Notes under the pieces: generated by a model
The model's database searches: none
Seen by the model: the letters and a program-made list of their open reading frames with translations, nothing else
What the model was told of the DNA's origin: nothing
Part shown: positions 1 through 64,000 of the stretch, piece by piece
Layout of the letters: every line of letters begins with the position of its first letter
How positions within the stretch are numbered: position 1 is the first letter of the stretch
Assembly (NCBI GenBank): GCA_040388625.1
Contig: JAZKBK010000001.1
Coordinates: 124,001 to 188,000, forward strand
Reading direction: 5' to 3'
From: Gemmatimonadota bacterium
GTDB lineage: Bacteria > Gemmatimonadota > Gemmatimonadetes > Gemmatimonadales > Gemmatimonadaceae
Length of the DNA: 64,000 nucleotides
Made by a program: the position numbers and the translations under genes

Positions 1-41
1 CACTGGTGCGTAATACGTGTGCTGGTATACGATTAGACCGG

Positions 42-401
42 ATGCTCAGACCGACCCAAAGCGTACGACGTGGTAGCGGCCGGTGGGGATGGCGGCTGGC
101 AGCTGTGCTGGCCATTCTTGCCCAATGCTGGATAGCGGTGGCTCCTCTCTCCGAGAGCCGCGGCTTTGGGCTGTCCGCGCACGTCGAGGCGGCGGGAAAC
201 CATCGGGGTCACTTCACGCACGACGCTGCGTCGTGTGCCGCGTGCTCGGTGCTGTCGCTCCACGCGTTGAGCTCGCATCCGGCCGCGGTCCCCGTGCCGC
301 CAGGCCAGCCCGTCTTCAGGCCGGTCACTACCGCTGAAGGGTGGATCGAAGCACTTCAGCTCAAATCGACCCAGCCCAGGGCGCCTCCCGCGTCTGTGTA
401 G
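42..401 (+). CDS. Small membrane-anchored or secreted His/Cys protein, DUF2946-like
   Basis: Unrecognised in detail. After a basic N-terminus there is one hydrophobic segment (about residues 17-34), then a His-rich stretch (HVEA..GNHRGHFTHD) that runs straight into CAAC. A histidine run followed by CxxC resembles DUF2946-type small proteins often found near metal genes; that assignment is from memory. The same pattern recurs in the protein at 6079-6459 on the far side of czcCBA, so the two look like paralogues. An in-frame GTG at 6 would add 12 residues; the ATG at 42 was chosen because it places the hydrophobic segment where the paralogue has it. Inferred role: periplasmic metal binding or sensing for the efflux operon 74 nt downstream. 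Confidence 0.6.
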   Translation: MLRPTQSVRRGSGRWGWRLAAVLAILAQCWIAVAPLSESRGFGLSAHVEAAGNHRGHFTHDAASCAACSVLSLHALSSHPAAVPVPPGQPVFRPVTTAEGWIEALQLKSTQPRAPPASV

Positions 402-475
402 TCCACGTCCGGTAGTCCGGGTGCATTTCCGCGCCCGTGCGCATGCCGGCGTGTCAACACAACGAGAGAGATCGC

Positions 476-1747
476 ATGTCCCCAGCACGCTGGACTGCGC
501 TGCTCGCACTTTGTGCAAGCAGCGCGTCTGCCCAACAACGTCCTGATACACTTCTACTGACTCGTGCGGCCGCGATCCAGCTCGCGCTCGAGCGCAACCC
601 GCAGCTCGACGTTGCGCGCGAGCAGATCGCGGAGCTTCGCGCAGCCAAGGTGCAGGCTGTGGCCATTCCCGATCCGGCACTCACGGCGTCGCTGGATGGG
701 CAGCCCGGCCTGTTCCGCTCCTCGGCTACCGGCCAGAAAAATGTCGGTGCAACGCTGCAGGTTCCGTTTCCCGACAAGTTCCGCTTGCGCGGCAACGTCG
801 CGGGTGCCGACATACGCAACGCGCAGGCGAACTACACTGCGCTCCAGCGTCAGATTGCTGCCCTCACCGCCGAGCAATACGATTCGCTGTTGGTCGCGCT
901 GCGACATCGAACGGATTTTACCGAAGCACAGACGCTCGCAAACGACTTTCTCAAGCGCACTCAGGCGCGGTTCGATGCCGGGACGGCACCGCGGCTGGAC
1001 GTCATCAAGGCGCAGGTGGACGTTGCCGCGGCGACCAACGATCTGATATCGAACGAGCGCGCGATTGCGAACGCATCGTCGGGATTGAATCGCTTCATCG
1101 GGCGGCAGCTTGGCGCTCCAATTGTAGCGACGGATTCGCTGACGGTGCCTCCGTCGCTCCCCTCGGTCGATGTGCTCGAGCGCGAGGCGTTGAATGCGCG
1201 GCCAGAGCTCGCGGGTCTCATGGCGCAGCGCAAGGGAGCACACTCCGCCACCACTCTCGCGCGTGAATTCTGGCTTCCCGATCTCACACTCGGCGTTTCG
1301 CGCGACGTTTCAGGCAACAGCGGGCCTGGCGTTTTCTCCACCGGGCTCGCATTCCCGCTTCCCTTGCTGTTCTGGCAGCATACGAAAGGCGAGGTGAGCC
1401 AGTCGCTGCATTTCGAGCGCGAGTTGGCCGCATCTTACCGCGATCTCGAAGCGCAGGTTGGCCAGGACGTGCGAAACGCATATACCGCGGCGAGCACGTC
1501 GCTACGGCAGGCGATCTACATACGTGATGAGTTGCTTCCGGCAGCACGTGAGGCGTACCGGTCGACCGCCGCGAGCTATGCAATTGGCGGATCGTCCGCG
1601 TTCGAAGTCATCGACGCACGCCGCACTCTGCTCGCTGCGCAGAGTCAGTATTCCGACGCACTGGCCGCGGCCAACACGTCCAGATCCGATCTGGAACGAG
1701 CTGTAAGTGTGCCACTCGAAACCATCGCTTCCGGACCGAACCAATGA
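476..1747 (+). CDS. czcC: TolC-family outer-membrane efflux protein (CzcC-like)
   Basis: Outer-membrane channel of a tripartite heavy-metal efflux pump. The protein is 423 residues and starts with a Sec signal peptide ending near SASA-QQ; long alpha-helical repeats rich in Ala, Gln and Arg follow, as in the two OEP repeats of the TolC family. The ATG at 476 is preferred over an upstream ATG at 437 because it sits behind AACGAGAGAGATC (GAGAGA as ribosome-binding site) and gives a clean signal peptide. Its TGA overlaps the start of the adaptor gene (ATGA at 1744-1747), so the pump genes are translationally coupled. The metal specificity cannot be told from this subunit. Confidence 0.88.
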   Translation: MSPARWTALLALCASSASAQQRPDTLLLTRAAAIQLALERNPQLDVAREQIAELRAAKVQAVAIPDPALTASLDGQPGLFRSSATGQKNVGATLQVPFPDKFRLRGNVAGADIRNAQANYTALQRQIAALTAEQYDSLLVALRHRTDFTEAQTLANDFLKRTQARFDAGTAPRLDVIKAQVDVAAATNDLISNERAIANASSGLNRFIGRQLGAPIVATDSLTVPPSLPSVDVLEREALNARPELAGLMAQRKGAHSATTLAREFWLPDLTLGVSRDVSGNSGPGVFSTGLAFPLPLLFWQHTKGEVSQSLHFERELAASYRDLEAQVGQDVRNAYTAASTSLRQAIYIRDELLPAAREAYRSTAASYAIGGSSAFEVIDARRTLLAAQSQYSDALAAANTSRSDLERAVSVPLETIASGPNQ

Positions 1748-2892
1748 GCATGAAGTCATTCTGTTTGATTGCTGGCCTCGTACTCCTCTCGGCTTGTGGC
1801 GGGTCGGACGAGTCGGCCAATACCGCGACGCCGGCATCGGCGAAGCCGTCCAACCTCACGCTCACGGCGGAGCAACAGGGGCGGATTCACCTGGACACCA
1901 TTGCGCCGTCGAAGTTCTATTCCAGCGTATCGACAACCGGTACAGTCGCGTTCAATGGTGACAGATCGACGCAGGTGCTGTCACCGGTTTCGGGCCCCGT
2001 AACCAGGCTGCTCGTGCAGCCTGGCACCGTCGTCGCGCGCGGCGCCGCACTGGCCACGGTTTCGTCTCCGGACTTCGCAGCGGCAGTCGGTAGCTATCGC
2101 AAGGCGGTTGCGTCGGCGACGAACCTTCAGCGAATTGCCGACCAGGACGCGCAACTCTTCAAGACCGATGCGCTGTCGCGCCGCGATCTCGAGCAGGCCC
2201 AGACCGACGCCGCGTCTGCAATCGCTGACCGGGAGGCGGCGCTCGAGCAGATAAGATCGCTCGGCATCGATCCCGCTGTGATCGCGAACGCGACGAACGG
2301 GGGCAGTACCGGAGCGATACCGGGTGTAATTCGTGCGCCGATTGCCGGAACGGTAGTCGAGCGGCTCATCACACCAGGACAGCTGCTCCAGGCAGGGGCA
2401 ACGCCAGCGTTCACAATTGCGGACCTGTCGACTGTGTGGGTAATGGCGAACGTGTTCGAGTCCGACCTCGCCAGCGTGCACAAGGGCGAGCACGTGACGG
2501 TGACGAGCGCCGTGAGTCCGACGCCATTCGACGGCACTGTCGACTACGTGGGGGCGCTGGTCGATTCCTCCACCCGCGCGACATCCGTGCGTCTCGTGGT
2601 GCGCAACCGCGACGATCTGCTCAAGCGGGACATGTACGTGAACGTCGCGATCAGGGCGAATCGCCAGAAGTCGGGAATCCTGGCACCTGTAAGCGCCGTG
2701 CTTCGCGACGATCAGAACCTTCCTTTCGTCTTTGTCGCGACCGGCAATTCGCCCAACGTGCAGTATGCGCGGCGCAGCGTCACACTTGGCGCGCGTATCG
2801 GCGATGACTACGAGGTACTGTCTGGCCTGAATGCCGGCGATCGCGTGGTTGCAGAGGGCGCGTTGTTCCTGCAGTTCGCGGAGAGCCTGTGA
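1744..2892 (+). CDS. czcB: RND efflux periplasmic adaptor lipoprotein (CzcB-like)
   Basis: Membrane-fusion protein linking the inner-membrane RND pump to the outer-membrane channel. The 382-residue protein begins with a lipoprotein signal (lipobox LLSAC, then GGSDES), so it is probably anchored by lipid. A split biotinyl/lipoyl-like domain (PVSGPVTRLLVQPGTVV and later APIAGTVVERLITPGQ) flanks a helical hairpin rich in Ala, Asp and Gln, followed by beta-barrel and membrane-proximal domains. It overlaps the channel gene by 4 nt upstream (ATGA) and the pump gene by 4 nt downstream (GTGA). No His-rich metal-binding N-terminus of the kind found in some CzcB proteins is visible. Confidence 0.88.
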   Translation: MSMKSFCLIAGLVLLSACGGSDESANTATPASAKPSNLTLTAEQQGRIHLDTIAPSKFYSSVSTTGTVAFNGDRSTQVLSPVSGPVTRLLVQPGTVVARGAALATVSSPDFAAAVGSYRKAVASATNLQRIADQDAQLFKTDALSRRDLEQAQTDAASAIADREAALEQIRSLGIDPAVIANATNGGSTGAIPGVIRAPIAGTVVERLITPGQLLQAGATPAFTIADLSTVWVMANVFESDLASVHKGEHVTVTSAVSPTPFDGTVDYVGALVDSSTRATSVRLVVRNRDDLLKRDMYVNVAIRANRQKSGILAPVSAVLRDDQNLPFVFVATGNSPNVQYARRSVTLGARIGDDYEVLSGLNAGDRVVAEGALFLQFAESL

Positions 2893-5800
2893 CCCCTTCC
2901 GATCCCACTGGACCATCCGACGGGTCCGGCGCAGACCATCCGCGCAGCGCGATGCCACAGATAGAGGAGCCGGGTTCGATGGAGGGCGCGGCACAATCGT
3001 TCGTTAATCGCGTCGTAGGCGCGTCGCTGGCACAGCCACTGTTGACCGGAATTCTCGCGGTGGTGTTGATAGGAGTCGGTGCGTGGTCCTTTTCCCGACT
3101 TCCGGTCGACGCGTATCCCGACGTCTCGCCTCCGATGGTCGAGATCATATCTCAGTGGCCGGGCCACGCTGCTGAAGAGGTGGAGCGACTGATCACAGTA
3201 CCGGTCGAAGCTGGCATGAACGGCACGCCGAATCTGAAAGTCATGCGATCGGTCTCGCTGTACGGCCTGTCCGATGTGACGATGACGTTCGACGATCGGA
3301 CCGACACGTATTTCGCACGGCAGCAGGTGTTCGAGCGCATACCGGATCTGAGCCTGCCTGACGGTGTGTCGTCGTCCGTGGCCCCGATGTCGTCGCCATC
3401 GGGGTTGGTGTATCGATACGTGGTCCAGAGTCCGGACCGCACACCGATGCAGCTCAAGAACATTCAGGACTGGATTCTCGAAAAACAGTACAAGGCCGTG
3501 CCTGGTGTCGCCGACATGTCGTCGCTTGGCGGCCAGACGATGCAGTACCAGGTGCTGGTCGATCCCACCAAGCTTGCAGGGGCCGGACTGAACGTGTCCA
3601 CTCTGGCGAACGCGCTTGGGAACAACAACGGGAACGCAGGCGGCGGCTTCTACTCCGAGGGCGGACAGTTTTATTACGTTCGCGGACTCGGTCGAATCAA
3701 CACGCTGGAGGACATCGCAAACACCGTGGTCGCCGTGCAGAACGGAACGCCGGTGCTGGTGAAGGACGTCGGATCTGTCGAGATCGGTTATGCGCCGCGG
3801 CTCGGTCAGTTCGGCTTCAACGACCAGAACGACGCTGTGGAAGGCGTGATCCTGATGCGCACCGGCGAGCAGGCGCAGACGGTACTCAAGCGCGTCGAAC
3901 AGAAGACGAACGAGCTCAATACAAGAATTCTTCCCAAGGACGTCAAGGTCGTCCCGTTCTACGATCGCAGCGATCTCATACAGCTCACGACCAAGACGGT
4001 GGAGGACAATCTCCTCCGCGGCATCGTTCTGGTAGTGGTGATCCTGATCTTCTTCCTGTACGACATCCGCTCGGGGCTCATCGTCGCGGTGTCGATACCG
4101 CTGGCGTTGATGTTTGCGTTCATCTGCCTGGATCTCAAGGGGATCCCGGCGAACCTGCTGTCGATCGGAGCGATCGACTTTGGAATTCTCGTCGATGGCG
4201 CCGTGGTGATGGTCGAGAACATCCACCGGCAACTCGCACGACGACACGGCACCGCGTATGACATAAAGACGGTGATTACTGAAGCTGCCGCGGAAGTGGA
4301 TCGTCCAATCGTGTACGCGATAGCTGTAATTATCGCAGGCTTCTCGCCCATCTACGTCCTTACCGGACCGTCGGGCAGGTTGTTCAAGCCGATGGCCGAT
4401 ACCACGATATTTGCACTGATCGGATCGTTGCTTGTGACGATCACGCTGCTTCCAGTGGTGTGCGCGGTGGTGTTGCGCGGCGGAGTGAAGGAACGCCGGA
4501 ATGCGACCTTCGAATGGATTCTCCTGCAGTACAGGCGTGGCCTGGAATGGAGTCTCCAGCACGCGAAGATCGTGCTCTGGGGATCGATTGTGATCGGTGT
4601 GGCGTGTTTGCTGCTGATTACGCGCATCGGCGGCGAGTTCATGCCCAAGCTGGACGAGGGCGCGCTCTGGGTTCGCGCGACGATGCCGTACACGATCTCG
4701 TTCGAGGAGTCATCGAAGATCGTCCCGCAGATAAGGGCGATCATCAAGTCGTTCCCCGAAGTTACACTGGTAGCCTCCGAACACGGCCGCCCGGATGACG
4801 GAACCGACGCAACGGGATTCTTCAACGCTGAATTCTACGTGGGACTCAAGCCGTATGGAGAGTGGCACGGCAAGTATCACACGAAACCCGAGCTGATCGC
4901 GGCGATCGACAAGAAGCTGCGGGTCTATCCCGGAATCACGTTCAACTACACTCAGCCGGCAGAAGATGCCGTGGACGAAGCCGAAACGGGCCTCAAGAGC
5001 TCGCTCGACGCAAAGATATTCGGGACTGATCTGAAAGTTCTGCAGGAGCGGGGAACAGAGATCAAGAAGGTGCTCGATCAGGTGCGCGGTATCACTCAGG
5101 TTACGCTTGTCCAGGAGCTGGGCCAGCCTGCGCTGACGGTAACCGCGGATCGCGCAAAGATGGCGCGCTACGGCCTCAACGTCTCGGATGTGAACGGGCT
5201 TATCGAGGCCGCCGTCGGCGGCGCAGCGGCAACGCAGGTCGTGCAGGGAGAGCAGTTGTACGATCTCGTAGTGCGGCTGCAGCCACAGTTCCGCGAGACA
5301 GCCGACGAGATCGGCAACATTCTCATCGCGACGCCGAGTGGCGCGCAGATCCCGCTTCGTGAGGTGACGACGCTCAAGATCGACAATGGTGCGTCGTTCA
5401 TTTACCGACAGGACAACTCGCGCTACATCGGTTTGCAGTATTCGGTGACCGGTCGAGATCTGGCCGGCGCAGTGGATGACGCGCGAGCGCAGGTTGAGCG
5501 CAAGGTGAAGCTGCCGCCCGGATATTCCATAGTCTGGGGTGGGGAGTTCGAAGAGTACACGGCTTCGCGTCGTCAGCTGCAGATAGTCCTGCCGCTGACG
5601 CTCGCGGTGATTTTCATCCTGCTCTTCGCGTTGTATCGGAATTTCAAGTTTCCATTCATCACAGTCGTCGGCGTGCTGTTGTCGGCACCGCTGGGCGGGT
5701 TGGTGGCATTGTGGATATCGGGAACACCGTTCTCGGTATCATCCGGAATCGGCTTCCTCGCGTTGTTCGGTGTATCAGTGCAGACGGCGGTGGTCTACAT

Positions 5801-6077
5801 TTCGTACGCCAATGAGCTGAGGCTTGGCGGGCTTGGGATCTCCGAAGCGACGCTGGATGCTGCGTTGCTACGGCTGCGACCGATCATGATGACCGCGCTA
5901 GTTGCCGCGCTGGGCCTGCTTCCTGCAGCCTTTTCTACCGGAGTGGGATCCGATTCCCAACGCCCATTCGCGATGGTGATCGTGGGCGGCCTCTTTTCGC
6001 GTCTTCTGCTGAGTGTGTTCCTGATGCCGGTATTGTACCTGATGGTATCGCGCCAAAACGACGAACTGCACGTCTAG
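2889..6077 (+). CDS. czcA: Heavy-metal RND efflux pump (CzcA/CusA family)
   Basis: Inner-membrane proton/metal antiporter of 1062 residues, the usual size for the HME-RND family. The transmembrane-4 signature DFGILVDGAVVMVEN has the spaced D...D...E residues (positions 0, 6 and 13 of the motif) that carry protons and cations in CzcA, which separates it from drug-exporting HAE-RND pumps. Paired periplasmic pore domains and twelve predicted membrane segments are evident, the last ones around FGVSVQTAVVYISYANE. It starts with GTG overlapping the adaptor stop (GTGA). A hydrophilic N-terminus of about 45 residues precedes the first membrane segment, which is longer than usual. The exact metal (Co/Zn/Cd, Ni, or Cu/Ag) is not determined. 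Confidence 0.92.
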   Translation: MTPSDPTGPSDGSGADHPRSAMPQIEEPGSMEGAAQSFVNRVVGASLAQPLLTGILAVVLIGVGAWSFSRLPVDAYPDVSPPMVEIISQWPGHAAEEVERLITVPVEAGMNGTPNLKVMRSVSLYGLSDVTMTFDDRTDTYFARQQVFERIPDLSLPDGVSSSVAPMSSPSGLVYRYVVQSPDRTPMQLKNIQDWILEKQYKAVPGVADMSSLGGQTMQYQVLVDPTKLAGAGLNVSTLANALGNNNGNAGGGFYSEGGQFYYVRGLGRINTLEDIANTVVAVQNGTPVLVKDVGSVEIGYAPRLGQFGFNDQNDAVEGVILMRTGEQAQTVLKRVEQKTNELNTRILPKDVKVVPFYDRSDLIQLTTKTVEDNLLRGIVLVVVILIFFLYDIRSGLIVAVSIPLALMFAFICLDLKGIPANLLSIGAIDFGILVDGAVVMVENIHRQLARRHGTAYDIKTVITEAAAEVDRPIVYAIAVIIAGFSPIYVLTGPSGRLFKPMADTTIFALIGSLLVTITLLPVVCAVVLRGGVKERRNATFEWILLQYRRGLEWSLQHAKIVLWGSIVIGVACLLLITRIGGEFMPKLDEGALWVRATMPYTISFEESSKIVPQIRAIIKSFPEVTLVASEHGRPDDGTDATGFFNAEFYVGLKPYGEWHGKYHTKPELIAAIDKKLRVYPGITFNYTQPAEDAVDEAETGLKSSLDAKIFGTDLKVLQERGTEIKKVLDQVRGITQVTLVQELGQPALTVTADRAKMARYGLNVSDVNGLIEAAVGGAAATQVVQGEQLYDLVVRLQPQFRETADEIGNILIATPSGAQIPLREVTTLKIDNGASFIYRQDNSRYIGLQYSVTGRDLAGAVDDARAQVERKVKLPPGYSIVWGGEFEEYTASRRQLQIVLPLTLAVIFILLFALYRNFKFPFITVVGVLLSAPLGGLVALWISGTPFSVSSGIGFLALFGVSVQTAVVYISYANELRLGGLGISEATLDAALLRLRPIMMTALVAALGLLPAAFSTGVGSDSQRPFAMVIVGGLFSRLLLSVFLMPVLYLMVSRQNDELHV

Positions 6078-6078
6078 C

Positions 6079-6459
6079 GTGCGGTTTCGGATGACGGCAA
6101 CTGGCGCAGGCGCGCGCGGGCGGTCGCGGGGACTGAGAGTCTTCGCGCTCGCCTTCGCGTTGCTGCAGATCGGCCTTCAGGGAACGTTTGCGGTCAGCGA
6201 CGGCTACGAGCAGCAGGCCAGCTCGCACATCGCGCCCGTTCACGCCGAGATACCGGGAAACCACCACCATCGACTGCACGACAGCGACTGCGTTGTCTGT
6301 CACGTCCTTGCGAGCGGTTCGACCGTGCCACCGCGTGCGGTTCCCGCATGGATCGGGGCGGAACGTGTTTCGGCTACGCCGCCGACCGAGATGGGTGCGC
6401 GTCCCTATGCCATCGTTGCCGGCTCCAGGCTCGCCCGTGCGCCGCCGGTGAAAGTGTGA
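6079..6459 (+). CDS. Small membrane-anchored or secreted His/Cys protein, paralogue of 42-401
   Basis: A 126-residue protein starting one base after the czcA stop. It has a basic N-terminus, one hydrophobic segment (about residues 20-40), then HIAPVHAEIPGNHHHRLHD and a CVVC motif directly after (HDSDCVVCHVL). The layout (membrane segment, GNH, HD, CxxC) matches the protein at 42-401. The GTG start at 6079 or the ATG at 6091 are both possible; neither has a good ribosome-binding site, so translation may depend on coupling with czcA. It is probably the last gene of the efflux operon. Inferred role: periplasmic metal binding, sensing or delivery. The family name (DUF2946-like) is tentative. Confidence 0.6.
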   Translation: MRFRMTATGAGARGRSRGLRVFALAFALLQIGLQGTFAVSDGYEQQASSHIAPVHAEIPGNHHHRLHDSDCVVCHVLASGSTVPPRAVPAWIGAERVSATPPTEMGARPYAIVAGSRLARAPPVKV

Positions 6460-6465
6460 TCTGAA

Positions 6466-6485
6466 GGCGGAGGTGAGCCTCCGCC
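6466..6485 (+). promoter_or_regulatory. Hairpin 1 upstream of the TonB receptor
   Basis: Perfect 8-bp stem GGCGGAGG/CCTCCGCC with TGAG loop, 6 bases after the stop of the small His/Cys gene. No T-tract follows, so it is a weak candidate for a terminator; it may be an RNA stability or attenuation element. Confidence 0.4.
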
Positions 6486-6497
6486 ATGGATTTACGT

Positions 6498-6518
6498 CGC
6501 CGCCACTTTCTGGCGGCG
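6498..6518 (+). promoter_or_regulatory. Hairpin 2 upstream of the TonB receptor
   Basis: Perfect 8-bp stem CGCCGCCA/TGGCGGCG with a CTTTC loop, ending 26 bases before the ATG at 6545. Together with the hairpin at 6466-6485 it forms a tandem pair in the leader of the receptor gene. It carries no known riboswitch signature that I can recognise. Confidence 0.35.
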
Positions 6519-6544
6519 CGATCACACTATCGCATTCAAAATTC

Positions 6545-8956
6545 ATGTCGAATCAACGCATTTCAGCGCGCGTGGTGGCGTGTGCGCTCGCCCTGGCCGC
6601 GTGCGTCACAGCCGTTCCAGCGCACGCTTTCTCACTGTCATCCGTCGCGCCAGTCACCGATGCCGGCATCGGCCCCACGGCACGTGGCGATCTCACCGGA
6701 ACAGTAACCGACAGCGCATCCGGTCAACCGCTTCCCAGCGCGGAGGTGAGCGTGATGCAGGGCGGCCGCATCGTGCTCACAGCAAACACGGATGCTTTCG
6801 GCCGGTACATCGCGCACGACCTTCCGTCCGGCACGTACACCATCAACGTCCGCCTGATCGGCTTTCGGATTCAATCGCGGGAAATAGCGGTTGGAACATC
6901 GGGCGACATCCGGGCTGACTTCCGATTGCCGGTGGCGGCGCTCAGCCTCTCGTCCGTGGCGGTGACAGCCGCGATTCCACTGGCGATCGATACAAGATCC
7001 GGCGATCAGCGCTTCAAGCAGGACTCATATCACGGCGCGCCGACCAACACCACATCGCAGATCCTTCAGCAGTCGATTGCCGGCGCCGCTCGTGCACCGA
7101 CGGGTGAGGTGCATATCCGTGGACAGCACGCCGAGTACACCTATTATGTCGATGGCGTGCCCGTGCCTGCTGGTATATCCGGCAGCCTCAACGAGCTGTT
7201 CGATCCCAGCATCGTGAACCAGATCGATTTTCAGACAGGCGGCTGGGATGCCGAGTATGGGAACAAGAATGCCGCCGTTGTGAACGTGCAGACGCGCATT
7301 CCTGTCGGCGGATTTCATAGCACCATCTCCGGGTATGGCGGCTCGTTCAACACGAACGGCGAGGGGATCACGGCGAGCACGAACAGCGGCCCGTGGGGAT
7401 TCTTCGTTTCAGGCAGTCGCAAGTCCACCGACATGCGACTGGAGCCCGTCGTTTTCGATACGGCGGGCGACAAGGTAGTCAACTTCCACAACCATGGAGA
7501 GGATTACTCCGGGTTTGCGAAAGTGCAGTACACCCCGAACGCATCCAACGTGTTCGACCTCGACGCGAGCCTATCGACGACGCGTTTCCAGGTTCCGTAT
7601 GATTCGACCGGTAACGTCGTACTTGATGACCATCAGCGTGATCGCAATGCGTTCGTCAACCTCGGCTATCGTCACATCTTCGGCGCTGACACGACCGCCG
7701 GAGTCGAAGGCGGTGCTACTACGCAGTCTCGCGTGGCGGAGTTGTTCGTTGGAGGCTTCGTGCGATCCGGCGGGTTGAAGTACATACCGGGCGTTGGCGA
7801 TTCCGCGCAATTCGTGTTCTTCCCGGATACGCTCAATGCGTACAACCTGCGCGAAAATCGTAATTTCACGACGTACGGCATCAAGGCCGACTACACCGTG
7901 CATCCTGCGCGTGAACTGGAATTCAAGTTCGGGACCCTGAGCCAGTACACGACGGGGCACGAGGATTTTGTCACTACGACGACCTCTGGTGTGTTCGGTC
8001 CTGCATCCAATTCGAATCTCAAGGGATACGATGTCGGTGGATACGCCCAGACCTCGTACTCGCCAGTCGAGCGATTCGAGATCAGGGCAGGCGTGCGCTA
8101 CGACGCGCACAATGCGCCTTTCGCCGGAACGCAGACGCAGCTGAGCCCACGCATCCGGCTCAACTTCTTTTCGGACCCTGGCAATACATTCTACTTGTAC
8201 TATGGACGGCTCTTCGTTCCGACCAACGTCGAGGATCTCCGCGCTATCACGAGTGTCGCGCAGCAAGGGGTAACTGCCGCACCGACGCTGCCGGAGCGTG
8301 ACAACTTCTATGAGGCCGGCTACATCCATCGTTTCCCGTTCGGGCTCGTATCCAAGCTTGCGGCCTACCACAAGCAGAGCACGCCCGGCATCGATGACAA
8401 CACCGTGCCGGGTTCGGCGATCGTCACGTCGGTCAACATCGCCCATGTTCGCATCACCGGGCTCGAGACCGTGCAGGACTTCCGTCCACCCGGTCCATTC
8501 TCGGCGTACCTCAACCTCGCGCTCAATCATGCTTACGGCCAGGGACCCATCACCGGCGGCTTTTTCCCGACCGGTACGCCGCAGGGATACTTCGATCTGG
8601 ACCACGATCAGCGGCTTTCCGGCACGATCAGCGTGACGTATGCACCGGGTCACTTCTACACCAGCTACACCGGTACGTATGGATCGGGTCTCACGAACGG
8701 GCTCCAGCCGGCGGATTGCAGCTGCTCGTACGGCACGGGATTGTTCGACTTCAACAAGGGAACCCATGTGAGCCCGAGCTACATCTCTAATGCGAGCGTC
8801 GGCTATTCGTTCGCCGTGGGCGGCTCGTTGGTTCGGCCGGAACTGTATGTCGATAACCTCTTCGACAAGAAATATCTGTTGAAGGGTGCATTCTTCAGCG
8901 GCGCTTCCGTCGGGCGCCCGCGCAGCATCCAGCTGCGCGTCAACGTCGCGCAGTAG
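6545..8956 (+). CDS. TonB-dependent outer-membrane receptor with carboxypeptidase-regulatory-like N-domain
   Basis: Active-transport outer-membrane receptor of 803 residues. A Sec signal peptide (MSNQRISARVVACALALAAC, cut near AHA-FS) precedes a carboxypeptidase-D-regulatory-like domain (GTVTDSASGQPLPSAEVSVM, then DAFGRYIAHDLPSGTYTI), a plug domain and a beta-barrel ending in aromatic-rich strands (LYVDNLFDKKYLLKGAFF). The ATG at 6545 was chosen over an in-frame GTG at 6473 because it begins the signal peptide and the upstream stretch contains the two hairpins. It follows czcCBA and the small His/Cys gene, suggesting metal or metallophore uptake, but the substrate is unknown. A large hairpin at 8966-9018 closes the unit. 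Confidence 0.85.
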   Translation: MSNQRISARVVACALALAACVTAVPAHAFSLSSVAPVTDAGIGPTARGDLTGTVTDSASGQPLPSAEVSVMQGGRIVLTANTDAFGRYIAHDLPSGTYTINVRLIGFRIQSREIAVGTSGDIRADFRLPVAALSLSSVAVTAAIPLAIDTRSGDQRFKQDSYHGAPTNTTSQILQQSIAGAARAPTGEVHIRGQHAEYTYYVDGVPVPAGISGSLNELFDPSIVNQIDFQTGGWDAEYGNKNAAVVNVQTRIPVGGFHSTISGYGGSFNTNGEGITASTNSGPWGFFVSGSRKSTDMRLEPVVFDTAGDKVVNFHNHGEDYSGFAKVQYTPNASNVFDLDASLSTTRFQVPYDSTGNVVLDDHQRDRNAFVNLGYRHIFGADTTAGVEGGATTQSRVAELFVGGFVRSGGLKYIPGVGDSAQFVFFPDTLNAYNLRENRNFTTYGIKADYTVHPARELEFKFGTLSQYTTGHEDFVTTTTSGVFGPASNSNLKGYDVGGYAQTSYSPVERFEIRAGVRYDAHNAPFAGTQTQLSPRIRLNFFSDPGNTFYLYYGRLFVPTNVEDLRAITSVAQQGVTAAPTLPERDNFYEAGYIHRFPFGLVSKLAAYHKQSTPGIDDNTVPGSAIVTSVNIAHVRITGLETVQDFRPPGPFSAYLNLALNHAYGQGPITGGFFPTGTPQGYFDLDHDQRLSGTISVTYAPGHFYTSYTGTYGSGLTNGLQPADCSCSYGTGLFDFNKGTHVSPSYISNASVGYSFAVGGSLVRPELYVDNLFDKKYLLKGAFFSGASVGRPRSIQLRVNVAQ

Positions 8957-8965
8957 GGTGTCAGC

Positions 8966-9018
8966 CGCGACCGAATGGGGGAGGGGCGACCGACACGACC
9001 ATTCCCCATTCGGCCGCG
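8966..9018. terminator. Long inverted repeat between convergent genes
   Basis: Arms CGCGACCGAATGGGG (8966-8980) and CCCCATTCGGCCGCG (9004-9018) pair over 15 positions with one mismatch. It lies between the plus-strand receptor and the minus-strand gene ending at 9125, as expected for a shared transcription stop. There is no T-tract. Confidence 0.5.
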
Positions 9019-9124
9019 CCGGCGTCGCCCCAGGCCGCACGATGCTCGAGCTGCACAGCAACTTCACCGACAGCGGGAGGACCGCTACCGAAGACGGCGT
9101 GCAGCCCGCGCGTCATCGAGCTCA

Positions 9125-10702
9125 TCACCGGCCGCCGCTTCTGAGCTCTGGAATCGGATCTCCGTCCGGATAGGCGCGCGCTGGCGGCGAGAGGTTGCCC
9201 GTCCGGCCCACCGCGTAAACCCATACTTCGCGAGGCGACTTTTCGCCTCGTCCGGCAAGGAAGTGCGTCTGCTCCGAGCCAGGAATTATCTGTGTAGTCC
9301 AGCCGGCGGATGTGTGCGCCTGCACGACCCACAGCCACGGGGCCTTTTCTCCGTTGGCTGGATCCATGTCGATCACCATCTCGCCCGATGCAGCGTCGAG
9401 ACGCGGCTGAACGACGGGGCGGCCGGGGGCAATCGAGTCGAGCCATGGTGATGCCGGCACGAGCGCGGGTTGTGCGTAGGTGTCACGCGCCAGGCGCTCG
9501 TCGAGACTGTCCGGATCCTGCATCAACACCTTCATGCTGAACAGAACGTCACCGCTCGCACCGCTCTGGGCGCGTGTGAGGCGGATCTGATCCAGAATCT
9601 CTCGCGCGCCGCGTCCCTTGGGCGCTGTATCCTTCGCAAGCCCGGCATTGAGACCGGCCCAGATGTGGCGCCGGTAGCTGTTCTGTGAGACCCACCACGC
9701 GAGCAGCTGTGAGAAATCCTGTTGCGGCCTGCCAATGGGCCAGTACAACTGCGGTACGAGATAATCGACCCAGCCTTTATTCAGCCACTTGCGCGAGTCC
9801 GCAAAAATTTCCTCGTACGAGTCGAGCCCACGTACGGATGACGGATATCCCGGTCGCCAGATCCCGAACGGACTGATACCGAAACGCACCCAGGGCTTCA
9901 CTGCATGGATCTCGGCGCCGAGGCGTTGCACGAGAGCGTCGACGTTGCTGCGCCGCCAGTCGCTCAGCGACATCGTGCCGCCGCCGCTTGTGTAGCGCTT
10001 GTAAGCGGCGGCGTCGGGGAAGGGAATCGTGCGCCCCGCCCGGTCGGTCTCGCGATACGGATAGAAGTAGTCGTCAACGTGAATCGCGTCGACATCGTAT
10101 CGTCTGGTTACGTCGACGATTGCGCGAACGGTGCGAGCCACGACGGCGGGATCGCTCGGATCCATCCAGAGTTGCGACCCGTAGCGGCGAATCGCTTGCG
10201 GATCGGTACGCGACACGTGCGACGGCGCGACGTCACCGGGACTCGCGGGTTGCAACGCGCGGTAGGGATTGAACCACGCGTGTACCTCGAGGCCACGCGC
10301 GTGCGCCTCCCGCACAACGAAAGCGAGCGGATCGTAGTATGGTTCCGGCGCGCGCCCCATGCTTCCGCTCAGGAACGGTGACCATGGCTCGTGGTCGGAC
10401 TGGTACAGCGCATCGGCTTCCGGGCGCACCTGGAAGATCACCGCATTCAGGTGCATCTCGACCGCGCGATTGAGCAGCTCGATCAGCTCGGCCTGCTGCT
10501 GCCACGTGCTGAGACCGGCGCGCGAAGGCCAGTCCATGTTGTTGACCGTCGCGATCCACACACCACGAAACTCGCGCGATATTGCCGGCGGCAAGCTGTC
10601 CCGACGCGCAGTGGGAGATTGCGCGGCTGAGGTTGCAGCGGCGGCGAAGAATGCGGCTGGAGCCGCCACCTTGCGAAGGAGCGAAAAGAAACAATTTGCC
10701 AT
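9125..10702 (-). CDS. Secreted glycoside hydrolase of the GHL10/DUF187 family
   Basis: A 525-residue protein with a signal peptide (hydrophobic stretch to ATSAAQ). The catalytic-domain start EFRGVWIATVNNMDWPSR, then NAVIFQVRPEADALYQS and HAWFNPYRA, are typical of the GHL10 (DUF187) TIM-barrel family of putative glycoside hydrolases, some of which act on peptidoglycan-derived or other polysaccharides. A C-terminal stretch of about 100 residues looks like a beta-rich accessory domain. It is the last gene of the long minus-strand run, 59 nt after nfo. The substrate is unknown; a role in cell-wall glycan turnover is an inference helped by the envC-like gene two positions upstream. Confidence 0.83.
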   Translation of the reverse strand: MANCFFSLLRKVAAPAAFFAAAATSAAQSPTARRDSLPPAISREFRGVWIATVNNMDWPSRAGLSTWQQQAELIELLNRAVEMHLNAVIFQVRPEADALYQSDHEPWSPFLSGSMGRAPEPYYDPLAFVVREAHARGLEVHAWFNPYRALQPASPGDVAPSHVSRTDPQAIRRYGSQLWMDPSDPAVVARTVRAIVDVTRRYDVDAIHVDDYFYPYRETDRAGRTIPFPDAAAYKRYTSGGGTMSLSDWRRSNVDALVQRLGAEIHAVKPWVRFGISPFGIWRPGYPSSVRGLDSYEEIFADSRKWLNKGWVDYLVPQLYWPIGRPQQDFSQLLAWWVSQNSYRRHIWAGLNAGLAKDTAPKGRGAREILDQIRLTRAQSGASGDVLFSMKVLMQDPDSLDERLARDTYAQPALVPASPWLDSIAPGRPVVQPRLDAASGEMVIDMDPANGEKAPWLWVVQAHTSAGWTTQIIPGSEQTHFLAGRGEKSPREVWVYAVGRTGNLSPPARAYPDGDPIPELRSGGR

Positions 10703-10761
10703 TACATCTCTATCTCATTCAGGGGCACGTCGCGCCCCCTTGGTTTCGTGAATACCAACGA

Positions 10762-11646
10762 CTACTCGATGTAACTGCGCAGACGCTCCAGCATCATTCT
10801 GTCGGTAGTCTCCGCGTCGTTGCCCTTTGGAGTCTCTATCACCTTGGCTACGCGCGCCAGGCGTGGATCGTTCATCACGTGGCGGAACGGAATCTCGCCA
10901 AGCTCGCCCTCCGCGATCAACGCATGACGATCCTTGTGCGTGCCGAGTCCGAATTTGGAGTCGTTGAGATGCATCATGTGCAGGCGACTGATATCGAGTG
11001 TGTCAGCAAACCTCTGCATGACGCCTTCATAGTCGCGGACGATGTCGTACCCGGCCGCGTACACGTGGCACGTATCCATGCACACTCCGACGCGGCTCCG
11101 CACCGCGGGGTCGATTCGCTCGATTATGGTACTCAGCTCCTCGAACGTCGCACCGAGCGCAGTGCCGCTTCCCGCCGTCGTCTCGAGCAGGAGGAGAGTG
11201 TCGCCCAGCGCCGCGGCAAGGCCCGCGCTTATCGAATCAGCATTGCGCGCGATTCCTGATTCACGATCGTCCATGTAGTTGCCCGGATGAGACACCAGGT
11301 AGTGCAGTCCGAGCGCGTTGCAGCGCCGCAGCTCGGAGATGAACGACTGGAGCGAGCGCGCCCGCAGGTCGTCCTTGGGTGATGCAAGATTGATGAGGTA
11401 GCTGTCGTGCGCACTTATCGCGCGCACTTCGGTTTCAGCGATTCCCTCGCGGAACGCAGCGCATTCTTCGGGCTCGCATTCACGCTCGCGCCACTGGTTG
11501 GCCATCTTGGTAAAGATCTGCATCGCAGTCGCGCCGACTGCTTTGGCGCGTCCTGGCGACGCAGGGACGCCGCCGGCGGTGGATATGTGTGCGCCCAGCA
11601 GGAGTGCATCGTTATTCACACCGGCCTCCGGTGAAGACGGGAGCAT
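10762..11646 (-). CDS. nfo: Endonuclease IV (AP endonuclease)
   Basis: Zinc-dependent apurinic/apyrimidinic endonuclease of base-excision repair, 294 residues. Family marks in order: LGAHISTAGG at the N-terminus, SHPGNYMDD, LLLETTAGSGTALG, GVCMDTCHVYAAGYD, and HLNDSKFGLGTHKDRHALI near the C-terminus; these contain the His, Glu and Asp ligands of the three-zinc site. The ATG at 11646 lies 9 nt after the envC-like stop; an in-frame GTG at 11619 is an alternative start nearer the conserved region. It appears to be co-transcribed with the ftsEX-envC genes, a neighbourhood with no obvious functional link. Confidence 0.93.
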   Translation of the reverse strand: MLPSSPEAGVNNDALLLGAHISTAGGVPASPGRAKAVGATAMQIFTKMANQWRERECEPEECAAFREGIAETEVRAISAHDSYLINLASPKDDLRARSLQSFISELRRCNALGLHYLVSHPGNYMDDRESGIARNADSISAGLAAALGDTLLLLETTAGSGTALGATFEELSTIIERIDPAVRSRVGVCMDTCHVYAAGYDIVRDYEGVMQRFADTLDISRLHMMHLNDSKFGLGTHKDRHALIAEGELGEIPFRHVMNDPRLARVAKVIETPKGNDAETTDRMMLERLRSYIE

Positions 11647-11655
11647 GAGGTGTTG

Positions 11656-12840
11656 TCAGTGACCGCGCAGCCACGTAGCCGGATCGACTGCCGGCCCGCC
11701 GTGCCTGATCTCGAAATGCAGGTGCGGAGGAAGGTCGGGGTCGGACGTGCCGACCTCGCCAATTACCTGTCCCTTGGAAATGTGTGCGCCCTTTGCCACG
11801 TTGATCCTGCTGAGCGAGCCGTACACCGAATAGTCGCCGCCACCGTGCTCGACGATGACGGTCTGCCCGTAAGTGCCGAGTTGTCCTGCGAGCACCACGT
11901 CACCCGCGGCGACCGCGCGCACCGGAGTGCCAGGCGCCGCCGCGATGCCGATTCCATTCCAGCGCAGCGTCGTGTTGTCGGGGCGGACGACACGGCCAAA
12001 GTTGTAAAGGATGTTGCCGTCCACTGGCCAGTCCAGCTTGCCGTAATCCGACGTCTTGATCGAGCTTGCGCCGCGAGCGATGGCGCTCGCCTTGCTGCTT
12101 CCGCGCCGGCGTGCAGCCTCGATGGACGAGATGATGTCGTTCAGTCTCGACTCGCTGCGCTTGACCTGGGCCAGCCGCTCCTGCGTCTTGCGCGAGTCGG
12201 CCTGTACTCGCACGAGACTCTTCTGGCGCTGGCTTTCGAGCGCCTGGAGTCGCGACTCTTCCTGCGCTTTCTCCAACCGGTTCTGTTGTACGTCGCTCTG
12301 CAGACTCACGAGCTGCCTTCTTCGGCCGCGGATCGTGGTCCGAAGATCGTCCATTCGCTTCACGAGTGCGCGATCGTGCACGGCAATCTCGTGCAGATAC
12401 TTGTATCGCGCGATGAGCTCGCCGAAGGAGTCTGCCGACAACAACGCCTGAAAATCGAACAACGGTCCGCGCTTGTAGATCTCGACGAGTCGGTGATTCA
12501 GTATCGCGCGCTTCGCCTCCGCCTCGTCCTCGGCGCGGACCAGGCTCGACGTCGTTCCCTTGACCTCGTCCGTGATCAGCCCGAGCTGCTGGTCGAGCGA
12601 CGATACCACGCGCTTTGTCGCGTCGTGCTGCTTGTTGATGTTCTTCAGCTCGTCGTTCAGGGAGTGGGCGCTGGACTGCAGCTTGTTCATGCGCTGCTGA
12701 AGCTCCGCGCGCTCACGCCTGATGCGGTCAAGCTCCTCGCGATTGCTCTTGAGACGCGCATCGGTGTCCTGTGCGGCGAGCGCCATCGGCAACACAGCGA
12801 GCAACAGCATCGCGCCAAGCGCGATCACCCTGTACTTCAC
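11656..12840 (-). CDS. envC: EnvC-like murein hydrolase activator (coiled coil plus degenerate M23/LytM)
   Basis: A 394-residue secreted protein: signal peptide ending near ALA-AQD, a coiled coil over about residues 25-240 (heptads with Arg, Glu, Gln, Leu), then a LytM/M23 domain over the last 125 residues. The M23 zinc motif HxxxD is replaced by WNGIG, while the HLHFEIR strand remains, so the domain is probably not catalytic, as in E. coli EnvC, which activates amidases. The GTG start overlaps the ftsX stop (GTGA at 12837-12840). Direct coupling to ftsEX supports the known FtsEX-EnvC partnership at the septum, here kept in a single operon. Confidence 0.85.
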   Translation of the reverse strand: MKYRVIALGAMLLLAVLPMALAAQDTDARLKSNREELDRIRRERAELQQRMNKLQSSAHSLNDELKNINKQHDATKRVVSSLDQQLGLITDEVKGTTSSLVRAEDEAEAKRAILNHRLVEIYKRGPLFDFQALLSADSFGELIARYKYLHEIAVHDRALVKRMDDLRTTIRGRRRQLVSLQSDVQQNRLEKAQEESRLQALESQRQKSLVRVQADSRKTQERLAQVKRSESRLNDIISSIEAARRRGSSKASAIARGASSIKTSDYGKLDWPVDGNILYNFGRVVRPDNTTLRWNGIGIAAAPGTPVRAVAAGDVVLAGQLGTYGQTVIVEHGGGDYSVYGSLSRINVAKGAHISKGQVIGEVGTSDPDLPPHLHFEIRHGGPAVDPATWLRGH

Positions 12841-13682
12841 AGCCGGCGCAGTTGCCGTCCCACGGCGAACGTGCTTCCCAGCAGACCGATTACCGCGCCG
12901 CCAATCACTCCAGCCGTAGCAAGTGCCGGATCGAAGAATTCAGTTCGCATGAACGAGTGACTGATGGCTGTACTCGTTGCCCACGTGAGACCGAGCGCGA
13001 GCAAGCCGCCCATCACGCCCTGGATGAATCCTTCCAGCACGAACGGCATTCGGATGAATCCATTGGTCGCGCCCACGAGCCGCATGATCTCGATCTCCCT
13101 GGCGCGCGCCATGACCATGATCCGAATCGTCGCTCCGATGATGATCACGGCAACCGCCGCGAACGCGATGCCCAGCCCGGTGCCGACCAGCGTAGCGATG
13201 GTGCGCAGCCGGTACAGCTTCGCCACCCAGTCCTCGCCGTAGCGAACGTCATCCACGAAGTCGTACGACTTGAGACGGTTCGCAACCGCCTGGACCGTGG
13301 TTGGATCGCGATAGCCTGGCTTCAGCTTGATGTCCAGCGACGCGGGCAGCACGCCCGGCTCGAAGACGTCGCTGAACTCACCCAGCTCCTTGCGTGCGCG
13401 TGCGTATGCGTCGTCCTGTGACACGTACGTCACCGACAACACTTCGGGAAATGCGTGGATGTCACCCATCGCGGCGCTGGACGCCTCGACCGGCGTGCCG
13501 TCGGCGATGAACGCTCTTATCTCGACGCGATTCTCGATCGCCTGCAACGCGTCGCGGATATTCACGGCCACGAGTCCGAACAATCCAAACGCGAACAGTG
13601 AGAACGCGATTGTGACTACACCGAGTACGCTGAGGAGCGGTGCGCGCCTGAACGCCGAGAATGCTTCGCGGATGACCATCAT
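12837..13682 (-). CDS. ftsX: Cell-division protein FtsX (ABC permease-like)
   Basis: Inner-membrane partner of FtsE, about 281 residues. It has one membrane segment near the N-terminus (LLSVLGVVTIAFSLFAFGLF), a periplasmic loop of about 120 residues (the part that binds EnvC-type partners), and three C-terminal membrane segments of the FtsX core, including the conserved MRLVGATNGFIRMPF. The start is taken as the ATG at 13682, 13 nt after the ftsE stop; an upstream extension in frame is Arg/His-rich and overlaps ftsE, so it is not used. The stop overlaps the envC-like start. Confidence 0.9.
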   Translation of the reverse strand: MMVIREAFSAFRRAPLLSVLGVVTIAFSLFAFGLFGLVAVNIRDALQAIENRVEIRAFIADGTPVEASSAAMGDIHAFPEVLSVTYVSQDDAYARARKELGEFSDVFEPGVLPASLDIKLKPGYRDPTTVQAVANRLKSYDFVDDVRYGEDWVAKLYRLRTIATLVGTGLGIAFAAVAVIIIGATIRIMVMARAREIEIMRLVGATNGFIRMPFVLEGFIQGVMGGLLALGLTWATSTAISHSFMRTEFFDPALATAGVIGGAVIGLLGSTFAVGRQLRRL

Positions 13683-13695
13683 GCCGTACCCCGGA

Positions 13696-14430
13696 TCATA
13701 TCGGATTCTCGTCGTGATGGCTCGGTGGCACGGCGCTCGGTGCCTTCTCGACCGGTGGCGCTTCGGCGCTGTCATAGACGAGACGCCCGTGGTTCAGCTC
13801 GATCGTGCGATATTCGGTGCGCCGGATCAGGTCGAGGTCGTGCGTCGCCATGATGACGGCGGTGCCAGCGGTGTTGATGTCGCGCAGAAGCTGAAAAACG
13901 CCGCGGGTCGCGCGCTCATCCAGATTGCCGGTCGGCTCGTCCGCGATGAGCACGAACGGATCGTTCACGAGTGCGCGCGCGATTGCGATACGCTGTTGCT
14001 CACCGCCCGAAAGCTCGCGCGGCAGAGCGGTTCCCTTGGACGCCAGTCCGACCTGCGTAAGTACGCGGCCCACTCGCTGCCGTATCATGTCGGCGGGTGT
14101 TCCGGTCACTTCGAGAGCGAATGCGATATTTGCTTCGGCCGATCTGTCTTCCAGCAGACGGAAATCCTGGAAGACGATTCCGAGATGGCGGCGCACCATC
14201 GACACTTCCTTCCTGGACGCGTCGCGAGCGCTGACACCGTTCACCCACACGTCGCCGGCGGTTGGGCGCTCCTCCATGTAGATCAGCTTGAGGATCGTGG
14301 ACTTGCCCGACCCGCTCGGACCCGTGAGGAACGCGAACTCGCCCTTGTGCAACTGAAACGATGCGTGGCTCAACGCGACGCCGCCGCGGGCGTACTCCTT
14401 CGCGACGTTGAGAAACCTTACCAGACTCAA
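13696..14430 (-). CDS. ftsE: Cell-division ATP-binding protein FtsE
   Basis: ABC-type ATPase of 244 residues that works with FtsX to control septal peptidoglycan hydrolysis. Walker A is GPSGSGKST, the ABC signature LSGGEQQR and Walker B VLIADEPTGNLDE are all intact, followed by the switch histidine in ATHD. It starts with TTG at 14430, 7 nt after the stop of the trans-sulfuration gene; the ribosome-binding site is poor (GAAGG directly before the start). A C-terminal tail of about 20 residues rich in Pro, Ser and His goes beyond the usual FtsE end. Confidence 0.92.
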   Translation of the reverse strand: MSLVRFLNVAKEYARGGVALSHASFQLHKGEFAFLTGPSGSGKSTILKLIYMEERPTAGDVWVNGVSARDASRKEVSMVRRHLGIVFQDFRLLEDRSAEANIAFALEVTGTPADMIRQRVGRVLTQVGLASKGTALPRELSGGEQQRIAIARALVNDPFVLIADEPTGNLDERATRGVFQLLRDINTAGTAVIMATHDLDLIRRTEYRTIELNHGRLVYDSAEAPPVEKAPSAVPPSHHDENPI

Positions 14431-14437
14431 CCTTCAG

Positions 14438-15574
14438 CTACCTCAATGCCTGCTCAAAATCCGCGATCAGGTCGCCCGCATCCTCGAGTCCGACGCTGAA
14501 GCGCAGGAACCCGTCAGGAATCCCGATCTCTGCGCGTCCTTCCGGCGTCATCGCGGCGTGCGACGTGTATCGCGGCTCGCTCACCAGCGTATCCACGCCT
14601 CCCAGACTCGGCGCGTGCATCACGATCTCGAGCTTTTCAAGGAAACGCGTGGCCGCGTCGCCACCACCGGCGAGCACGAGAGCCATCATTCCGCCGAAGC
14701 CGTCGAGACACTGCTGTGCGATCTCGTGATCCGGATGTGATTCGAGGCCGGGGTACAGGACCTTTGCGAACTCGGGACGCGTCTCGCACCACTGCGCCAG
14801 CTTCATTGCGTTCTCGTTCTGTCGCCGAACGCGCACGTCCAGCGTCTTCATTCCGCGCTCGAGCAGCCACACGGAAAACGGATCCGGTGACTGTCCCCAT
14901 ACGATCATCTTCCTGCGGACCTCCTCGACGTACGACGCAGTGCCGATCACGGCGCCGCCCAGCACGTCGTGGTGACCGTTAAGGTACTTGGTGGTGGAGT
15001 GAATGACTATGTCCGCGCCCTGTTCCAGCGGGCGGAAGTTGATCGGACTCGCAAAGGTGGAGTCGACTGCGAGCGCGACGCCTTCGGCCTTGGCGAGATT
15101 GGCGAGCGAGCTAAGGTCGAGCACGCGACAGGTCGGGTTGACCGGAGATTCGACGAATATCGCGCGCGTCGTCTGTCGCAACGCCTTGCGCCACATGCGT
15201 GGTGCCAGCGGATCGATCAGCGTGACTTCGATCCCCATCCCGGTCAGTTCCTGGGTGAACAGCTTGTGCGTGCCACCATAGATCCACGAGCTGGAGAGCA
15301 GGTGATCGCCCGGTCGCAGCAGTGCCAGCATCGCGCAGCCCGTCGCACCCATTCCGCTCGACAGAGCGACCGCTGCCTCACCGCCATCCAGCATCGCGAG
15401 CCTGCGTTCGACGAGCTCCACGTTCGGCGTGTTGCCGTATCGCCCGTACTTGAGCCCTTCAGCGGTACCGAGCTCCTGAATGAAGCTTACCGACTGCGTG
15501 ATGGGCGTGACCACCGGCGAGCCGGGAGGCAGATGTGTCGAACCGCCATGAAGCGGAATGGTTGACCGTCGCAT
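14438..15574 (-). CDS. Trans-sulfuration PLP enzyme (cystathionine gamma-synthase/lyase or methionine gamma-lyase type)
   Basis: Fold-type I PLP enzyme of the Cys/Met metabolism family, 378 residues. Marks include YGRYGNTPNVELVERRLA, the cofactor-binding SSGMGATG, the VDSTFASP strand and the PLP lysine in HSTTKYLNGHHDVLGG, with LVSEPRYTSHA near the C-terminus. Members differ in substrate (cystathionine synthesis, cystathionine lysis, O-acetylhomoserine sulfhydrylation, methionine lysis) and the sequence alone does not settle it. The gene lies between a small protein of unknown function (stop 2 nt before this start) and ftsE, so it seems to be in the same transcript; there is no other sulfur gene near it. 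Confidence 0.88.
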   Translation of the reverse strand: MRRSTIPLHGGSTHLPPGSPVVTPITQSVSFIQELGTAEGLKYGRYGNTPNVELVERRLAMLDGGEAAVALSSGMGATGCAMLALLRPGDHLLSSSWIYGGTHKLFTQELTGMGIEVTLIDPLAPRMWRKALRQTTRAIFVESPVNPTCRVLDLSSLANLAKAEGVALAVDSTFASPINFRPLEQGADIVIHSTTKYLNGHHDVLGGAVIGTASYVEEVRRKMIVWGQSPDPFSVWLLERGMKTLDVRVRRQNENAMKLAQWCETRPEFAKVLYPGLESHPDHEIAQQCLDGFGGMMALVLAGGGDAATRFLEKLEIVMHAPSLGGVDTLVSEPRYTSHAAMTPEGRAEIGIPDGFLRFSVGLEDAGDLIADFEQALR

Positions 15575-15576
15575 TC

Positions 15577-15900
15577 TTACGTTCTGTCTGGAGTATCCAG
15601 GTCCGGCTTCACTACCGTCACGGACTCGGAGGGAAGCACACCGGGGATGTCTCGCAACCCACAGGTGTGTTGTGGAAACGAATCGTCGATCAGCACTTCT
15701 GCCAACTGTTGTCCGCGCTCGCCACGAACCCAGGCCAGCTCGCCATTGGACAGAATGCGGAACCGCGCATCCACGCCTGACAGTCTAACCTGTGGACCGC
15801 GCTCGGGGTCGTCCTTCCTCGTAGCCACGTAGTCGATCACGCGCAGCTCCGGTTGGAAACCCTTTATGTCCACTTTCGGACGCGAGCCGAAAAACTTCAT
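15577..15900 (-). CDS. Small conserved-looking protein of unknown function
   Basis: A 107-residue soluble protein that I do not recognise. No signal peptide or membrane segment is visible. It contains beta-strand-like stretches (ELRVIDYVATRKDD, RFRILSNGELAWVRG) and ends in an acidic tail. Its ATG shares one base with the TGA of the STAS-like gene (TGATG) and its stop is 2 nt before the trans-sulfuration gene, so it is translated as part of the operon. Context suggests it belongs with the HATPase/STAS pair, but this is only position-based. Confidence 0.65.
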   Translation of the reverse strand: MKFFGSRPKVDIKGFQPELRVIDYVATRKDDPERGPQVRLSGVDARFRILSNGELAWVRGERGQQLAEVLIDDSFPQHTCGLRDIPGVLPSESVTVVKPDLDTPDRT

Positions 15901-16265
15901 CAGTGTGTGACAGCTATATAAGAGTTGGAGTCAGCTTCATGCGAGACGAGCGACATCCCGTGGCGCTCGAGTACGACATCGATCGCTTCGATGTGCGACT
16001 CGCTGAGCCCGGTGAAGACGAACGTCGGCGTTCCCGTTTCGTGCTGCATGACGAGCTTTGCAACTATCTCGTCCGCGCACGAGAAATCCATCATCCCTAC
16101 CTGCGAGAAGTCGATCACAGTGACCTCGCAATCGCTCGCCGCCTGGATTTGCGCCTCTATATACACACGAACCGCCACTCCGGTCGGGCGCGTGACGAGA
16201 TTCGAGTAGCTCTCGGAAACTGCAAGCCGCAGCACGCTGCTCACGTCGATGTGGTTCTTCATCAT
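15900..16265 (-). CDS. STAS-like protein (DUF4325 type)
   Basis: A 121-residue cytoplasmic protein. The central CEVTVIDFSQVGMMDFSCAD matches the core of STAS or STAS-like DUF4325 domains, where a strand ending in (V/I)DFS is followed by a helix starting at a possible phospho-acceptor Ser (here S in DFSCADEI). In related partner-switch systems an ATPase kinase phosphorylates that Ser. The gene overlaps the upstream HATPase gene by 4 nt (ATGA), so the two products are probably made together and interact. No sigma factor is encoded nearby, so the target is unknown. Confidence 0.72.
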   Translation of the reverse strand: MMKNHIDVSSVLRLAVSESYSNLVTRPTGVAVRVYIEAQIQAASDCEVTVIDFSQVGMMDFSCADEIVAKLVMQHETGTPTFVFTGLSESHIEAIDVVLERHGMSLVSHEADSNSYIAVTH

Positions 16266-17146
16266 CGGTCAACGCGCTCTGGAATGGTGATCTGAATCTG
16301 GGCACCCGGGAATGGTGGGAGGTTTTCCTTCAGCGGTACGTCATCGTCCCACGTAGGGACGATCGCCAGGCGCGCGGTGCCACTCCGCACCGAGAACTTG
16401 CCGTCCCATCTTCCTATGAATCTCCGGACGCCGGCCAGGCCCTGGCCGCGCCCCGTATCACGGAACCGGCTCACGCCACGCATCACGGCCTCTTCGAGCG
16501 CCATTCCGTCGTCCCACCGGTCGGATCTCGGACGCCCCGGTGCTGATTCGAGCGACGCCCTGAACCCGCGCCCCGCGTCGCACACCGCGATCACCAGCAC
16601 GCGACGTCCGCCCAGCCGCTTCTGCCAGCGATAACTGTTCACCGCGACCCAGCCGCCGTGCTCGGCGTGCTCCACGATGTTCTGGCAGGTCTCCGAAAGC
16701 GCCATCGTGAATCGCATGGTCGCCGTCGCATCCAGTTTGAGCTCGTTCACGAGGATCGACTGTGCCCTTTGCTGCACCTTGTCCACCACGGTGTGGACGT
16801 CTTCGCTCGCGTTCACCGGCGTAACCTCGAGCAGCACGGCCGGCTCGCTCTGCCGGCCGCGCGGCACTGATCCCACTATGTCGTACAGATCGGCCGCATA
16901 GCGAAAGAATCCGGCACGCGCCCAGTACAACGCGACGTCGTCGGCCTCCGGCACCGCCAGACTCGGACGCTCGAGTCGCGTTTGCGCGAGCGCGAGCAGT
17001 GCAGTGAGCCCGTAAGGCGATGCCCACCGTGCGTGACGCGCATCGATGAGAACCTTGTCATCGCGCTGGAGTCGCGACAACGGCTCCAGTATCTGCTCGA
17101 ACGTGGCGTCATCCAGGGATGGTGGAACGGTGATGACGTTCGTCAC
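16262..17146 (-). CDS. STAS-like plus HATPase (GHKL) regulatory protein
   Basis: A 294-residue protein with two parts. Residues 1-110 look STAS-like (DKVLIDARHARWASPYGLTA resembles the strand-helix core), and residues 130-290 form a GHKL ATPase of the anti-sigma/serine-kinase type: N-box LSETCQNIVEHA, G1 box CDAGRGFRASLES, and a later GQGLAGVRRFI. It starts with GTG inside the PfkB kinase stop (GTGA) and overlaps the STAS-like gene by 4 nt. The pair looks like a partner-switching module, unusual here because the antagonist-like fold occurs both fused to the ATPase and as the next gene. A histidine-kinase role is unlikely, as no dimerisation/phospho-His domain is seen. Confidence 0.75.
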   Translation of the reverse strand: MTNVITVPPSLDDATFEQILEPLSRLQRDDKVLIDARHARWASPYGLTALLALAQTRLERPSLAVPEADDVALYWARAGFFRYAADLYDIVGSVPRGRQSEPAVLLEVTPVNASEDVHTVVDKVQQRAQSILVNELKLDATATMRFTMALSETCQNIVEHAEHGGWVAVNSYRWQKRLGGRRVLVIAVCDAGRGFRASLESAPGRPRSDRWDDGMALEEAVMRGVSRFRDTGRGQGLAGVRRFIGRWDGKFSVRSGTARLAIVPTWDDDVPLKENLPPFPGAQIQITIPERVDR

Positions 17147-18129
17147 GTTAGCGAGAGTTCTCCGCGCAGGTAGCTCGCGAGGCTGGTCGCCCCACGGTGG
17201 GTAAGATTGCGAGACGCCGCAAGCATCGCGGCGTCGATCGCGTCGCCTAACTTATCACCTGCGAGCAGTCGTGCGAAATGGGTCGCGCCCCAGACGTCGC
17301 CACATCCGGTTGGATCACCTGTTCCAGTCACGATTGCCGGAACCGCCGGCACCAGCGCCGTTCGTATCGGGCCTCCGAGCGCCGCCGATGCCGGAAGCTT
17401 CGTTCGTTTGATGTCGGACAATCGTTCGAATTTCGGCGCGGCGAAGTAAACGGCCCCTTTGGGACCCAGGGTCACATTTATGACGGACACGCCGCCGGCC
17501 ATCGCGGTCGCCGCCAGTGCCATCGCATCGGGCGCCAGCAGCGCGAGCTCGTCCTCGTTCACCTGAAGCAGATCGAAGCACTGCATCCAGCCAGCAATGT
17601 TCGGTACCATGTGCGGCACCCGATATCCCTCCGGATCCACTGCCAGAAGCAAAGAATGCATGTCGCAGTAGATGACGCCGTGGAAATATTGCCGGATCAG
17701 CTGAGCGGTCTCGAGCGACAGCTCCCAGCCGCTGATCAGATTGACGTACAACGCATCCAGTCCGGCGAGCAGAGGCTTGAGCCCGAGCCAGTGCCAGCCG
17801 GGAATCCCACCAGTGAGCTGTTCGGTTCGTCGCTCGCTGCTCTCGTAGCGCAACGTTACGCGGTTGTTGGGATAAGGCACTTCGATCACCGCCGCGTCAG
17901 GCGCAAGATGCCGCAGTGTCGCGAGATAGTCGCGCGCGCGCTGCGCCAGGTCGCTGCCGACCTTGATGAGCGGTACGATTTCCCAGTCTTGAGCGAGCGC
18001 CGCATCGAGCCCGGCGAGCGCGTACGTAATACCGCCCCACTCCTCCACGGGCGCCTGCGACGGATCTCGGCCGTGTATCTCGTCCCAGACGAACGTGCCG
18101 ATGACGCCAAGCCGGCGCCGCGCGCCCAT
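17143..18129 (-). CDS. PfkB-family carbohydrate kinase
   Basis: Ribokinase-fold sugar kinase of 328 residues. The C-terminal signature TGTGDPTGCGDVWGA contains the anion hole and catalytic Asp (GCGD), and LLQVNEDELALLAPDA is the usual region before it. The N-terminal VIGTFVWDEIHG and GGITYALAGLDAAL give the substrate-side start. The substrate cannot be assigned. It follows a ROK kinase by one overlapping base (TGATG), and a family-9 glycosyltransferase lies just upstream, which allows a role in heptose or other sugar-phosphate supply; that is inference. The stop overlaps the GTG of the HATPase gene. Confidence 0.85.
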   Translation of the reverse strand: MGARRRLGVIGTFVWDEIHGRDPSQAPVEEWGGITYALAGLDAALAQDWEIVPLIKVGSDLAQRARDYLATLRHLAPDAAVIEVPYPNNRVTLRYESSERRTEQLTGGIPGWHWLGLKPLLAGLDALYVNLISGWELSLETAQLIRQYFHGVIYCDMHSLLLAVDPEGYRVPHMVPNIAGWMQCFDLLQVNEDELALLAPDAMALAATAMAGGVSVINVTLGPKGAVYFAAPKFERLSDIKRTKLPASAALGGPIRTALVPAVPAIVTGTGDPTGCGDVWGATHFARLLAGDKLGDAIDAAMLAASRNLTHRGATSLASYLRGELSLT

Positions 18130-19121
18130 CAGAGCGATCCCAGCACTCGTTCCTTGAACGTCGCTACCGCGCCGACAACGCCGGCGGACATCGGAAGCGA
18201 GCCTAGCACGATCCTGCAGGAATCCACCGCCGTCTTGAATGCGCGACGCTTCACCTCGGCCTGCAACGGCAGCATCAACGCCTCGCCCGCCTGCGTTACG
18301 CCGCCGGCGAGCACGACCGTATCCGGATTGAAGATGTTGATGAGGTTAGACAATCCGGTGCCCAGAAAGCGCGCAGTGTCGCGGACAACTTCTCGTGCAA
18401 CCGTGTCGCCGCGCCGCGCCGCTTCGTACACGATGTGCGCCGTCAGTCGCGATAGATCTCCATCCACCAGCGTGTCGATCGTCGGGCTCGGATCGCTCTC
18501 CAGCGCCTCGCGCGCGCGCTCCGCAATTGCGGGACCCGAGCAGTACGCTTCCAGGCAGCCGTAATTCCCGCACTTGCACCGCCGTCCGTTCGATTCGATG
18601 GAAGTGTGACCGATCTCACCGGCTGCGTCGGACACACCGTGGTACAATCTCCCGTCCAGCACCAGTCCGCCGCCGATTCCCGTGCCGAGCGTCATGCCTA
18701 TCACGTCGCGTCCGCCGCGCGCCGCGCCACGCCAGAATTCACCGAACGTCGCGCAGTTGGCGTCGTTGTCGAGTGTGGCGCGCATGTTGACGCGGCTCGC
18801 GATTTCATCGCGCAGCGGATAGTCGCGCCATCCGAGATTGGGTGTGAATATCACCACGCCGCGCTCGCGATCGAGCGGACCCGGCGATCCGATTCCGACG
18901 CCGAGTATGTCGTCGCGGCCGGCGCCGGCCTCCGTGTTGAGAGCGATGACGACGCTCTCGATCATCGCTGCGATCCGGTCCGATACTGCATCGGCGCCCA
19001 GGTCCGCGCGCGTCGGAAGCGTACGCAACCCGATCTCGCGGCTTCCATCGAGCGGCATCGCACCAACGGAGAGATTGGTTCCGCCAAGATCGACGCCAAT
19101 GATGTATTGCTCACGATTCAT
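18129..19121 (-). CDS. ROK-family sugar kinase (glucokinase-like)
   Basis: A 330-residue ROK protein without an N-terminal helix-turn-helix, so a kinase rather than a repressor. It has the phosphate-binding VDLGGTNLSVG, the sugar-binding LDNDANCATFGEFW, GTGIGGGLVLDG, and the zinc motif CKCGNYGCLE preceded by GEIGHTSIE. Glucose, N-acetylglucosamine and mannose kinases share these marks, so glucokinase is the default guess. It overlaps the glycosyltransferase gene (ATGA) and the PfkB gene (TGATG), which ties two sugar kinases to one transcript. Confidence 0.87.
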   Translation of the reverse strand: MNREQYIIGVDLGGTNLSVGAMPLDGSREIGLRTLPTRADLGADAVSDRIAAMIESVVIALNTEAGAGRDDILGVGIGSPGPLDRERGVVIFTPNLGWRDYPLRDEIASRVNMRATLDNDANCATFGEFWRGAARGGRDVIGMTLGTGIGGGLVLDGRLYHGVSDAAGEIGHTSIESNGRRCKCGNYGCLEAYCSGPAIAERAREALESDPSPTIDTLVDGDLSRLTAHIVYEAARRGDTVAREVVRDTARFLGTGLSNLINIFNPDTVVLAGGVTQAGEALMLPLQAEVKRRAFKTAVDSCRIVLGSLPMSAGVVGAVATFKERVLGSL

Positions 19122-20134
19122 CTAACGGTCTCCTCGGAAATGACGGATTGCACGACGGCGGCCACCTCGTCATGGGTAATTTCGTTCATGCAGCGCCAGT
19201 GGCCCAGGGGGCATACGCGCGGTCCGTGGCGATCGCACGGGCGGCAGTCGAGCGTCTTGTTGCCGACAGTGCGCGAGCCCGGTGCCAGCGGCCCGAAACC
19301 GAATTCGGGAACCGTCGGTCCGAAGATGGTTACGGTCGGAGTGCCCATCGCAGACGCGAGATGTTGCGGCGACGAATCGTTGCTCACCAGCACCAGGCTG
19401 CGCCTGATCAGCTCGGCCGATCCCAACAGCGACAATTTACCAGTCGCGTCGATGACGTGCTCGCGATCCACACGCGTCCCGATCTCACCAGCCGCAGCGA
19501 GATCGCCGGGACCACCTGCTATCGCGATGTCGTATCGACCGGCGAGCAACGCCGCGAGCTCACCGTATCCTGGCCACTGCTTGGTGTGCCACGCGCTCCC
19601 AGGTGCCAGCGCGATCATCGGTCGGTTGCGATGTTCCAGCAGCTGGTCGACAGCGCGAATGTCGTCGTCCGTGGGATAGAGCCGCGGTCTGATCGCAGCG
19701 TCGGTTGGTTCACTCGATGCTGCGGCGAGCGGGAGATCGCCGAGCGAGAGCAGACGACGCGCGTGATGCCAGTCGTCGCGATACTCCACGCGCTCAGTAT
19801 ACGTCCAGCGCCCATCCGACGTCGTGAAGCCGATCCGCTCCCTGCATCCTGCGGCGAACGCAAGTGCGCCGCTGCGTGTGGACCCCTGACAGAGAAATGC
19901 GCGACGCGAACCGCGCGCCTGACGCGCCAATCTCAGGAAGCCCGTGATCCCGCTGTCCACTCTGCGCTTGTCGTAGACGAACAGTCGCGCGACCGCGGGA
20001 TGTGATGCAAGCAGTGTAGCGCCAGGCGGCGTCGTGACGACGTCCACTTCGCCGTCCTGCGCCAGCCGCGCGATGAGCGGCGTCGTCAGCACGACGTCGC
20101 CGATGAAGCTCGTCTGCACAACGAGCGACCGCAA
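19118..20134 (-). CDS. Glycosyltransferase family 9 (ADP-heptose:LPS heptosyltransferase-like)
   Basis: A 338-residue GT9 enzyme, likely adding heptose to lipopolysaccharide core on the cytoplasmic face. Family marks: VVQTSFIGDVVLTTPLI at the N-terminus, ALAPGSAWHTKQWP, the donor-site SNDSSPQHLASAMGTPTVTI-FGPT stretch and a C-terminal Cys-rich C..C..GHWRCM. It most resembles WaaF (heptosyltransferase II). The start is TTG at 20134, 3 nt after the lepA stop. Its presence supports an LPS-bearing outer membrane, although no other LPS-core gene is in the window. Confidence 0.86.
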   Translation of the reverse strand: MRSLVVQTSFIGDVVLTTPLIARLAQDGEVDVVTTPPGATLLASHPAVARLFVYDKRRVDSGITGFLRLARQARGSRRAFLCQGSTRSGALAFAAGCRERIGFTTSDGRWTYTERVEYRDDWHHARRLLSLGDLPLAAASSEPTDAAIRPRLYPTDDDIRAVDQLLEHRNRPMIALAPGSAWHTKQWPGYGELAALLAGRYDIAIAGGPGDLAAAGEIGTRVDREHVIDATGKLSLLGSAELIRRSLVLVSNDSSPQHLASAMGTPTVTIFGPTVPEFGFGPLAPGSRTVGNKTLDCRPCDRHGPRVCPLGHWRCMNEITHDEVAAVVQSVISEETVR

Positions 20135-20137
20135 CGG

Positions 20138-21934
<1,797 letters not shown>

Positions 21935-21998
21935 TCGGGGCTTTGGGGAGATTTTCAGGCCTAGCCCTCTAATATACCGGGAAGGAGGGTGATCTCCC

Positions 21999-22922
21999 CT
22001 ATGGACGCTCCTGCCGTTGCATCGGCGGCCTCGGGGAGGAATGCGGGCGAGGCAGCAACGGCGCGTGGATCGGCTGCTGATCTAACCGCTGCTGCAACCC
22101 CGGCCTTGCAAACGCCGCGCACGGCGTCGTGTACGGCGCCAGAGTCCCATCCGGGCAGTGTCTCAGCGAATGTGTGCGTGGATCTCGGCTGTACCGGCTG
22201 TCGGCGCCATACCCGTATCCGTAACGGTTGTCGTATCCGCGATTGTAGCCGGAACCGTTGTAACCGTAGCCGCCCTGATATCGAAAGTCGTCGTAGCCGC
22301 GACGATACGGTGACGCACCCCAGGGGTCCTCGTAGCCACCGTAATACCCATAGTTGTCGTCGTATCGCACTCCGTGCTGATAGGAGGCGCGCCCGCCGCC
22401 GTCGCGGCCGATCTCGTACGGAGCGTAGGCGATGGAATACGCTCCTCGCCGTCCCACGCTCGCGCGCGCGAAGCGATCGACGATCTCGAATGGGTCGATA
22501 CCGGGGCGCGCGCCCAGGGTCCCCACGTTCCAGCTGTTGCCGCGTCCGCGGTAGTCTCTGAAGTCGAATGGCGTGCGGGATGCCACCGCGAACACGTACC
22601 CGACGCCCTGGGTCGGGTCTGCCTGGAATGGAAGCGCGATACCCGAGCGGCTCGCGCCGAATCTCGAACGCTCGTTCGGTTGGCGTGGAGACAGCACTGT
22701 GAGGCGCCCATCGGTGTCGACTCGAAGGACGGTCACATAACTGCCGGCATCGCCCGAATACATCACCCGTCCCGGCTGGCCGCGATCGAATTCGTTCCCC
22801 TGTTCGAACCAGACGTCCACGTTGGGTGCGCGCTGTGCGGCGAGTGGCACGGGCGTCGCCGCGGCGGCGCCGATCAGTAGCGGAACCAGCAGTCGCGACG
22901 CGACGGCTTGCGGAAGGTTCAT
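21999..22922 (-). CDS. Secreted DUF4384-like protein with Gly/Tyr-rich tail
   Basis: A 307-residue protein with a signal peptide (to PLAAQ). Residues 30-130 ([50 protein letters not shown]) fit a DUF4384-type beta domain. Residues about 180-250 are a low-complexity stretch dominated by Gly, Tyr, Asp and Arg ([18 protein letters not shown]), and the end is rich in Pro, Arg and His. The Gly/Tyr stretch could be an adhesive or phase-separating segment. It is the first gene of the minus-strand run and is divergent from mfd. Function unknown; the terminal 50 residues are compositionally odd and may be poorly conserved. Confidence 0.75.
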
Positions 22923-23014
22923 TTGATGCCTCCTCCAGAGACTACCCCAAATTATGTTGCAGTTTCCCGGTGCGGATCAAGTTTCCGGGCGGGGTCCTGT
23001 AAATAAGTGGGTTG

Positions 23015-26000
23015 ATGGCCTTACCAACGATTATCGACGCGGTAGAAGCTCTTCCCGCGTTCACGCGGTTGGCGAACACGGTGCCGGGTACCGGAAAACG
23101 TCTTACCGTGGCTGGGTTGCACGGCTCGAGCGCTGCGGCGATGGTCGCGGCGCTGGCCCGAAGGATGGAGCGACGGTTCTTCGTGATCGTCGCGGAGAAT
23201 GTCGGGGATGCCGAACGCTGGCTCGCCGACCTCGAGTCGTTGGAGGGAGGCGACTCGGTCGCGTTCTATCCGCCGCGCGAGAGTTTTGGCGAAGCAGAGC
23301 CGCACGCGGAGGTCGCCGGCGAGCGCGTGGAGACACTGGAGCGCGCGGCGCGCGGCGACGTGCGGATTCTCATCACGACTGCACGCGCGATAATGGAGCG
23401 CACCCGGCTCCCGGCGATCCTGCAGCACGGCCGGCTCGAGTTGAGGAAGGGTGACGTACGCAAGCTGGGCGAGCTGATCGAGCATCTCGATTCCATAGGG
23501 TTCGAGCGCGTCGACATGGTCGAGGACGTCGGACAGTTCAGCGTGCGCGGCGGAATCTTCGACGTGTACGGGTTCGGAATGGCGAATCCCGTACGCATGG
23601 AATTCTGGGGCGACGAGATATCGGAGCTGCGACATTTCGATCTCACTACGCAGCGCTCGACGCGCGATGCGGAAGTCGCGCTGATACTTCCGGCGGATGG
23701 AGTTGCAGCCAAGCGCGCGAGCGGCCGCAAGCGCGATGTAAAGGCGGCGCAACGCGCCGGTGATCGTGTGGCGATAACCGACCTCTGGGCTGCCGACACT
23801 CTCGTCATCGTTCCGTCGGAGTCGCACGTTGCGCCCGAGATGCGACGCACGTGGGACGAAGCGCAGCATCATCTGCTGCTCGCGATGCGTCGCGGTGAGG
23901 ATGTCCTCACGCGCGACGAGCTGTACGTGGCTCCCGCCACCGCCGTGCGCACGCTCGGCTCGTTCGGCACAATCGCACTTGACGGCGAAGGCGAGCCGGA
24001 TATCGGATTTCCATTCCGCGCACCGGAGACGATCAACCGCGATCTCAAATTATTGAATCGCATCGTGCGCGACGGCGTGCCGACGCTGATCCTGTGCGAC
24101 AACGCGGGTCAGATCGAGCGGCTGGAAGAATTGCTCACGACGAGCGCACGCGATCCGATGCCGGCGGGATTGGTCCTCGGCGTTCTCGCCGGCGGCTTCT
24201 TTCTCCCCCCGCGCGGAACGGACCCCGGTCTTCGCGTACTCACTGACCACGAGATATTCCGACGCGAGCGACGCATTCGTCGCGCGCGCAAGTACATCAC
24301 CGGCGGCGGCATCGACACACTCGGCGCGATCACGCCCGGTGATTACGTCGTGCATCTGGAACACGGAATCGGCATCTATCGCGGCATCGAGCAGCTTTTC
24401 GTCAAGGAAGCGACGGTCGAGGTTGCGGTGATCGAGTACGAAGGCGGCGATCGCCTCAACGTTCCGCTGTATCGTATAGATCAGATCGAACGCTACCGCG
24501 CCGCGTCGGACGTCGGCGACGACGTTCCGCCACCGCGCCTGCACAAGCTCGGCGGACGCCGATGGGGACAACAGCGCGATCGGACGCGCGCGGCGATCCA
24601 GGAGATGACGGTCGAACTGCTGGACCTGTACGCGCGTCGTAGCGTGGCAACCCGCACTCCGGCGCTTCCCGACACGACGTGGCAACGCCAGCTCGAATCA
24701 TCGTTCCTGTTCGAGGACACCAACGATCAGCGCAAGGCGACTGTCGATGTGAAGGGCGACATGGAGCGTCCGCGTCCGATGGATCGCCTGCTTGTCGGCG
24801 ACGTCGGTTACGGCAAGACCGAGATAGCAGTACGCGCGGCATTCAAGGCGGTGCAGTCGGGCAGACAGGTCGCCGTGCTCGTTCCGACGACGATTCTCGC
24901 GGATCAACACGCGCGCACCTTCGGCGATCGCTTCGCCGATTTTCCGATCAACGTGAAGGTCATGAGCCGCTTCCAGACGCACAAGGAACAGCTCGACACC
25001 CTCAAGGAGGTCGCGGCAAAAAAGGTGGACGTCGTGATCGGCACACATCGTCTGTTGAGTCCCGATGTGAAGTTCGGCGATCTCGGTCTCATCATCATCG
25101 ACGAGGAGCATCGCTTCGGCGTGAAGCACAAGGAACGGCTCAAGCAGCTTCGGTTGGAAACCGACGTGCTCACGCTCACCGCGACGCCGATCCCGCGCAC
25201 GCTGCACCAGTCGCTGGCCGGACTGCGCGACATGACGCTGATGCAGACACCGCCACGCGACCGCTCGCCGGTTCTAACCTACGTCGAGCCGTGGGACGAG
25301 GCGTTGATAGAGGAGGGAATCTCACGCGAGCTGGACCGCGGCGGACAGGTGTTCTTCGTGCACAATCGCATCGAAACGATCGACGCCATTGCGCAGCACA
25401 TTGGCAGGCTCGTGCCGCGGGCGCGCATCGCAGTAGGTCACGGTCAGATGCGCGAGCGCGAGCTGGAAGAAGTGATGCGTCGCTTTGTTCAGGGTGAAGT
25501 CGACGTGCTCGTCTCGACCATGATCGTCGAGTCGGGTCTCGACGTTCCCAACGCGAATACCATGTTCGTGAATCGCGCCGACATGTTCGGCCTGGCGCAG
25601 CTGTATCAGCTACGCGGACGGGTCGGGCGTTCGCACAGGCGCGCTTATTGTTATCTGCTTGCCGCCGATGGAATGGACGACGATTCGGAGCGTCGTCTCA
25701 AGATCCTGGAGCATCACACGGAGCTCGGATCCGGCTACCGAATCGCGCTCAAGGACATGGAGCTGCGCGGCGCCGGCAATTTGCTCGGTCCCGAGCAGTC
25801 GGGGTTCGTGCATGCTGTGGGATTCGATCTGTACCTCAAGATGCTGGAAGAGACTGTCCAGCGGGTGATGCGTGGCGGAGACGGCCCCAGGCTGCAGCCC
25901 GCCGACATCTCTCTCGACGTCGCCGCGTACATCCCCGACGACTACATGCCGTCACAGGACGCAAAGCTCGACGTGTATCGTCGTCTCACGTCGATGACCG

Positions 26001-26347
26001 AGCCCGAAGAAATAGCCGGCCTTCGCGCGGAAGTCCGGGACCGGTTTGGTACGCTCCCCCCCGAGGCGGCTCATTTCTTCATGGCCGCGACCCTGCGCTT
26101 ACTGGGGGGCCGGATCGGGATCGAGACTCTTTCAGTGCGGGGCAACGAGGCCCGTATTACCTTTAGAGGCTCGGCGGTCCCATCCATGAAGGGGATCTCT
26201 TCGGCGTTCCACGAGGTACAATTTCAGGCCGAGGTGCGCCGCGCGCATCCATTATCGCTCAAGCTCACCCGGCTCGGCGGCGCGTCCGTGCTGGATGGGC
26301 TCGTCCACGCACTCACGTTGATCAAACCCACTCCAACAACAAGATGA
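23015..26347 (+). CDS. mfd: Transcription-repair coupling factor Mfd
   Basis: A DNA translocase of about 1110 residues that removes stalled RNA polymerase and recruits UvrA. The N-terminal UvrB-like region (GGDSVAFYPPRESFGEAEPH, GIFDVYGFG), the RNA-polymerase-interaction domain (VVHLEHGIGIYRGIEQLF), the helicase core with Walker A GDVGYGKTE (about residue 595), DEEH box (about 694), TATPIPRTL, and the C-terminal TRCF domain are in order. The ATG at 23015 is preferred; a TTG lies directly before it at 23012. No good ribosome-binding site is seen. Its TGA overlaps the ATG of the parvulin lipoprotein (ATGA), so the repair gene leads an operon with two PPIases and pdxA. Confidence 0.95.
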   Translation: MALPTIIDAVEALPAFTRLANTVPGTGKRLTVAGLHGSSAAAMVAALARRMERRFFVIVAENVGDAERWLADLESLEGGDSVAFYPPRESFGEAEPHAEVAGERVETLERAARGDVRILITTARAIMERTRLPAILQHGRLELRKGDVRKLGELIEHLDSIGFERVDMVEDVGQFSVRGGIFDVYGFGMANPVRMEFWGDEISELRHFDLTTQRSTRDAEVALILPADGVAAKRASGRKRDVKAAQRAGDRVAITDLWAADTLVIVPSESHVAPEMRRTWDEAQHHLLLAMRRGEDVLTRDELYVAPATAVRTLGSFGTIALDGEGEPDIGFPFRAPETINRDLKLLNRIVRDGVPTLILCDNAGQIERLEELLTTSARDPMPAGLVLGVLAGGFFLPPRGTDPGLRVLTDHEIFRRERRIRRARKYITGGGIDTLGAITPGDYVVHLEHGIGIYRGIEQLFVKEATVEVAVIEYEGGDRLNVPLYRIDQIERYRAASDVGDDVPPPRLHKLGGRRWGQQRDRTRAAIQEMTVELLDLYARRSVATRTPALPDTTWQRQLESSFLFEDTNDQRKATVDVKGDMERPRPMDRLLVGDVGYGKTEIAVRAAFKAVQSGRQVAVLVPTTILADQHARTFGDRFADFPINVKVMSRFQTHKEQLDTLKEVAAKKVDVVIGTHRLLSPDVKFGDLGLIIIDEEHRFGVKHKERLKQLRLETDVLTLTATPIPRTLHQSLAGLRDMTLMQTPPRDRSPVLTYVEPWDEALIEEGISRELDRGGQVFFVHNRIETIDAIAQHIGRLVPRARIAVGHGQMRERELEEVMRRFVQGEVDVLVSTMIVESGLDVPNANTMFVNRADMFGLAQLYQLRGRVGRSHRRAYCYLLAADGMDDDSERRLKILEHHTELGSGYRIALKDMELRGAGNLLGPEQSGFVHAVGFDLYLKMLEETVQRVMRGGDGPRLQPADISLDVAAYIPDDYMPSQDAKLDVYRRLTSMTEPEEIAGLRAEVRDRFGTLPPEAAHFFMAATLRLLGGRIGIETLSVRGNEARITFRGSAVPSMKGISSAFHEVQFQAEVRRAHPLSLKLTRLGGASVLDGLVHALTLIKPTPTTR

Positions 26348-27831
26348 AACCAGCTTCGCTCGCCCTTGCCGCTGCCGCGGCTTTCGTTGTAACCGCGACA
26401 GCGTGTGCGGGCCTCAAGGAAGCGATGAGCGCGCACGTCGATACGGCAGCAAAGGCCGGATCGCAGGAACTCTCCGTCGATCGTCTCGCCAAGCTGCTCG
26501 GTGAAGCGACGGTACCGCCGCGCAAGGATGTCGCGCAGGCGATCGCCAACGCGTGGGTCGACTACGAGCTCCTCGGCCAGACCGCCGCGAAGGGCGACAC
26601 CGTCGTCACCGACAAGGCGCTCGACTCGGCGCTTTGGGCACCGATATCATCGCTCAAGGCGAAGAAGTACTACGAGATCGTCTCGAAGGATTGGGGTACG
26701 GCTGACACCACGGCCGCTCGCAAGATGTTCGAGAACGGCGACATCCTCGCTGCATCGCACATCCTCATCCTCACCAAGGGTGCGTCGGCCGATCAGAAGG
26801 CAGCCGCGAAAAAGAAGATCGACGCGCTTCGTGCTCAGGCTACGTCGGCCAACTTCGCAGCGCTTGCCAAGGCCAACAGCCAGGACACGCCGTCAGCCGC
26901 GCGCGGCGGCTCACTGGGCTTGTTCAAGAAGGGTGCAATGGTGCCGCAGTTCGAGCAGGCACTGCTCGCACTCAAGCCTGGCGAGATCTCGCCGGTGGTC
27001 GAGACGGACTACGGTTACCACATCATTCGCCGCCCGACGTACGACGAGGTGAAGGACGAGCTGCTTCAGGCATCCAAGGGTCGCTCGATGCAGGTCGCCG
27101 AGAGCACGTTCGTAGCGAAGCTTCAGTCTGACGGCAAGATCGACATGGACAAGGACGCCGCCACGACCGCACGCGTCGTCGTCGCAGATCCAGATGCACA
27201 TCGCAACGACAAGACATCGCTCGCGACGTCGACGGCGGGCAAGTTCACCGCTGGCGAGCTCGCACGCTGGATTGCGACGTTCCCGCCGATGCAGCAGTCG
27301 CAGCAGCGTGGACAGTTGCAGAACGCGCCGGATTCGATCGTCGTGATGTTCGTCAAGAATTTCATCACCAACGACCTCGTGCTGCGCGCCGCGGACAACG
27401 CCAAGATCGGGCCGACACCAGAAGAGATGACTCAGCTTCACAACGCGTTCTTCCAGTCGCGCGACGCGGCATGGACGCAGCTCGGAATCGACCCCAAGTC
27501 GCTCGCCGACAGCGCGAAGACCGAAGCCGATCGTATCAAGCTCGCATCGTCACGAGTCGACAAGTACATGGACGCGCTCGTCGGTGGTCAGGCTCAGTTC
27601 GTTCAGATCCCGGAGCCGGTCGCGCGTGTGCTGCGTGACCAGACCACGTCCAGCGTCAATTCAGCCGGCATCGATCGCGCAGTGGAGCGCGCCGTCAAGG
27701 CACATGCGGCTGCGGATTCCGTTTCTCGCGCCAGCACGCCTGCGACCGCCGTGCCAATGCCTGGCGCCGCAGCGCCCGGAAACGCCGCGCCGCCCGCACA
27801 GCCCGCCAATCCAACTCCGAAGAAGCCGTAG
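26344..27831 (+). CDS. Parvulin-type peptidyl-prolyl isomerase lipoprotein
   Basis: A 495-residue protein with a lipoprotein signal (lipobox TATAC-AG). It carries one parvulin (rotamase) domain at about residues 135-235: AASHILILTKGASADQK, then AARGGSLGLFKKGAMVPQFE and GYHIIR, the common pattern of active parvulins. The flanking N- and C-terminal regions are helical and likely act as chaperone. The C-terminus is Ala/Pro-rich. It is translationally coupled to mfd and stands 5 nt before surA, so two periplasmic PPIases are made together. PrsA- or PpiD-like in function by inference. Confidence 0.85.
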   Translation: MKPASLALAAAAAFVVTATACAGLKEAMSAHVDTAAKAGSQELSVDRLAKLLGEATVPPRKDVAQAIANAWVDYELLGQTAAKGDTVVTDKALDSALWAPISSLKAKKYYEIVSKDWGTADTTAARKMFENGDILAASHILILTKGASADQKAAAKKKIDALRAQATSANFAALAKANSQDTPSAARGGSLGLFKKGAMVPQFEQALLALKPGEISPVVETDYGYHIIRRPTYDEVKDELLQASKGRSMQVAESTFVAKLQSDGKIDMDKDAATTARVVVADPDAHRNDKTSLATSTAGKFTAGELARWIATFPPMQQSQQRGQLQNAPDSIVVMFVKNFITNDLVLRAADNAKIGPTPEEMTQLHNAFFQSRDAAWTQLGIDPKSLADSAKTEADRIKLASSRVDKYMDALVGGQAQFVQIPEPVARVLRDQTTSSVNSAGIDRAVERAVKAHAAADSVSRASTPATAVPMPGAAAPGNAAPPAQPANPTPKKP

Positions 27832-27836
27832 TCATC

Positions 27837-29186
27837 ATGTCGTTGAAGTCAGTCGTTGTGTTTCTCTTCGCCGTCGCGCCAGCAGTTGGCGCGGCGCAGA
27901 GCGTGGTGCCGGTGCCCGCAGCCAATGCGGGCTCGGTGCCGAACACCCACATGGTGGATACGGTCGATCGCGTCGTCGCGGTCGTCGGTAGCTCTGTCAT
28001 CACGTGGAGCGATCTCGCGGCGGCGGTCAATGAGCAGCGCGCTGCCGGTCTCAAGCTGCCGGATGATGCCGCCGGACAGCTTGCTGTAGCGCGCGGCGTC
28101 CTGAACGACCTCGTCGACCAGGAAATTCTGATTCAGAAGGCGAAGGACGTGAAGGTCGATGTCACCGATGCCGAGATCACGCCGCAGGTCGATCGACAAA
28201 TCAAGGAAGTGCGGTCACACTTCCAGAGTGACATCGAGTATCGCAACGAGCTGAAGAACGCCGGTTTCGGCTCGCCCGAAGAATATCGGCGCACACTGTT
28301 CGACCAGTTTCGCCGTCGCCTGATTCAGCAGAAGACGTTCGCCGAGCTGCAGAAGCGCGCCAAGCCTGCCAGCGTGACCGAAGAAGAGGTTACGGCGGCG
28401 TTCGACAAGGTGAAGGACCAGCTCAAGAAGCGCCCGGCGATGGTTTCGTTCCGCCAGATCGTCATTGCGCCGCACGCATCCAAGTTCGCTGATTCAGTAG
28501 CGCTCGCGAAAGCAGAATCGCTGCTGGTACAGCTCAAGAAGGGCGCGAACTTCGAGGAGATGGCGAAGCGCGAGTCGATGGATCCGGGCACCAAGAACGT
28601 CGGCGGCGATCTTGGCTGGAATCGTCGCGGCTCTGATCTGGTTCCACAGTTCGAGGCGGTGATGTTCTCGCTGCGGCCGGGCGAGCTCAGCCCGATCGTG
28701 AAGACGTCATTCGGATATCACATCATCCGCGTCGATCGGGTGCAGCCGGCCGAAGTGAAGGCACGCCACATTCTCATCGCTCCAGTGATCGACTCGAACG
28801 ACGTGCATGTCGCATATCTCCGCGCCGACAGCGTTGCGAACATGTGGCGCAAGGGTGCGAACTTCGATACGCTCGTAGCGAAATATCACGACCCCGCGGA
28901 AGAGAAGGGGATCCTGCAGCCGTTTCCCGTGGATTCCCTGCCGGCGTCGTACAAGGCTGCGGTAGCCGATCTCAAGGTGAACGACGTAAGCGCGCCATTC
29001 GCACTCGTATCGCAGAGCGGGAGCACCAAATATGCGATCATACAGGTCGTCGCCAAGACGGCGGAAGGCGAGTACTCGCTTTCCGAAGTGCGCGAGAACA
29101 TCCGGCGGCAGCTTGCCGAGGAGAAACAGGCCCGCGCATTGCTCGACGAGCTGCGAAAGCAGACCTACGTGTCGCTGAGGCTGTGA
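27837..29186 (+). CDS. surA: Periplasmic chaperone/PPIase SurA
   Basis: Chaperone for outer-membrane proteins, 449 residues. A signal peptide (cut near GAAQ) precedes the SurA N-domain (DRVVAVVGSSVITWSDL, the usual opening motif), then parvulin 1 (SFRQIVIAPHAS to GYHIIRVDRV) with GGDLGWNRRG, then a second, weaker parvulin domain (VKARHILIAP to YAIIQVVAKT) and a C-terminal helix. The gene starts 5 nt after the first PPIase and its TGA overlaps the GTG of pdxA (GTGA), the classical surA-pdxA neighbourhood also known in Proteobacteria. Confidence 0.92.
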   Translation: MSLKSVVVFLFAVAPAVGAAQSVVPVPAANAGSVPNTHMVDTVDRVVAVVGSSVITWSDLAAAVNEQRAAGLKLPDDAAGQLAVARGVLNDLVDQEILIQKAKDVKVDVTDAEITPQVDRQIKEVRSHFQSDIEYRNELKNAGFGSPEEYRRTLFDQFRRRLIQQKTFAELQKRAKPASVTEEEVTAAFDKVKDQLKKRPAMVSFRQIVIAPHASKFADSVALAKAESLLVQLKKGANFEEMAKRESMDPGTKNVGGDLGWNRRGSDLVPQFEAVMFSLRPGELSPIVKTSFGYHIIRVDRVQPAEVKARHILIAPVIDSNDVHVAYLRADSVANMWRKGANFDTLVAKYHDPAEEKGILQPFPVDSLPASYKAAVADLKVNDVSAPFALVSQSGSTKYAIIQVVAKTAEGEYSLSEVRENIRRQLAEEKQARALLDELRKQTYVSLRL

Positions 29187-30100
29187 CCGCGAGCGGTGGC
29201 GCCAGCCGACCGCGCCTCGCGGTAACGGTCGGCGACCCGCGCGGCATCGGCCCTGAAATAATCCGCGCAGCGCTGGAAGATCCGGCGCTGCGTGACGTAT
29301 GTGACATGGTGGTGGTCGGTGCCGAAGGGGCCGATGTCCCTGTCGACATCGCCGCCGGATCGTGGACCGCCGGCGACAATCCCGCAGCGGCGGGCAAGGC
29401 AAGCGGCGACGCAATCGCGCTCGCTGTTAAGCTCGCGCTCGCCGGAGAGGTCGATGGAATCGTCACCGCACCGATCGACAAGTTCGCGCTACTGTCGGGC
29501 GGCTACGATTATCCCGGTCACACGGAGATGCTCGCCGAGTTGACTGATTCGCGCGTGGCGATGATGCTCGCGTCCGACCGGTTGCGCGTGGTGCTCGCTA
29601 CTACTCACATCGCGCTGCGCGACGTTCCACGTGCACTCACTCGCGAGGCCATCGAAACTGCCGCGAGTGTAACTCGAAGCGGCCTGCGCGACTGGTTCGG
29701 AATTGCGTCACCCCGCATCGCGCTCTGCGCGCTGAATCCGCACGCGGGCGATCACGGCCGCTTCGGAGACGAGGACGATGTTCTCCTGGCGCCCGCTGCA
29801 AGGGAATCCGGACTTCTCGGGCCATTTCCTGCAGACACCGTCTTCGTTCGCGCAATTCGCGGTGAGTTCGACGCGGTGATAGCTCCCTATCACGACGTGG
29901 GCATGACCGCCATCAAGGTCGCGTCGTTCGGAAGCGCAGTCAACGTCACGCTCGGCCTTCCGTTTCCGCGCACCTCGCCGGATCACGGCACCGCGCTCGA
30001 CATCGCCGGACGCGGCATCGCCGATCCTTCCAGTTTTATCGCGGCGACTCGGCTGTGTGCCGAGATAGTTCAGCGTCGGCGGCGAGCTTCGCGGCAGTAA
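29183..30100 (+). CDS. pdxA: 4-hydroxythreonine-4-phosphate dehydrogenase PdxA
   Basis: Enzyme of pyridoxal-phosphate biosynthesis, about 305 residues. Motifs: VTVGDPRGIGPEI, TAPIDKFAL..GGYDYPGHTE, TTHIALRDVP, ALNPHAGDHG and SPDHGTALDIAG, which provide the three metal-binding histidines. A longer reading frame begins at 28844 inside surA, but the true start is the GTG at 29183 overlapping the surA stop (GTGA), directly before the conserved N-terminus. The last 65 bases overlap the end of the convergent CorC-like gene on the other strand. Confidence 0.92.
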   Translation: MTASGGASRPRLAVTVGDPRGIGPEIIRAALEDPALRDVCDMVVVGAEGADVPVDIAAGSWTAGDNPAAAGKASGDAIALAVKLALAGEVDGIVTAPIDKFALLSGGYDYPGHTEMLAELTDSRVAMMLASDRLRVVLATTHIALRDVPRALTREAIETAASVTRSGLRDWFGIASPRIALCALNPHAGDHGRFGDEDDVLLAPAARESGLLGPFPADTVFVRAIRGEFDAVIAPYHDVGMTAIKVASFGSAVNVTLGLPFPRTSPDHGTALDIAGRGIADPSSFIAATRLCAEIVQRRRRASRQ

Positions 30101-31385
30101 ACTCGACGGCGAGCGAATCGATCTTTCGTCCGTCCATTTCGCGAACGACGAAGGTCACGTCGCCGCTGGCCAGTCTGTCGCCCACTACGGGCAGACGACC
30201 GAGCGCGCCGAACACGTAGCCGCCGACCGTCGTGTAATCCTCTTCCGGGATCGACGTTCCGAACTCCTCGTTGAACTCGGAGATGCTGGTCGCGCCGGAG
30301 ATGATAGTCTCGCCGTTGCTCGTCGTGCGCACGTCGACTTCCTCGCCGACGTCGTACTCGTCCAGAATCTCGCCGACTATCTCTTCGAGAAGGTCTTCCA
30401 TCGTCACGATGCCGGCCGTGCCGCCGTACTCGTCCAGCACGATCGCCATGTGTTCCTTGCGACGCTTGAAGTCGGCGAGAACATCTTCGACCTCGCGCGA
30501 GCCCGGTATGAAATACACCGGCCGCATCAGTGGACGCAGAGTGAATTCCGCCGGACGATGTGCGAGGATCGGAATCAGATCCTTGGCAAGGATGATCCCG
30601 ATGATGTCGTCGATCGTCTCCTCGTAAACCGGGTAGCGCGACAGGCCGCTCTCGCTCACGAGCTCGATGATGTCTTCCAGTGTCGCCGTTGCGTCGATCG
30701 CGACGATCTCCGTGCGCGGCGTCATCACCTCGCGTGCATTCTTCTCCGAGAATTCAAAGACGGCGTCGAGCAGCGCCGCGTCGTGCTCCTCGATCGCGCC
30801 GCCCTCCTCGCTTTGCTCGACCAGCATGCGGAGCTCTTCGGGCGAGTGCACCGATTCAGCCGTCGGAACGGGACGCTGGCCCAGTATCCGCATCACACGA
30901 ACTGCGGACTTGTTGAGCAGCCAGGTGAAGGGGCGCATGATCCACGCGAACGCGAGCAGCGGCGGCGTGAGATAGCGGGCCCATCGCTCCGGTTGATTGA
31001 GCGCGAAGGTCTTTGGCGTGAGCTCGCCGAACACGACCGTCAGGTACGTCACGAATGCGAGCGCGATGACGGTCGCGATGGTCACACGGGTGGCGACGTC
31101 GATCCCGAGTGGCAGGCGCGCGAAAGACTCCGCGAACGACTGCACCAGGAGCGACTCGGCGATCCATCCGAGCAGGAGACTCGTAAGGGTGACGCCGAGC
31201 TGGCTCGCCGAGAGTGCCGCGGAGAGATTGTTGGTGGCTTTGAGCGCAACGCGGGCCAGCCCGTCACCGCCGCGCGCCATCGCCTCCAGGCGCGTCTTTC
31301 GGGATCGGACCAGAGCAAACTCCGCGGCCACGAAAAAAGCGTTGATCAGGACCAGCCCGAGAACGGCCGCTATGCGTAGCAACAC
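30036..31385 (-). CDS. Hemolysin/CorC-family membrane protein (DUF21, two CBS, CorC_HlyC domains)
   Basis: A protein of about 449 residues: N-terminal DUF21/CNNM membrane domain with about four segments ([20 protein letters not shown] is the signature first segment), two CBS domains ([12 protein letters not shown]; the second around [11 protein letters not shown]), and a C-terminal CorC_HlyC domain ([20 protein letters not shown]). Such proteins are linked to magnesium or cobalt efflux and membrane stress. The GTG at 31385 is chosen because the membrane segment starts right after it; an ATG at 31475 would add 30 residues without family character. Its 3' end overlaps pdxA tail-to-tail by 65 bases. 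Confidence 0.87.
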
Positions 31386-31542
31386 CCTCGAAAGATAGCA
31401 GGAACCGGGTTCATCCGCGCCTTCCGATGCCCGTGACGAGGCCCGGATCATGCCGCATTCGGGGACAGACGGCACGGATCGGCGGCTGGCGGCTGGTCGC
31501 GATCCGGAGGTCGCCGGACCACGTTTGGACCACTCGACCCGT

Positions 31543-31548
31543 TAAATT
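31543..31548 (+). promoter_or_regulatory. Possible -10 box for typA
   Basis: TAAATT eight bases before the typA ATG, in a spot where no Shine-Dalgarno sequence is present. No well-spaced -35 box was found (TTGGAC at 31525 is only 12 bp away), so this is a weak call. Confidence 0.25.
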
Positions 31549-31556
31549 TCAGGGCT

Positions 31557-33404
31557 ATGTCAGAGAAGCAGCAAATTCGAAATATCGCCATCATCGCGCA
31601 CGTCGATCACGGCAAGACCACCCTCGTGGACAAGATGCTCCGGCAGGCCGGCGCATTCCGCGATAATCAGATCGTCGCCGAGCGCGTGATGGATTCAAAC
31701 CCGCTCGAGAGAGAGCGTGGAATTACGATCCTTGCCAAGAACACTGCGGTGAGCTGGCACGGGACCAAGATCAACATCGTCGATACGCCAGGGCACGCCG
31801 ATTTCGGCGGTGAAGTGGAGCGCATTCTGCGCATGGTCGACGGCGTTCTGCTTGTCGTCGATGCATTCGACGGGCCCATGCCACAAACACGCTTCGTGCT
31901 TGGCAAGGCGCTCGCACTCAAGCGCACGCCGATCGTCGTCATCAACAAGATCGATCGTCCGGGCGCCGATCCCATGCGCGTGCACGACGAGATCCTGGAT
32001 CTCTTCATCGAACTCGAAGCCGATTCGGCGCAGCTGGACGCACCGGTGGTTTACGCATCGGCCCGCGAAGGCGTGGCGACGATGGACATGGATGTGACGC
32101 CGGTCGATCTCGCGCCACTGTTCCAGACCATTGTCGACAACGTTCCTGCGCCTGCCACGGATGAGAACGGTCCGTTCCAGATGCTCGTCTCGACGATCGA
32201 TCACTCGCCGTATCTGGGCCGCCTCGCGATCGGCCGCATAGAGCGCGGCACGGTGAATGTCGGCGACAATGTCGCGCTGCTCGCGATGGATACGACCGCA
32301 GCGCCGGTCACGTCACGCGTCACGCGTCTTTTCACATACGACGGACTCGATCGCATCGAAGTGAACAGTTCGACCGCTGGTAACATCGTTGCGCTGGCAG
32401 GACTCGAAGGTGTCGAGATCGGACTAACGATCACCGACGTCAACACACCCGAGCGACTGGAAGGGATCTCGGTCGAGGAGCCGACCATCTCGGTCGACTT
32501 CCTCGTCAACAATTCGCCCTTCGCCGGCAAGGAAGGGAAGTTCGTGACGTCGCGCCAGCTGCGTGAGCGGCTGTACAAGGAGCTGGAGCGCAACGTCGCC
32601 CTGCGGGTGGACGATACGTCGGCGACCGATACGTGGACCGTGGCCGGACGCGGGGAGCTGCATCTTACGATTCTGATGGAGACGATGCGGCGTGAGGGCT
32701 ACGAGTTCCAGGTTTCGAGGCCGCGCGTCATCACGCGTGAGGGACCGGACGGTGAGCGTCTGGAGCCTTACGAAGAGCTTTCAATCGACGTGCCCGAGGA
32801 GTTTCTGGGTGCGGTGATCGAGAAGCTCGGTCCGCGGCGCGGCGAGATGATCGAGATGAAGAATCCGGGCCAGGGAATGACCCGTCTGACGTACCGGATT
32901 CCGGCGCGCGGACTGTTCGGCTATCGCTCGGAATTTCTGACCGATACTCGTGGCACGGGAATCATGCACCATCGGTTTCTGGAGTACGGACCCTGGGCCG
33001 GTCCGCTGTCGGGGCGCTCGCGCGGAACGCTGGTATCGATGGACTCCGGCGTGATCGTTGCATTCGCTCTGGCCAACCTCGCCGAGCGGTCGACACTATT
33101 CGTATCGCCGACCGATCCGGTGTACGAGGGTATGATAATCGGCGAGAATTCACGCCCGGGTGACATGGACGTCAACCCGACGCGCGAAAAAAAGATGTCC
33201 AACATGCGATCCAAATCGACCGATGAGAACATCCAACTGGAGCCACCGCGGGTAATGACTCTGGAAAGTGCGCTCGAATATATCGAGGAGGACGAACTGA
33301 TCGAGGTGACGCCGGCGGCCATCCGTTTGCGTAAGCGTCACCTCAGCGCGAACGATCGGAAGAAGATGTCGCGTGAGGCAAAACGTGAGCGTGCCGCCGG
33401 TTGA
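31557..33404 (+). CDS. typA: Translational GTPase TypA/BipA
   Basis: Ribosome-associated GTPase of 615 residues with a role in stress adaptation and 50S assembly. G1 AHVDHGKTT, the switch I RGIT, G3 [12 protein letters not shown] and G4 [10 protein letters not shown] are intact. EF-G-like domains follow, with the TypA-specific C-terminal part ([19 protein letters not shown]). The ATG has no ribosome-binding site; a TAAATT box at 31543-31548 ends 8 bases before it, which would fit a nearly leaderless transcript. A hyperacidic gene and a terminator lie downstream. Confidence 0.95.
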
Positions 33405-33544
33405 CCGACCGGCGAAACTCACCCGGTTGCCGGGCTGCACGTTTGTTGCACGACCGCTGCGCTTCTGTGTGACAGGTATTGACTTCGCGAGTGGCTGCTC
33501 GATTAACTTCCCGTGAACCCCGTGTAACTCAGATGGAGAAGGAA

Positions 33545-33883
33545 ATGCTGTTGGATGATCTCGACGTGCCCGGCACGATTGGCATGCGCACCGATTTCGC
33601 CGGCTATGACCTGGCGAAACCGTTCGAGGAAGACCCGGAGGACGAGGGTCCGCCGAACGCGTTCGACGACGACGAAGACGATGATGACTTCGACGACGAC
33701 CTGGATGACGACGACGATGAAGAGGACGACGACGAACTCGACATCGACGAGGATGACGAAGACGACGAGGTGGACGACGACTTCGACGATGATGACGAAG
33801 ACGACGATGAAGACCTCGATGACGATCTGGACGAGGACGCTGACATCGACGATGTGGACGACGGCGAGGATGCCGATCTCTAG
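33545..33883 (+). CDS. Hyperacidic Asp/Glu-rich small protein
   Basis: About 112 residues. A short ordered-looking head (LLDDLDVPGTIGMRTDFAGY) is followed by a C-terminal run of about 73 residues of which about 58 are Asp or Glu, broken only by single F, L, I, V, A or G. It is expected to be disordered and strongly negative. GGAGAAGGA at 33535-33543 is a good ribosome-binding site for the ATG at 33545; an ATG at 33533 lies just before that site and would make the protein four residues longer. The gene stands between typA and a strong terminator. Possible roles (cation or basic-protein binding, DNA mimicry, ribosome or histone-like chaperone) cannot be separated from sequence. Confidence 0.7.
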   Translation: MLLDDLDVPGTIGMRTDFAGYDLAKPFEEDPEDEGPPNAFDDDEDDDDFDDDLDDDDDEEDDDELDIDEDDEDDEVDDDFDDDDEDDDEDLDDDLDEDADIDDVDDGEDADL

Positions 33884-33932
33884 CGTCGTGCCGGCGTGAG
33901 CCGGCGCTTCGCACAGCGCAACAATTCAAAAG

Positions 33933-33963
33933 AAAAGGGCGGCCCTGAGAGGGCCGCCCTTTT
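33933..33963. terminator. Strong bidirectional rho-independent terminator
   Basis: Perfect 13-bp stem AAAAGGGCGGCCC/GGGCCGCCCTTTT with TGAGA loop, T-tract on both sides. It separates the plus-strand acidic gene from the minus-strand HTH gene ending at 33985. Confidence 0.9.
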
Positions 33964-33984
33964 CTTGTCCGTGAGCGATTCGCG

Positions 33985-34221
33985 CTAGCGCTTTTTCCGT
34001 GCGGGTCGCGCGGTGCGTCCAAAGACTTCTGCGACCGGCCGGCCGATCAGGGCAGAAATGGCCTCTTCCAGCCGCTCACTGCCGACGCGCTCACCGCTGA
34101 TGACGAGGGTGAGGTGGTTGTAGGAGACGCCGAGCTCGGCGGCGGCCTCCGCCATCGTCAGCTCGCGCAGCGTCACCGCGGCCCTCAACGCCGCCTTGCG
34201 TTCGAGTGGCGTCATAGCCAT
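33985..34221 (-). CDS. Small helix-turn-helix DNA-binding protein
   Basis: A 78-residue protein made almost entirely of a helix-turn-helix fold: LTMAEAAAELGVSYNHLTLV is the two-helix motif, then ISGERVGSERLEEAISALIG as in small Cro/XRE-type regulators, and a basic tail (RTARPARKKR). The ATG at 34221 has a second ATG two codons later. A 15-bp palindrome 24-38 bases upstream (34245-34259) is a likely operator. The gene is divergent from the larger XRE regulator starting at 34318 and ends next to a terminator. It resembles the immunity-type repressor pair of mobile elements, although no phage or plasmid gene is present. Confidence 0.75.
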   Translation of the reverse strand: MAMTPLERKAALRAAVTLRELTMAEAAAELGVSYNHLTLVISGERVGSERLEEAISALIGRPVAEVFGRTARPARKKR

Positions 34222-34244
34222 TCTTGGCTACCAATACGTTGCAT

Positions 34245-34259
34245 TTCTAACGGTTAGAA
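34245..34259. promoter_or_regulatory. 15-bp palindromic operator candidate
   Basis: TTCTAAC-G-GTTAGAA, perfect 7-bp arms around one base, in the gap between two divergent helix-turn-helix genes. It is AT-richer than its surroundings. Confidence 0.55.
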
Positions 34260-34326
34260 GTATCACGCCTCATGCGGTGTGGAATATGATACGCGGGCGT
34301 AGCAAGTCAAGCAATCTATGATACGC
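34260..34326. repeat. Three GTATCA/TGATAC half-sites upstream of and within the second HTH gene
   Basis: GTATCA at 34260-34265 (inverted), TATGATACGC at 34285-34294 and again at 34317-34326. The two direct copies are 32 bp apart, about three helical turns, and the second includes the ATG at 34318. This is compatible with an autoregulatory operator that blocks translation or transcription start. Confidence 0.4.
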
Positions 34327-34866
34327 AGCCGGATCGGGCGCAGGGTGTCACTCGGGGATCGGGTGAAGTCGGCGCGGGAGGGGCTGCGCATCGGCGGGCA
34401 TAAGGTGACGCAGGGCGACCTGGCCAGGGCCGTGGGGGTAAAACGGAACACGGTGAGCCGGTGGGAGAACGGGGCGATGGTGCCCAGCGATCCAGCGGTG
34501 CTGGCGGCGCTGGCAGCTGCGCTGGAGGTATCGGTCGAGTGGCTGATCAGCGGCGATCCGGCGGCGGTCCCAGCGGGCAAGGCGGAGCTGCACGAGGGCT
34601 CGGGACGTCGGTATTTGGATCCAGCCACCGCGGAGCTTCCCGAGCGGGCAAGGTCGGTTGCTCTGGGCTATCTGGACCGGTTGCGTGAGTGTGGCTGCAC
34701 CCAGGAGCAACGGCGAGGCGCGGAGTCCCTGTTGCTGGCCGGTGCGCGCAATGCCGTTTCTTCGACTCCGTTCGATGAGCGCGATGATGTCGATGTATGC
34801 GCCGACGTCGATGCTGCGTGGGATGTGGTGGTGCGAATCCTGAGGCGTGAGGGGAAGCGTCCGTAA
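34318..34866 (+). CDS. XRE-family transcriptional regulator
   Basis: A 182-residue protein with an N-terminal Cro/C1-type helix-turn-helix: VTQGDLARAVGVKRNTVSRW (residues about 37-56) and WENGAMVPSDPAVLAALAAA, then EVSVEWLISGDP, the standard end of the domain. The C-terminal 90 residues have no domain I recognise; they include CGCTQEQRRGAESLLLAGA and an acidic stretch. The ATG lies inside the half-site repeat at 34317-34326. It is divergent from the small HTH gene, a typical arrangement for a repressor pair that regulate one another. Upstream of tRNA-Ile. Confidence 0.8.
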   Translation: MIRSRIGRRVSLGDRVKSAREGLRIGGHKVTQGDLARAVGVKRNTVSRWENGAMVPSDPAVLAALAAALEVSVEWLISGDPAAVPAGKAELHEGSGRRYLDPATAELPERARSVALGYLDRLRECGCTQEQRRGAESLLLAGARNAVSSTPFDERDDVDVCADVDAAWDVVVRILRREGKRP

Positions 34867-34898
34867 AGGTTTGAGGAGTGCGGATGCGGCGCAGTCGC

Positions 34899-34927
34899 TT
34901 GCTCGGGGGTGTGGGCTCTTTTATCTT
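34899..34927 (+). promoter_or_regulatory. Possible sigma-70-type promoter for tRNA-Ile
   Basis: TTGCTC (34899-34904) and TATCTT (34922-34927) separated by 17 bp, each matching the consensus at four of six bases. The start would fall about 45 bases before the tRNA. Confidence 0.3.
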
Positions 34928-34980
34928 CAAGGGCTCCCGGTCGTTTTCCACGTCGTTGTTCGACATGGAAGACGGATCGA

Positions 34981-35054
<74 letters not shown>

Positions 35055-35079
35055 TTGTTCCATTGTAAACGCGATGTCG

Positions 35080-35112
35080 GCCCCGCGACGGTTCCTGCCG
35101 TTGCGGGGCTTT
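35080..35112 (+). terminator. Rho-independent terminator after tRNA-Ile
   Basis: Stem GCCCCGCGACGG (35080-35091) with CCGTTGCGGGGC (35098-35109), one G:T pair, loop TTCCTG, then TTTG. It sits 25 bases after the tRNA. Confidence 0.75.
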
Positions 35113-35321
35113 GTCGTACCTGGTGGGTGTCTGAAATGCGAACGCGATCATCCACGATCGATCGTACTGCAGTGAGCCCTGCATGAAAAAGCAGTCCGAA
35201 ATCATGTCGCATCGCGCAATGCGCGAACCAGCTCTGTCGATGATCTGGCATGCTGTGATTCGGAACAATGTGCGGATCAGAATGTCTTAACGAAGCCAAT
35301 TCCGGCCAGTCAACTGAATTC

Positions 35322-35921
35322 ATGACAAGACTTCTCAATGCAGTTCTTTTCGTATCCGTGGCCGCCATGCCTGCTCTCGCGGTGGCGCAGGGTGGTCGCG
35401 GCGGATTCGGTAGCGGCGGCGGCCGAGGACGCGGTCAACGCGGTCAGGGCGATACGACCGCCACGGGGGCACCGCGACCTCAAATGAGTTTCGCTGAGAT
35501 CGTCTTTGCGCACCGCTCGGACCTTCTGCTCGCTGATTCGCAGACAACCAGGGTGAGCGAGATCCGCATGCGGGCGATGAGCAGGCGTGTAACGCTCAAC
35601 AACACGCTCGACTCCGTAAAGGCGATCATGGCGATGAATCCGACCAGTGTAGCGGCGCCATCCACAGACTCGTCACGCAAAGCGATGGCTGCTCAGCGCC
35701 GCGAGCTTGCATCGGTACTCGGCGATCTTCACGACGTGGACGTAAATGCACGTAATGAGACACTGCTCGTACTCAACCCCGATCAGCAGAAAAAGGCCGA
35801 ACAGTTGGAAGAGCAGGCAGATTCGCCGGTCGTGCCAGGCAACGGAGCCGGCCGCGGTGCCGGCAGTGGCGGCGGACGCCGCGGCGGAGGGCGGCCCGGT
35901 GGGGGAATGGGCGGTCCGTGA
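35322..35921 (+). CDS. Secreted Gly/Arg-rich protein with Spy/CpxP-like motif
   Basis: A 199-residue protein with signal peptide (cut at VAQ-GG). A low-complexity Gly/Arg stretch follows (GGRGGFGSGGGRGRGQRGQG), then a helical core (SFAEIVFAHRSDLLLADSQT..) with LNPDQQKKAEQLEEQA, which resembles the LTxxQ motif of Spy/CpxP periplasmic chaperones, and a second Gly/Arg tail. The ATG at 35322 was chosen for the signal peptide; an in-frame start at 35268 adds 18 residues without one. There is no ribosome-binding site. Function unknown; envelope stress chaperone is a guess. The protein at 41211-41576 shares the motif. Confidence 0.65.
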   Translation: MTRLLNAVLFVSVAAMPALAVAQGGRGGFGSGGGRGRGQRGQGDTTATGAPRPQMSFAEIVFAHRSDLLLADSQTTRVSEIRMRAMSRRVTLNNTLDSVKAIMAMNPTSVAAPSTDSSRKAMAAQRRELASVLGDLHDVDVNARNETLLVLNPDQQKKAEQLEEQADSPVVPGNGAGRGAGSGGGRRGGGRPGGGMGGP

Positions 35922-35974
35922 GGCGTGGCCACTACCCTGGACGAGCGAAGATTGAAAAATGTTGATTGAACGAG

Positions 35975-36003
35975 CGGCTCCCTGACGGGAGCCGTTTGCG
36001 TTT
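35975..36003 (+). terminator. Rho-independent terminator
   Basis: Perfect 8-bp stem CGGCTCCC/GGGAGCCG with TGAC loop (35975-35994), followed by TTTGCGTTT. It follows the Gly/Arg-rich secreted protein. Confidence 0.7.
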
Positions 36004-36286
36004 CCGAGGACAGCGTCCGATGGATGACATCCTCACCCGCGACACAAGCGTGTAAGCCGCCGCACGCGCATTTGCCTGGAAACCTACGGCGCTTAGTTTT
36101 TACGGACGACGTCCACTGTTGTTGTGGGTGGCGTCCGGTTCAAGTCCGATCCGGAAGATCATGTACATCCTGCGTATCGGGTGGTGACGACCGATGCGGA
36201 GATCGATGCTGCTATCGCGTCAACGCGGACCGCGGACGACTACCGCCGCTGCTCCGGCCAATGCACGAACGTTCACGGAGACGGTT
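36004..36286. other. Non-coding gap before the hydrolase
   Basis: No supported gene. Overlapping frames here have Cys/Arg-rich translations without domain character. GGTTCAAGTCCGATCC near 36138 looks like a tRNA T-arm, but the rest of a cloverleaf is missing. Confidence 0.5.
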
Positions 36287-37120
36287 ATGGCGACAGGAAG
36301 CAGTGACGCAAATTCCCCGGACACGATCGTTCTCATCAACGGACTCTGGCTCACTGCGCTCAGCTGGGAGCACTGGGTGAGTCACTATACCGCGAAGGGC
36401 TACCGCGTGATTGCGCGCAGCTGGCCCGGAATGGAAGGCGACATCGAAGAGCTCCGTCGCAATCCTTCGGCGATCGGCGGACTCGGAGTGGAAGCGATCG
36501 TCGAGCATTATGAGCGAATCGTGCGCGAGCTCGATCGTCCGCCCATCATCATCGGACATTCCTTCGGCGGACTGATTACGGAAATCCTGCTCGATCGCGG
36601 ACTAGGCGCCGCTGGTGTCGCGATAGATCCTGCACCCGTGAAGGGGATCTTTGTTCTACCGTTCGCAAGTCTCAAGTCGGCGTTCCCGGCACTCAAGAAT
36701 CCGTTCGAGCGAGACCGCGCGGTTGCGTTGACGCTGGAGCAGTTCCACTACGGATTCACCAACACGCTATCGGAAGAGGAAACCGTTCCGATCTACACGC
36801 GGTATGCAGTTCCGGGCCCGAACCATGTGTTGTTCCAGGCGAGTCTCGCCAACTTCAATCCGCACGCCGAAACGACGGTGAATTTTCGCAACGACGATCG
36901 TGCACCGCTGTTGCTGATCGGAGGGGGCATGGATCACACCGTGCCGGCGTCGGTAACCAGGGCGAACTTCAACCTGTTCAAGAAGTCGCGCGCCGTCACC
37001 GACTATCACGAGTACCCCGATCGCCCTCACCTGACGATCGGAGTTCCAGGCTGGGAAGAGGTGGCTGATTTCGCGCTGGACTGGGCACGCGAACATGCCA
37101 CCGGCAAGTCAACCGCATGA
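36287..37120 (+). CDS. Alpha/beta hydrolase
   Basis: A cytoplasmic alpha/beta-fold hydrolase of 277 residues. The nucleophile elbow GHSFGG carries the catalytic Ser, TIVLINGLW is the oxyanion-strand start, GMDHTVPASV is the acid region and PDRPHLTIG holds the catalytic His. The ATG at 36287 is used: it lies behind GGAGACGGTT and starts just before the core; an earlier in-frame ATG (36194) adds 31 unconserved residues. The substrate is not determined. The gene stands alone. Confidence 0.82.
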   Translation: MATGSSDANSPDTIVLINGLWLTALSWEHWVSHYTAKGYRVIARSWPGMEGDIEELRRNPSAIGGLGVEAIVEHYERIVRELDRPPIIIGHSFGGLITEILLDRGLGAAGVAIDPAPVKGIFVLPFASLKSAFPALKNPFERDRAVALTLEQFHYGFTNTLSEEETVPIYTRYAVPGPNHVLFQASLANFNPHAETTVNFRNDDRAPLLLIGGGMDHTVPASVTRANFNLFKKSRAVTDYHEYPDRPHLTIGVPGWEEVADFALDWAREHATGKSTA

Positions 37121-37166
37121 GATCCATGTTGTAACGATGTTATGGCGTGGATCGCACCGCCGCCCG

Positions 37167-38072
37167 CTATTGGGCAGCCGGCGGGTGCACCATCGTCACC
37201 AGCTCGCGCACGGTCGCGGGCGTGCGTGGTCCGAAGTACAGAAGCTCCTGCTCGTTGATTCGATAGATGCGCTTGTTCCTGCCGGCGGGTGTGAGATTCA
37301 CCCCTGGCAGTGTTGCGAACTTGTCCGCACTTCCCATGCGATCGAAGCCGACATCGGTCGCGATGATTATGTCCGGCGCCAACTGTGCGATGAGCTCCGG
37401 CGTGAGTCGCGTCATGGTTTTGGTCGAGTCGATCGCATTCGCAGCACCAGCCCAGCGCAGCATCTGAGTCGCGGGACCTTCTCCGCCAACTGCGAGATAG
37501 CTGTTCCCTATCTGACCGAAGTGCATGATGAGCACGCGCGGATGCGGTTTGCCCGTCCACTGCGCGGTGTCCTGCCAGACCGAATCCATTCCGCTACGCC
37601 ACTTCGCGATGACGCTGTCCGCAGCTTTCTCACGATGGAACTGCTTGCCGAGCTGCGTCATCAGCATCTGCGCGCTGTCGAGCGATTCGCCCGGCTTGAT
37701 GACGAGCATGGGAATGCCAACCTTCCTGAGCTGATCGAGCACGGCGTCGGGTCCAACATTTCCGTCCGTGAGAAACAGCGTTGGCTTCATCGATATGATG
37801 CCCTCCGCGCTCAATGCGCGGTGGTAGCCGACCGACGGAAGCGACCTGATCGCGGCAGGATAGATCGATGTGAGATCTCTGGCTACGAGATTGTCCTGCG
37901 CGCCGATCTCGTACATGAACTCGTTGATCTGCTTTGACACTCCGACAACGCGATTGGCGTTTCCACTGCTGTTGCCTCTTCCGCATGCGGCAAGTGAGAG
38001 CGCGATGGCCGCGGCGAGTGCAATTCGCCCGGGATTGAACGAGGGAGCTGTCCGAAACTCTATTTGACGCAT
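37167..38072 (-). CDS. Heme-type ABC transporter substrate-binding lipoprotein (HmuT-like)
   Basis: A TroA-type periplasmic binding protein of 301 residues. The lipobox LAAC follows a hydrophobic stretch, so it is membrane-tethered. The region PSVGYHRALSAEGIISMKPTLFLTDGNVGP is the characteristic HmuT/HutB stretch that coordinates heme through its tyrosine; a vitamin B12 binder is possible. The ATG at 38072 is chosen at the start of the signal; an upstream in-frame extension to 38219 is not signal-like. No permease or ATPase gene lies next to it, so the importer must be completed by genes elsewhere or the protein acts alone. Confidence 0.8.
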   Translation of the reverse strand: MRQIEFRTAPSFNPGRIALAAAIALSLAACGRGNSSGNANRVVGVSKQINEFMYEIGAQDNLVARDLTSIYPAAIRSLPSVGYHRALSAEGIISMKPTLFLTDGNVGPDAVLDQLRKVGIPMLVIKPGESLDSAQMLMTQLGKQFHREKAADSVIAKWRSGMDSVWQDTAQWTGKPHPRVLIMHFGQIGNSYLAVGGEGPATQMLRWAGAANAIDSTKTMTRLTPELIAQLAPDIIIATDVGFDRMGSADKFATLPGVNLTPAGRNKRIYRINEQELLYFGPRTPATVRELVTMVHPPAAQ

Positions 38073-38230
38073 TGGCGTGTACTTGAGGATTGGCGGAATG
38101 CACGGCTGTCGCGGCGGCGGCCCGGGTCGCGCAACTAAGATTACGCTAAGGCCGATTACTCCGTTGCGCGCCGACGGGGCTCTTAGCAATTTCTTGCTAG
38201 GAGTACCAATTCCCTTCATGGAGAATGGCT

Positions 38231-38800
38231 ATGCGGCTCATCTCACGCTCGTTCGCGATTGCGGCGGCAATCGCGATGGCATCGGCACTAAGTGTCGGTG
38301 CGGCAGGTGCACAGGGGACGGCTACAACGTGCAAGGACGGAACTACGAGCGCGACGTCTGGTCGCGGTGCATGTTCCGGACATGGCGGCGTGGCGAAGGC
38401 CGCCAGTGCGGCAAAGGCGCCGAAGGCTACCAAGGCGAGCAAGGCTGCAGCGGCAACGGCGGCAGCGCCGGCCAAGGCTGCGACGAGCGCCGCCATGGTT
38501 ACATGCACTGATGGAACGATGTCGAAGGGTGGCCGCGGCGCATGCTCTGGTCATGGCGGCGTGAAGACGTCGGCAGCAGCAGCGGCTGCGGTTACCCCGG
38601 CGCCAGCAGCGGCATCCACAGCCAAGCCCGCCAAGGCGGCGAAGGCTTCGGCCGCGTCCAAGGCAACGGTCGGATCGGGCGGCAAGGAAGACAACAATCC
38701 GGTCGGTGCGATCGCCAAGTGCAAGGATGGTCTCTACTCGCACGCGACTCATCGCCAGGGCGCCTGCAGCGGCCACGGCGGAGTGGCCAGCTGGATGTGA
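38231..38800 (+). CDS. Secreted triple-repeat protein, DUF3761-like
   Basis: A 189-residue secreted protein. After a signal peptide (cut at AGAQG) there are three copies of a Cys-pair unit: TTCKDGTTSATSGRGACSGH, TCTDGTMSKGGRGACSGHGG and KCKDGLYSHATHRQGACSGH, each ending GHGGV. They are joined by long Ala/Lys/Pro/Thr linkers. Two Cys per unit suggest one disulfide each. The unit fits the DUF3761 domain, whose role is unknown. The ATG at 38231 has GGAG at 38220-38223, better spaced than for the ATG at 38225. A terminator follows at 38823. Confidence 0.75.
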   Translation: MRLISRSFAIAAAIAMASALSVGAAGAQGTATTCKDGTTSATSGRGACSGHGGVAKAASAAKAPKATKASKAAAATAAAPAKAATSAAMVTCTDGTMSKGGRGACSGHGGVKTSAAAAAAVTPAPAAASTAKPAKAAKASAASKATVGSGGKEDNNPVGAIAKCKDGLYSHATHRQGACSGHGGVASWM

Positions 38801-38822
38801 CGGCAGCAATCGATTCATGATG

Positions 38823-38858
38823 ATCGGGGGCGATCGGCACTTGTCGATCGCCCCCGAT
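38823..38858 (+). terminator. Long hairpin terminator
   Basis: Perfect 14-bp stem ATCGGGGGCGATCG/CGATCGCCCCCGAT with GCACTTGT loop, 23 bases after the DUF3761-like stop; no long T-tract. Confidence 0.7.
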
Positions 38859-38967
38859 TGCCTTCCGGGCACCCGGCACGTGGAGGTTCTGCGGGGTATC
38901 TTTCGTGGTGCGACTGCCAGTTCTGTCAGGCGCTCCAGGTCGCTGGCCAACGCGGGAGGGGAAGCCC

Positions 38968-39729
38968 ATGTCCGACTTCTATCGACGCCGACGCGTAGTA
39001 ATCAAGGACGCCACTGCGCTGCTCACGTTCTTCCTCGGCTTCGTCTGGTCGGGTGCGTTCGCGTGGCCCTTTCTGGCCGACCAGGTGGATCAGGGCGACA
39101 TGATCCGCGGACTCGCGTACTTCCTCTCACTCGTGCTCGGTACCGGCATCGTCATGGGACTCATCGGTCTCGAGGCTGGCAATCTGCTCGGCGGAGTGTG
39201 GGAGCGATATCACAAACATCATCGCCATAATCGTGAATTCGCGATCGCCGGAGGATCGTCGACGATCGCGTGGACTGGCGCGAGGCCAATCGCGCCGGTG
39301 CGAAGGGCGTCGACGTCCGGCGCATCCGCGCGGCGCGATGTGAGCAATGTTTACTACGACGAAGCTGGAGTGTACGCCGCTTCGTTCATACCGCTGGCCG
39401 AACGCGTGCGCCCGGTTCGCTACGAAATGGCGAAAGTGCGCGAGGCGCTCGCCCGGACGACCAATATCGGTGCGTGGGACGGTGGGCGTCTCGTTGGAGC
39501 GGTGCGCCTTCTCAGCGACGGCTACACGTTCAGCGTGATAGCCGACATCCTGGTCGATCCGGACTATCAGCGCCTCGGCATCGGGCGCAATCTCATGTCG
39601 CGGGCGCTCGCCGCCGCACCGGATGCGCGCCTGCTCATCGAGGCACAGCCGGACTGCATCGGCTTTTTCGAGCGCATCGGATGTGTGCGCGGACCCACCG
39701 GATTCACCCTTACCGCTTCACCGCGATGA
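38968..39729 (+). CDS. Membrane-anchored GNAT acetyltransferase fusion
   Basis: A 253-residue protein. The N-terminal part has two hydrophobic segments (ALLTFFLGFVWSGAFAWPFL and AYFLSLVLGTGIVMGLIGLE) and a basic, His-rich cytoplasmic stretch (YHKHHRHNREF). The C-terminal 130 residues are a GNAT domain: GAWDGGRLVGAVRLLSDG, VIADILVDPDYQRLGIGRNL (acetyl-CoA pyrophosphate loop QRLGIG) and IGFFERIGCVR. The ATG at 38968 has GGGAGGGGAAG ahead of it, a strong ribosome-binding site. Fusion of a membrane module to GNAT is uncommon. Its stop overlaps the next small gene (ATGA). The acetylated substrate is unknown. Confidence 0.8.
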   Translation: MSDFYRRRRVVIKDATALLTFFLGFVWSGAFAWPFLADQVDQGDMIRGLAYFLSLVLGTGIVMGLIGLEAGNLLGGVWERYHKHHRHNREFAIAGGSSTIAWTGARPIAPVRRASTSGASARRDVSNVYYDEAGVYAASFIPLAERVRPVRYEMAKVREALARTTNIGAWDGGRLVGAVRLLSDGYTFSVIADILVDPDYQRLGIGRNLMSRALAAAPDARLLIEAQPDCIGFFERIGCVRGPTGFTLTASPR

Positions 39730-39845
39730 GCGGGCGCCTGCGAAACGACCTTGGTGCGTCGTTCCTTACCGGCCGTTTTCTCGTTCCGACGGTGATCGCC
39801 ATCCTGCTGGTCGCGATCGTCGTCTGGCTGGTCCGCGGACACTGA
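39726..39845 (+). CDS. 39-residue single-pass membrane peptide
   Basis: Translationally coupled to the GNAT fusion by ATGA (39726-39729). The product MSGRLRNDLGASFLTGRFLV continues into PTVIAILLVAIVVWLVRGH, a clear membrane segment after a basic head. It is too short for usual gene finding. Coupling to a membrane enzyme suggests a small regulatory or stabilising subunit; this is inference. Confidence 0.5.
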   Translation: MSGRLRNDLGASFLTGRFLVPTVIAILLVAIVVWLVRGH

Positions 39846-39865
39846 TCGAAGCTTTATAGCGGGCC

Positions 39866-39885
39866 CGGGCGGCTATTTTCGCCCG
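39866..39885 (+). terminator. Weak hairpin after the membrane peptide
   Basis: Six-bp stem CGGGCG/CGCCCG with an eight-base loop GCTATTTT. It may be a terminator, but stem and T-tract are short. Confidence 0.3.
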
Positions 39886-40011
39886 AGCACTTGCCGTAAC
39901 GTCCAGCCAGCCGAAACTCGGGGGTAGTGCGGCTCGCCGACTGCGGTGGTACTATATGTGCTCGGTGGCTCTCCACTGGAAGGCGCTTCCTCCCACCCGA
40001 TCGGGACAATT

Positions 40012-40263
40012 GTGAACGAGTCAATTCAGTCGCCAGAGACTGACGAGGAGACGTACGGGTTGCCAGAAGTTGATCCGGAGCATCAGCCGGAGCAGCCGCC
40101 GCCGCGCAAGCGTGCGGACTCCAGCGTCAAATTGTACGTTGCGTTGTGGTTGCCTGGCGCGGGTGCTCTGCTCGCGTACGCGGTGACGCGCGGCAGCTTC
40201 TGGGCTGGATTCGTCGGAATCGAGTTGTTGCTGGTTGGACTATACACCCTCGCAAAATTGTAA
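40012..40263 (+). CDS. Small two-segment membrane protein
   Basis: An 83-residue protein with an acidic, Pro/Glu-rich head (SPETDEETYGLPEVDPEHQP), then a basic PPPRKRADSSVK and two membrane segments (LYVALWLPGAGALLAYAV and FWAGFVGIELLLVGLYTL). The GTG at 40012 is chosen; an ATG at 39946 would add 22 residues. It stands 26 nt before the sugar-phosphate transferase and may be co-transcribed. Function unknown. Confidence 0.5.
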   Translation: MNESIQSPETDEETYGLPEVDPEHQPEQPPPRKRADSSVKLYVALWLPGAGALLAYAVTRGSFWAGFVGIELLLVGLYTLAKL

Positions 40264-40289
40264 GTGCTGAAAGCTCGGATACGTAAGCG

Positions 40290-41090
40290 ATGAACACCGA
40301 CTCCTATCCTGTACAGGATGAGCAGACGGAGATGATCGACGACGAGCCGCGTCGAGACGCGGCTCCCATCGCTGCGTCCGAGCCCGCCAGTGCACCCAAT
40401 CGAACGGAGGCTGGCGATGCATACGCTCAGAGAGTCATCGCCGCGCAGCGATCGGAAGCGCTCAATCGTCTGCTCAACGTCTTCATTGCCGTACTTGCGC
40501 TGATCGTGCTCGCTCCGGTGATGCTGCTCATCGCGCTCGCGGTGAAGCTCACTTCGCGCGGCCCTGTCTTCTACGTGCAGGACCGTGTTGGCGTGGATCG
40601 TCGTCGCCGAGCCGTTTCACCGGGTGAAGACAGACGCAGGTCGAATGTCGGGGGACGGCCGTTTCGCATCCTCAAATTCCGGTCGATGCGCCAGGACGCC
40701 GAGGCCGGGACTGGTGCAGTGTGGGCGGCGCACCAGGATCCGCGTGTGACGCCGGTCGGAAACTTTCTGCGCAAGACGCGTCTGGACGAGCTGCCTCAGC
40801 TCATCAACGTCGTGCTGGGAGACATGAACATCGTCGGACCGCGACCGGAGCGGCCCAGCATATTCGCAGAGCTGCGCGAGAACATCGACGGGTATCAGTT
40901 ACGTCAGCAGGCGCGGCCGGGCATCACCGGCTGGGCGCAGATCAATCACTCATACGACACCTCCATCGAAGATGTGCGCGTCAAGATTCAGCTCGACCTC
41001 GAGTATCTCGCGCGGCAATCGCTGGCGGAGGATCTCAAGATCATGATGCGGACACTTCCCGTGATGATCTTCAAACGCGGCTCACGGTAA
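40290..41090 (+). CDS. Polyprenyl-phosphate sugar-phosphate transferase (minimal WbaP/WcaJ type)
   Basis: A 266-residue initiating glycosyl-1-phosphate transferase. After an acidic, disordered N-terminus of about 50 residues there is one membrane helix (LNVFIAVLALIVLAPVMLLI), then the catalytic region: FYVQDRVG, LKFRSMRQDAE, KTRLDELPQLINVV with the catalytic Asp-Glu pair, and VGPRPERPS, followed by RPGITGWAQIN. It lacks the four extra N-terminal membrane segments of full-length WbaP, so it resembles the minimal PglC-like class. It likely starts exopolysaccharide or O-unit assembly; the sugar is unknown. A strong terminator lies downstream. Confidence 0.87.
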   Translation: MNTDSYPVQDEQTEMIDDEPRRDAAPIAASEPASAPNRTEAGDAYAQRVIAAQRSEALNRLLNVFIAVLALIVLAPVMLLIALAVKLTSRGPVFYVQDRVGVDRRRRAVSPGEDRRRSNVGGRPFRILKFRSMRQDAEAGTGAVWAAHQDPRVTPVGNFLRKTRLDELPQLINVVLGDMNIVGPRPERPSIFAELRENIDGYQLRQQARPGITGWAQINHSYDTSIEDVRVKIQLDLEYLARQSLAEDLKIMMRTLPVMIFKRGSR

Positions 41091-41137
41091 CTGTGCGATC
41101 GATCATCGCTTCATCGTGATGTCGTGTACGTGATAAC

Positions 41138-41168
41138 AAAAAAGGACCGCATGGTGCGGTCCTTTTTT
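41138..41168. terminator. Strong bidirectional rho-independent terminator
   Basis: Perfect 13-bp stem AAAAAAGGACCGC/GCGGTCCTTTTTT with loop ATGGT, tracts of A and T on both sides. It serves the sugar transferase (plus) and the Spy-like gene (minus). Confidence 0.9.
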
Positions 41169-41170
41169 GT

Positions 41171-41200
41171 TACTGGGTGTTACTGGGTGTTACTGTGTGT
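41171..41200. repeat. Short tandem repeat, three 10-bp units
   Basis: TACTGGGTGT twice, then TACTGTGTGT, directly after the terminator. Length may vary by slippage; no function visible. Confidence 0.8.
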
Positions 41201-41210
41201 TGACGGTGTG

Positions 41211-41576
41211 CTACGGCTGTGGCCGGTTCATGCGCGCCTTGTCCATGTCCGCCACGTTCTTGTCGAAGACGGCCTGCTGCTCGGGCGTGAGGATTGCGCG
41301 GAGTTGAGTGCGCTGATTGGTGCGCATCTCGGTCATCTTGGCGCGCATGTCGCCGCCCGTCTCGGCCTTTGCAGCCGTCGCAAGACGCTCGTTGATTGCC
41401 TTGACCGAGTCGGTCTCTGCCGCGGTAAGCGTGATGCCGGTTAGCAGGCGCGTGGTCGACCGCTCTACCATCTGCGAAGGATCCATCCGTCCGCCCATGT
41501 TCCCCTGCGCCATCACCGGAGCACTCGCCGCGGCAAGGAGCACCAGGGAGCACGCCGCAATGTTGATTCGCCGCAT
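41211..41576 (-). CDS. Small secreted Spy/CpxP-like protein
   Basis: A 121-residue protein with a signal peptide (cut at VMAQ-GN). A helical core has ITLTAAETDSVKAINERLA and the Spy/CpxP-like LRAILTPEQQAVFDKN (LTxxQ), both rich in Met, Arg and Gln. AGAGGA seven bases before the ATG at 41576 is a good ribosome-binding site; an earlier in-frame start (41651) lacks one. Inferred role: periplasmic chaperone or metal-stress protein. Divergent from the NUDIX gene and convergent to the sugar transferase. Confidence 0.7.
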   Translation of the reverse strand: MRRINIAACSLVLLAAASAPVMAQGNMGGRMDPSQMVERSTTRLLTGITLTAAETDSVKAINERLATAAKAETGGDMRAKMTEMRTNQRTQLRAILTPEQQAVFDKNVADMDKARMNRPQP

Positions 41577-41777
41577 GTCGATTCCTCTTGAATGTTTGGT
41601 GTTGTGTACGCCGCTGACATTCGCCAGCGAAATTCGTACCCTGCAACCCATAGATGTACGGTCAGCCCTGCAGGACGTTGTAATGTTGAGCGCGCGACAT
41701 CAGGCCGGACCTCCTTCCACGACCGTCGCGAGCGCAGTACAGTTCGGAATGACCCCTTGGTGCGTCGTTCGGTTGGT

Positions 41778-42302
41778 ATGAGCGTTCGTCATGCGGCAGT
41801 TGCGATTGTGCTTTCGCCGGGAGCGGCGGGCGACGACTTGCTGCTCATCAGGCGCGCAACCGTTGACGGGGATCCCTGGAGCGGTCATTTGGCGCTGCCC
41901 GGCGGTGGCCACGAGCCGGCCGATTCGACCCTCGAGGACACCGCAAGGCGCGAGACACTGGAGGAGACTGGCATCGACCTGTCGCAAAGTGCCCGCGTTG
42001 CTACGCTCACCCCCGTAACGCCGAGCTTCATGACGGCGCCTGCCATAACCATCGCGCCTTTCGTGTTTCGATACGGGGGCGACAGGCGCGTCACCATGTC
42101 ATGCGAGATAGTGGAATCCTGGTGGATTCCAGTCGAACAGCTTCAGCGTGATGATGCGTGGGTGACCACCCCGGTTACGATACGCGACGGCTCCGCGATT
42201 CACGTACGCGGTCTTCTCTGGCACGGCCACGTGCTGTGGGGTTTGACGGAGAGAATTATTCATGAATTTCTCGCAACCGTGGAACAGGAGCAATCGCCGT
42301 AA
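41778..42302 (+). CDS. NUDIX hydrolase (CoA-pyrophosphatase-like)
   Basis: A 174-residue NUDIX protein. The LLLIRRATVDGDPWSGHLAL-PGGGHEP stretch and the box ending RRETLEETGID identify the fold; REx2EExG binds Mg. The Glu at the seventh position of the classic box is replaced by Ser (GHEPADS), as is common in the CoA-pyrophosphatase branch (NudL type), which also has the S/W-G-H-x-ALPGG signature here. The ATG at 41778 is taken because conserved sequence begins right after it; the frame is open further upstream. Substrate not proven. Confidence 0.82.
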   Translation: MSVRHAAVAIVLSPGAAGDDLLLIRRATVDGDPWSGHLALPGGGHEPADSTLEDTARRETLEETGIDLSQSARVATLTPVTPSFMTAPAITIAPFVFRYGGDRRVTMSCEIVESWWIPVEQLQRDDAWVTTPVTIRDGSAIHVRGLLWHGHVLWGLTERIIHEFLATVEQEQSP

Positions 42303-42311
42303 GCGTCGCGC

Positions 42312-42905
42312 TCATTGCGTCAGCGCACTGACGCCGTCTGCACCATACTCCACAGCCACGTCGTCCAATAGCGGCCGCGGCCGATCTCCAGGACGCTCGG
42401 TCGCAGTACCGATGTGCACGAATCCAGCAATCCGCTCGTCATCCCTCAGCCCAAGCTCGCGCATGATCCGCCGATCGTACGCGTACCACTCGGTGTGCCA
42501 GTTCGCCCCGTATCCCATTGCGTTGGCCGCGACGACGAGGCTCATCGTCGCTGCGCCGGCGGAAAGAATCTGCTCCCACTCGGGCGCCTTGGGATGCTCG
42601 CGCGTGCTCGAGATTACTGCGATCACCAGTGGGGCGCGGACCAGGAGACCACGCTCGATCTCCAGGAGTTCCGGCGTCGCGTCGGGATGGTCCGTGTGGA
42701 ACGTGGTCGCGATCAGGTCGCCCAGTCGAGCTCCGCCAGCCGGCCCGATCACCACGAACCGCCAGGGTACGACTCGGCCATGATCGGGCACCCGGCTGGC
42801 GATCGTGAGCAACGTACGGATTTCCGCGGGCGTTGGAGCCGGTGCGGCGAGCAGGCGCAGTGGAACGGATCTGCGTGTGAGCAGCAGGTCTATGGTCGAA
42901 TTCAT
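42312..42905 (-). CDS. Nitroreductase-family flavoprotein (YdjA-like)
   Basis: A 197-residue FMN-binding enzyme. MNSTIDLLLTRRSVPLR at the N-terminus, then ASRVPDHGRVVPWRFVVIG, SAGAATMSLVVAANAMGYGA (flavin-binding) and ERIAGFVHIGTAT are the classic order of small nitroreductases with one FMN shared per dimer. It stands convergent with the NUDIX gene (10 nt between stops) and divergent from the DUF4097 gene. Physiological substrate unknown. Confidence 0.85.
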   Translation of the reverse strand: MNSTIDLLLTRRSVPLRLLAAPAPTPAEIRTLLTIASRVPDHGRVVPWRFVVIGPAGGARLGDLIATTFHTDHPDATPELLEIERGLLVRAPLVIAVISSTREHPKAPEWEQILSAGAATMSLVVAANAMGYGANWHTEWYAYDRRIMRELGLRDDERIAGFVHIGTATERPGDRPRPLLDDVAVEYGADGVSALTQ

Positions 42906-43047
42906 TTGTTGGGTCGAGGTTTCCCAAAGTTAGTTGAGGAAACCATTTCGTCGCGTGAACCATCCTACCCCTGGAGAGCCGGTCGCAAGGTGTCCTGGCT
43001 CGTCCTTGCGCATCGCTGCCGAACTTTCACCCATAGCCATCAAGACC

Positions 43048-43863
43048 ATGTCCTCCGCACCTACCGGTAAGCCCGCCTGCGTCGTTACCCGATTCCCGAT
43101 CGGGCTCGCAGTTATTCTGACGACGCTCGCGGCATCGGGGGCAGGGGCTCAGGAACGTGCCTATTCGGTGCCTCTGCACGCCGTCGTGTCCACGTCAGGC
43201 GCGACGCATATCCGCGTCGAGAACGGATCGGGACATCTTGTGATCAACGGCAAGGAAGGCGCTTCGCAGGTATCCGCAACAGCTACGGTGCGCGCCTCCT
43301 CCCAGCGGGCCATGGACGCGGTCAAGCTGATCGCACGTCGCGAAGGCGACGCGATTGTAGTGCGGACGGATCGTCCGGACAACGACTGGTTCGGGAACGA
43401 CGACGTCAGTATCAACCTCACGGTCGAAGTACCGCCCAGTCTCAGCCTCGACGTCACCAACGGTAGCGGCGTCGCCGAGATCGATAACGTGGGCCCGGTC
43501 ACCCTCCACGCGGGATCCGGCGGTGTACAGGTCAGCGACGTCAGAGGCGCGGCAGAAGTGCGGAGCGGCTCGGGCGGCGCGAGGTTGCGCAACGTTCATG
43601 GGGACGTGACGGTCTCCACTGGTTCAGGCGGCATCACCATCGCGGGCGTGACCGGCTCGGTGGACGTACGCGAGGCAGGCTCCGGCGGGGTCAACGTGAG
43701 CGACGTGACCGGCTCTCTCCACATGGGCTCGATCGGCTCCGGCAGCGTCGATGCCGACAGGATTGGCGGTGATCTCACAGTTGACAGGAAGGGAAGTGGC
43801 TCGGTGTCGTACACCAACGTCAAGGGCCGCGTCAGCGTGCCGACGCGCGGGCGCGACTGGTGA
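43048..43863 (+). CDS. Secreted DUF4097-type beta-helix protein
   Basis: A 271-residue secreted protein with signal peptide (cut at GAGAQ-ER). The body is a repetitive beta fold typical of DUF4097 adhesin-like proteins: about six repeats of the form VDVREAGSGGVNVSDVTGSL and VTVSTGSGGITIAGVTG, each with Gly-Ser-Gly-Gly turns. The ATG at 43048 starts the signal peptide. There is no ribosome-binding site. Its stop lies 50 nt before the decarboxylase. Role unknown; such proteins are often surface or cell-envelope components. Confidence 0.78.
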   Translation: MSSAPTGKPACVVTRFPIGLAVILTTLAASGAGAQERAYSVPLHAVVSTSGATHIRVENGSGHLVINGKEGASQVSATATVRASSQRAMDAVKLIARREGDAIVVRTDRPDNDWFGNDDVSINLTVEVPPSLSLDVTNGSGVAEIDNVGPVTLHAGSGGVQVSDVRGAAEVRSGSGGARLRNVHGDVTVSTGSGGITIAGVTGSVDVREAGSGGVNVSDVTGSLHMGSIGSGSVDADRIGGDLTVDRKGSGSVSYTNVKGRVSVPTRGRDW

Positions 43864-43913
43864 CCGCAGCGAGTCGACAGATGAGCTGAGAGATGTTTTG
43901 ATAGATTGATCGG

Positions 43914-45362
43914 ATGACGGATCCGATCCTTGAAACACTGGAGAGCGACACTCAGGCGGAATCTGGCGCCGAGGTTGTCGCTCTCGTTGCAGAATACTTC
44001 GACTCCACGCGAGATGGCACAGGCGCCGTCTCGACCGAGCTCACGCCGGAACAGCTAGCCGTACGGTTCGATGAGCCGCTGCCGCGTGGCGGACAGTCGC
44101 TCCGGCACGTCGCGCAGCGTCTGCGAACAGACGTGATGGCGGACGCCAATCGGCTGTACCATCCGATGTACATGGGCCATCAGGTCGCGCCCCCTCTGCC
44201 CGCGGCTGTGTGGACCGAGCCGCTCATAAGCGTGATGAACCAGTCAGTCGCGGTCTGGGAGATGTCTCCGACCGCGACCGTGATAGAACATCGCGTGATT
44301 CGCTGGATGACGGATCTCGTCGGTTGGGACGAGGCCAGCGGCGGCACCCTCACATCCGGTGGCACGGAGGCGACCTTCACGGCGCTGCTGGCGGCGCGCA
44401 ATGCGATAATTCCCGACGCGTGGGCCGACGGAGTCGGCGCGAATCCTCCTGTCGTACTCTGCGGCGAGCATGCGCACTACGCAGTCTCCCGCGCGCTCGG
44501 CGAGCTTGGACTGGGTGTGCGCAGTCTCATCACCATTCCGTCGCGCGATTTCCGGATGGATCCCGATGCGCTCGAACGCGCGCTCGCCGACGCCCGTGCA
44601 TCGGGAAAGGCAGTGATGGCCGTCGTTGCGACTGTGGGATCGACCGCCACGGGATCGTTCGACGATCTCACTGGTATTGGTCAAATCTGCGACGCGCACG
44701 GCGTGTGGCTGCACGTGGATGGTGCACACGGCGCCTCGGCGCTCCTCTCGGAGTCGCGCGCGGCGGCGCTTCGCGGACTGGAGCGTGCGCGATCGCTTGC
44801 ATGGGACCCGCACAAGGGAATGCTGTTGCCGATCGCTACCGGAATGTTGTTGATGCGGGACGATCGGGATCTGCAGCGAGCATTCGCTCAGCGCGCGCCG
44901 TATCTGTTTCACGAGCGCGCCGGCGCGCGTGCGTGGGACCTCGGCAAGGAGAGCTTTCAGTGCTCCCGCCGCGCAGACGTCTTGAAGCTATGGGTTGTGT
45001 TGCAGCGCTACGGCGCGGACGGAATCGGCCGAGTGTACGACCATCTGTGCGACGTGACGCGCGATCTCTACGATGCGATCACGTCGCGCAGCGACTTCGA
45101 AGCACTGCATGCGCCGGAGTCGAACATCCTCTGCTTTCGTTACCTCGGCGGAGGCAATCGAGATTCCGATTTCATCGATGCACTGAATCGCAATTTGCGC
45201 GCGGCATACAACCGTTCGGGCAAGGGATGGATCACTCTTACAGTCCTCGAAGGGCGACCGGTGCTGCGCGTGACGTTGATGAATCACCGCACGCGCACGC
45301 ATCACACAAGAGCCCTGCTCGATGGACTTGCAGCAGAAGCGGCAACGCTGATCTCAGAGTAG
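43914..45362 (+). CDS. PLP-dependent group II decarboxylase (glutamate/DABA/aromatic type)
   Basis: A 482-residue fold-type I decarboxylase. SGGTEATFTALLAARN binds PLP phosphate, HVDGAHGASALL is the Asp strand, and AWDPHKGMLLP contains the Schiff-base lysine. Substrate may be glutamate, 2,4-diaminobutyrate, aspartate or an aromatic amino acid; the sequence does not discriminate. It ends convergent to the SDR gene, overlapping by 9 bases. No transporter is seen nearby. Confidence 0.86.
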   Translation: MTDPILETLESDTQAESGAEVVALVAEYFDSTRDGTGAVSTELTPEQLAVRFDEPLPRGGQSLRHVAQRLRTDVMADANRLYHPMYMGHQVAPPLPAAVWTEPLISVMNQSVAVWEMSPTATVIEHRVIRWMTDLVGWDEASGGTLTSGGTEATFTALLAARNAIIPDAWADGVGANPPVVLCGEHAHYAVSRALGELGLGVRSLITIPSRDFRMDPDALERALADARASGKAVMAVVATVGSTATGSFDDLTGIGQICDAHGVWLHVDGAHGASALLSESRAAALRGLERARSLAWDPHKGMLLPIATGMLLMRDDRDLQRAFAQRAPYLFHERAGARAWDLGKESFQCSRRADVLKLWVVLQRYGADGIGRVYDHLCDVTRDLYDAITSRSDFEALHAPESNILCFRYLGGGNRDSDFIDALNRNLRAAYNRSGKGWITLTVLEGRPVLRVTLMNHRTRTHHTRALLDGLAAEAATLISE

Positions 45363-46145
45363 CGAGCGAATCCAGCCTCCGTCGACGGGTATCGACGCTC
45401 CGGTGGTGTAACTCGCGCGCTCCGACGCCAGGAACGCGACCATCGCCGCGAATTCCCTCGGTGTACCGAGTCTGCGCATGGGAATCTGCGATTCCATCGC
45501 CGCGATCTCCGCCTCGGCTGTCGTGCCGCGCCGCGTTGCGTTGCTCTCCGCCAGGTGCGCGATGCGATCGGTGAGCGTGTACCCCGGCATTACGTTGTTC
45601 ACTGTCACGCCGTAGGTCGCGACTTCGTTCGCCAGTGTGCGAGCGAACCCTGTAACCGCTGCTCGCACACTGTTCGAGAGAATCAGGCTATCCACCGGCT
45701 GCTTGACGGCAATCGATGTGATGTTGATAATGCGCCCCCACAGACGCTGCTTCATTCCCGGCAGCACGGAGCGGGTCATGTTGACAGCGCTCTCGAATGT
45801 AAGTCGCCACGCGTCGGTCCATGCTGACGGCGGATGCGCCTCGAACGGACCGGCGGGCGGACCGCCCGCGTTGTTGACGAGAATGTCCACGCGACCGAAT
45901 TCATCTTGCGCGGAGTTCCAGATGCGCTCCACCGCCGCGGGGTCGGAAATGTCTGCCACGACGGAAATGACTCTTACGCCGCTCGACCTGGTTATCGCGC
46001 GCACGGTTTCGTCCAGCGAGGACTGGCTGCGTGCACACAGCACCAGGTTCGCTCCCTCCGCCGCCAGCTCTTCCGCGACCGCGCGGCCGAGTCCACGGCT
46101 GGACGCCGTGACGAGGGCGACCTTGTCCTTGATGCCGAGATCCAT
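45354..46145 (-). CDS. Short-chain dehydrogenase/reductase with atypical catalytic motif
   Basis: A 263-residue Rossmann-fold SDR. The NAD(P)-binding TASSRGLGRAVAEELA and LVNNAGGPPAGPF (NNAG) are intact, and the PVDGGWIRSL end is typical. The canonical catalytic Tyr-x-x-x-Lys is missing: at the usual place stands SLILSNSVRAAVTG, i.e. Ser...Arg. The catalytic Ser (INITSIA) is present. A subgroup of SDRs from the FabG side has this LSNSxR pattern; its chemistry is not clear to me. The gene starts 2 nt after the cupin gene and overlaps the decarboxylase at its 3' end. Confidence 0.82.
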   Translation of the reverse strand: MDLGIKDKVALVTASSRGLGRAVAEELAAEGANLVLCARSQSSLDETVRAITRSSGVRVISVVADISDPAAVERIWNSAQDEFGRVDILVNNAGGPPAGPFEAHPPSAWTDAWRLTFESAVNMTRSVLPGMKQRLWGRIINITSIAVKQPVDSLILSNSVRAAVTGFARTLANEVATYGVTVNNVMPGYTLTDRIAHLAESNATRRGTTAEAEIAAMESQIPMRRLGTPREFAAMVAFLASERASYTTGASIPVDGGWIRSLL

Positions 46146-46147
46146 CG

Positions 46148-46519
46148 CTATTTCTTGTGGAAGTAGCTGTCGGTCCCGTTCAGCCAGTCTTCGCGAGGTG
46201 GGCTGAAGATGTCGACGTCGAGCGTGTCTTCGAGCGCTTCCGCACGGTGCGGCACGTTGGATGGGATGTGCAGAACTTCGCCGGCGTTGACGACCACTTC
46301 CTCCTTTCCATCCGCGCCGATCCAGAAGTGCAGAGCGCCTTCGAGGATATATGTCAGCTGCTCGTTGTGATGCGAGTGCTGCGGCACAATCGCGCCCTTG
46401 TCGAGATATACGTGGGCGAGCATCATGTCGTCACCCGTGATCAGCCGGCGGGAGATGCTGTCGGTCACGACCTCCTTTGGCATGTTGTCCCAGCGGAAAT
46501 GGCGCACCTTGGTGTTCAT
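46148..46519 (-). CDS. Cupin-domain protein
   Basis: A 123-residue single-domain cupin. Motif 1 is VPQHSHHNEQLTYILEG (two His and a Glu as metal ligands) and motif 2 is GEVLHIPSNVPHRAEA (third His). Likely an isomerase, dioxygenase or small-molecule binder. It precedes the SDR by 2 nt and is co-transcribed with it, so both could act on one metabolite. It is divergent from the gene starting at 46700, and the gap holds a repeated 9-mer. Confidence 0.82.
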   Translation of the reverse strand: MNTKVRHFRWDNMPKEVVTDSISRRLITGDDMMLAHVYLDKGAIVPQHSHHNEQLTYILEGALHFWIGADGKEEVVVNAGEVLHIPSNVPHRAEALEDTLDVDIFSPPREDWLNGTDSYFHKK

Positions 46520-46563
46520 CGTGGTTCTGGTTGAGGGGTACAGGGAGAACAGGACTTACGAAA

Positions 46564-46622
46564 AACATACGTAGGATCGCGAGCGCGCGGCTCGGCAGCG
46601 GCTACGTTCGGGGAACATACGT
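46564..46622. repeat. Direct repeat AACATACGT, 50 bp apart
   Basis: AACATACGT occurs at 46564-46572 and 46614-46622 in the gap between two divergent genes. The 50-bp spacing is near five helical turns. Possible operator pair. Confidence 0.35.
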
Positions 46623-46699
46623 CCGGGCAAGCGATTTGCGAATAGCGGTACCAGCAGCAGAGATTCGCTGGCCATCGCTCTCGACTCATCTCCCCGCCG

Positions 46700-47008
46700 A
46701 TGCTCTCTCACGATTCGCAGGTCGCACCTCTAATAGAGATATTCGAGCTGTACATGTTGCGCGACGCAACCCTTGCCGACCTTCGCGAGCCCACCGTCGT
46801 GGCGACGCGTGCGATGCTGGATTCCGGTCTGACGCCGGACATGATCCTCTCCATCCTCGATGGGGCGGTGAAGGTCGCTGCGGATGAGACCGTCAGCGCC
46901 AATACGGCGGACCATGCGCGCGCGCTGCGGGAGAATATCGTCCCGTGGCTGATGGGCGAGTGCTTCGACCCGATCGTGGCGAAGGGACCCGTGTGGCCTG
47001 TGGCATGA
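46700..47008 (+). CDS. Small protein of unrecognised two-copy family, copy A
   Basis: A 102-residue, helical, soluble protein of unknown function. The core TRAMLDSGLTPDMILSILDG continues AVKVAADE and ends with RENIVPWLMG. The same pattern (GLT..IL..L.GAV..A.D ... TA..A..LR....PWL) is found in the protein at 47931-48224, so they are paralogues. No ribosome-binding site is obvious at the ATG. Divergent from the cupin gene and 50 nt before a GNAT gene. Confidence 0.6.
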   Translation: MLSHDSQVAPLIEIFELYMLRDATLADLREPTVVATRAMLDSGLTPDMILSILDGAVKVAADETVSANTADHARALRENIVPWLMGECFDPIVAKGPVWPVA

Positions 47009-47057
47009 GCGGCAGGCGGGACTGGCGCGTCCCTGCGGGCGTACGCATTTTCAGGGC

Positions 47058-47522
47058 GTGATTACTCGCAAGGCAACTCCCGAAGACGCGGCGTCGATCA
47101 GCGCGTTGATCGACCTCTACGTGCCCAGTGGCACTCTCCTGCCGCGATCCGAAGAATTCATCGCCATGTACGCCCACGAGTTCGTCGTCGTGGAGCGGGA
47201 CGGCGAAATCGTAGGCTGCGTGCACCTGGACGAATACTCGCCCAGCCTGGCGGAGCTGCGCTCGCTTGCAGTTGCACCGGGGGCGCAGGGTATCGGAATA
47301 GGAAAGGCACTCGTCGCGGCCACCGAACGGTTCGCGCGAGCGCGCGACTACACGACCCTCTTCGCCGTAAGCAACGATACCGAGTTCTTTGCGCGATTCG
47401 GATTCACGCGCCGCAATATCCCGGAGCTCGATCTGGAACGGAGCGAGGTCAGCAAGTACAAGGGAGTCTTCGCGAAAGATCTGGCGGCCACGAATATCGG
47501 GCAGTCCGGCGTGTCGGCGTAG
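47058..47522 (+). CDS. GNAT acetyltransferase (ArgA-like)
   Basis: A 154-residue GNAT enzyme resembling the acetyltransferase domain of N-acetylglutamate synthase. Marks: ITRKATPEDAASISALIDLY, LRSLAVAPGAQGIGIGKALV (acetyl-CoA loop) and FFARFGFTRRNIPEL. It starts with GTG at 47058. The amino group acetylated is not determined; arginine biosynthesis is possible, but no arg gene is nearby. Confidence 0.82.
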   Translation: MITRKATPEDAASISALIDLYVPSGTLLPRSEEFIAMYAHEFVVVERDGEIVGCVHLDEYSPSLAELRSLAVAPGAQGIGIGKALVAATERFARARDYTTLFAVSNDTEFFARFGFTRRNIPELDLERSEVSKYKGVFAKDLAATNIGQSGVSA

Positions 47523-47617
47523 CGCCTGCGGCAACAGCTGGAGCAACCCCCGTCTTGTGTGCGCGTGTCGTATATTCGGACAGTGGTTCCCACCGCCCGC
47601 CACCCGGTAATTACGAA

Positions 47618-47914
47618 ATGGATCCAGGAACAGCGCTGGTCGCAATCATCGGAACCCTCGGGGCTTTCGGAGCTCCGGTCGCGCTGATGTACATGTGGCT
47701 GCATCGCCCATCGGCAAAAAAGGAGTTTGGCCAGCGGCCGGCTGACGCGGCACTGGAGGCTCGCCTCGAGCGCATCGAGGTTGCGGTGCAGGCAATCGCA
47801 CTCGAAACAGAGCGGATCGCCGAAGGCCAGCGCTTCACCACCAAATTGTTGACAGCGGCGCCGGATCGTACACCGGCGAACATTGGCGCGAACGCCGATC
47901 GTTTCGGCGCGTAG
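47618..47914 (+). CDS. Small membrane/coiled-coil protein
   Basis: A 98-residue protein: one membrane segment (VAIIGTLGAFGAPVALMYMW) near the N-terminus, then a basic linker and a coiled-coil stretch (ALEARLERIEVAVQAIALET). The ATG at 47618 is chosen at the start of the hydrophobic part; the in-frame ATG at 47555 only adds polar residues. It stands 16 nt before the paralogue B gene and is probably co-transcribed. The pattern of a single membrane helix plus coiled coil is common in envelope-scaffold proteins; role unknown. Confidence 0.6.
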   Translation: MDPGTALVAIIGTLGAFGAPVALMYMWLHRPSAKKEFGQRPADAALEARLERIEVAVQAIALETERIAEGQRFTTKLLTAAPDRTPANIGANADRFGA

Positions 47915-47930
47915 GAACAGCCAAAAGGTG

Positions 47931-48224
47931 GCCAATCGTCCAGAGCTCGTATCCGTTCGCGACGTTTCAGTTCGTTACTTGCACCTGCGCGCGCCCGCCG
48001 AAGAGGTGCAGGAGACGGTTCTGCAAGCCGGCCGGTCGATGAAGGGCGACGGGCTGACGATGGAAGAAATTCTCGTGGTCCTGAAGGGCGCCGTGCGGCT
48101 CGCCACCGACCACGTGAGCCAGCCCAGCACAGCGGAACGTGCGTTATGGCTCCGCTCCCAGCTCACTCCGTGGCTCGTCTCGCTCTACATCGGAGATCTC
48201 GCGGAATCGGACGAGGACGTCTAG
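47931..48224 (+). CDS. Small protein of unrecognised two-copy family, copy B
   Basis: A 97-residue protein, paralogue of 46700-47008. It shares GRSMKGDGLTMEEILVVLKG, AVRLATD and RSQLTPWLVS with copy A. The GTG at 47931 (AGGA about ten bases upstream) is favoured over an in-frame TTG at 47883 that overlaps the previous gene. It precedes the TonB receptor. Function unknown; the acidic tail (ESDEDV) is unlike copy A. Confidence 0.6.
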   Translation, partial: ANRPELVSVRDVSVRYLHLRAPAEEVQETVLQAGRSMKGDGLTMEEILVVLKGAVRLATDHVSQPSTAERALWLRSQLTPWLVSLYIGDLAESDEDV

Positions 48225-48300
48225 CCGCCGGCGTCAACCCGGTTATCCCGCTCGTCCCGGCGGAGTTGTCGATTCTCGCGACTGCGCCAACTTTCATGAC

Positions 48301-50388
48301 ATGAAAGACCCTGCAGCGCCTCATCCGCGTCGGACACATCGCGTCATGACGCATTTCATCCCCCGTCTGATCGCCGCGCTTGTTCCAGCTCTCGCGCAGC
48401 AACTCTCCGCGCAGGGCACGCCACCCGACACCTTGCCGGCGGTTCACGTCACCGTGCTTCGTACGCCATTCGATGTCACGAGAGCACCGCTGAACGTTGC
48501 ATCGGTCGGCGCGCGCGACATCGCCGTTGCGCGACCCGGCTTTTCACTCGATGAAGCTCTCGGGCAGGTCGCGGGGATTCAGGTCGACGACAGACTGAAC
48601 TTCGCGATCGGTGAACGTCTCTCCGTGCGTGGCATCGGTGTACGCTCGCAGTTCGGCACGCGCGGCGTTCGGGTGCTGGTCGACGACATTCCTGCGACGC
48701 TCGCAGACGGTCAATCCGCGCTCAACAACATCGACATGGGCTCGCTCGGCCTGGCGGAGGCTATTCGTGGTCCGGCATCTGCGTTGTACGGAAACGCATC
48801 GGCTGGCGTCATCTCGTTTCGAACGCTGCCGCCGCCGCCAGTCCCGTTTGCACCAACCGCGCGCGTCATGTCAGGCAGCAACGGACTCGCGCGATTCCAG
48901 CTTGGCGCCGGCGGAATGAAGGGGAGAGGCAGCTACGTCGTAAACGCCGACAGACTCGACTATTCCGGCTACCGTGCGTACAGCCACGCACGCAACGCGC
49001 ACGTCAACGCCGTCGGGACATGGGACTGGGACAGGATATCGCTCAAGCTTGTCGCCAACGGCGTGCAGTACAACGCCGAGAATCCCGGAAGCCTTTCGGA
49101 TTCGCTCCTGAAGATCGATCGACGTCAGGCATACTCGAACAATTTCAGGCAACGCACCGGTGAGCGCGGCCGTCAGAATCAGGTGGGTGCCACTGCACGC
49201 GCGCAACTCGGAGTCGGCGAGCTGCGGCTGTCTGCATATGGGTTGACGCGCTCGATCAACAACCCCATTCCGACGAGCATAATCGGCATTCACAGAGCGG
49301 CGGGCGGAGTGCGCGCAGCATACGCCGTGACCCAGGGCAACGCCGATCGCAACGTGACAGCAATGATAGGCGGCGAGTCCGACCTGCAGCGGGACGACAG
49401 GCGCAACTGGGTGAACAGCGCCGGTGTCGCCCGCGCATTGACGCTGGACCAGCGCGAACGCGTGACGAGCACGTCGCCATTTCTGCAGCTGAGTGCAACC
49501 GCCGGCAAACTGACATTTCTGGGCGGTGCGCGATACGACCAGTTTCGTTTTGAAGCGCAGGACCATCTCATCAACGCCACCAATCCGGATGATTCGGGCG
49601 TGCGCAAGATGACGTCCACGAGCCCCACTCTGGGTGTCGCGTATGCCGTGACGCCGCTGCTGTCTCTGTACACCAACGTGTCCAACGGATTTCAGACGCC
49701 GACGACGACCGAGCTCGCCAATCGTCCAAGCGGGGCCGGTGGTTTCAATCCGACGCTGCAGCCGGAGCGCACCCATTCGCACGAGGCTGGAATCAAGGGC
49801 CGCGCGAGCTTCATGTCATACGACTTCGCCGCGTACGACATGCGCATCGATGACGAGTTGATCCCATTCGAGGTGGCATCCACTGCAGGACGGCAGTTCT
49901 ACCGCAACGCCGGCACCGCTCGGCACCGCGGCATCGATGCGAGCGCGACCGCCGTGCTCATGCCCGATGTGAGGCTGCATGGTACATACTCGTTCACCGA
50001 CGCGCGTTACGTGAGCTACACGGTCGCGTCAGGCGCAACGACGACGTCCTACGCGACCAACCGTGTTCCCGGCGTGGCCCCGAACCTTGCATCGCTGTCG
50101 CTGGATGTCGGCGCTCCGGAGTCGCGCTTCTTCTCCGTCGAGGAGCGCTATCGGTCCAATATCATGGTCAACGACGCGAACACCGCATCTGCACCTGCGT
50201 CGATCGTTACCAATCTGCGTGGCTCGATGCGCGTCGGGCCGACGTCGCTGTTTGGCGGGATTGGCAACCTTTTCGATGAGGTGTACGACACGTCGGTGTC
50301 GATCAACGCCTTCGGCGGTCGTTACTTCGATCCGGCCGCGGGGAGAACGTTCTACGTCGGTATCGATCTACTCTCCGTCAGGAAGTGA
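48301..50388 (+). CDS. TonB-dependent receptor (siderophore-type)
   Basis: An outer-membrane receptor of about 695 residues. Signal peptide MTHFIPRLIAALVPALAQ ends near SAQG. The plug domain (GFSLDEALGQVAGIQVDD, LSVRGIGVRSQFGTRGVRVL, PASALYGNASAGVISFRT) and barrel with GNLFDEVYDTSVSIN near the end are complete. The ATG at 48301 or 48346 is possible; the second directly starts the signal peptide. The last codons lie inside a 15-bp hairpin (50366-50400). Ligand unknown; a ferric siderophore is the likely guess. Confidence 0.86.
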   Translation: MKDPAAPHPRRTHRVMTHFIPRLIAALVPALAQQLSAQGTPPDTLPAVHVTVLRTPFDVTRAPLNVASVGARDIAVARPGFSLDEALGQVAGIQVDDRLNFAIGERLSVRGIGVRSQFGTRGVRVLVDDIPATLADGQSALNNIDMGSLGLAEAIRGPASALYGNASAGVISFRTLPPPPVPFAPTARVMSGSNGLARFQLGAGGMKGRGSYVVNADRLDYSGYRAYSHARNAHVNAVGTWDWDRISLKLVANGVQYNAENPGSLSDSLLKIDRRQAYSNNFRQRTGERGRQNQVGATARAQLGVGELRLSAYGLTRSINNPIPTSIIGIHRAAGGVRAAYAVTQGNADRNVTAMIGGESDLQRDDRRNWVNSAGVARALTLDQRERVTSTSPFLQLSATAGKLTFLGGARYDQFRFEAQDHLINATNPDDSGVRKMTSTSPTLGVAYAVTPLLSLYTNVSNGFQTPTTTELANRPSGAGGFNPTLQPERTHSHEAGIKGRASFMSYDFAAYDMRIDDELIPFEVASTAGRQFYRNAGTARHRGIDASATAVLMPDVRLHGTYSFTDARYVSYTVASGATTTSYATNRVPGVAPNLASLSLDVGAPESRFFSVEERYRSNIMVNDANTASAPASIVTNLRGSMRVGPTSLFGGIGNLFDEVYDTSVSINAFGGRYFDPAAGRTFYVGIDLLSVRK

Positions 50389-50400
50389 CGGAGAGTAGAT
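50366..50400 (+). terminator. 15-bp hairpin covering the receptor stop codon
   Basis: Perfect arms ATCTACTCTCCGTCA (50366-50380) and TGACGGAGAGTAGAT (50386-50400), loop GGAAG. The TGA at 50386-50388 opens the right arm. There is no T-tract, so it may protect the mRNA end. Confidence 0.5.
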
Positions 50401-50466
50401 GACGGGACACCGGTCAATGATTGGCGGAGAAATCGCGACGGGGTGAAGTCCGGGCGATGACGCGCG

Positions 50467-51714
50467 TCATTCCGGCCGAGTTGCCGGATGCAGCGCCTCC
50501 CAATCGATCAGCGGCGCGTCCATCACTGCTTCCTGCACAGCGTCCGCAACCGCGCGACGCAACGGCCCAGCTTTCTGATTATTGCGTGTGGGATAGACGC
50601 GGTTGGTGAGTAGCACCACCCACACCCCGCGCTCCGGGTCGGTCCAGATGGAAGTGCCGGTAAAGCCAGTGTGGCCGTAGCTCCGCGGCGAGAAGTACCG
50701 GCCAGCACTCGAATGCGGTGCGGGTGTGTCCCAACCGAGTGCACGGCTCGAACCCGGATCCTGCGCCGCGGTCCAACGTGCAATCGTCGTAGGCGCAAGA
50801 AGGCGCACGGATCCAACGCTTCCACCATTCAACATCATCCGCGCGAAGATCGCCATGTCGTGCGCGGTCGAGAAGAGTCCCGCGTGGCCCGACACACCTC
50901 CCATAGCGTTCGCGTTCTCATCGTGCACCTTGCCCCACACGAGGCCTCGCAACGTATCAATTTCCGTTGGTGCGATATGGCGCCTGTCCACCGTATCCGG
51001 GCGATACCCGGTCTCGGTCATGCCGAGCGGTCCGAAGATGTGCTGTGCGGTATAGGTGTCGAGTGTCTGACCGGTGATTCGCTCCACGATGAATCCCATC
51101 AGCACGTAGTCCCAGTCGCTGTAGACCGACTTGGTGCCAGGTGGATATGCCAGCGGACGCGAATTGATCGCAGCGAGGAACTGCTGCTTCCCCTTGAGCG
51201 TGGCCCACAGCGGTGCGAAGGCTTCCAATCCACCGCGATGCGTGATCAGCTGCCGCACTGTTATGTCCTTCTTGTCCGGCGCGTTGAATTCCGGCAGGTA
51301 CGACGCCACTGTCCGGCTTATGTCCAGCTTTCCCTGTTCCTCCAGCATCATCGCCGCCGTCGTCGTTGCCACCACCTTGGTGAGCGAGGCCACGTCGAAG
51401 CGCGTGTGCTCATCCACTGCCGGTGCAGTGTCCGCGTACGTCAGACGACCATACGAGTGAAGATAGATGAGATTGTCGTAGCGTCCGATTGCGACCGCCA
51501 TTGCAGGCGCCGCGTGGTCTGCGATCGCCGCGTTTATGATCGAGTCGATGCGCGCCGGCAGCGTCGAATTCAAGCCTGCGACGACTCTCGCGTTGGTTGG
51601 AGTATTTGCAACTGGAATGCTTGGCGTTACGGGATGAACCGTGGTGCTGCACGCGGTAACAACTATCGCACCTACCGCAACTGTGGCGATGCCGAACCTG
51701 CTTGCTCGATGCAT
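50467..51714 (-). CDS. Class C beta-lactamase-like serine hydrolase lipoprotein
   Basis: A serine beta-lactamase-fold lipoprotein of 415 residues, lipid-anchored at Cys22 (lipobox VTAC). The catalytic SLTK motif is at residues 110-113, YSD stands for the YxN motif, and HTG (in SYGHTGFTG) is the third. Such proteins are often carboxypeptidases, esterases or beta-lactamase-like peptidases rather than true antibiotic-resistance enzymes. The ATG at 51714 is taken; an in-frame start at 51759 lacks signal character. It is next to the NagB-PIG-L fusion on the same strand, 45 nt downstream, which suggests amino-sugar or wall recycling. Confidence 0.83.
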   Translation of the reverse strand: MHRASRFGIATVAVGAIVVTACSTTVHPVTPSIPVANTPTNARVVAGLNSTLPARIDSIINAAIADHAAPAMAVAIGRYDNLIYLHSYGRLTYADTAPAVDEHTRFDVASLTKVVATTTAAMMLEEQGKLDISRTVASYLPEFNAPDKKDITVRQLITHRGGLEAFAPLWATLKGKQQFLAAINSRPLAYPPGTKSVYSDWDYVLMGFIVERITGQTLDTYTAQHIFGPLGMTETGYRPDTVDRRHIAPTEIDTLRGLVWGKVHDENANAMGGVSGHAGLFSTAHDMAIFARMMLNGGSVGSVRLLAPTTIARWTAAQDPGSSRALGWDTPAPHSSAGRYFSPRSYGHTGFTGTSIWTDPERGVWVVLLTNRVYPTRNNQKAGPLRRAVADAVQEAVMDAPLIDWEALHPATRPE

Positions 51715-51759
51715 GGTCTTGCTGAATGGAGAATGGTTTGTCAGTGTACGCGCTTTCAC

Positions 51760-53658
51760 TCAATGCTCCGGCGCGTCGCCCAGAGCGCTGGTCGGAACTG
51801 CGGGCGCGTCGATCGGCTTGCCGTGCTTTCGCACCACATAAGCTTCCATCGCGTAGTACTCGGGTAATCCAAGTCCGTCGATCAACGCCGCCGTGCTGCG
51901 ATTGCGATCTTCGACACGTTGCCAGAACTCGCGCTCGTCCTGGCCAGGGAAGGGAGCGCGATCCTTCTGACTTTGATGTTTGAAGATCGCGAGAATCTTT
52001 TCGCGCAGCTCTTCTTCGGACAGCGGGACGAGCACATCGGCTGCAGCGACAGTCCATTCCTGCCACGCGCCGCGATAATACCACAGCTCCGGCACCTCGC
52101 CGGAATATTCCGCGAGCGCGCGCTCCACCACTTCCAGGCACATCCGGTGAGTGCCGTGCGGATCGGACAGATCGCCAGCGACAAAGATCAGCTCCGGCCT
52201 GTGCGACTCGAGCAGCGCGAGAGTGATGCGCACGTCCTCGGGGCCAACAGGTGCCTTGTGCACTTTCCCGGTCTGATAGAACGGAAGATTGAGGAAGCGC
52301 GCCTGGTCCCGCTTCATGCCGAAGCTTTCGATCGCCGAAACTGCCTCGGCTTCCCTTATCGCGCGCTTGATCGCCTGCACTTCGTCCGAATCGACTTGTC
52401 CTTGCTTCTTGATTGCAAGCGAGTGCTCCGCGGCATTGACCAGTCTCCGCATCGGTGCGTCGTCCAGCTTGAACTCGCGATCCATGCGGCCGACGAAGTC
52501 AAGGTACCGGCGCACTTCGTGATCGAAGACGGCGATGTTGCCCGATGTCTGATACGCGACGAGAATCTCGTTGCCGTTCTGGTGCAGCTTGTGCAACATC
52601 CCGCCCATCGAGATCACGTCGTCGTCGGGATGTGGCGAGAACACGATGATGCGACGTCCGTGCGGCAGCTTGCTGCGGCCACGGACCTTCGCAACCAACG
52701 CGTTGAATACCTCGCCGTTGAGCGGGCCGGCAGAGCCGTAGCGCGCAACGAGCGAGCTTAGATGGTTCTCGCGGTAATCGTGTGTGTCGAGCTTGAGCAC
52801 AGATTTTCCTGTGAGCCTGCTCAACCAGATCACCGCGTCGATCGCGCGATCGCGCGTCCACTTTACCTCGCCTACCAGCCACGGCGTCGCAATGCGCGTG
52901 AGATCCGCGGCCGCCGCAGGATCGACGTAGAACGTCGCGTCGGGATGTTCCTGCAGATATGTCGCGGCAACGTCCGGACTCTGCTCTCCCTCCGCGGCCC
53001 GTCGCACGATCGCGGCCTTGTGCTCGCCAGTGGCAACGAGCGCGATCTCCCGCGCCTCGAGAATCGTCGCAACTCCCATCGTCACGGCTTCGGTCGGAAC
53101 GTTTTCCTCACCGAAGAAATCCGCCGCGGCGTCGCGCCGGGTGATCGTGTCGAGCGTGACGATGCGCGTCCGGGAGTCGGCGCCGGAGCCCGGCTCGTTG
53201 AAGCCGATGTGTCCCGTCTTCCCGATGCCGAGCAATTGAAGATCTATTCCGCCGGCGTCGCGAATCGCCTGCTCGTATCGCGCGCATTCGGCGTCGATCG
53301 CGTCGCGCGGAACGTCACCGCGGGGAATGTGCACGTTCTCGCGTGCAATGTTGACGTGGGAAAAGAGATTCTCCCACATGTAGCGGTGGTAACTGTGGAT
53401 GTCGTCCGGCGCGACTCCAAAATATTCGTCGAGATTGAAAGTCACGACGTCGGAGAAATCCAGACCTTCGTCGCGGTGCATCCGGATCAGCTCTCGATAG
53501 ATACCGATCGGCGTGCTTCCAGTCGCAAGTCCGAGCACCGCATGGTCGCCCGATTTCTGCCGCGCGCGAATCACGTCGCGCATCCTGCCCGCGATCAGCC
53601 GCGCAATTTCATCATCTTCCGCAACGACTACCCTTATCCGTTCCCGTGGCGCAGACAA
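51760..53658 (-). CDS. nagB: Fusion of glucosamine-6-phosphate deaminase (NagB) and PIG-L-type deacetylase
   Basis: A 632-residue two-domain enzyme. Residues 1-265 are NagB: VVTFNLDEYFG (catalytic Asp) and GIGKTGHIGFNEPGS with His150. Residues about 330-600 are a LmbE/PIG-L deacetylase: FSPHPDDDVISMGG (342-347 PHPDDD, zinc site) and DPHGTHRMCLEVV. The first part turns glucosamine-6-phosphate into fructose-6-phosphate plus ammonia; the second would remove N-acetyl from an amino sugar or related substrate. Fused forms are known in some Bacteroidetes. Its stop is 45 nt from the beta-lactamase-like gene. Whether deacetylation feeds deamination is inferred. Confidence 0.87.
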   Translation of the reverse strand: MSAPRERIRVVVAEDDEIARLIAGRMRDVIRARQKSGDHAVLGLATGSTPIGIYRELIRMHRDEGLDFSDVVTFNLDEYFGVAPDDIHSYHRYMWENLFSHVNIARENVHIPRGDVPRDAIDAECARYEQAIRDAGGIDLQLLGIGKTGHIGFNEPGSGADSRTRIVTLDTITRRDAAADFFGEENVPTEAVTMGVATILEAREIALVATGEHKAAIVRRAAEGEQSPDVAATYLQEHPDATFYVDPAAAADLTRIATPWLVGEVKWTRDRAIDAVIWLSRLTGKSVLKLDTHDYRENHLSSLVARYGSAGPLNGEVFNALVAKVRGRSKLPHGRRIIVFSPHPDDDVISMGGMLHKLHQNGNEILVAYQTSGNIAVFDHEVRRYLDFVGRMDREFKLDDAPMRRLVNAAEHSLAIKKQGQVDSDEVQAIKRAIREAEAVSAIESFGMKRDQARFLNLPFYQTGKVHKAPVGPEDVRITLALLESHRPELIFVAGDLSDPHGTHRMCLEVVERALAEYSGEVPELWYYRGAWQEWTVAAADVLVPLSEEELREKILAIFKHQSQKDRAPFPGQDEREFWQRVEDRNRSTAALIDGLGLPEYYAMEAYVVRKHGKPIDAPAVPTSALGDAPEH

Positions 53659-53673
53659 CGGTGCGATCCGTCC

Positions 53674-54612
53674 TTACGCCGAAGCTTCGATGAAGCTGCG
53701 GACGTCGACGTCCGACAGAGCCGGCTCTCCCGGCGAGACATTGTCCAGCTTGCCCTGCTTCATCCAGTCTTCCAGCACGCCGACCTGTTCGAACAGGTGT
53801 TCGAATGACTCTACGATGAAGAGTAGCGGCTGGTAGTGATCGATCTCGAAGTACTGGTTGATCACCCACTCCAGCTGGATCGGATACCGCTGCACCATCG
53901 GCGACTCGATGCTGTGCTGCAGCTCGCCGTACGACGAGAGCAGGCCGCTGCCGTACGCCTTGACCCCTTTCCCATCCGGCGCACGCATGAGTCCGAACTC
54001 GACAGTGAACCAGAAGAACCGCGCCATGGCCTTCATGATGCTCGTGGTGCGGCGAACCTGCTCGTCCGGATCCTTGATACGCTTCACGATATGAACGGCG
54101 GTCTGCGCCGCCTCTCCGAAGCGTACCAGCGCATCGGCGAAGGCGGGATCGGTGTGCATCGGCACGTGGCCGGCGATGTCGTGGAAGATGTCCGGCTCGG
54201 GGAGGTAATCCAGCCGGCCAGCATCGCGGATGGTGATGGTCGTCGGAAACTCGCGCTTCCGCAACGAATCGAAGAACAGATAGGCCGGGACATACCCGCT
54301 CACGGCTTTCGCCTTGAAGCCCGTGCGCGGCGCCATGAACTTGTTCACGTCTTCCAGACGCGGCACCGCACTCGGATCGAGGCAGAGCGTTTCGACGCCC
54401 TGCAGGAAACGCGGATTGGCGTAGCGCTGCCACCGGTCGCCCATACGTGCGAACAGCTGCCTCCACGCCTCGTGATTCTCGGCGTTATACAGGTCGTACG
54501 GCTGTTCGATGTACAGTTCGCCGTGCGCGCGCGCGGCTTCTATGAACGGGGCGCGCGTAGTCGTGAGCCCGGGAATATCTTCCGCCGTGTCGTGTCCCAA
54601 CGTCGTCGCCAT
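53674..54612 (-). CDS. phhA: Phenylalanine 4-monooxygenase
   Basis: A 312-residue non-heme iron, pterin-dependent hydroxylase turning phenylalanine to tyrosine. The iron site is H144 and H149 (in PDIFHDIAGHVPMH) with a Glu in WFTVEFGL at about 205. A short insertion (about 15 residues around KRIKDPDEQVRRTT) lies between them compared with the smallest bacterial forms. No ACT regulatory domain is present, as is normal in bacteria. GGAG at spacing seven before the ATG is a good ribosome-binding site. It precedes the NagB-PIG-L fusion by 15 nt on the same strand. Confidence 0.92.
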   Translation of the reverse strand: MATTLGHDTAEDIPGLTTTRAPFIEAARAHGELYIEQPYDLYNAENHEAWRQLFARMGDRWQRYANPRFLQGVETLCLDPSAVPRLEDVNKFMAPRTGFKAKAVSGYVPAYLFFDSLRKREFPTTITIRDAGRLDYLPEPDIFHDIAGHVPMHTDPAFADALVRFGEAAQTAVHIVKRIKDPDEQVRRTTSIMKAMARFFWFTVEFGLMRAPDGKGVKAYGSGLLSSYGELQHSIESPMVQRYPIQLEWVINQYFEIDHYQPLLFIVESFEHLFEQVGVLEDWMKQGKLDNVSPGEPALSDVDVRSFIEASA

Positions 54613-54661
54613 TTAGAGCTCCATTTGCCGGATGCAACCAGTGTATGTTACCCGTCCAGCG

Positions 54662-55621
54662 ATGAATCGGCTACTATCCGCGCGGTCAACAGCCTACCCG
54701 ATCCTCACTGCGGCGGTGGCCGCGCTGATCGGCGCCTGCAGTGGGTCGCCGCGGCCGGATCATCCGCCGCTCGTCGTCTTCAACGCCGGCGCGCTAGCCC
54801 TGCCGTTACGGGCGGCGCTCGATTCGTTCGCGCCGAGTCAGGGGTACGGAGCGAGCCAGGAAAACGCCGGGTCTGTGGAGACGATTCGGAAGATCAGCGA
54901 TCTGGGCCGCGTGCCAGACATCGTCGCAGTCGCCGATACGGCGCTGTTCGCTCGCCTCATACCCGGTCGGCTCACGGGCCCGATCGCGCTGCTCGGCAGC
55001 AGCCGCCTGGTTCTGGCATACACCGACCGTTCCCGCTTCGCTGACGAGGTGACCGCCCGGAACTGGGCCGACGTCACGACCAGACAGGGAGTTCAGGTTG
55101 GGAGGAGCGATCCCACGCTCGATCCTGCGGGTTACCGGGCGCTCATGGCGATGCAGCTGGCCGAACGGTACTACAAGCGGCCCGGACTCGCGGCGAAGCT
55201 CCGGGCGGCGGCATCGACGGCGAATGTGCGTCCAAAATCCGCAGATCTTGTCGCATTGCTCCAGACGGGGAACCTGGACTACGCCTGGGAGTACGAGTCC
55301 GTCGCCCGCAAGTTGGGCCTTCGATTCGTCAACCTCCCGCGTGAGGTCGACCTCGGCGATCCAACGCTCGCCACGACGTATTCCGTGGCGAGCGTCGACA
55401 TTTCATCGCCGAGCTCGGAGAGCAGGTCGGGCGGCGCCTCGCACGTGCCGCTGGTGATGCACGGTGCGCCGATTGTATTCGGCGCGGGTGTCCCGAGGGA
55501 TGCTCCGCACGCTGAGGCGGCACACCGATTTATCACATTTCTGATGTCACCTGAAGGCCGTTCGATCCTTGTCGCATCTGGGCTGCAACCTGTTGGCGCT
55601 GCCGCAGCCGATACCAGATAG
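54662..55621 (+). CDS. Tungstate/molybdate-type substrate-binding lipoprotein (WtpA-like)
   Basis: A 319-residue periplasmic binding protein with lipobox IGAC. The fold marks VVFNAGALALPL, GSVETIRKISDLGRVPDIVA, GRSDPTLDPAGYRALM and DYAWEYESVA are those of the WtpA/ModA-like oxyanion group. The ATG at 54662 begins the signal peptide. It is divergent from phhA. No permease or ATPase is found beside it, so the importer is incomplete in this window. Tungstate, molybdate or another oxyanion is possible. Confidence 0.82.
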   Translation: MNRLLSARSTAYPILTAAVAALIGACSGSPRPDHPPLVVFNAGALALPLRAALDSFAPSQGYGASQENAGSVETIRKISDLGRVPDIVAVADTALFARLIPGRLTGPIALLGSSRLVLAYTDRSRFADEVTARNWADVTTRQGVQVGRSDPTLDPAGYRALMAMQLAERYYKRPGLAAKLRAAASTANVRPKSADLVALLQTGNLDYAWEYESVARKLGLRFVNLPREVDLGDPTLATTYSVASVDISSPSSESRSGGASHVPLVMHGAPIVFGAGVPRDAPHAEAAHRFITFLMSPEGRSILVASGLQPVGAAAADTR

Positions 55622-55716
55622 TGCGGGAACACGCTTCGGCGAAAATCGTTTGTTTCGCTGAGCATTCTGACGCGTCATATGGTTTTTCTCCTCAACGCCC
55701 GTTTGGACCGCACAAA

Positions 55717-55830
55717 ATGGATGAGATAGTTCAATTTTTTACGCGCCGACCCCTCGCGCAGCGCGCATTTCTTGCCTTCACGGTGGCTATGTTTCTTGCC
55801 TGCGCAGCGCAGGTCGCCGCGCATTCGTAG
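55717..55830 (+). CDS. Possible 37-residue membrane or exported peptide
   Basis: An ATG at 55717 opens MDEIVQFFTRRPLAQRAFLA, followed by a hydrophobic segment FTVAMFLACAAQVAAHS and TAG. It has signal-peptide-like features but no ribosome-binding site. Could be a small secreted peptide or chance. The rest of the 55622-55935 stretch has no supported gene. Confidence 0.3.
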   Translation: MDEIVQFFTRRPLAQRAFLAFTVAMFLACAAQVAAHS

Positions 55831-55935
55831 CAGCCTGGTGTGACTCTCAGGCCCGTAACGGCCTGCGATTCGCACCGTCCAACACCTCGATGATGCCGCC
55901 CCGTGCGGCGAGCTGCACCTAACCTGGAATCGCGT

Positions 55936-57699
55936 GTGAAATCACTGTACGGTGTCTTTGGCGCTGCTCTTCTGGTTATCGGATGTAGTGACTCTGCGGT
56001 CGCGCCGATTCCTGGAGTCCCCGATCCGACGCTTTCGGATCTCGGGACGATGAATGTCGGCGACGTTCGAGCGATGACTTTCTCCGCCGCATCCGGCGGG
56101 CTGTCCATTCCGGCATCGTCTGGCTCGGCGCAGTTCGCTGTGGTTCTGGGAAATTCGAACGTGAATGCCGGCACGGTCGGCAGCTACGGCGTTCGCGGCG
56201 ACTGGCTGACGCCGTCGGTCCAGATTCCGGTGGCGGATGTATTCCCGCCGGCTCAGCGTCCGCTGGAGGTGCCGGGGACGATATCGCGCGGCGAGCAGTT
56301 CGAGGCCCAGCTGCGAAACTTCGAGCGCACGGGCCTTCCGCGTCCTGGTGGGCGGCGGAACGCCGCAACGGGCGCCGCTGCGAGCGCCAATGTGCTGACG
56401 CCGTCGCGCGCCGTGAACGCCGCGCCAGCCGTTGGGTCGACGATGTCACTCAAGGTCCTGACGGCCGCCGGATTCGGCGGCGTGTCTGCCAAGGCGTGCG
56501 ACGCGGGCAGTTCGACGACGACGCTTGGCATGGTGCGATACGTATCGACGCATGCGATAGTCGTGAGCGACGTCAACTCGCCTGCTGGCGGCTTCACCGA
56601 CGCCGATTTCAAGTCCATCGGCGACGAGTTCGACCAGATGATCTACCCGACCGATGTCGGATACTTCGGCACGCCGACCGACATCGACAACAACGGTCAC
56701 ATCATCATCTACTACACGCCCGCGGTGAACAAGCTCACGCCCGCGGGTTCGGCGAGCAAATCGGGATACGTTGGCGGATTCTTCTTCGCCGGCGATCTGT
56801 ATCCGCCGACCTCTGCCGGCTGTCTGTCCAGCAATCAGGGCGAGATCTTCTACCTTCTTGCGCCGGATCCGAACGGCGTGAACGGCAATTCGTTCAGTAC
56901 TGCGTTCGTGCGGCAGATAACACGCGGCACGGTCGCGCACGAATTCCAGCACATGATCAACTCCGGCAACAGATACATCTCGCCGTCGGTGGTGAACTTC
57001 GAGGCGACGTGGCTGGACGAGGGGCTCGCGCACTTCGCGGAAGAAGCCGTGGGTCGGGTCGAGGCAGGTTTCGCTGACAACACCACGGTCGGACTGTCCG
57101 ACATCAACAACCTCGACACCACGATAACGCAGGCGTTCTTCCTGCAGAATCTGGCCCGTGCGAAGTATTACGTCGAGCGTCCGGACACGACGGCTGCGAT
57201 CGTGAGCCACCCCAAGGCAGCGGCCAACCTTGCATCACGCGGCGCGGAGTGGGCGCTCGTGAGGTACGTCGCCGACTGGTTCAATACCGGTGGCGATCCG
57301 CGCACGCTCACGCGCAAGCTCGTTGCGGGTCCGGACACCGGTACCGCGAATCTCGTCAAGGCGACAGGCGCGCCGATGGATACGATCCTCGCGCATTTTC
57401 TCGTCACGCTCTACGCGGACCACCGCGCCGCCACGCCGCCAGCGTCGCCGTACAACTTCAAGAGTTACAACTTCAGGCAGCTGGTTTCGGGAGTGCTGAT
57501 CGGTTCCGAGACATCCGCGTCGTATCTGCCGGTAGCGCCGGTCGGCACCGGCGCGTCACTCACCGCGAACGTGCCAGCATCGTCCGCGGCCTATTTCGTT
57601 ACGTCGGGATCGGGCGCGCGAACGATCCGAATCACGAATGCGGGCGGGACGACCTCGTCGGATCCGAACGGGCGCGTGTACGTGATGCGGGTGCAATAG
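55936..57699 (+). CDS. Secreted zinc metalloprotease-like lipoprotein (HEFQH)
   Basis: A protein of about 587 residues with lipobox VIGC at the N-terminus. In the middle is HEFQHM (HExxH zinc motif) followed by EATWLDEGLAHFAEEAVG, the Glu-zincin third-ligand region, so an M30-like peptidase is likely. The flanking parts hold a Ser/Gly-rich linker (about residues 120-180) and a C-terminal beta domain (SYLPVAPVGTGASLTANVPA). The GTG at 55936 is used, as it gives the lipoprotein signal. Target unknown. Confidence 0.72.
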   Translation: MKSLYGVFGAALLVIGCSDSAVAPIPGVPDPTLSDLGTMNVGDVRAMTFSAASGGLSIPASSGSAQFAVVLGNSNVNAGTVGSYGVRGDWLTPSVQIPVADVFPPAQRPLEVPGTISRGEQFEAQLRNFERTGLPRPGGRRNAATGAAASANVLTPSRAVNAAPAVGSTMSLKVLTAAGFGGVSAKACDAGSSTTTLGMVRYVSTHAIVVSDVNSPAGGFTDADFKSIGDEFDQMIYPTDVGYFGTPTDIDNNGHIIIYYTPAVNKLTPAGSASKSGYVGGFFFAGDLYPPTSAGCLSSNQGEIFYLLAPDPNGVNGNSFSTAFVRQITRGTVAHEFQHMINSGNRYISPSVVNFEATWLDEGLAHFAEEAVGRVEAGFADNTTVGLSDINNLDTTITQAFFLQNLARAKYYVERPDTTAAIVSHPKAAANLASRGAEWALVRYVADWFNTGGDPRTLTRKLVAGPDTGTANLVKATGAPMDTILAHFLVTLYADHRAATPPASPYNFKSYNFRQLVSGVLIGSETSASYLPVAPVGTGASLTANVPASSAAYFVTSGSGARTIRITNAGGTTSSDPNGRVYVMRVQ

Positions 57700-58244
57700 G
57701 GCGACGACGCCGCTAGGCCGCTGAACTGGCACAGACTCGCGATCGCCACGCGTCAAATTAGTAATCGTGCGTATGGCGCCCACATATTGTGGGTTCGTGT
57801 AGGCGTCGCCGAAGTCAGCGACGCGTATCGTCGATTCCGAATGTCAGGCGTCCCGGCTCATTTTCGCTCCTCACGAGTTCGGTTTGCTCCGATCGACATG
57901 AAGGGGCGTTGCGATGCAATCGTGTCCGGTTCACATAGGATGCCGCGCCTACCTTCCTTGCAAGGATCTTCCCCCTCAAGCTGCACTTACTAGCGAAAGC
58001 AAAAGCACACAAACGTTCTATCGTCTAGCGCCCTGTGGCAGAACATCCAAAAGGCGGCATCGCGCACAAAAACGCAGGCAATTGGCTTGAAGAAGCACTG
58101 GCGCGGATCGAGTAAAGGCCGACTATTCGTACGGTTGCTCGGAGGCGGCTTCATACCGTTCGGGCGCTCTTAGGCCTTTCAGCATGTGTGTCCGGACCCA
58201 TGGCCGTTTTCTGAACAGGAGTCACACTCACAACGCGAGGACGG
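57700..58244. other. 545-base stretch without a supported gene
   Basis: No gene with domain character. A 26-codon frame at 58035-58115 (starting AEHPKGG) and a frame at 57787-57993 are doubtful. AAAACGCAGG and other AT-richer patches make it look less GC-rich than the neighbourhood. Confidence 0.5.
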
Positions 58245-59014
58245 ATGCTCTCACCTAAACGCAGAAGGGCTGGGGGTCACGGTGTGTTGGTGTTGGTACT
58301 CGTATGGATCACGGCGGTAGGGCTGCGCGCGACGCCGAGCGCGGTGGCTGCGGCGAGGGTCGATGATGAAATGGATCCTTGTCCTGCGGCAATGGAGGGT
58401 AACGTTGGATTTAGGGCTGTTGTACCGAATGTTGGCGACCTAAAGTGGGTAGGTACGGCCCGCTCCTGAAGGTCTCGGATTCCACCGGCGGTGTGGCGCG
58501 ATACGCGTTCACATATGCGCAGGCGACTGATCCCAGCGGGAACACCTGGCTAGCCGAGGGAACCGTCGCCCTGAGGTGCATAGGGTTATCGCTGCCGGGT
58601 GTCGAAGTTTGGGCAGCGATGGCGGTGCACTACACGTTTCACGGATCAGTATGGCGCCCAAATCCATACATCGTCTGCAACACTTACCAGTGGGACGATT
58701 CGAGTCCCGGAAAAGATCCCGTAGGGCCAAACGATGACGGCGACAATTGCACTTATACGAACGGCTATCAGGAGGTTGCTGAGACCGGCTACGATCCACT
58801 TCAAGACTGGTCGAATTGGCAGGGATCGGGTGGCACGTTTGGCGAATATATCTCCGGGCAGATTGGGACAGCCATCGGCAATGCAGACCCCACCACGGGC
58901 GAATTCTCATTCTATTGGCCCGATCCGACTGGTGGAGGTGGGGGCGTCGAGTTTGCGTGCAAAATGACAAGCATAGATGACTGGCTGTGTAAGCCGGCGC
59001 AAAACCAATCGTAA
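58245..59014 (+). pseudogene. Secreted protein gene interrupted by a frameshift
   Basis: A reading frame of 74 codons (58245-58469) starts with a signal peptide (VLVLVLVWITAVGL..AVAA) and shows no stop before GDLKWVGTARS. From 58445 a second frame continues (GRYGPLLKVSDSTGGVARYA, then WLAEGTVALRCIGLS, CNTYQWDDS) to a stop at 59014, without a start-like N-terminus of its own. Read together with a shift near 58445-58470 (for example after DLKWV) they give one secreted protein of about 255 residues. So either a frameshift mutation, a sequencing error, or two genes with a GTG start at 58445. The product is not recognised. Confidence 0.5.
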
Positions 59015-59040
59015 TTTCTTAACAATACTACGGAGAAATC

Positions 59041-59847
59041 ATGAGACAGTCCCTCTTGCCACGAACGCTCCGCGTTGATCGTCGCGCTTGGACTCTGCTA
59101 GGAGCGGCGGTCAGCTGCGGTATGTTCGCAGTATTCGGCTGTGATCGCAGCGCTAGTCCGGTAACTTCGCCGTCGAATCAGGCACCTTCGTTGATATCCG
59201 TGGTGGCATCACGCGGAATTGCGACCGGAAACTCGCTCGCGACAATTGAAAGCCAACGCGCCAATGTGCGCGAGCAAATGCTGAACGCTGCCGATTCACC
59301 CGAAGAGCGTGCGCAGGTTCAGCACCTCCTCGATAATGATGCAGCAATTACGGCGACGACCAATCGCCGGCTTGCGCAACTCGCCGGGAATTACGCTGCA
59401 TTGGGGTACGCCGAGGCAGAATTGCAGCGGCGGGCGTTTCACGCTACGGGCCCTACTAGCTATCCGGCGGCTGTCGCGCTCGTTGATTACCTCCCGGCGA
59501 AAAATGCTCGCGCGGTAGTGTTACGGCGCACTACCGTATACCCGCACGATGTAATTTTGCTGTCTAGGACAGACGGCAACGGCATCGACTTGGCTTCTGC
59601 TACATCAGCGTTGCTGGCCGATCGTGCGACCAATGGCACAATTCCAACGCGCGACCATCGACTCGTAGTCGGACGTGCGCTGAACCACCTTGATACACAG
59701 ACTGCGACGCTCGCCGTAAAGGGGGGAAAGTTGATTAATCGGCTGCGGGGCGAAACAGCTCGCCCACTCCCGGGAATAGGAACAGTCGCGTGGCATGGTC
59801 TTCTTGTAGGGACGCTCCGATCCTCGATGCCGACGCTCACCTCATAA
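59041..59847 (+). CDS. Lipoprotein of unknown function
   Basis: A 268-residue protein with lipobox VFGC, unrecognised. Helical parts (SLATIESQRANVREQMLNAA, EERAQVQHLLDND) are followed by a beta-rich C-terminus. GGAGA six bases before the ATG is a good ribosome-binding site. It lies 26 nt after the frameshifted gene, perhaps in one operon. No signal for function. Confidence 0.6.
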   Translation: MRQSLLPRTLRVDRRAWTLLGAAVSCGMFAVFGCDRSASPVTSPSNQAPSLISVVASRGIATGNSLATIESQRANVREQMLNAADSPEERAQVQHLLDNDAAITATTNRRLAQLAGNYAALGYAEAELQRRAFHATGPTSYPAAVALVDYLPAKNARAVVLRRTTVYPHDVILLSRTDGNGIDLASATSALLADRATNGTIPTRDHRLVVGRALNHLDTQTATLAVKGGKLINRLRGETARPLPGIGTVAWHGLLVGTLRSSMPTLTS

Positions 59848-59920
59848 CTAGCGTTCCATGATCTTGGCGCACTTGCGGTTGCAGTGATTGTAGCATACAC
59901 GTGTCACAAATATCTGTCTG

Positions 59921-60172
59921 CTAGAATGTTGGTGTCCGCTCTCCGGCGCGTTTCGGTATGCGCTGGAGAGCGTTCACTCTCGCTGCACATGCAGGCGAGA
60001 GGTTTGCTAACGCCGCGGCGATTACTGGCGACAGCAATACTTCGTCGTGATCGGAAATGGCGTACAGCTCCTCAACGAACCGCTCGGCATCAGCCACAGG
60101 TAACACCGTCGCGACTGCTGCGAGAATTTCGTCGCGGCTGAAGTACATTCGATAGTCATATGATTCCAGCAT
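59921..60172 (-). CDS. Small hypothetical protein
   Basis: An 83-residue soluble protein (FSRDEILAAVATVLPVADAE, then RFVEELYAISDHDEVLLSP) with regular helical composition and a Thr/Pro/Arg tail. The ATG at 60172 is chosen; an in-frame upstream start at 60238 adds 22 residues. Not recognised. Position between an unknown lipoprotein and ybbP gives no hint. Confidence 0.4.
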   Translation of the reverse strand: MLESYDYRMYFSRDEILAAVATVLPVADAERFVEELYAISDHDEVLLSPVIAAALANLSPACAARVNALQRIPKRAGERTPTF

Positions 60173-60274
60173 CACCACACTCCAAGTAAACCTTGTTGGC
60201 AGTCCTCGCATGTCCTTTTTCAGCGGTCGCCGCAGCATACGGAGGACGGTAGTCGCAAAATGGTGGTGTAACCG

Positions 60275-62845
60275 TCATCCCTCCCGCAACGCCGTCATCG
60301 CCGTCTCCTTGAAGACGTCGCGTCCTGCGATCAACCCGATTGAAATCGCGATCACCATCATCACCGCTGTTATTGCGATCGCCGGCCCGAACTGCGGCGT
60401 GTACTTAACATCGAACACGAAGTGCACCAGCGCCCAGCTGCCGGCCAGCGCGAGCACCAGCCCGGTGAGGCTGCCCAGTATCCCGAGAAGTGCATACTCC
60501 GTAAGCAGTATCCGCATGATCTGCGCGCGCGTCGCGCCGAGTGTCTTGAGCAGCACACTCTCTCGAATGCGCTCGCGCCTGGTCGATGATACCGCGCTGA
60601 ACAGTACCGGGATTCCCATGATGACGCTGAAGAGCGCCATGAACCGAACCGCGGTCGACACGCGCGCGACGATCTTCCCGATCGTCTCGGTGATGAGCGA
60701 CAGATCGATGCTGCTGACATTCGGAAACCGGCGCACGAGGTCACGCTGGACCGTCGCCACATCCAGCACGCCGGGCACGTTCGCCAGCACCGTGAACTGA
60801 TGCGGAGCGTCGCGCAGAACACGGCTCGGAAATACGGCGAAGAAATTCGGCTCGAACCGCGTCCACTTCACGTCGCGCAGGCTCGTGACCCTGGTGGGTA
60901 TGTCGATTCCCTGAACGTTCCAGGTGATCTCGTCGCCAAGTTTGACCTTGAGCTCGCCGGCGACCCCTGCGTCGAGCGATACCTCGCCCGTGTCGCCAGG
61001 TGCGAACGGCGCGGCGCCTGCACGCTCTGGCGCGAACCACTTGCCCGCGGTCAGCGTTTCACCGGCGGTGATCGAGTCGCGATAGGTAGAACGATATTCC
61101 CGTCGCACTGCCCAGCCGGCACGCCGGTTCTTCGCCGAATCGCCCACGATCGACTCGGTGCTTCTTCCGTTGATCGATGCGATGCGCATCGGCACTACGG
61201 GTGACTGCTGCGTTACCTTGAATCCGCGCGCGTGGATGATCGAATCGATCGGCGCGGCCTGGTCCTGTTGTACGTCGAACAGCAGCAGGTTGGCGCCGGA
61301 CGACGATGCGTTGAGTGCGAGATCCTGCACTATGCTGTTCTGAACGAGATAGAGCGTTGTTACGAGGAAGGCACCGAAACCGAGCGACAGCATCACCGCG
61401 CGCGTCTGATTCGCCGGCCTGTACACGTTGGCAAGTCCCTGCCGTACGACGTAAGGCCATCCCGCGCGCACGGATCGCCTTGCGCCCCATGCGAGTGCGC
61501 TCGCGACCAGAGCCAGAACGAGAAGAACGCCGCCCGTCGCAGCTGCGATCCAGAGACCCTGTCGTACGGATTGCGCACGCGCAACCGCGACGGCGACGAC
61601 ACTCAGCACCAGCGCCGCATTGACAAGCAGTCGCGGAAGATCGTTCCAGCGCATTCGCAGCACGTCGGAATCGGCATCGCGTCGGAGCGTCTGCAATGGC
61701 GAAACGTTTCGCAATGCGAGCAGCGGGCGTAGAGCAAATACGAGCGCGATCCAGCCGCCGATCAACACTCCTGTGAGTATTGCCACGGGTTCGGCCGTGA
61801 CGTGTACGTCCACGGGAAGCAACCCGACAAAGGCGAGCGGCAGCAGAAATTGAATCGCGACGCCGGCCACTGCACCGAGCAGCGCACCGAGCAGGCCCAT
61901 GGCTGCCGCCTGCACCACGTACATCGCCAGCACCTGATTGCCGGAAGCGCCGAGACAGCGGAAGATCGCGACGGTGTCGATCTTTCGCGCGACAAAGGCC
62001 CGCACCCCGCTCGCGACGCCGATACCGCCCAGCAGCAGCGCGACCATTCCGACGATGCCGATGAAGTTCGCGAGACTCTCGGTCGCCCTTGCGGCCGATT
62101 CCTCCGTCTGCGTGACGGTTCGCACATTGACGTCCTGCTTGGTCAGCGGCGCCCGGAACGGTGCTGCGAATCCCTTGGGATCCTGATCGGAAGGAAGCTT
62201 GAGAAGCGCCGCGTATTCCGCGGTGCTGCCGAACACCAGCAGCCGCGTCTCCGGGAGATATCGCGCAGGAATGTAGATGCGTGGTGCGAATGCGGACGAG
62301 AGACCCGACGTTCCCGGTACGTCCTTGAGAGTACCCGTGATCACGAACTCGCCATAACCAACCTTGAGCGTGTCGCCGATCCGTGCGTCGAGCACGATGA
62401 GCAGCGACGGGTCGACCAGCGCGTTCGGTCCCGATTGCAGCGTCTCGTACCTGCCCGCAGGCTGAGTGGTGATCGCGCCGTACAGCGGGTATCCGGCGCT
62501 CACGCCATGGATCTGCGCAAGTCGCGTGTTGCCGTTGCGCGGAATGACGGCCATCGACGGAAAGGTCGTGGAGCGCACATTCGGAATTCCGGCGCGCGCC
62601 AGAGAGTCGAGCAGCTGCTCCGTTTCCTTTGCGAAGGGACGCCTGCTGGAAAACTGGACATCGCCGCCGAGCAGCGAGCGGGATTGTTCGCGCACCGAAC
62701 GTGTGACGTTGCGCGCGAACGAATCGATCGACACCAGCGCCGCCACGCCCACCGCGATCGTGGACATGTACAGAAACAGCTTTCGTCGCGTGGTGCGGCT
62801 CTCGCGCCACGCAAGCCGCGCCAGTTGCATCGGCGAAGCACTCAA
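60275..62845 (-). CDS. ybbP: ABC transporter permease, FtsX-like (YbbP type)
   Basis: An 856-residue permease. It has an N-terminal membrane segment, two large periplasmic MacB-type domains and FtsX-core segments in the middle and at the end (for example MRILLTEYALLGILGSLTGL). This is the LolE/MacB-like class that moves lipoproteins or other lipophilic substrates. Coupled to the ATPase by ATGA (62842-62845). The arrangement with a divergent tesA is the conserved ybbP-ybbA-tesA group, whose function in Proteobacteria is still poorly known. Confidence 0.86.
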   Translation of the reverse strand: MSASPMQLARLAWRESRTTRRKLFLYMSTIAVGVAALVSIDSFARNVTRSVREQSRSLLGGDVQFSSRRPFAKETEQLLDSLARAGIPNVRSTTFPSMAVIPRNGNTRLAQIHGVSAGYPLYGAITTQPAGRYETLQSGPNALVDPSLLIVLDARIGDTLKVGYGEFVITGTLKDVPGTSGLSSAFAPRIYIPARYLPETRLLVFGSTAEYAALLKLPSDQDPKGFAAPFRAPLTKQDVNVRTVTQTEESAARATESLANFIGIVGMVALLLGGIGVASGVRAFVARKIDTVAIFRCLGASGNQVLAMYVVQAAAMGLLGALLGAVAGVAIQFLLPLAFVGLLPVDVHVTAEPVAILTGVLIGGWIALVFALRPLLALRNVSPLQTLRRDADSDVLRMRWNDLPRLLVNAALVLSVVAVAVARAQSVRQGLWIAAATGGVLLVLALVASALAWGARRSVRAGWPYVVRQGLANVYRPANQTRAVMLSLGFGAFLVTTLYLVQNSIVQDLALNASSSGANLLLFDVQQDQAAPIDSIIHARGFKVTQQSPVVPMRIASINGRSTESIVGDSAKNRRAGWAVRREYRSTYRDSITAGETLTAGKWFAPERAGAAPFAPGDTGEVSLDAGVAGELKVKLGDEITWNVQGIDIPTRVTSLRDVKWTRFEPNFFAVFPSRVLRDAPHQFTVLANVPGVLDVATVQRDLVRRFPNVSSIDLSLITETIGKIVARVSTAVRFMALFSVIMGIPVLFSAVSSTRRERIRESVLLKTLGATRAQIMRILLTEYALLGILGSLTGLVLALAGSWALVHFVFDVKYTPQFGPAIAITAVMMVIAISIGLIAGRDVFKETAMTALREG

Positions 62846-63528
62846 TCTACGCGCTCCGTCGATCCGGTATCCTCGATCACTGCTCCATCTGCCAGTCTGA
62901 TCTGTCGCCGCGCACGTGCCGCCAGCGTGGCGTCATGTGTGACTATCACGACGGTCGAACCCGACTCGTGGTTCAGCTCTTCGAGCAATGCAACGACCCG
63001 CTCGCCGCTCGCCGCGTCGAGATTTCCAGTTGGCTCGTCCGCAAACAGAATCGATGGCCGATTGGAAAATGCGCGCGCGATCGCCACGCGCTGCTGCTCG
63101 CCGCCGGACAGCTGGGTAGGGAAGTGCGTCGCTCGCTCGGCGAGTCCAACACGCTCTAGCAGGTCCGACGCGCGTCGCTCTGCACCGCTCTCACCACGCA
63201 GCTCGAGCGGAACCTGCACATTTTCCGCGGCGGTAAGCGTCGAGATCAGCTGAAAGCTCTGAAAGACAAATCCGACCTTCGCCGATCGTATTCGCGCCCG
63301 ATCGTCCTCGCTCATGCTCGACATCTCGGCGCCGTCCAGGATCACACGGCCTCCGCTCGGTGTATCGAGACCCGCGAGCAGGCCGAGAAGCGTAGTTTTG
63401 CCGCTTCCGGACGGCCCGGTAATGGCGACGAACTCGCCCGGCTGCACGGAGAACGATACGTTCCGGAGCACCGCGAGCGTGCGCTCGCCACTCCGGTATT
63501 CCTTGGTCAACGATTCAGCGATGAGCAT
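62842..63528 (-). CDS. ybbA: ABC transporter ATP-binding protein (YbbA type)
   Basis: A 228-residue ATPase of the LolD/MacB group. Walker A GPSGSGKTT, signature LSGGEQQR, Walker B ILFADEPTGNLDA and the ATHDATLAA equivalent (VTHDATLAA) are intact. Its ATG is the CATG at 63526-63529, shared on the other strand with the tesA start. It forms the transporter with the following ybbP-like permease. Confidence 0.92.
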   Translation of the reverse strand: MLIAESLTKEYRSGERTLAVLRNVSFSVQPGEFVAITGPSGSGKTTLLGLLAGLDTPSGGRVILDGAEMSSMSEDDRARIRSAKVGFVFQSFQLISTLTAAENVQVPLELRGESGAERRASDLLERVGLAERATHFPTQLSGGEQQRVAIARAFSNRPSILFADEPTGNLDAASGERVVALLEELNHESGSTVVIVTHDATLAARARRQIRLADGAVIEDTGSTERVD

Positions 63529-64000
63529 GAAGAAAGACGTCCGTTATATGAGTCCAGGCACTACTGCGAGCCTGGCGGCGGCGCTGTTAATTGGCGGATG
63601 CAACCCGGCGGCGAAAGATAAGACACCGCAGACGGTACAGACGGTTGAGGCCGCTCCGCCCGCCAGCGTCTCCTCGCCCGACCCAGCCGCGGCTGGCCCG
63701 ACGGTGCTGTTCATCGGTACCAGCCTCACGGCCGGCCTCGGCCTGCGGCCGGAGCAGGCCTATCCGGCACTGATCCAGGCAAAGGCCGACTCCGCCGGCA
63801 CACCGCTCACCGCCGTGAATGCCGGTGTGAGCGGCGAAACGTCAGCCGGTGCACTGAACAGGATCGACTGGGTGCTCCGCAGCCCCGCCGACGTCGTCGT
63901 CCTGGAAACAGGGGCGAACGACGCCCTTCGGGCGCTCCCGGTGTCCGAGGCTCGGTCAAACATCGCTGAAATTCTGGATCGGATAAAGGCGGCAAAGCCA
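63527..64000 (+). CDS. tesA: Arylesterase/thioesterase TesA (GDSL/SGNH), partial
   Basis: The gene starts at 63527 and runs past the window end. The visible 158 residues have a signal (lipobox GGC at Cys25, after MKKDVRYMSP), then VLFIGTSLTAGLGL with the catalytic Ser in block I, NAGVSGETSAG (block II) and VLETGANDALRAL (block III). This is the TesA/multifunctional esterase group. The ATG at 63548 is an alternative, but it lacks the basic residues of a signal. The first ATG shares the CATG with ybbA on the other strand. The His of block V must lie beyond the end. Confidence 0.9.
   Translation, partial: MKKDVRYMSPGTTASLAAALLIGGCNPAAKDKTPQTVQTVEAAPPASVSSPDPAAAGPTVLFIGTSLTAGLGLRPEQAYPALIQAKADSAGTPLTAVNAGVSGETSAGALNRIDWVLRSPADVVVLETGANDALRALPVSEARSNIAEILDRIKAAKP

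Follow-up and report, generated by a model that had tools for sequence, protein, structure and literature searches.

The two small open reading frames that lie before and after the CzcCBA genes of this Gemmatimonadota genome, ORF 1 (uORF1) and ORF 2 (uORF2), are quite probably regulatory uORFs of the CruR kind. Each would arrest the ribosome at a C-terminal RAPP motif, sense a metal (most likely zinc) through a CxxC motif and histidines, and by arrest or release set how strongly the genes immediately downstream are expressed. This reading rests on the anatomy and spacing of the two proteins, their conservation, the gene order, the zinc-type cargo and the alternation of cargo at one slot, all of which can be read from the sequences. 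The first-pass annotation had suggested that the pair senses metal and that import and export are tied together, and the comparisons below lend support to both suggestions.

The locus lies at the start of the window, the whole 64,000-nt stretch of DNA analysed here (Table 1). Its six-gene layout was confirmed in substance: czcCBA has a His/Cys-rich small ORF on either side, the two being related, and a TonB receptor comes last. ORF 1 is the first gene of the operon, with a divergent maeB and then pckA upstream; ORF 2 begins one base after the czcA stop and heads the receptor. Downstream of the receptor, the minus strand carries GHL10 and Nfo, an EndoIV-like gene. The czcA product passes the HME-RND profile TIGR00914 (907.6 against a cut-off of 701.45 bits). 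The receptor had no PDB match by sequence, window positions 1-9300 contained no known RNA family, and sigma-70 promoters and intrinsic terminators were in no excess over shuffled sequences.

Table 1. Features of the locus, in window positions
Feature	Position	Strand	Remarks
Small ORF 1 = uORF1 (P0002)	42-401	+	ATG; in-frame GTG at 6; stop 399-401
uORF1 features			Basic head, single hydrophobic segment, HVE, H-x-x-H-D-x3-C-x2-C; tail RAPP, ASV
uORF1 Cys codons	234-236, 243-245	+
uORF1 RAPP motif (putative arrest)	378-389	+	AGG GCG CCT CCC; CCTCC = anti-Shine-Dalgarno
Leader uORF1-czcC, 74 nt	402-475	+	SD-like GAGAGAG at 464-470; C>G excess
czcC, OEP outer-membrane channel	476-1747	+	Probable ATG 476; GTG 437 possible; PF02321 1e-45
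czcB, periplasmic adaptor	1744-2892	+	Lipobox-like start; PF16576 1.9e-45
czcA, CusA/CzcA-family RND	2889-6077	+	TIGR00914 907.6 bits
Small ORF 2 = uORF2 (P0003)	6079-6459	+	GTG start, ATG 6091 possible; stop 6457-6459
uORF2 features	RAPP codons 6436-6447	+	HD-x2-C-x2-C, RAPP, then VKV; DUF2946 above cut-off
uORF2 Cys codons	6289-6291, 6298-6300	+
Predicted three-way-junction RNA	6453-6528	+	5' arm begins in final uORF2 codons and stop; z=-2.46
TonB-dependent receptor, CarboxypepD_reg plug extension	Annotated 6473-8956, likely ATG 6545	+	PF13620 3.9e-15, Plug 7.8e-05

The best-conserved feature common to the two small proteins is the ending RAPP-x3-stop, which the first-pass annotation had missed. 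It stands 44 residues after the CxxC in ORF 1 (PRAPPASV, then the stop) and 45 in ORF 2 (ARAPPVKV, then the stop). Overall the proteins are only about 25% identical, with a local match of 26 aa (46% identity, E=5e-4), and their likeness extends beyond the CxxC to RAPP, the spacing, an H-x-E and the signal region. The shared layout proposed earlier holds for the basic head, hydrophobic segment and CxxC and fails for the HDxxxC spacing, which ORF 1 has (H..H-D-x3-C-x2-C) and ORF 2 does not (HD-x2-C-x2-C). ORF 2 scores 28.7 bits with Pfam DUF2946, above the curated cut-off of 23.7, and ORF 1 scores 13.3 bits (E=0.14), below it. A search of both strands of the window for CxxC-x40..48-R[AGP]PP-x0..9-stop returned ORF 1 and ORF 2 alone, and 2.3 million strand-bases of fetched DNA gave 93 distinct matches, all within loci fetched for metal genes with a uORF head or for homologues of such genes, as judged by the locus fetched rather than match by match. 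Given this uniqueness in the window and the company of the fetched matches, the RAPP ending is not a matter of chance. Both ORFs appear to be translated and constrained, since dN/dS is below 1 in each (0.15-0.22 for ORF 1 against orthologues and 0.5 against a near-identical sister; 0.25 for ORF 2).

Homologues of ORF 1 occur in 69 and of ORF 2 in 61 of the 148 genomes of the window's family. Among 60 homologues read in family genomes, 59 carry CxxC-x43..46-R[AGP]PP-x1..7-stop, including BLAST matches whose alignment stopped short of RAPP; in the remaining one, which is read through, the motif is not in frame. The alignment of homologues has invariant positions at H47, H60, C65, C68, R113, P115 and P116, and the linker between CxxC and RAPP is fixed in length and unconserved in sequence. 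Searching in reverse, from czcC, a CxxC/RAPP uORF was found directly 5' in 29 of 30 family orthologues, the exception having only 239 nt of contig upstream, so that ORF 1 is indeed kept at its place in relatives. The first-pass annotation had also considered that the two proteins could be periplasmic chaperones, handing metal to the pump and the receptor or taking it from them, as their predicted export, their richness in His and Cys and their position beside transporters would allow. We now consider this very unlikely: a linker of constant length and unconserved sequence and a near-invariant RAPP end both argue against it, as does the precedent of CruR, whose mature protein was not detected and which did not act in trans (PMC9426467).

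CruR (bp2923) of Bordetella pertussis is a DUF2946 uORF encoding a copper-sensing arrest peptide with the order CxxC, 45 residues, RAPP and three residues, in which both the spacing and the RAPP are needed; copper is sensed by the CxxC of the nascent chain, the receptor stays on as long as the ribosome is arrested at RAPP, and Rho terminates once it is released (PMC9426467). Its Pro-Pro arrest was demonstrated in vitro (PMC12992588). The ORFs described here share with it the N-terminal export signal, the CxxC, the spacing of 44 or 45 and a RAPP three residues from the stop, and uORF2 likewise heads a TonB receptor. CruR, however, has copper partners and a Rho terminator within an intergenic region of 162 nt (PMC9426467), whereas here the leaders are 74 and 85 nt, the cargo is of zinc type, an RND pump and ZnuAB are also fronted, and two sensors stand in series. 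Gemmatimonadota are absent from the phyla given for CruR (PMC9426467).

CutF-like proteins, small exported Cys/His proteins with a PP near the C-terminus, most often precede RND outer-membrane channels and, next in frequency, TonB genes, with a stem-loop over the downstream SD; for CutF itself, copper was proposed to increase stalling (PMC9973294). Like CutF, both ORF 1 and ORF 2 have a PP within the 15 C-terminal residues and a same-strand gene within 1000 nt; unlike them, CutF has CxxxC and lacks RAPP (PMC9973294). The main text of the CutF paper mentions neither Gemmatimonadota nor zinc (PMC9973294). CzcI of Cupriavidus metallidurans occupies the same place before czcCBA as ORF 1, without the C-terminal proline motif (PMC9973294) that ORF 1 has as RAPP. 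A CzcI-like protein near the czc operon of a Variovorax plasmid (L191, 1252-1875) has a proline-rich tail of another kind, TPPGLERPARRLAI, not RAPP. An ORF near the czc operon of a Rhodanobacter plasmid (L194, 1668-2057) has the likewise proline-rich tail LLRPPIA, with an annotated gene on the opposite strand. No RAPP uORF was found before the plasmid czc operons of Sphingomonas, Spirosoma, Methylobacterium and Sphingobium.

RAPP/RGPP uORFs that precede TonB-related and metal genes have been surveyed across phyla of Gram-negatives (PMC10951233, PMC12992588). RAPP arrest peptides are best known 5' of sec genes (PMC10951233, PMC12992588), and the ORFs could monitor Sec protein export like ApdA and ApdP, the metal motif being incidental. 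We find this very improbable indeed, because the genes behind are metal transporters rather than sec or yidC and the CxxC is invariant. The kind of sensor is thus already known, since the CutF-like C-terminal PP (PMC9973294) and the RAPP/RGPP uORF survey (PMC12992588) precede this work; the main text of the latter mentions neither zinc, RND, efflux nor ZnuA. As far as the literature was searched, three points are new: a regulon of zinc type, an importer and an exporter that replace each other behind one sensor at one slot, and the presence of two sensors in series in one operon.

The metal sensed is probably zinc, a view that we base on the cargo. The TM4 motif DFG-x3-DGA-x3-VEN, which marks divalent-cation pumps, is directly visible in czcA, and among solved structures the zinc pump ZneA comes closest (727 bits, against 555 for CusA). 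A second family of the phylum has tandem uORFs in operons of the order uORF-porin-ZnuA-ZnuB-uORF-receptor; of five such operons, four carry a window-type receptor (1046-1089 bits) and one a ZnuD-like receptor. Porin-type loci of the window's own family run on into ZnuA and ZnuB in 6/6 tested, and the order uORF-porin-ZnuA-ZnuB was found in all 11 porin loci examined. ZnuD-like receptors behind other uORFs score best with the zinc model NF038289 and far more weakly with the copper model. In one f2 genome (L177, 5965-8469) a ZnuD-like receptor rather than the window's type follows uORF-B, so that receptor types also swap behind the sensor.

Alternatively, these could be ordinary CruR copper sensors, in which copper releases the arrest, Rho terminates transcription, and copper is the metal of both pump and receptor. 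The one relative that has been characterised is specific for copper, zinc acting only moderately on CruR (PMC9426467), CxxC binds Cu, and ORF 2 is above the DUF2946 cut-off. We nevertheless regard copper as unlikely, given the zinc-type cargo described above and the genes behind the inspected uORFs, among which no copper genes were seen, including the CruR-operon partners PCuAC, YcnI, PepSY_TM, ScoC and OprC. The Caulobacter operon CC2720-czrCBA-zntA also argues against copper: a DUF2946 gene comes first in this zinc-induced, Zur-activated zinc-efflux RND operon (PMC4176598). CC2720 has the same position before an RND pump as ORF 1, a comparison by position alone, and czrCBA is Zur-activated (PMC4176598).

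The arrangement around the pump appears to be two modules in series. In a tree of 58 sensors, two subfamilies separate with 99/100 support. Subfamily I, with ORF 1, comprises 30 heads of czc and 7 of porin-ZnuA operons; subfamily II, with ORF 2, comprises 11 heads of the window-type receptor, 7 of the ZnuD-like receptor, 2 of porin and 1 of czc. ORF 1 and ORF 2 thus belong to two old subfamilies, each heading its own cargo, and are not local duplicates. The first-pass annotation had seen a duplicated bracket, and in-place duplication of one gene would indeed account for the common layout and the GNH..H of both ORFs. The tree led us to reject that origin, which has practically no chance of being correct: ORF 2 groups most closely with sensors in front of other receptors and ORF 1 with sensors in front of czcC or ZnuA operons, and in relatives the modules lie apart, each with its own uORF, being divergent in G019 and G147 and convergent in G004. 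In the sister genome G030, whose pump is 97-98% identical, ORF 2 and its TonB receptor are gone and a 34-nt piece of ORF 2 remains after czcA, a relic from which we conclude that module 2 was deleted there. Module 2 lies immediately 3' of czcA with certainty only in G000 and G055.

The cargo behind subfamily I sensors is also exchanged. At a conserved slot between EnvC-Nfo and MaeB-PckA, czcCBA and ZnuA alternate behind these sensors. In the 11 porin-ZnuAB loci, nfo lies beside the cassette in all but one, where it is maeB (L183), and several loci show both flanks; of 12 additional genomes that were fetched, 9 have the czc cassette next to these slot markers. In the window's genus the czc cassette sits in the same slot, inverted relative to the flanks, and ZnuA was not found in the four genomes of that genus. 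Across 99 family genomes, czcC (37) and ZnuA (28) occur together twice, against 10.5 expected (Fisher 5.9e-5), and this mutual exclusion holds by within-genus permutation (p=0.0017), which ignores kinship inside each genus. Co-occurrence of czcC with the receptor in the same 99 genomes is above expectation (17 vs 8.6, p=6e-5). Within one genus, near-identical sensors front czcC (L026) and porin-ZnuAB (L028). It is possible, if somewhat doubtful, that a zinc-sensing arrest uORF is the fixed head of an EnvC-Nfo-[uORF-cargo]-MaeB-PckA slot, whose cargo was repeatedly swapped between porin-ZnuABC and CzcCBA. As importer and exporter share the sign of the predicted RNA coupling, either the sensor polarity would have flipped or CzcCBA would be active in the zinc condition of ZnuABC and not serve detoxification.

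The RNA between sensor and cargo suggests how the coupling could work. In leaders of 41-57 nt, the usual pairing partner of the codons from RAPP to the stop is the 25-nt stretch that ends at the ATG and contains the SD. On predicted start codons, and with loci that are not mutually independent, a ribosome at RAPP would free the SD by a mean of 3.3 kcal/mol at 28 czc loci, compared with 0.5 when the covered stretch is shuffled; the corresponding pairs of values are 2.7 and 0.5 at porin loci, 1.6 and 0.2 at ZnuD-like loci and 0.7 and 0.2 at receptor loci. Pairing of RAPP codons with the czcC Shine-Dalgarno, the counterpart of the CutF stem-loop, is predicted in most relatives, where it is strong, and is weak in the window: SD freeing in module 1 is 0.2 kcal/mol, and the duplex of tail and leader does not surpass its shuffled controls. 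Sequestration of the SD in the window leader, which the MFE structure suggests, was accordingly set aside on the accessibility and duplex tests, and the signal is one of the family. A compensatory helix between the uORF1 stop and the czcC leader within the genus was likewise discounted, as the registers differ among genomes. The first proline of RAPP is the rare codon CCT in 11/29 czc-type ORFs and 0/11 receptor-type ORFs, against a background of 5%.

A stretch of C>G lies over the uORF end at czc loci (+12.0) and receptor loci (+8.5), compared with -2.1 at window gene ends as control. In the window itself the values are +8.4% for ORF 1, -4.7% for ORF 2 and -2.1% for the control, module 2 being without the bubble. 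The three-way-junction fold of module 2 (6453-6528) is kept in the relative fen_1247/G055 with a changed hairpin sequence and three double-sided changes in the third helix; with two sequences, and with 65/500 shuffles matching the covariation, this predicted structure is suggestive only.

From these features we infer a mechanism in which a ribosome would arrest at the RAPP of each uORF while the CxxC and neighbouring His of the nascent chain, about 45 residues back, bind metal, most likely zinc. As modules in series, uORF1 would control czcCBA and uORF2 the TonB receptor. Where the cargo is an exporter or an importer operon, a ribosome stalled at RAPP would block pairing between the RAPP-to-stop codons and the SD, so that stalling means ON. 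The C-rich stretch may add Rho attenuation, the module being kept on through SD access, antitermination or both. Our guess at the direction is that zinc releases importer modules and stalls the pump module, an uncertain one because the same sensor subfamily fronts importer and exporter. Several findings sit poorly with this mechanism. Simple zinc homeostasis does not easily account for one sensor, with one predicted RNA sign, before both importer and exporter, the SD effect in module 1 of the window is small, module 2 is without a C>G bubble, and ORF 1 is below the DUF2946 cut-off.

No riboswitch has been described for copper or zinc (PMC9426467), and the only proven metal-sensing arrest uORF that we found in the literature responds to copper. 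If true, a zinc counterpart of CruR would add a second metal, and a further phylum, to what nascent chains sense. The near-identical sensors L026 and L028, before an exporter and an importer in different species, constitute a natural experiment on whether the peptide or the RNA sets the polarity. Caution is also warranted in annotation, where entering such genes as periplasmic hypothetical proteins may mislead.

RAPP/RGPP ORFs before the same pump also occur in some Desulfobacterota-type and Acidobacteria MAGs. In Deltaproteobacteria MAGs (L134, 4870-5184; L136, 4853-5167; L137, 1218-1535), a different small protein precedes the same pump clade, with an HHDDCPIC-like motif, a second hydrophobic stretch in the linker and the end TRAPPA or ARAPPA; judged from its sequence, it appears to be a second architecture of RAPP uORF for RND pumps. 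An Acidobacteriia MAG (L142, 6429-6779) has an ORF of the form CLLC...SRGPPAWFPV immediately 5' of the adaptor gene. A contig filed as Phenylobacterium sp. palsa_901 (L133), whose pump shares 85% identity with that of the window, may come from a Gemmatimonad and have been mis-binned. Finally, on the minus strand of L179 (G294), two sensor-like ORFs (5160-5750 and 6184-6945) about 0.4 kb apart, with RPPP and RGPP ends, lie before one window-type receptor.
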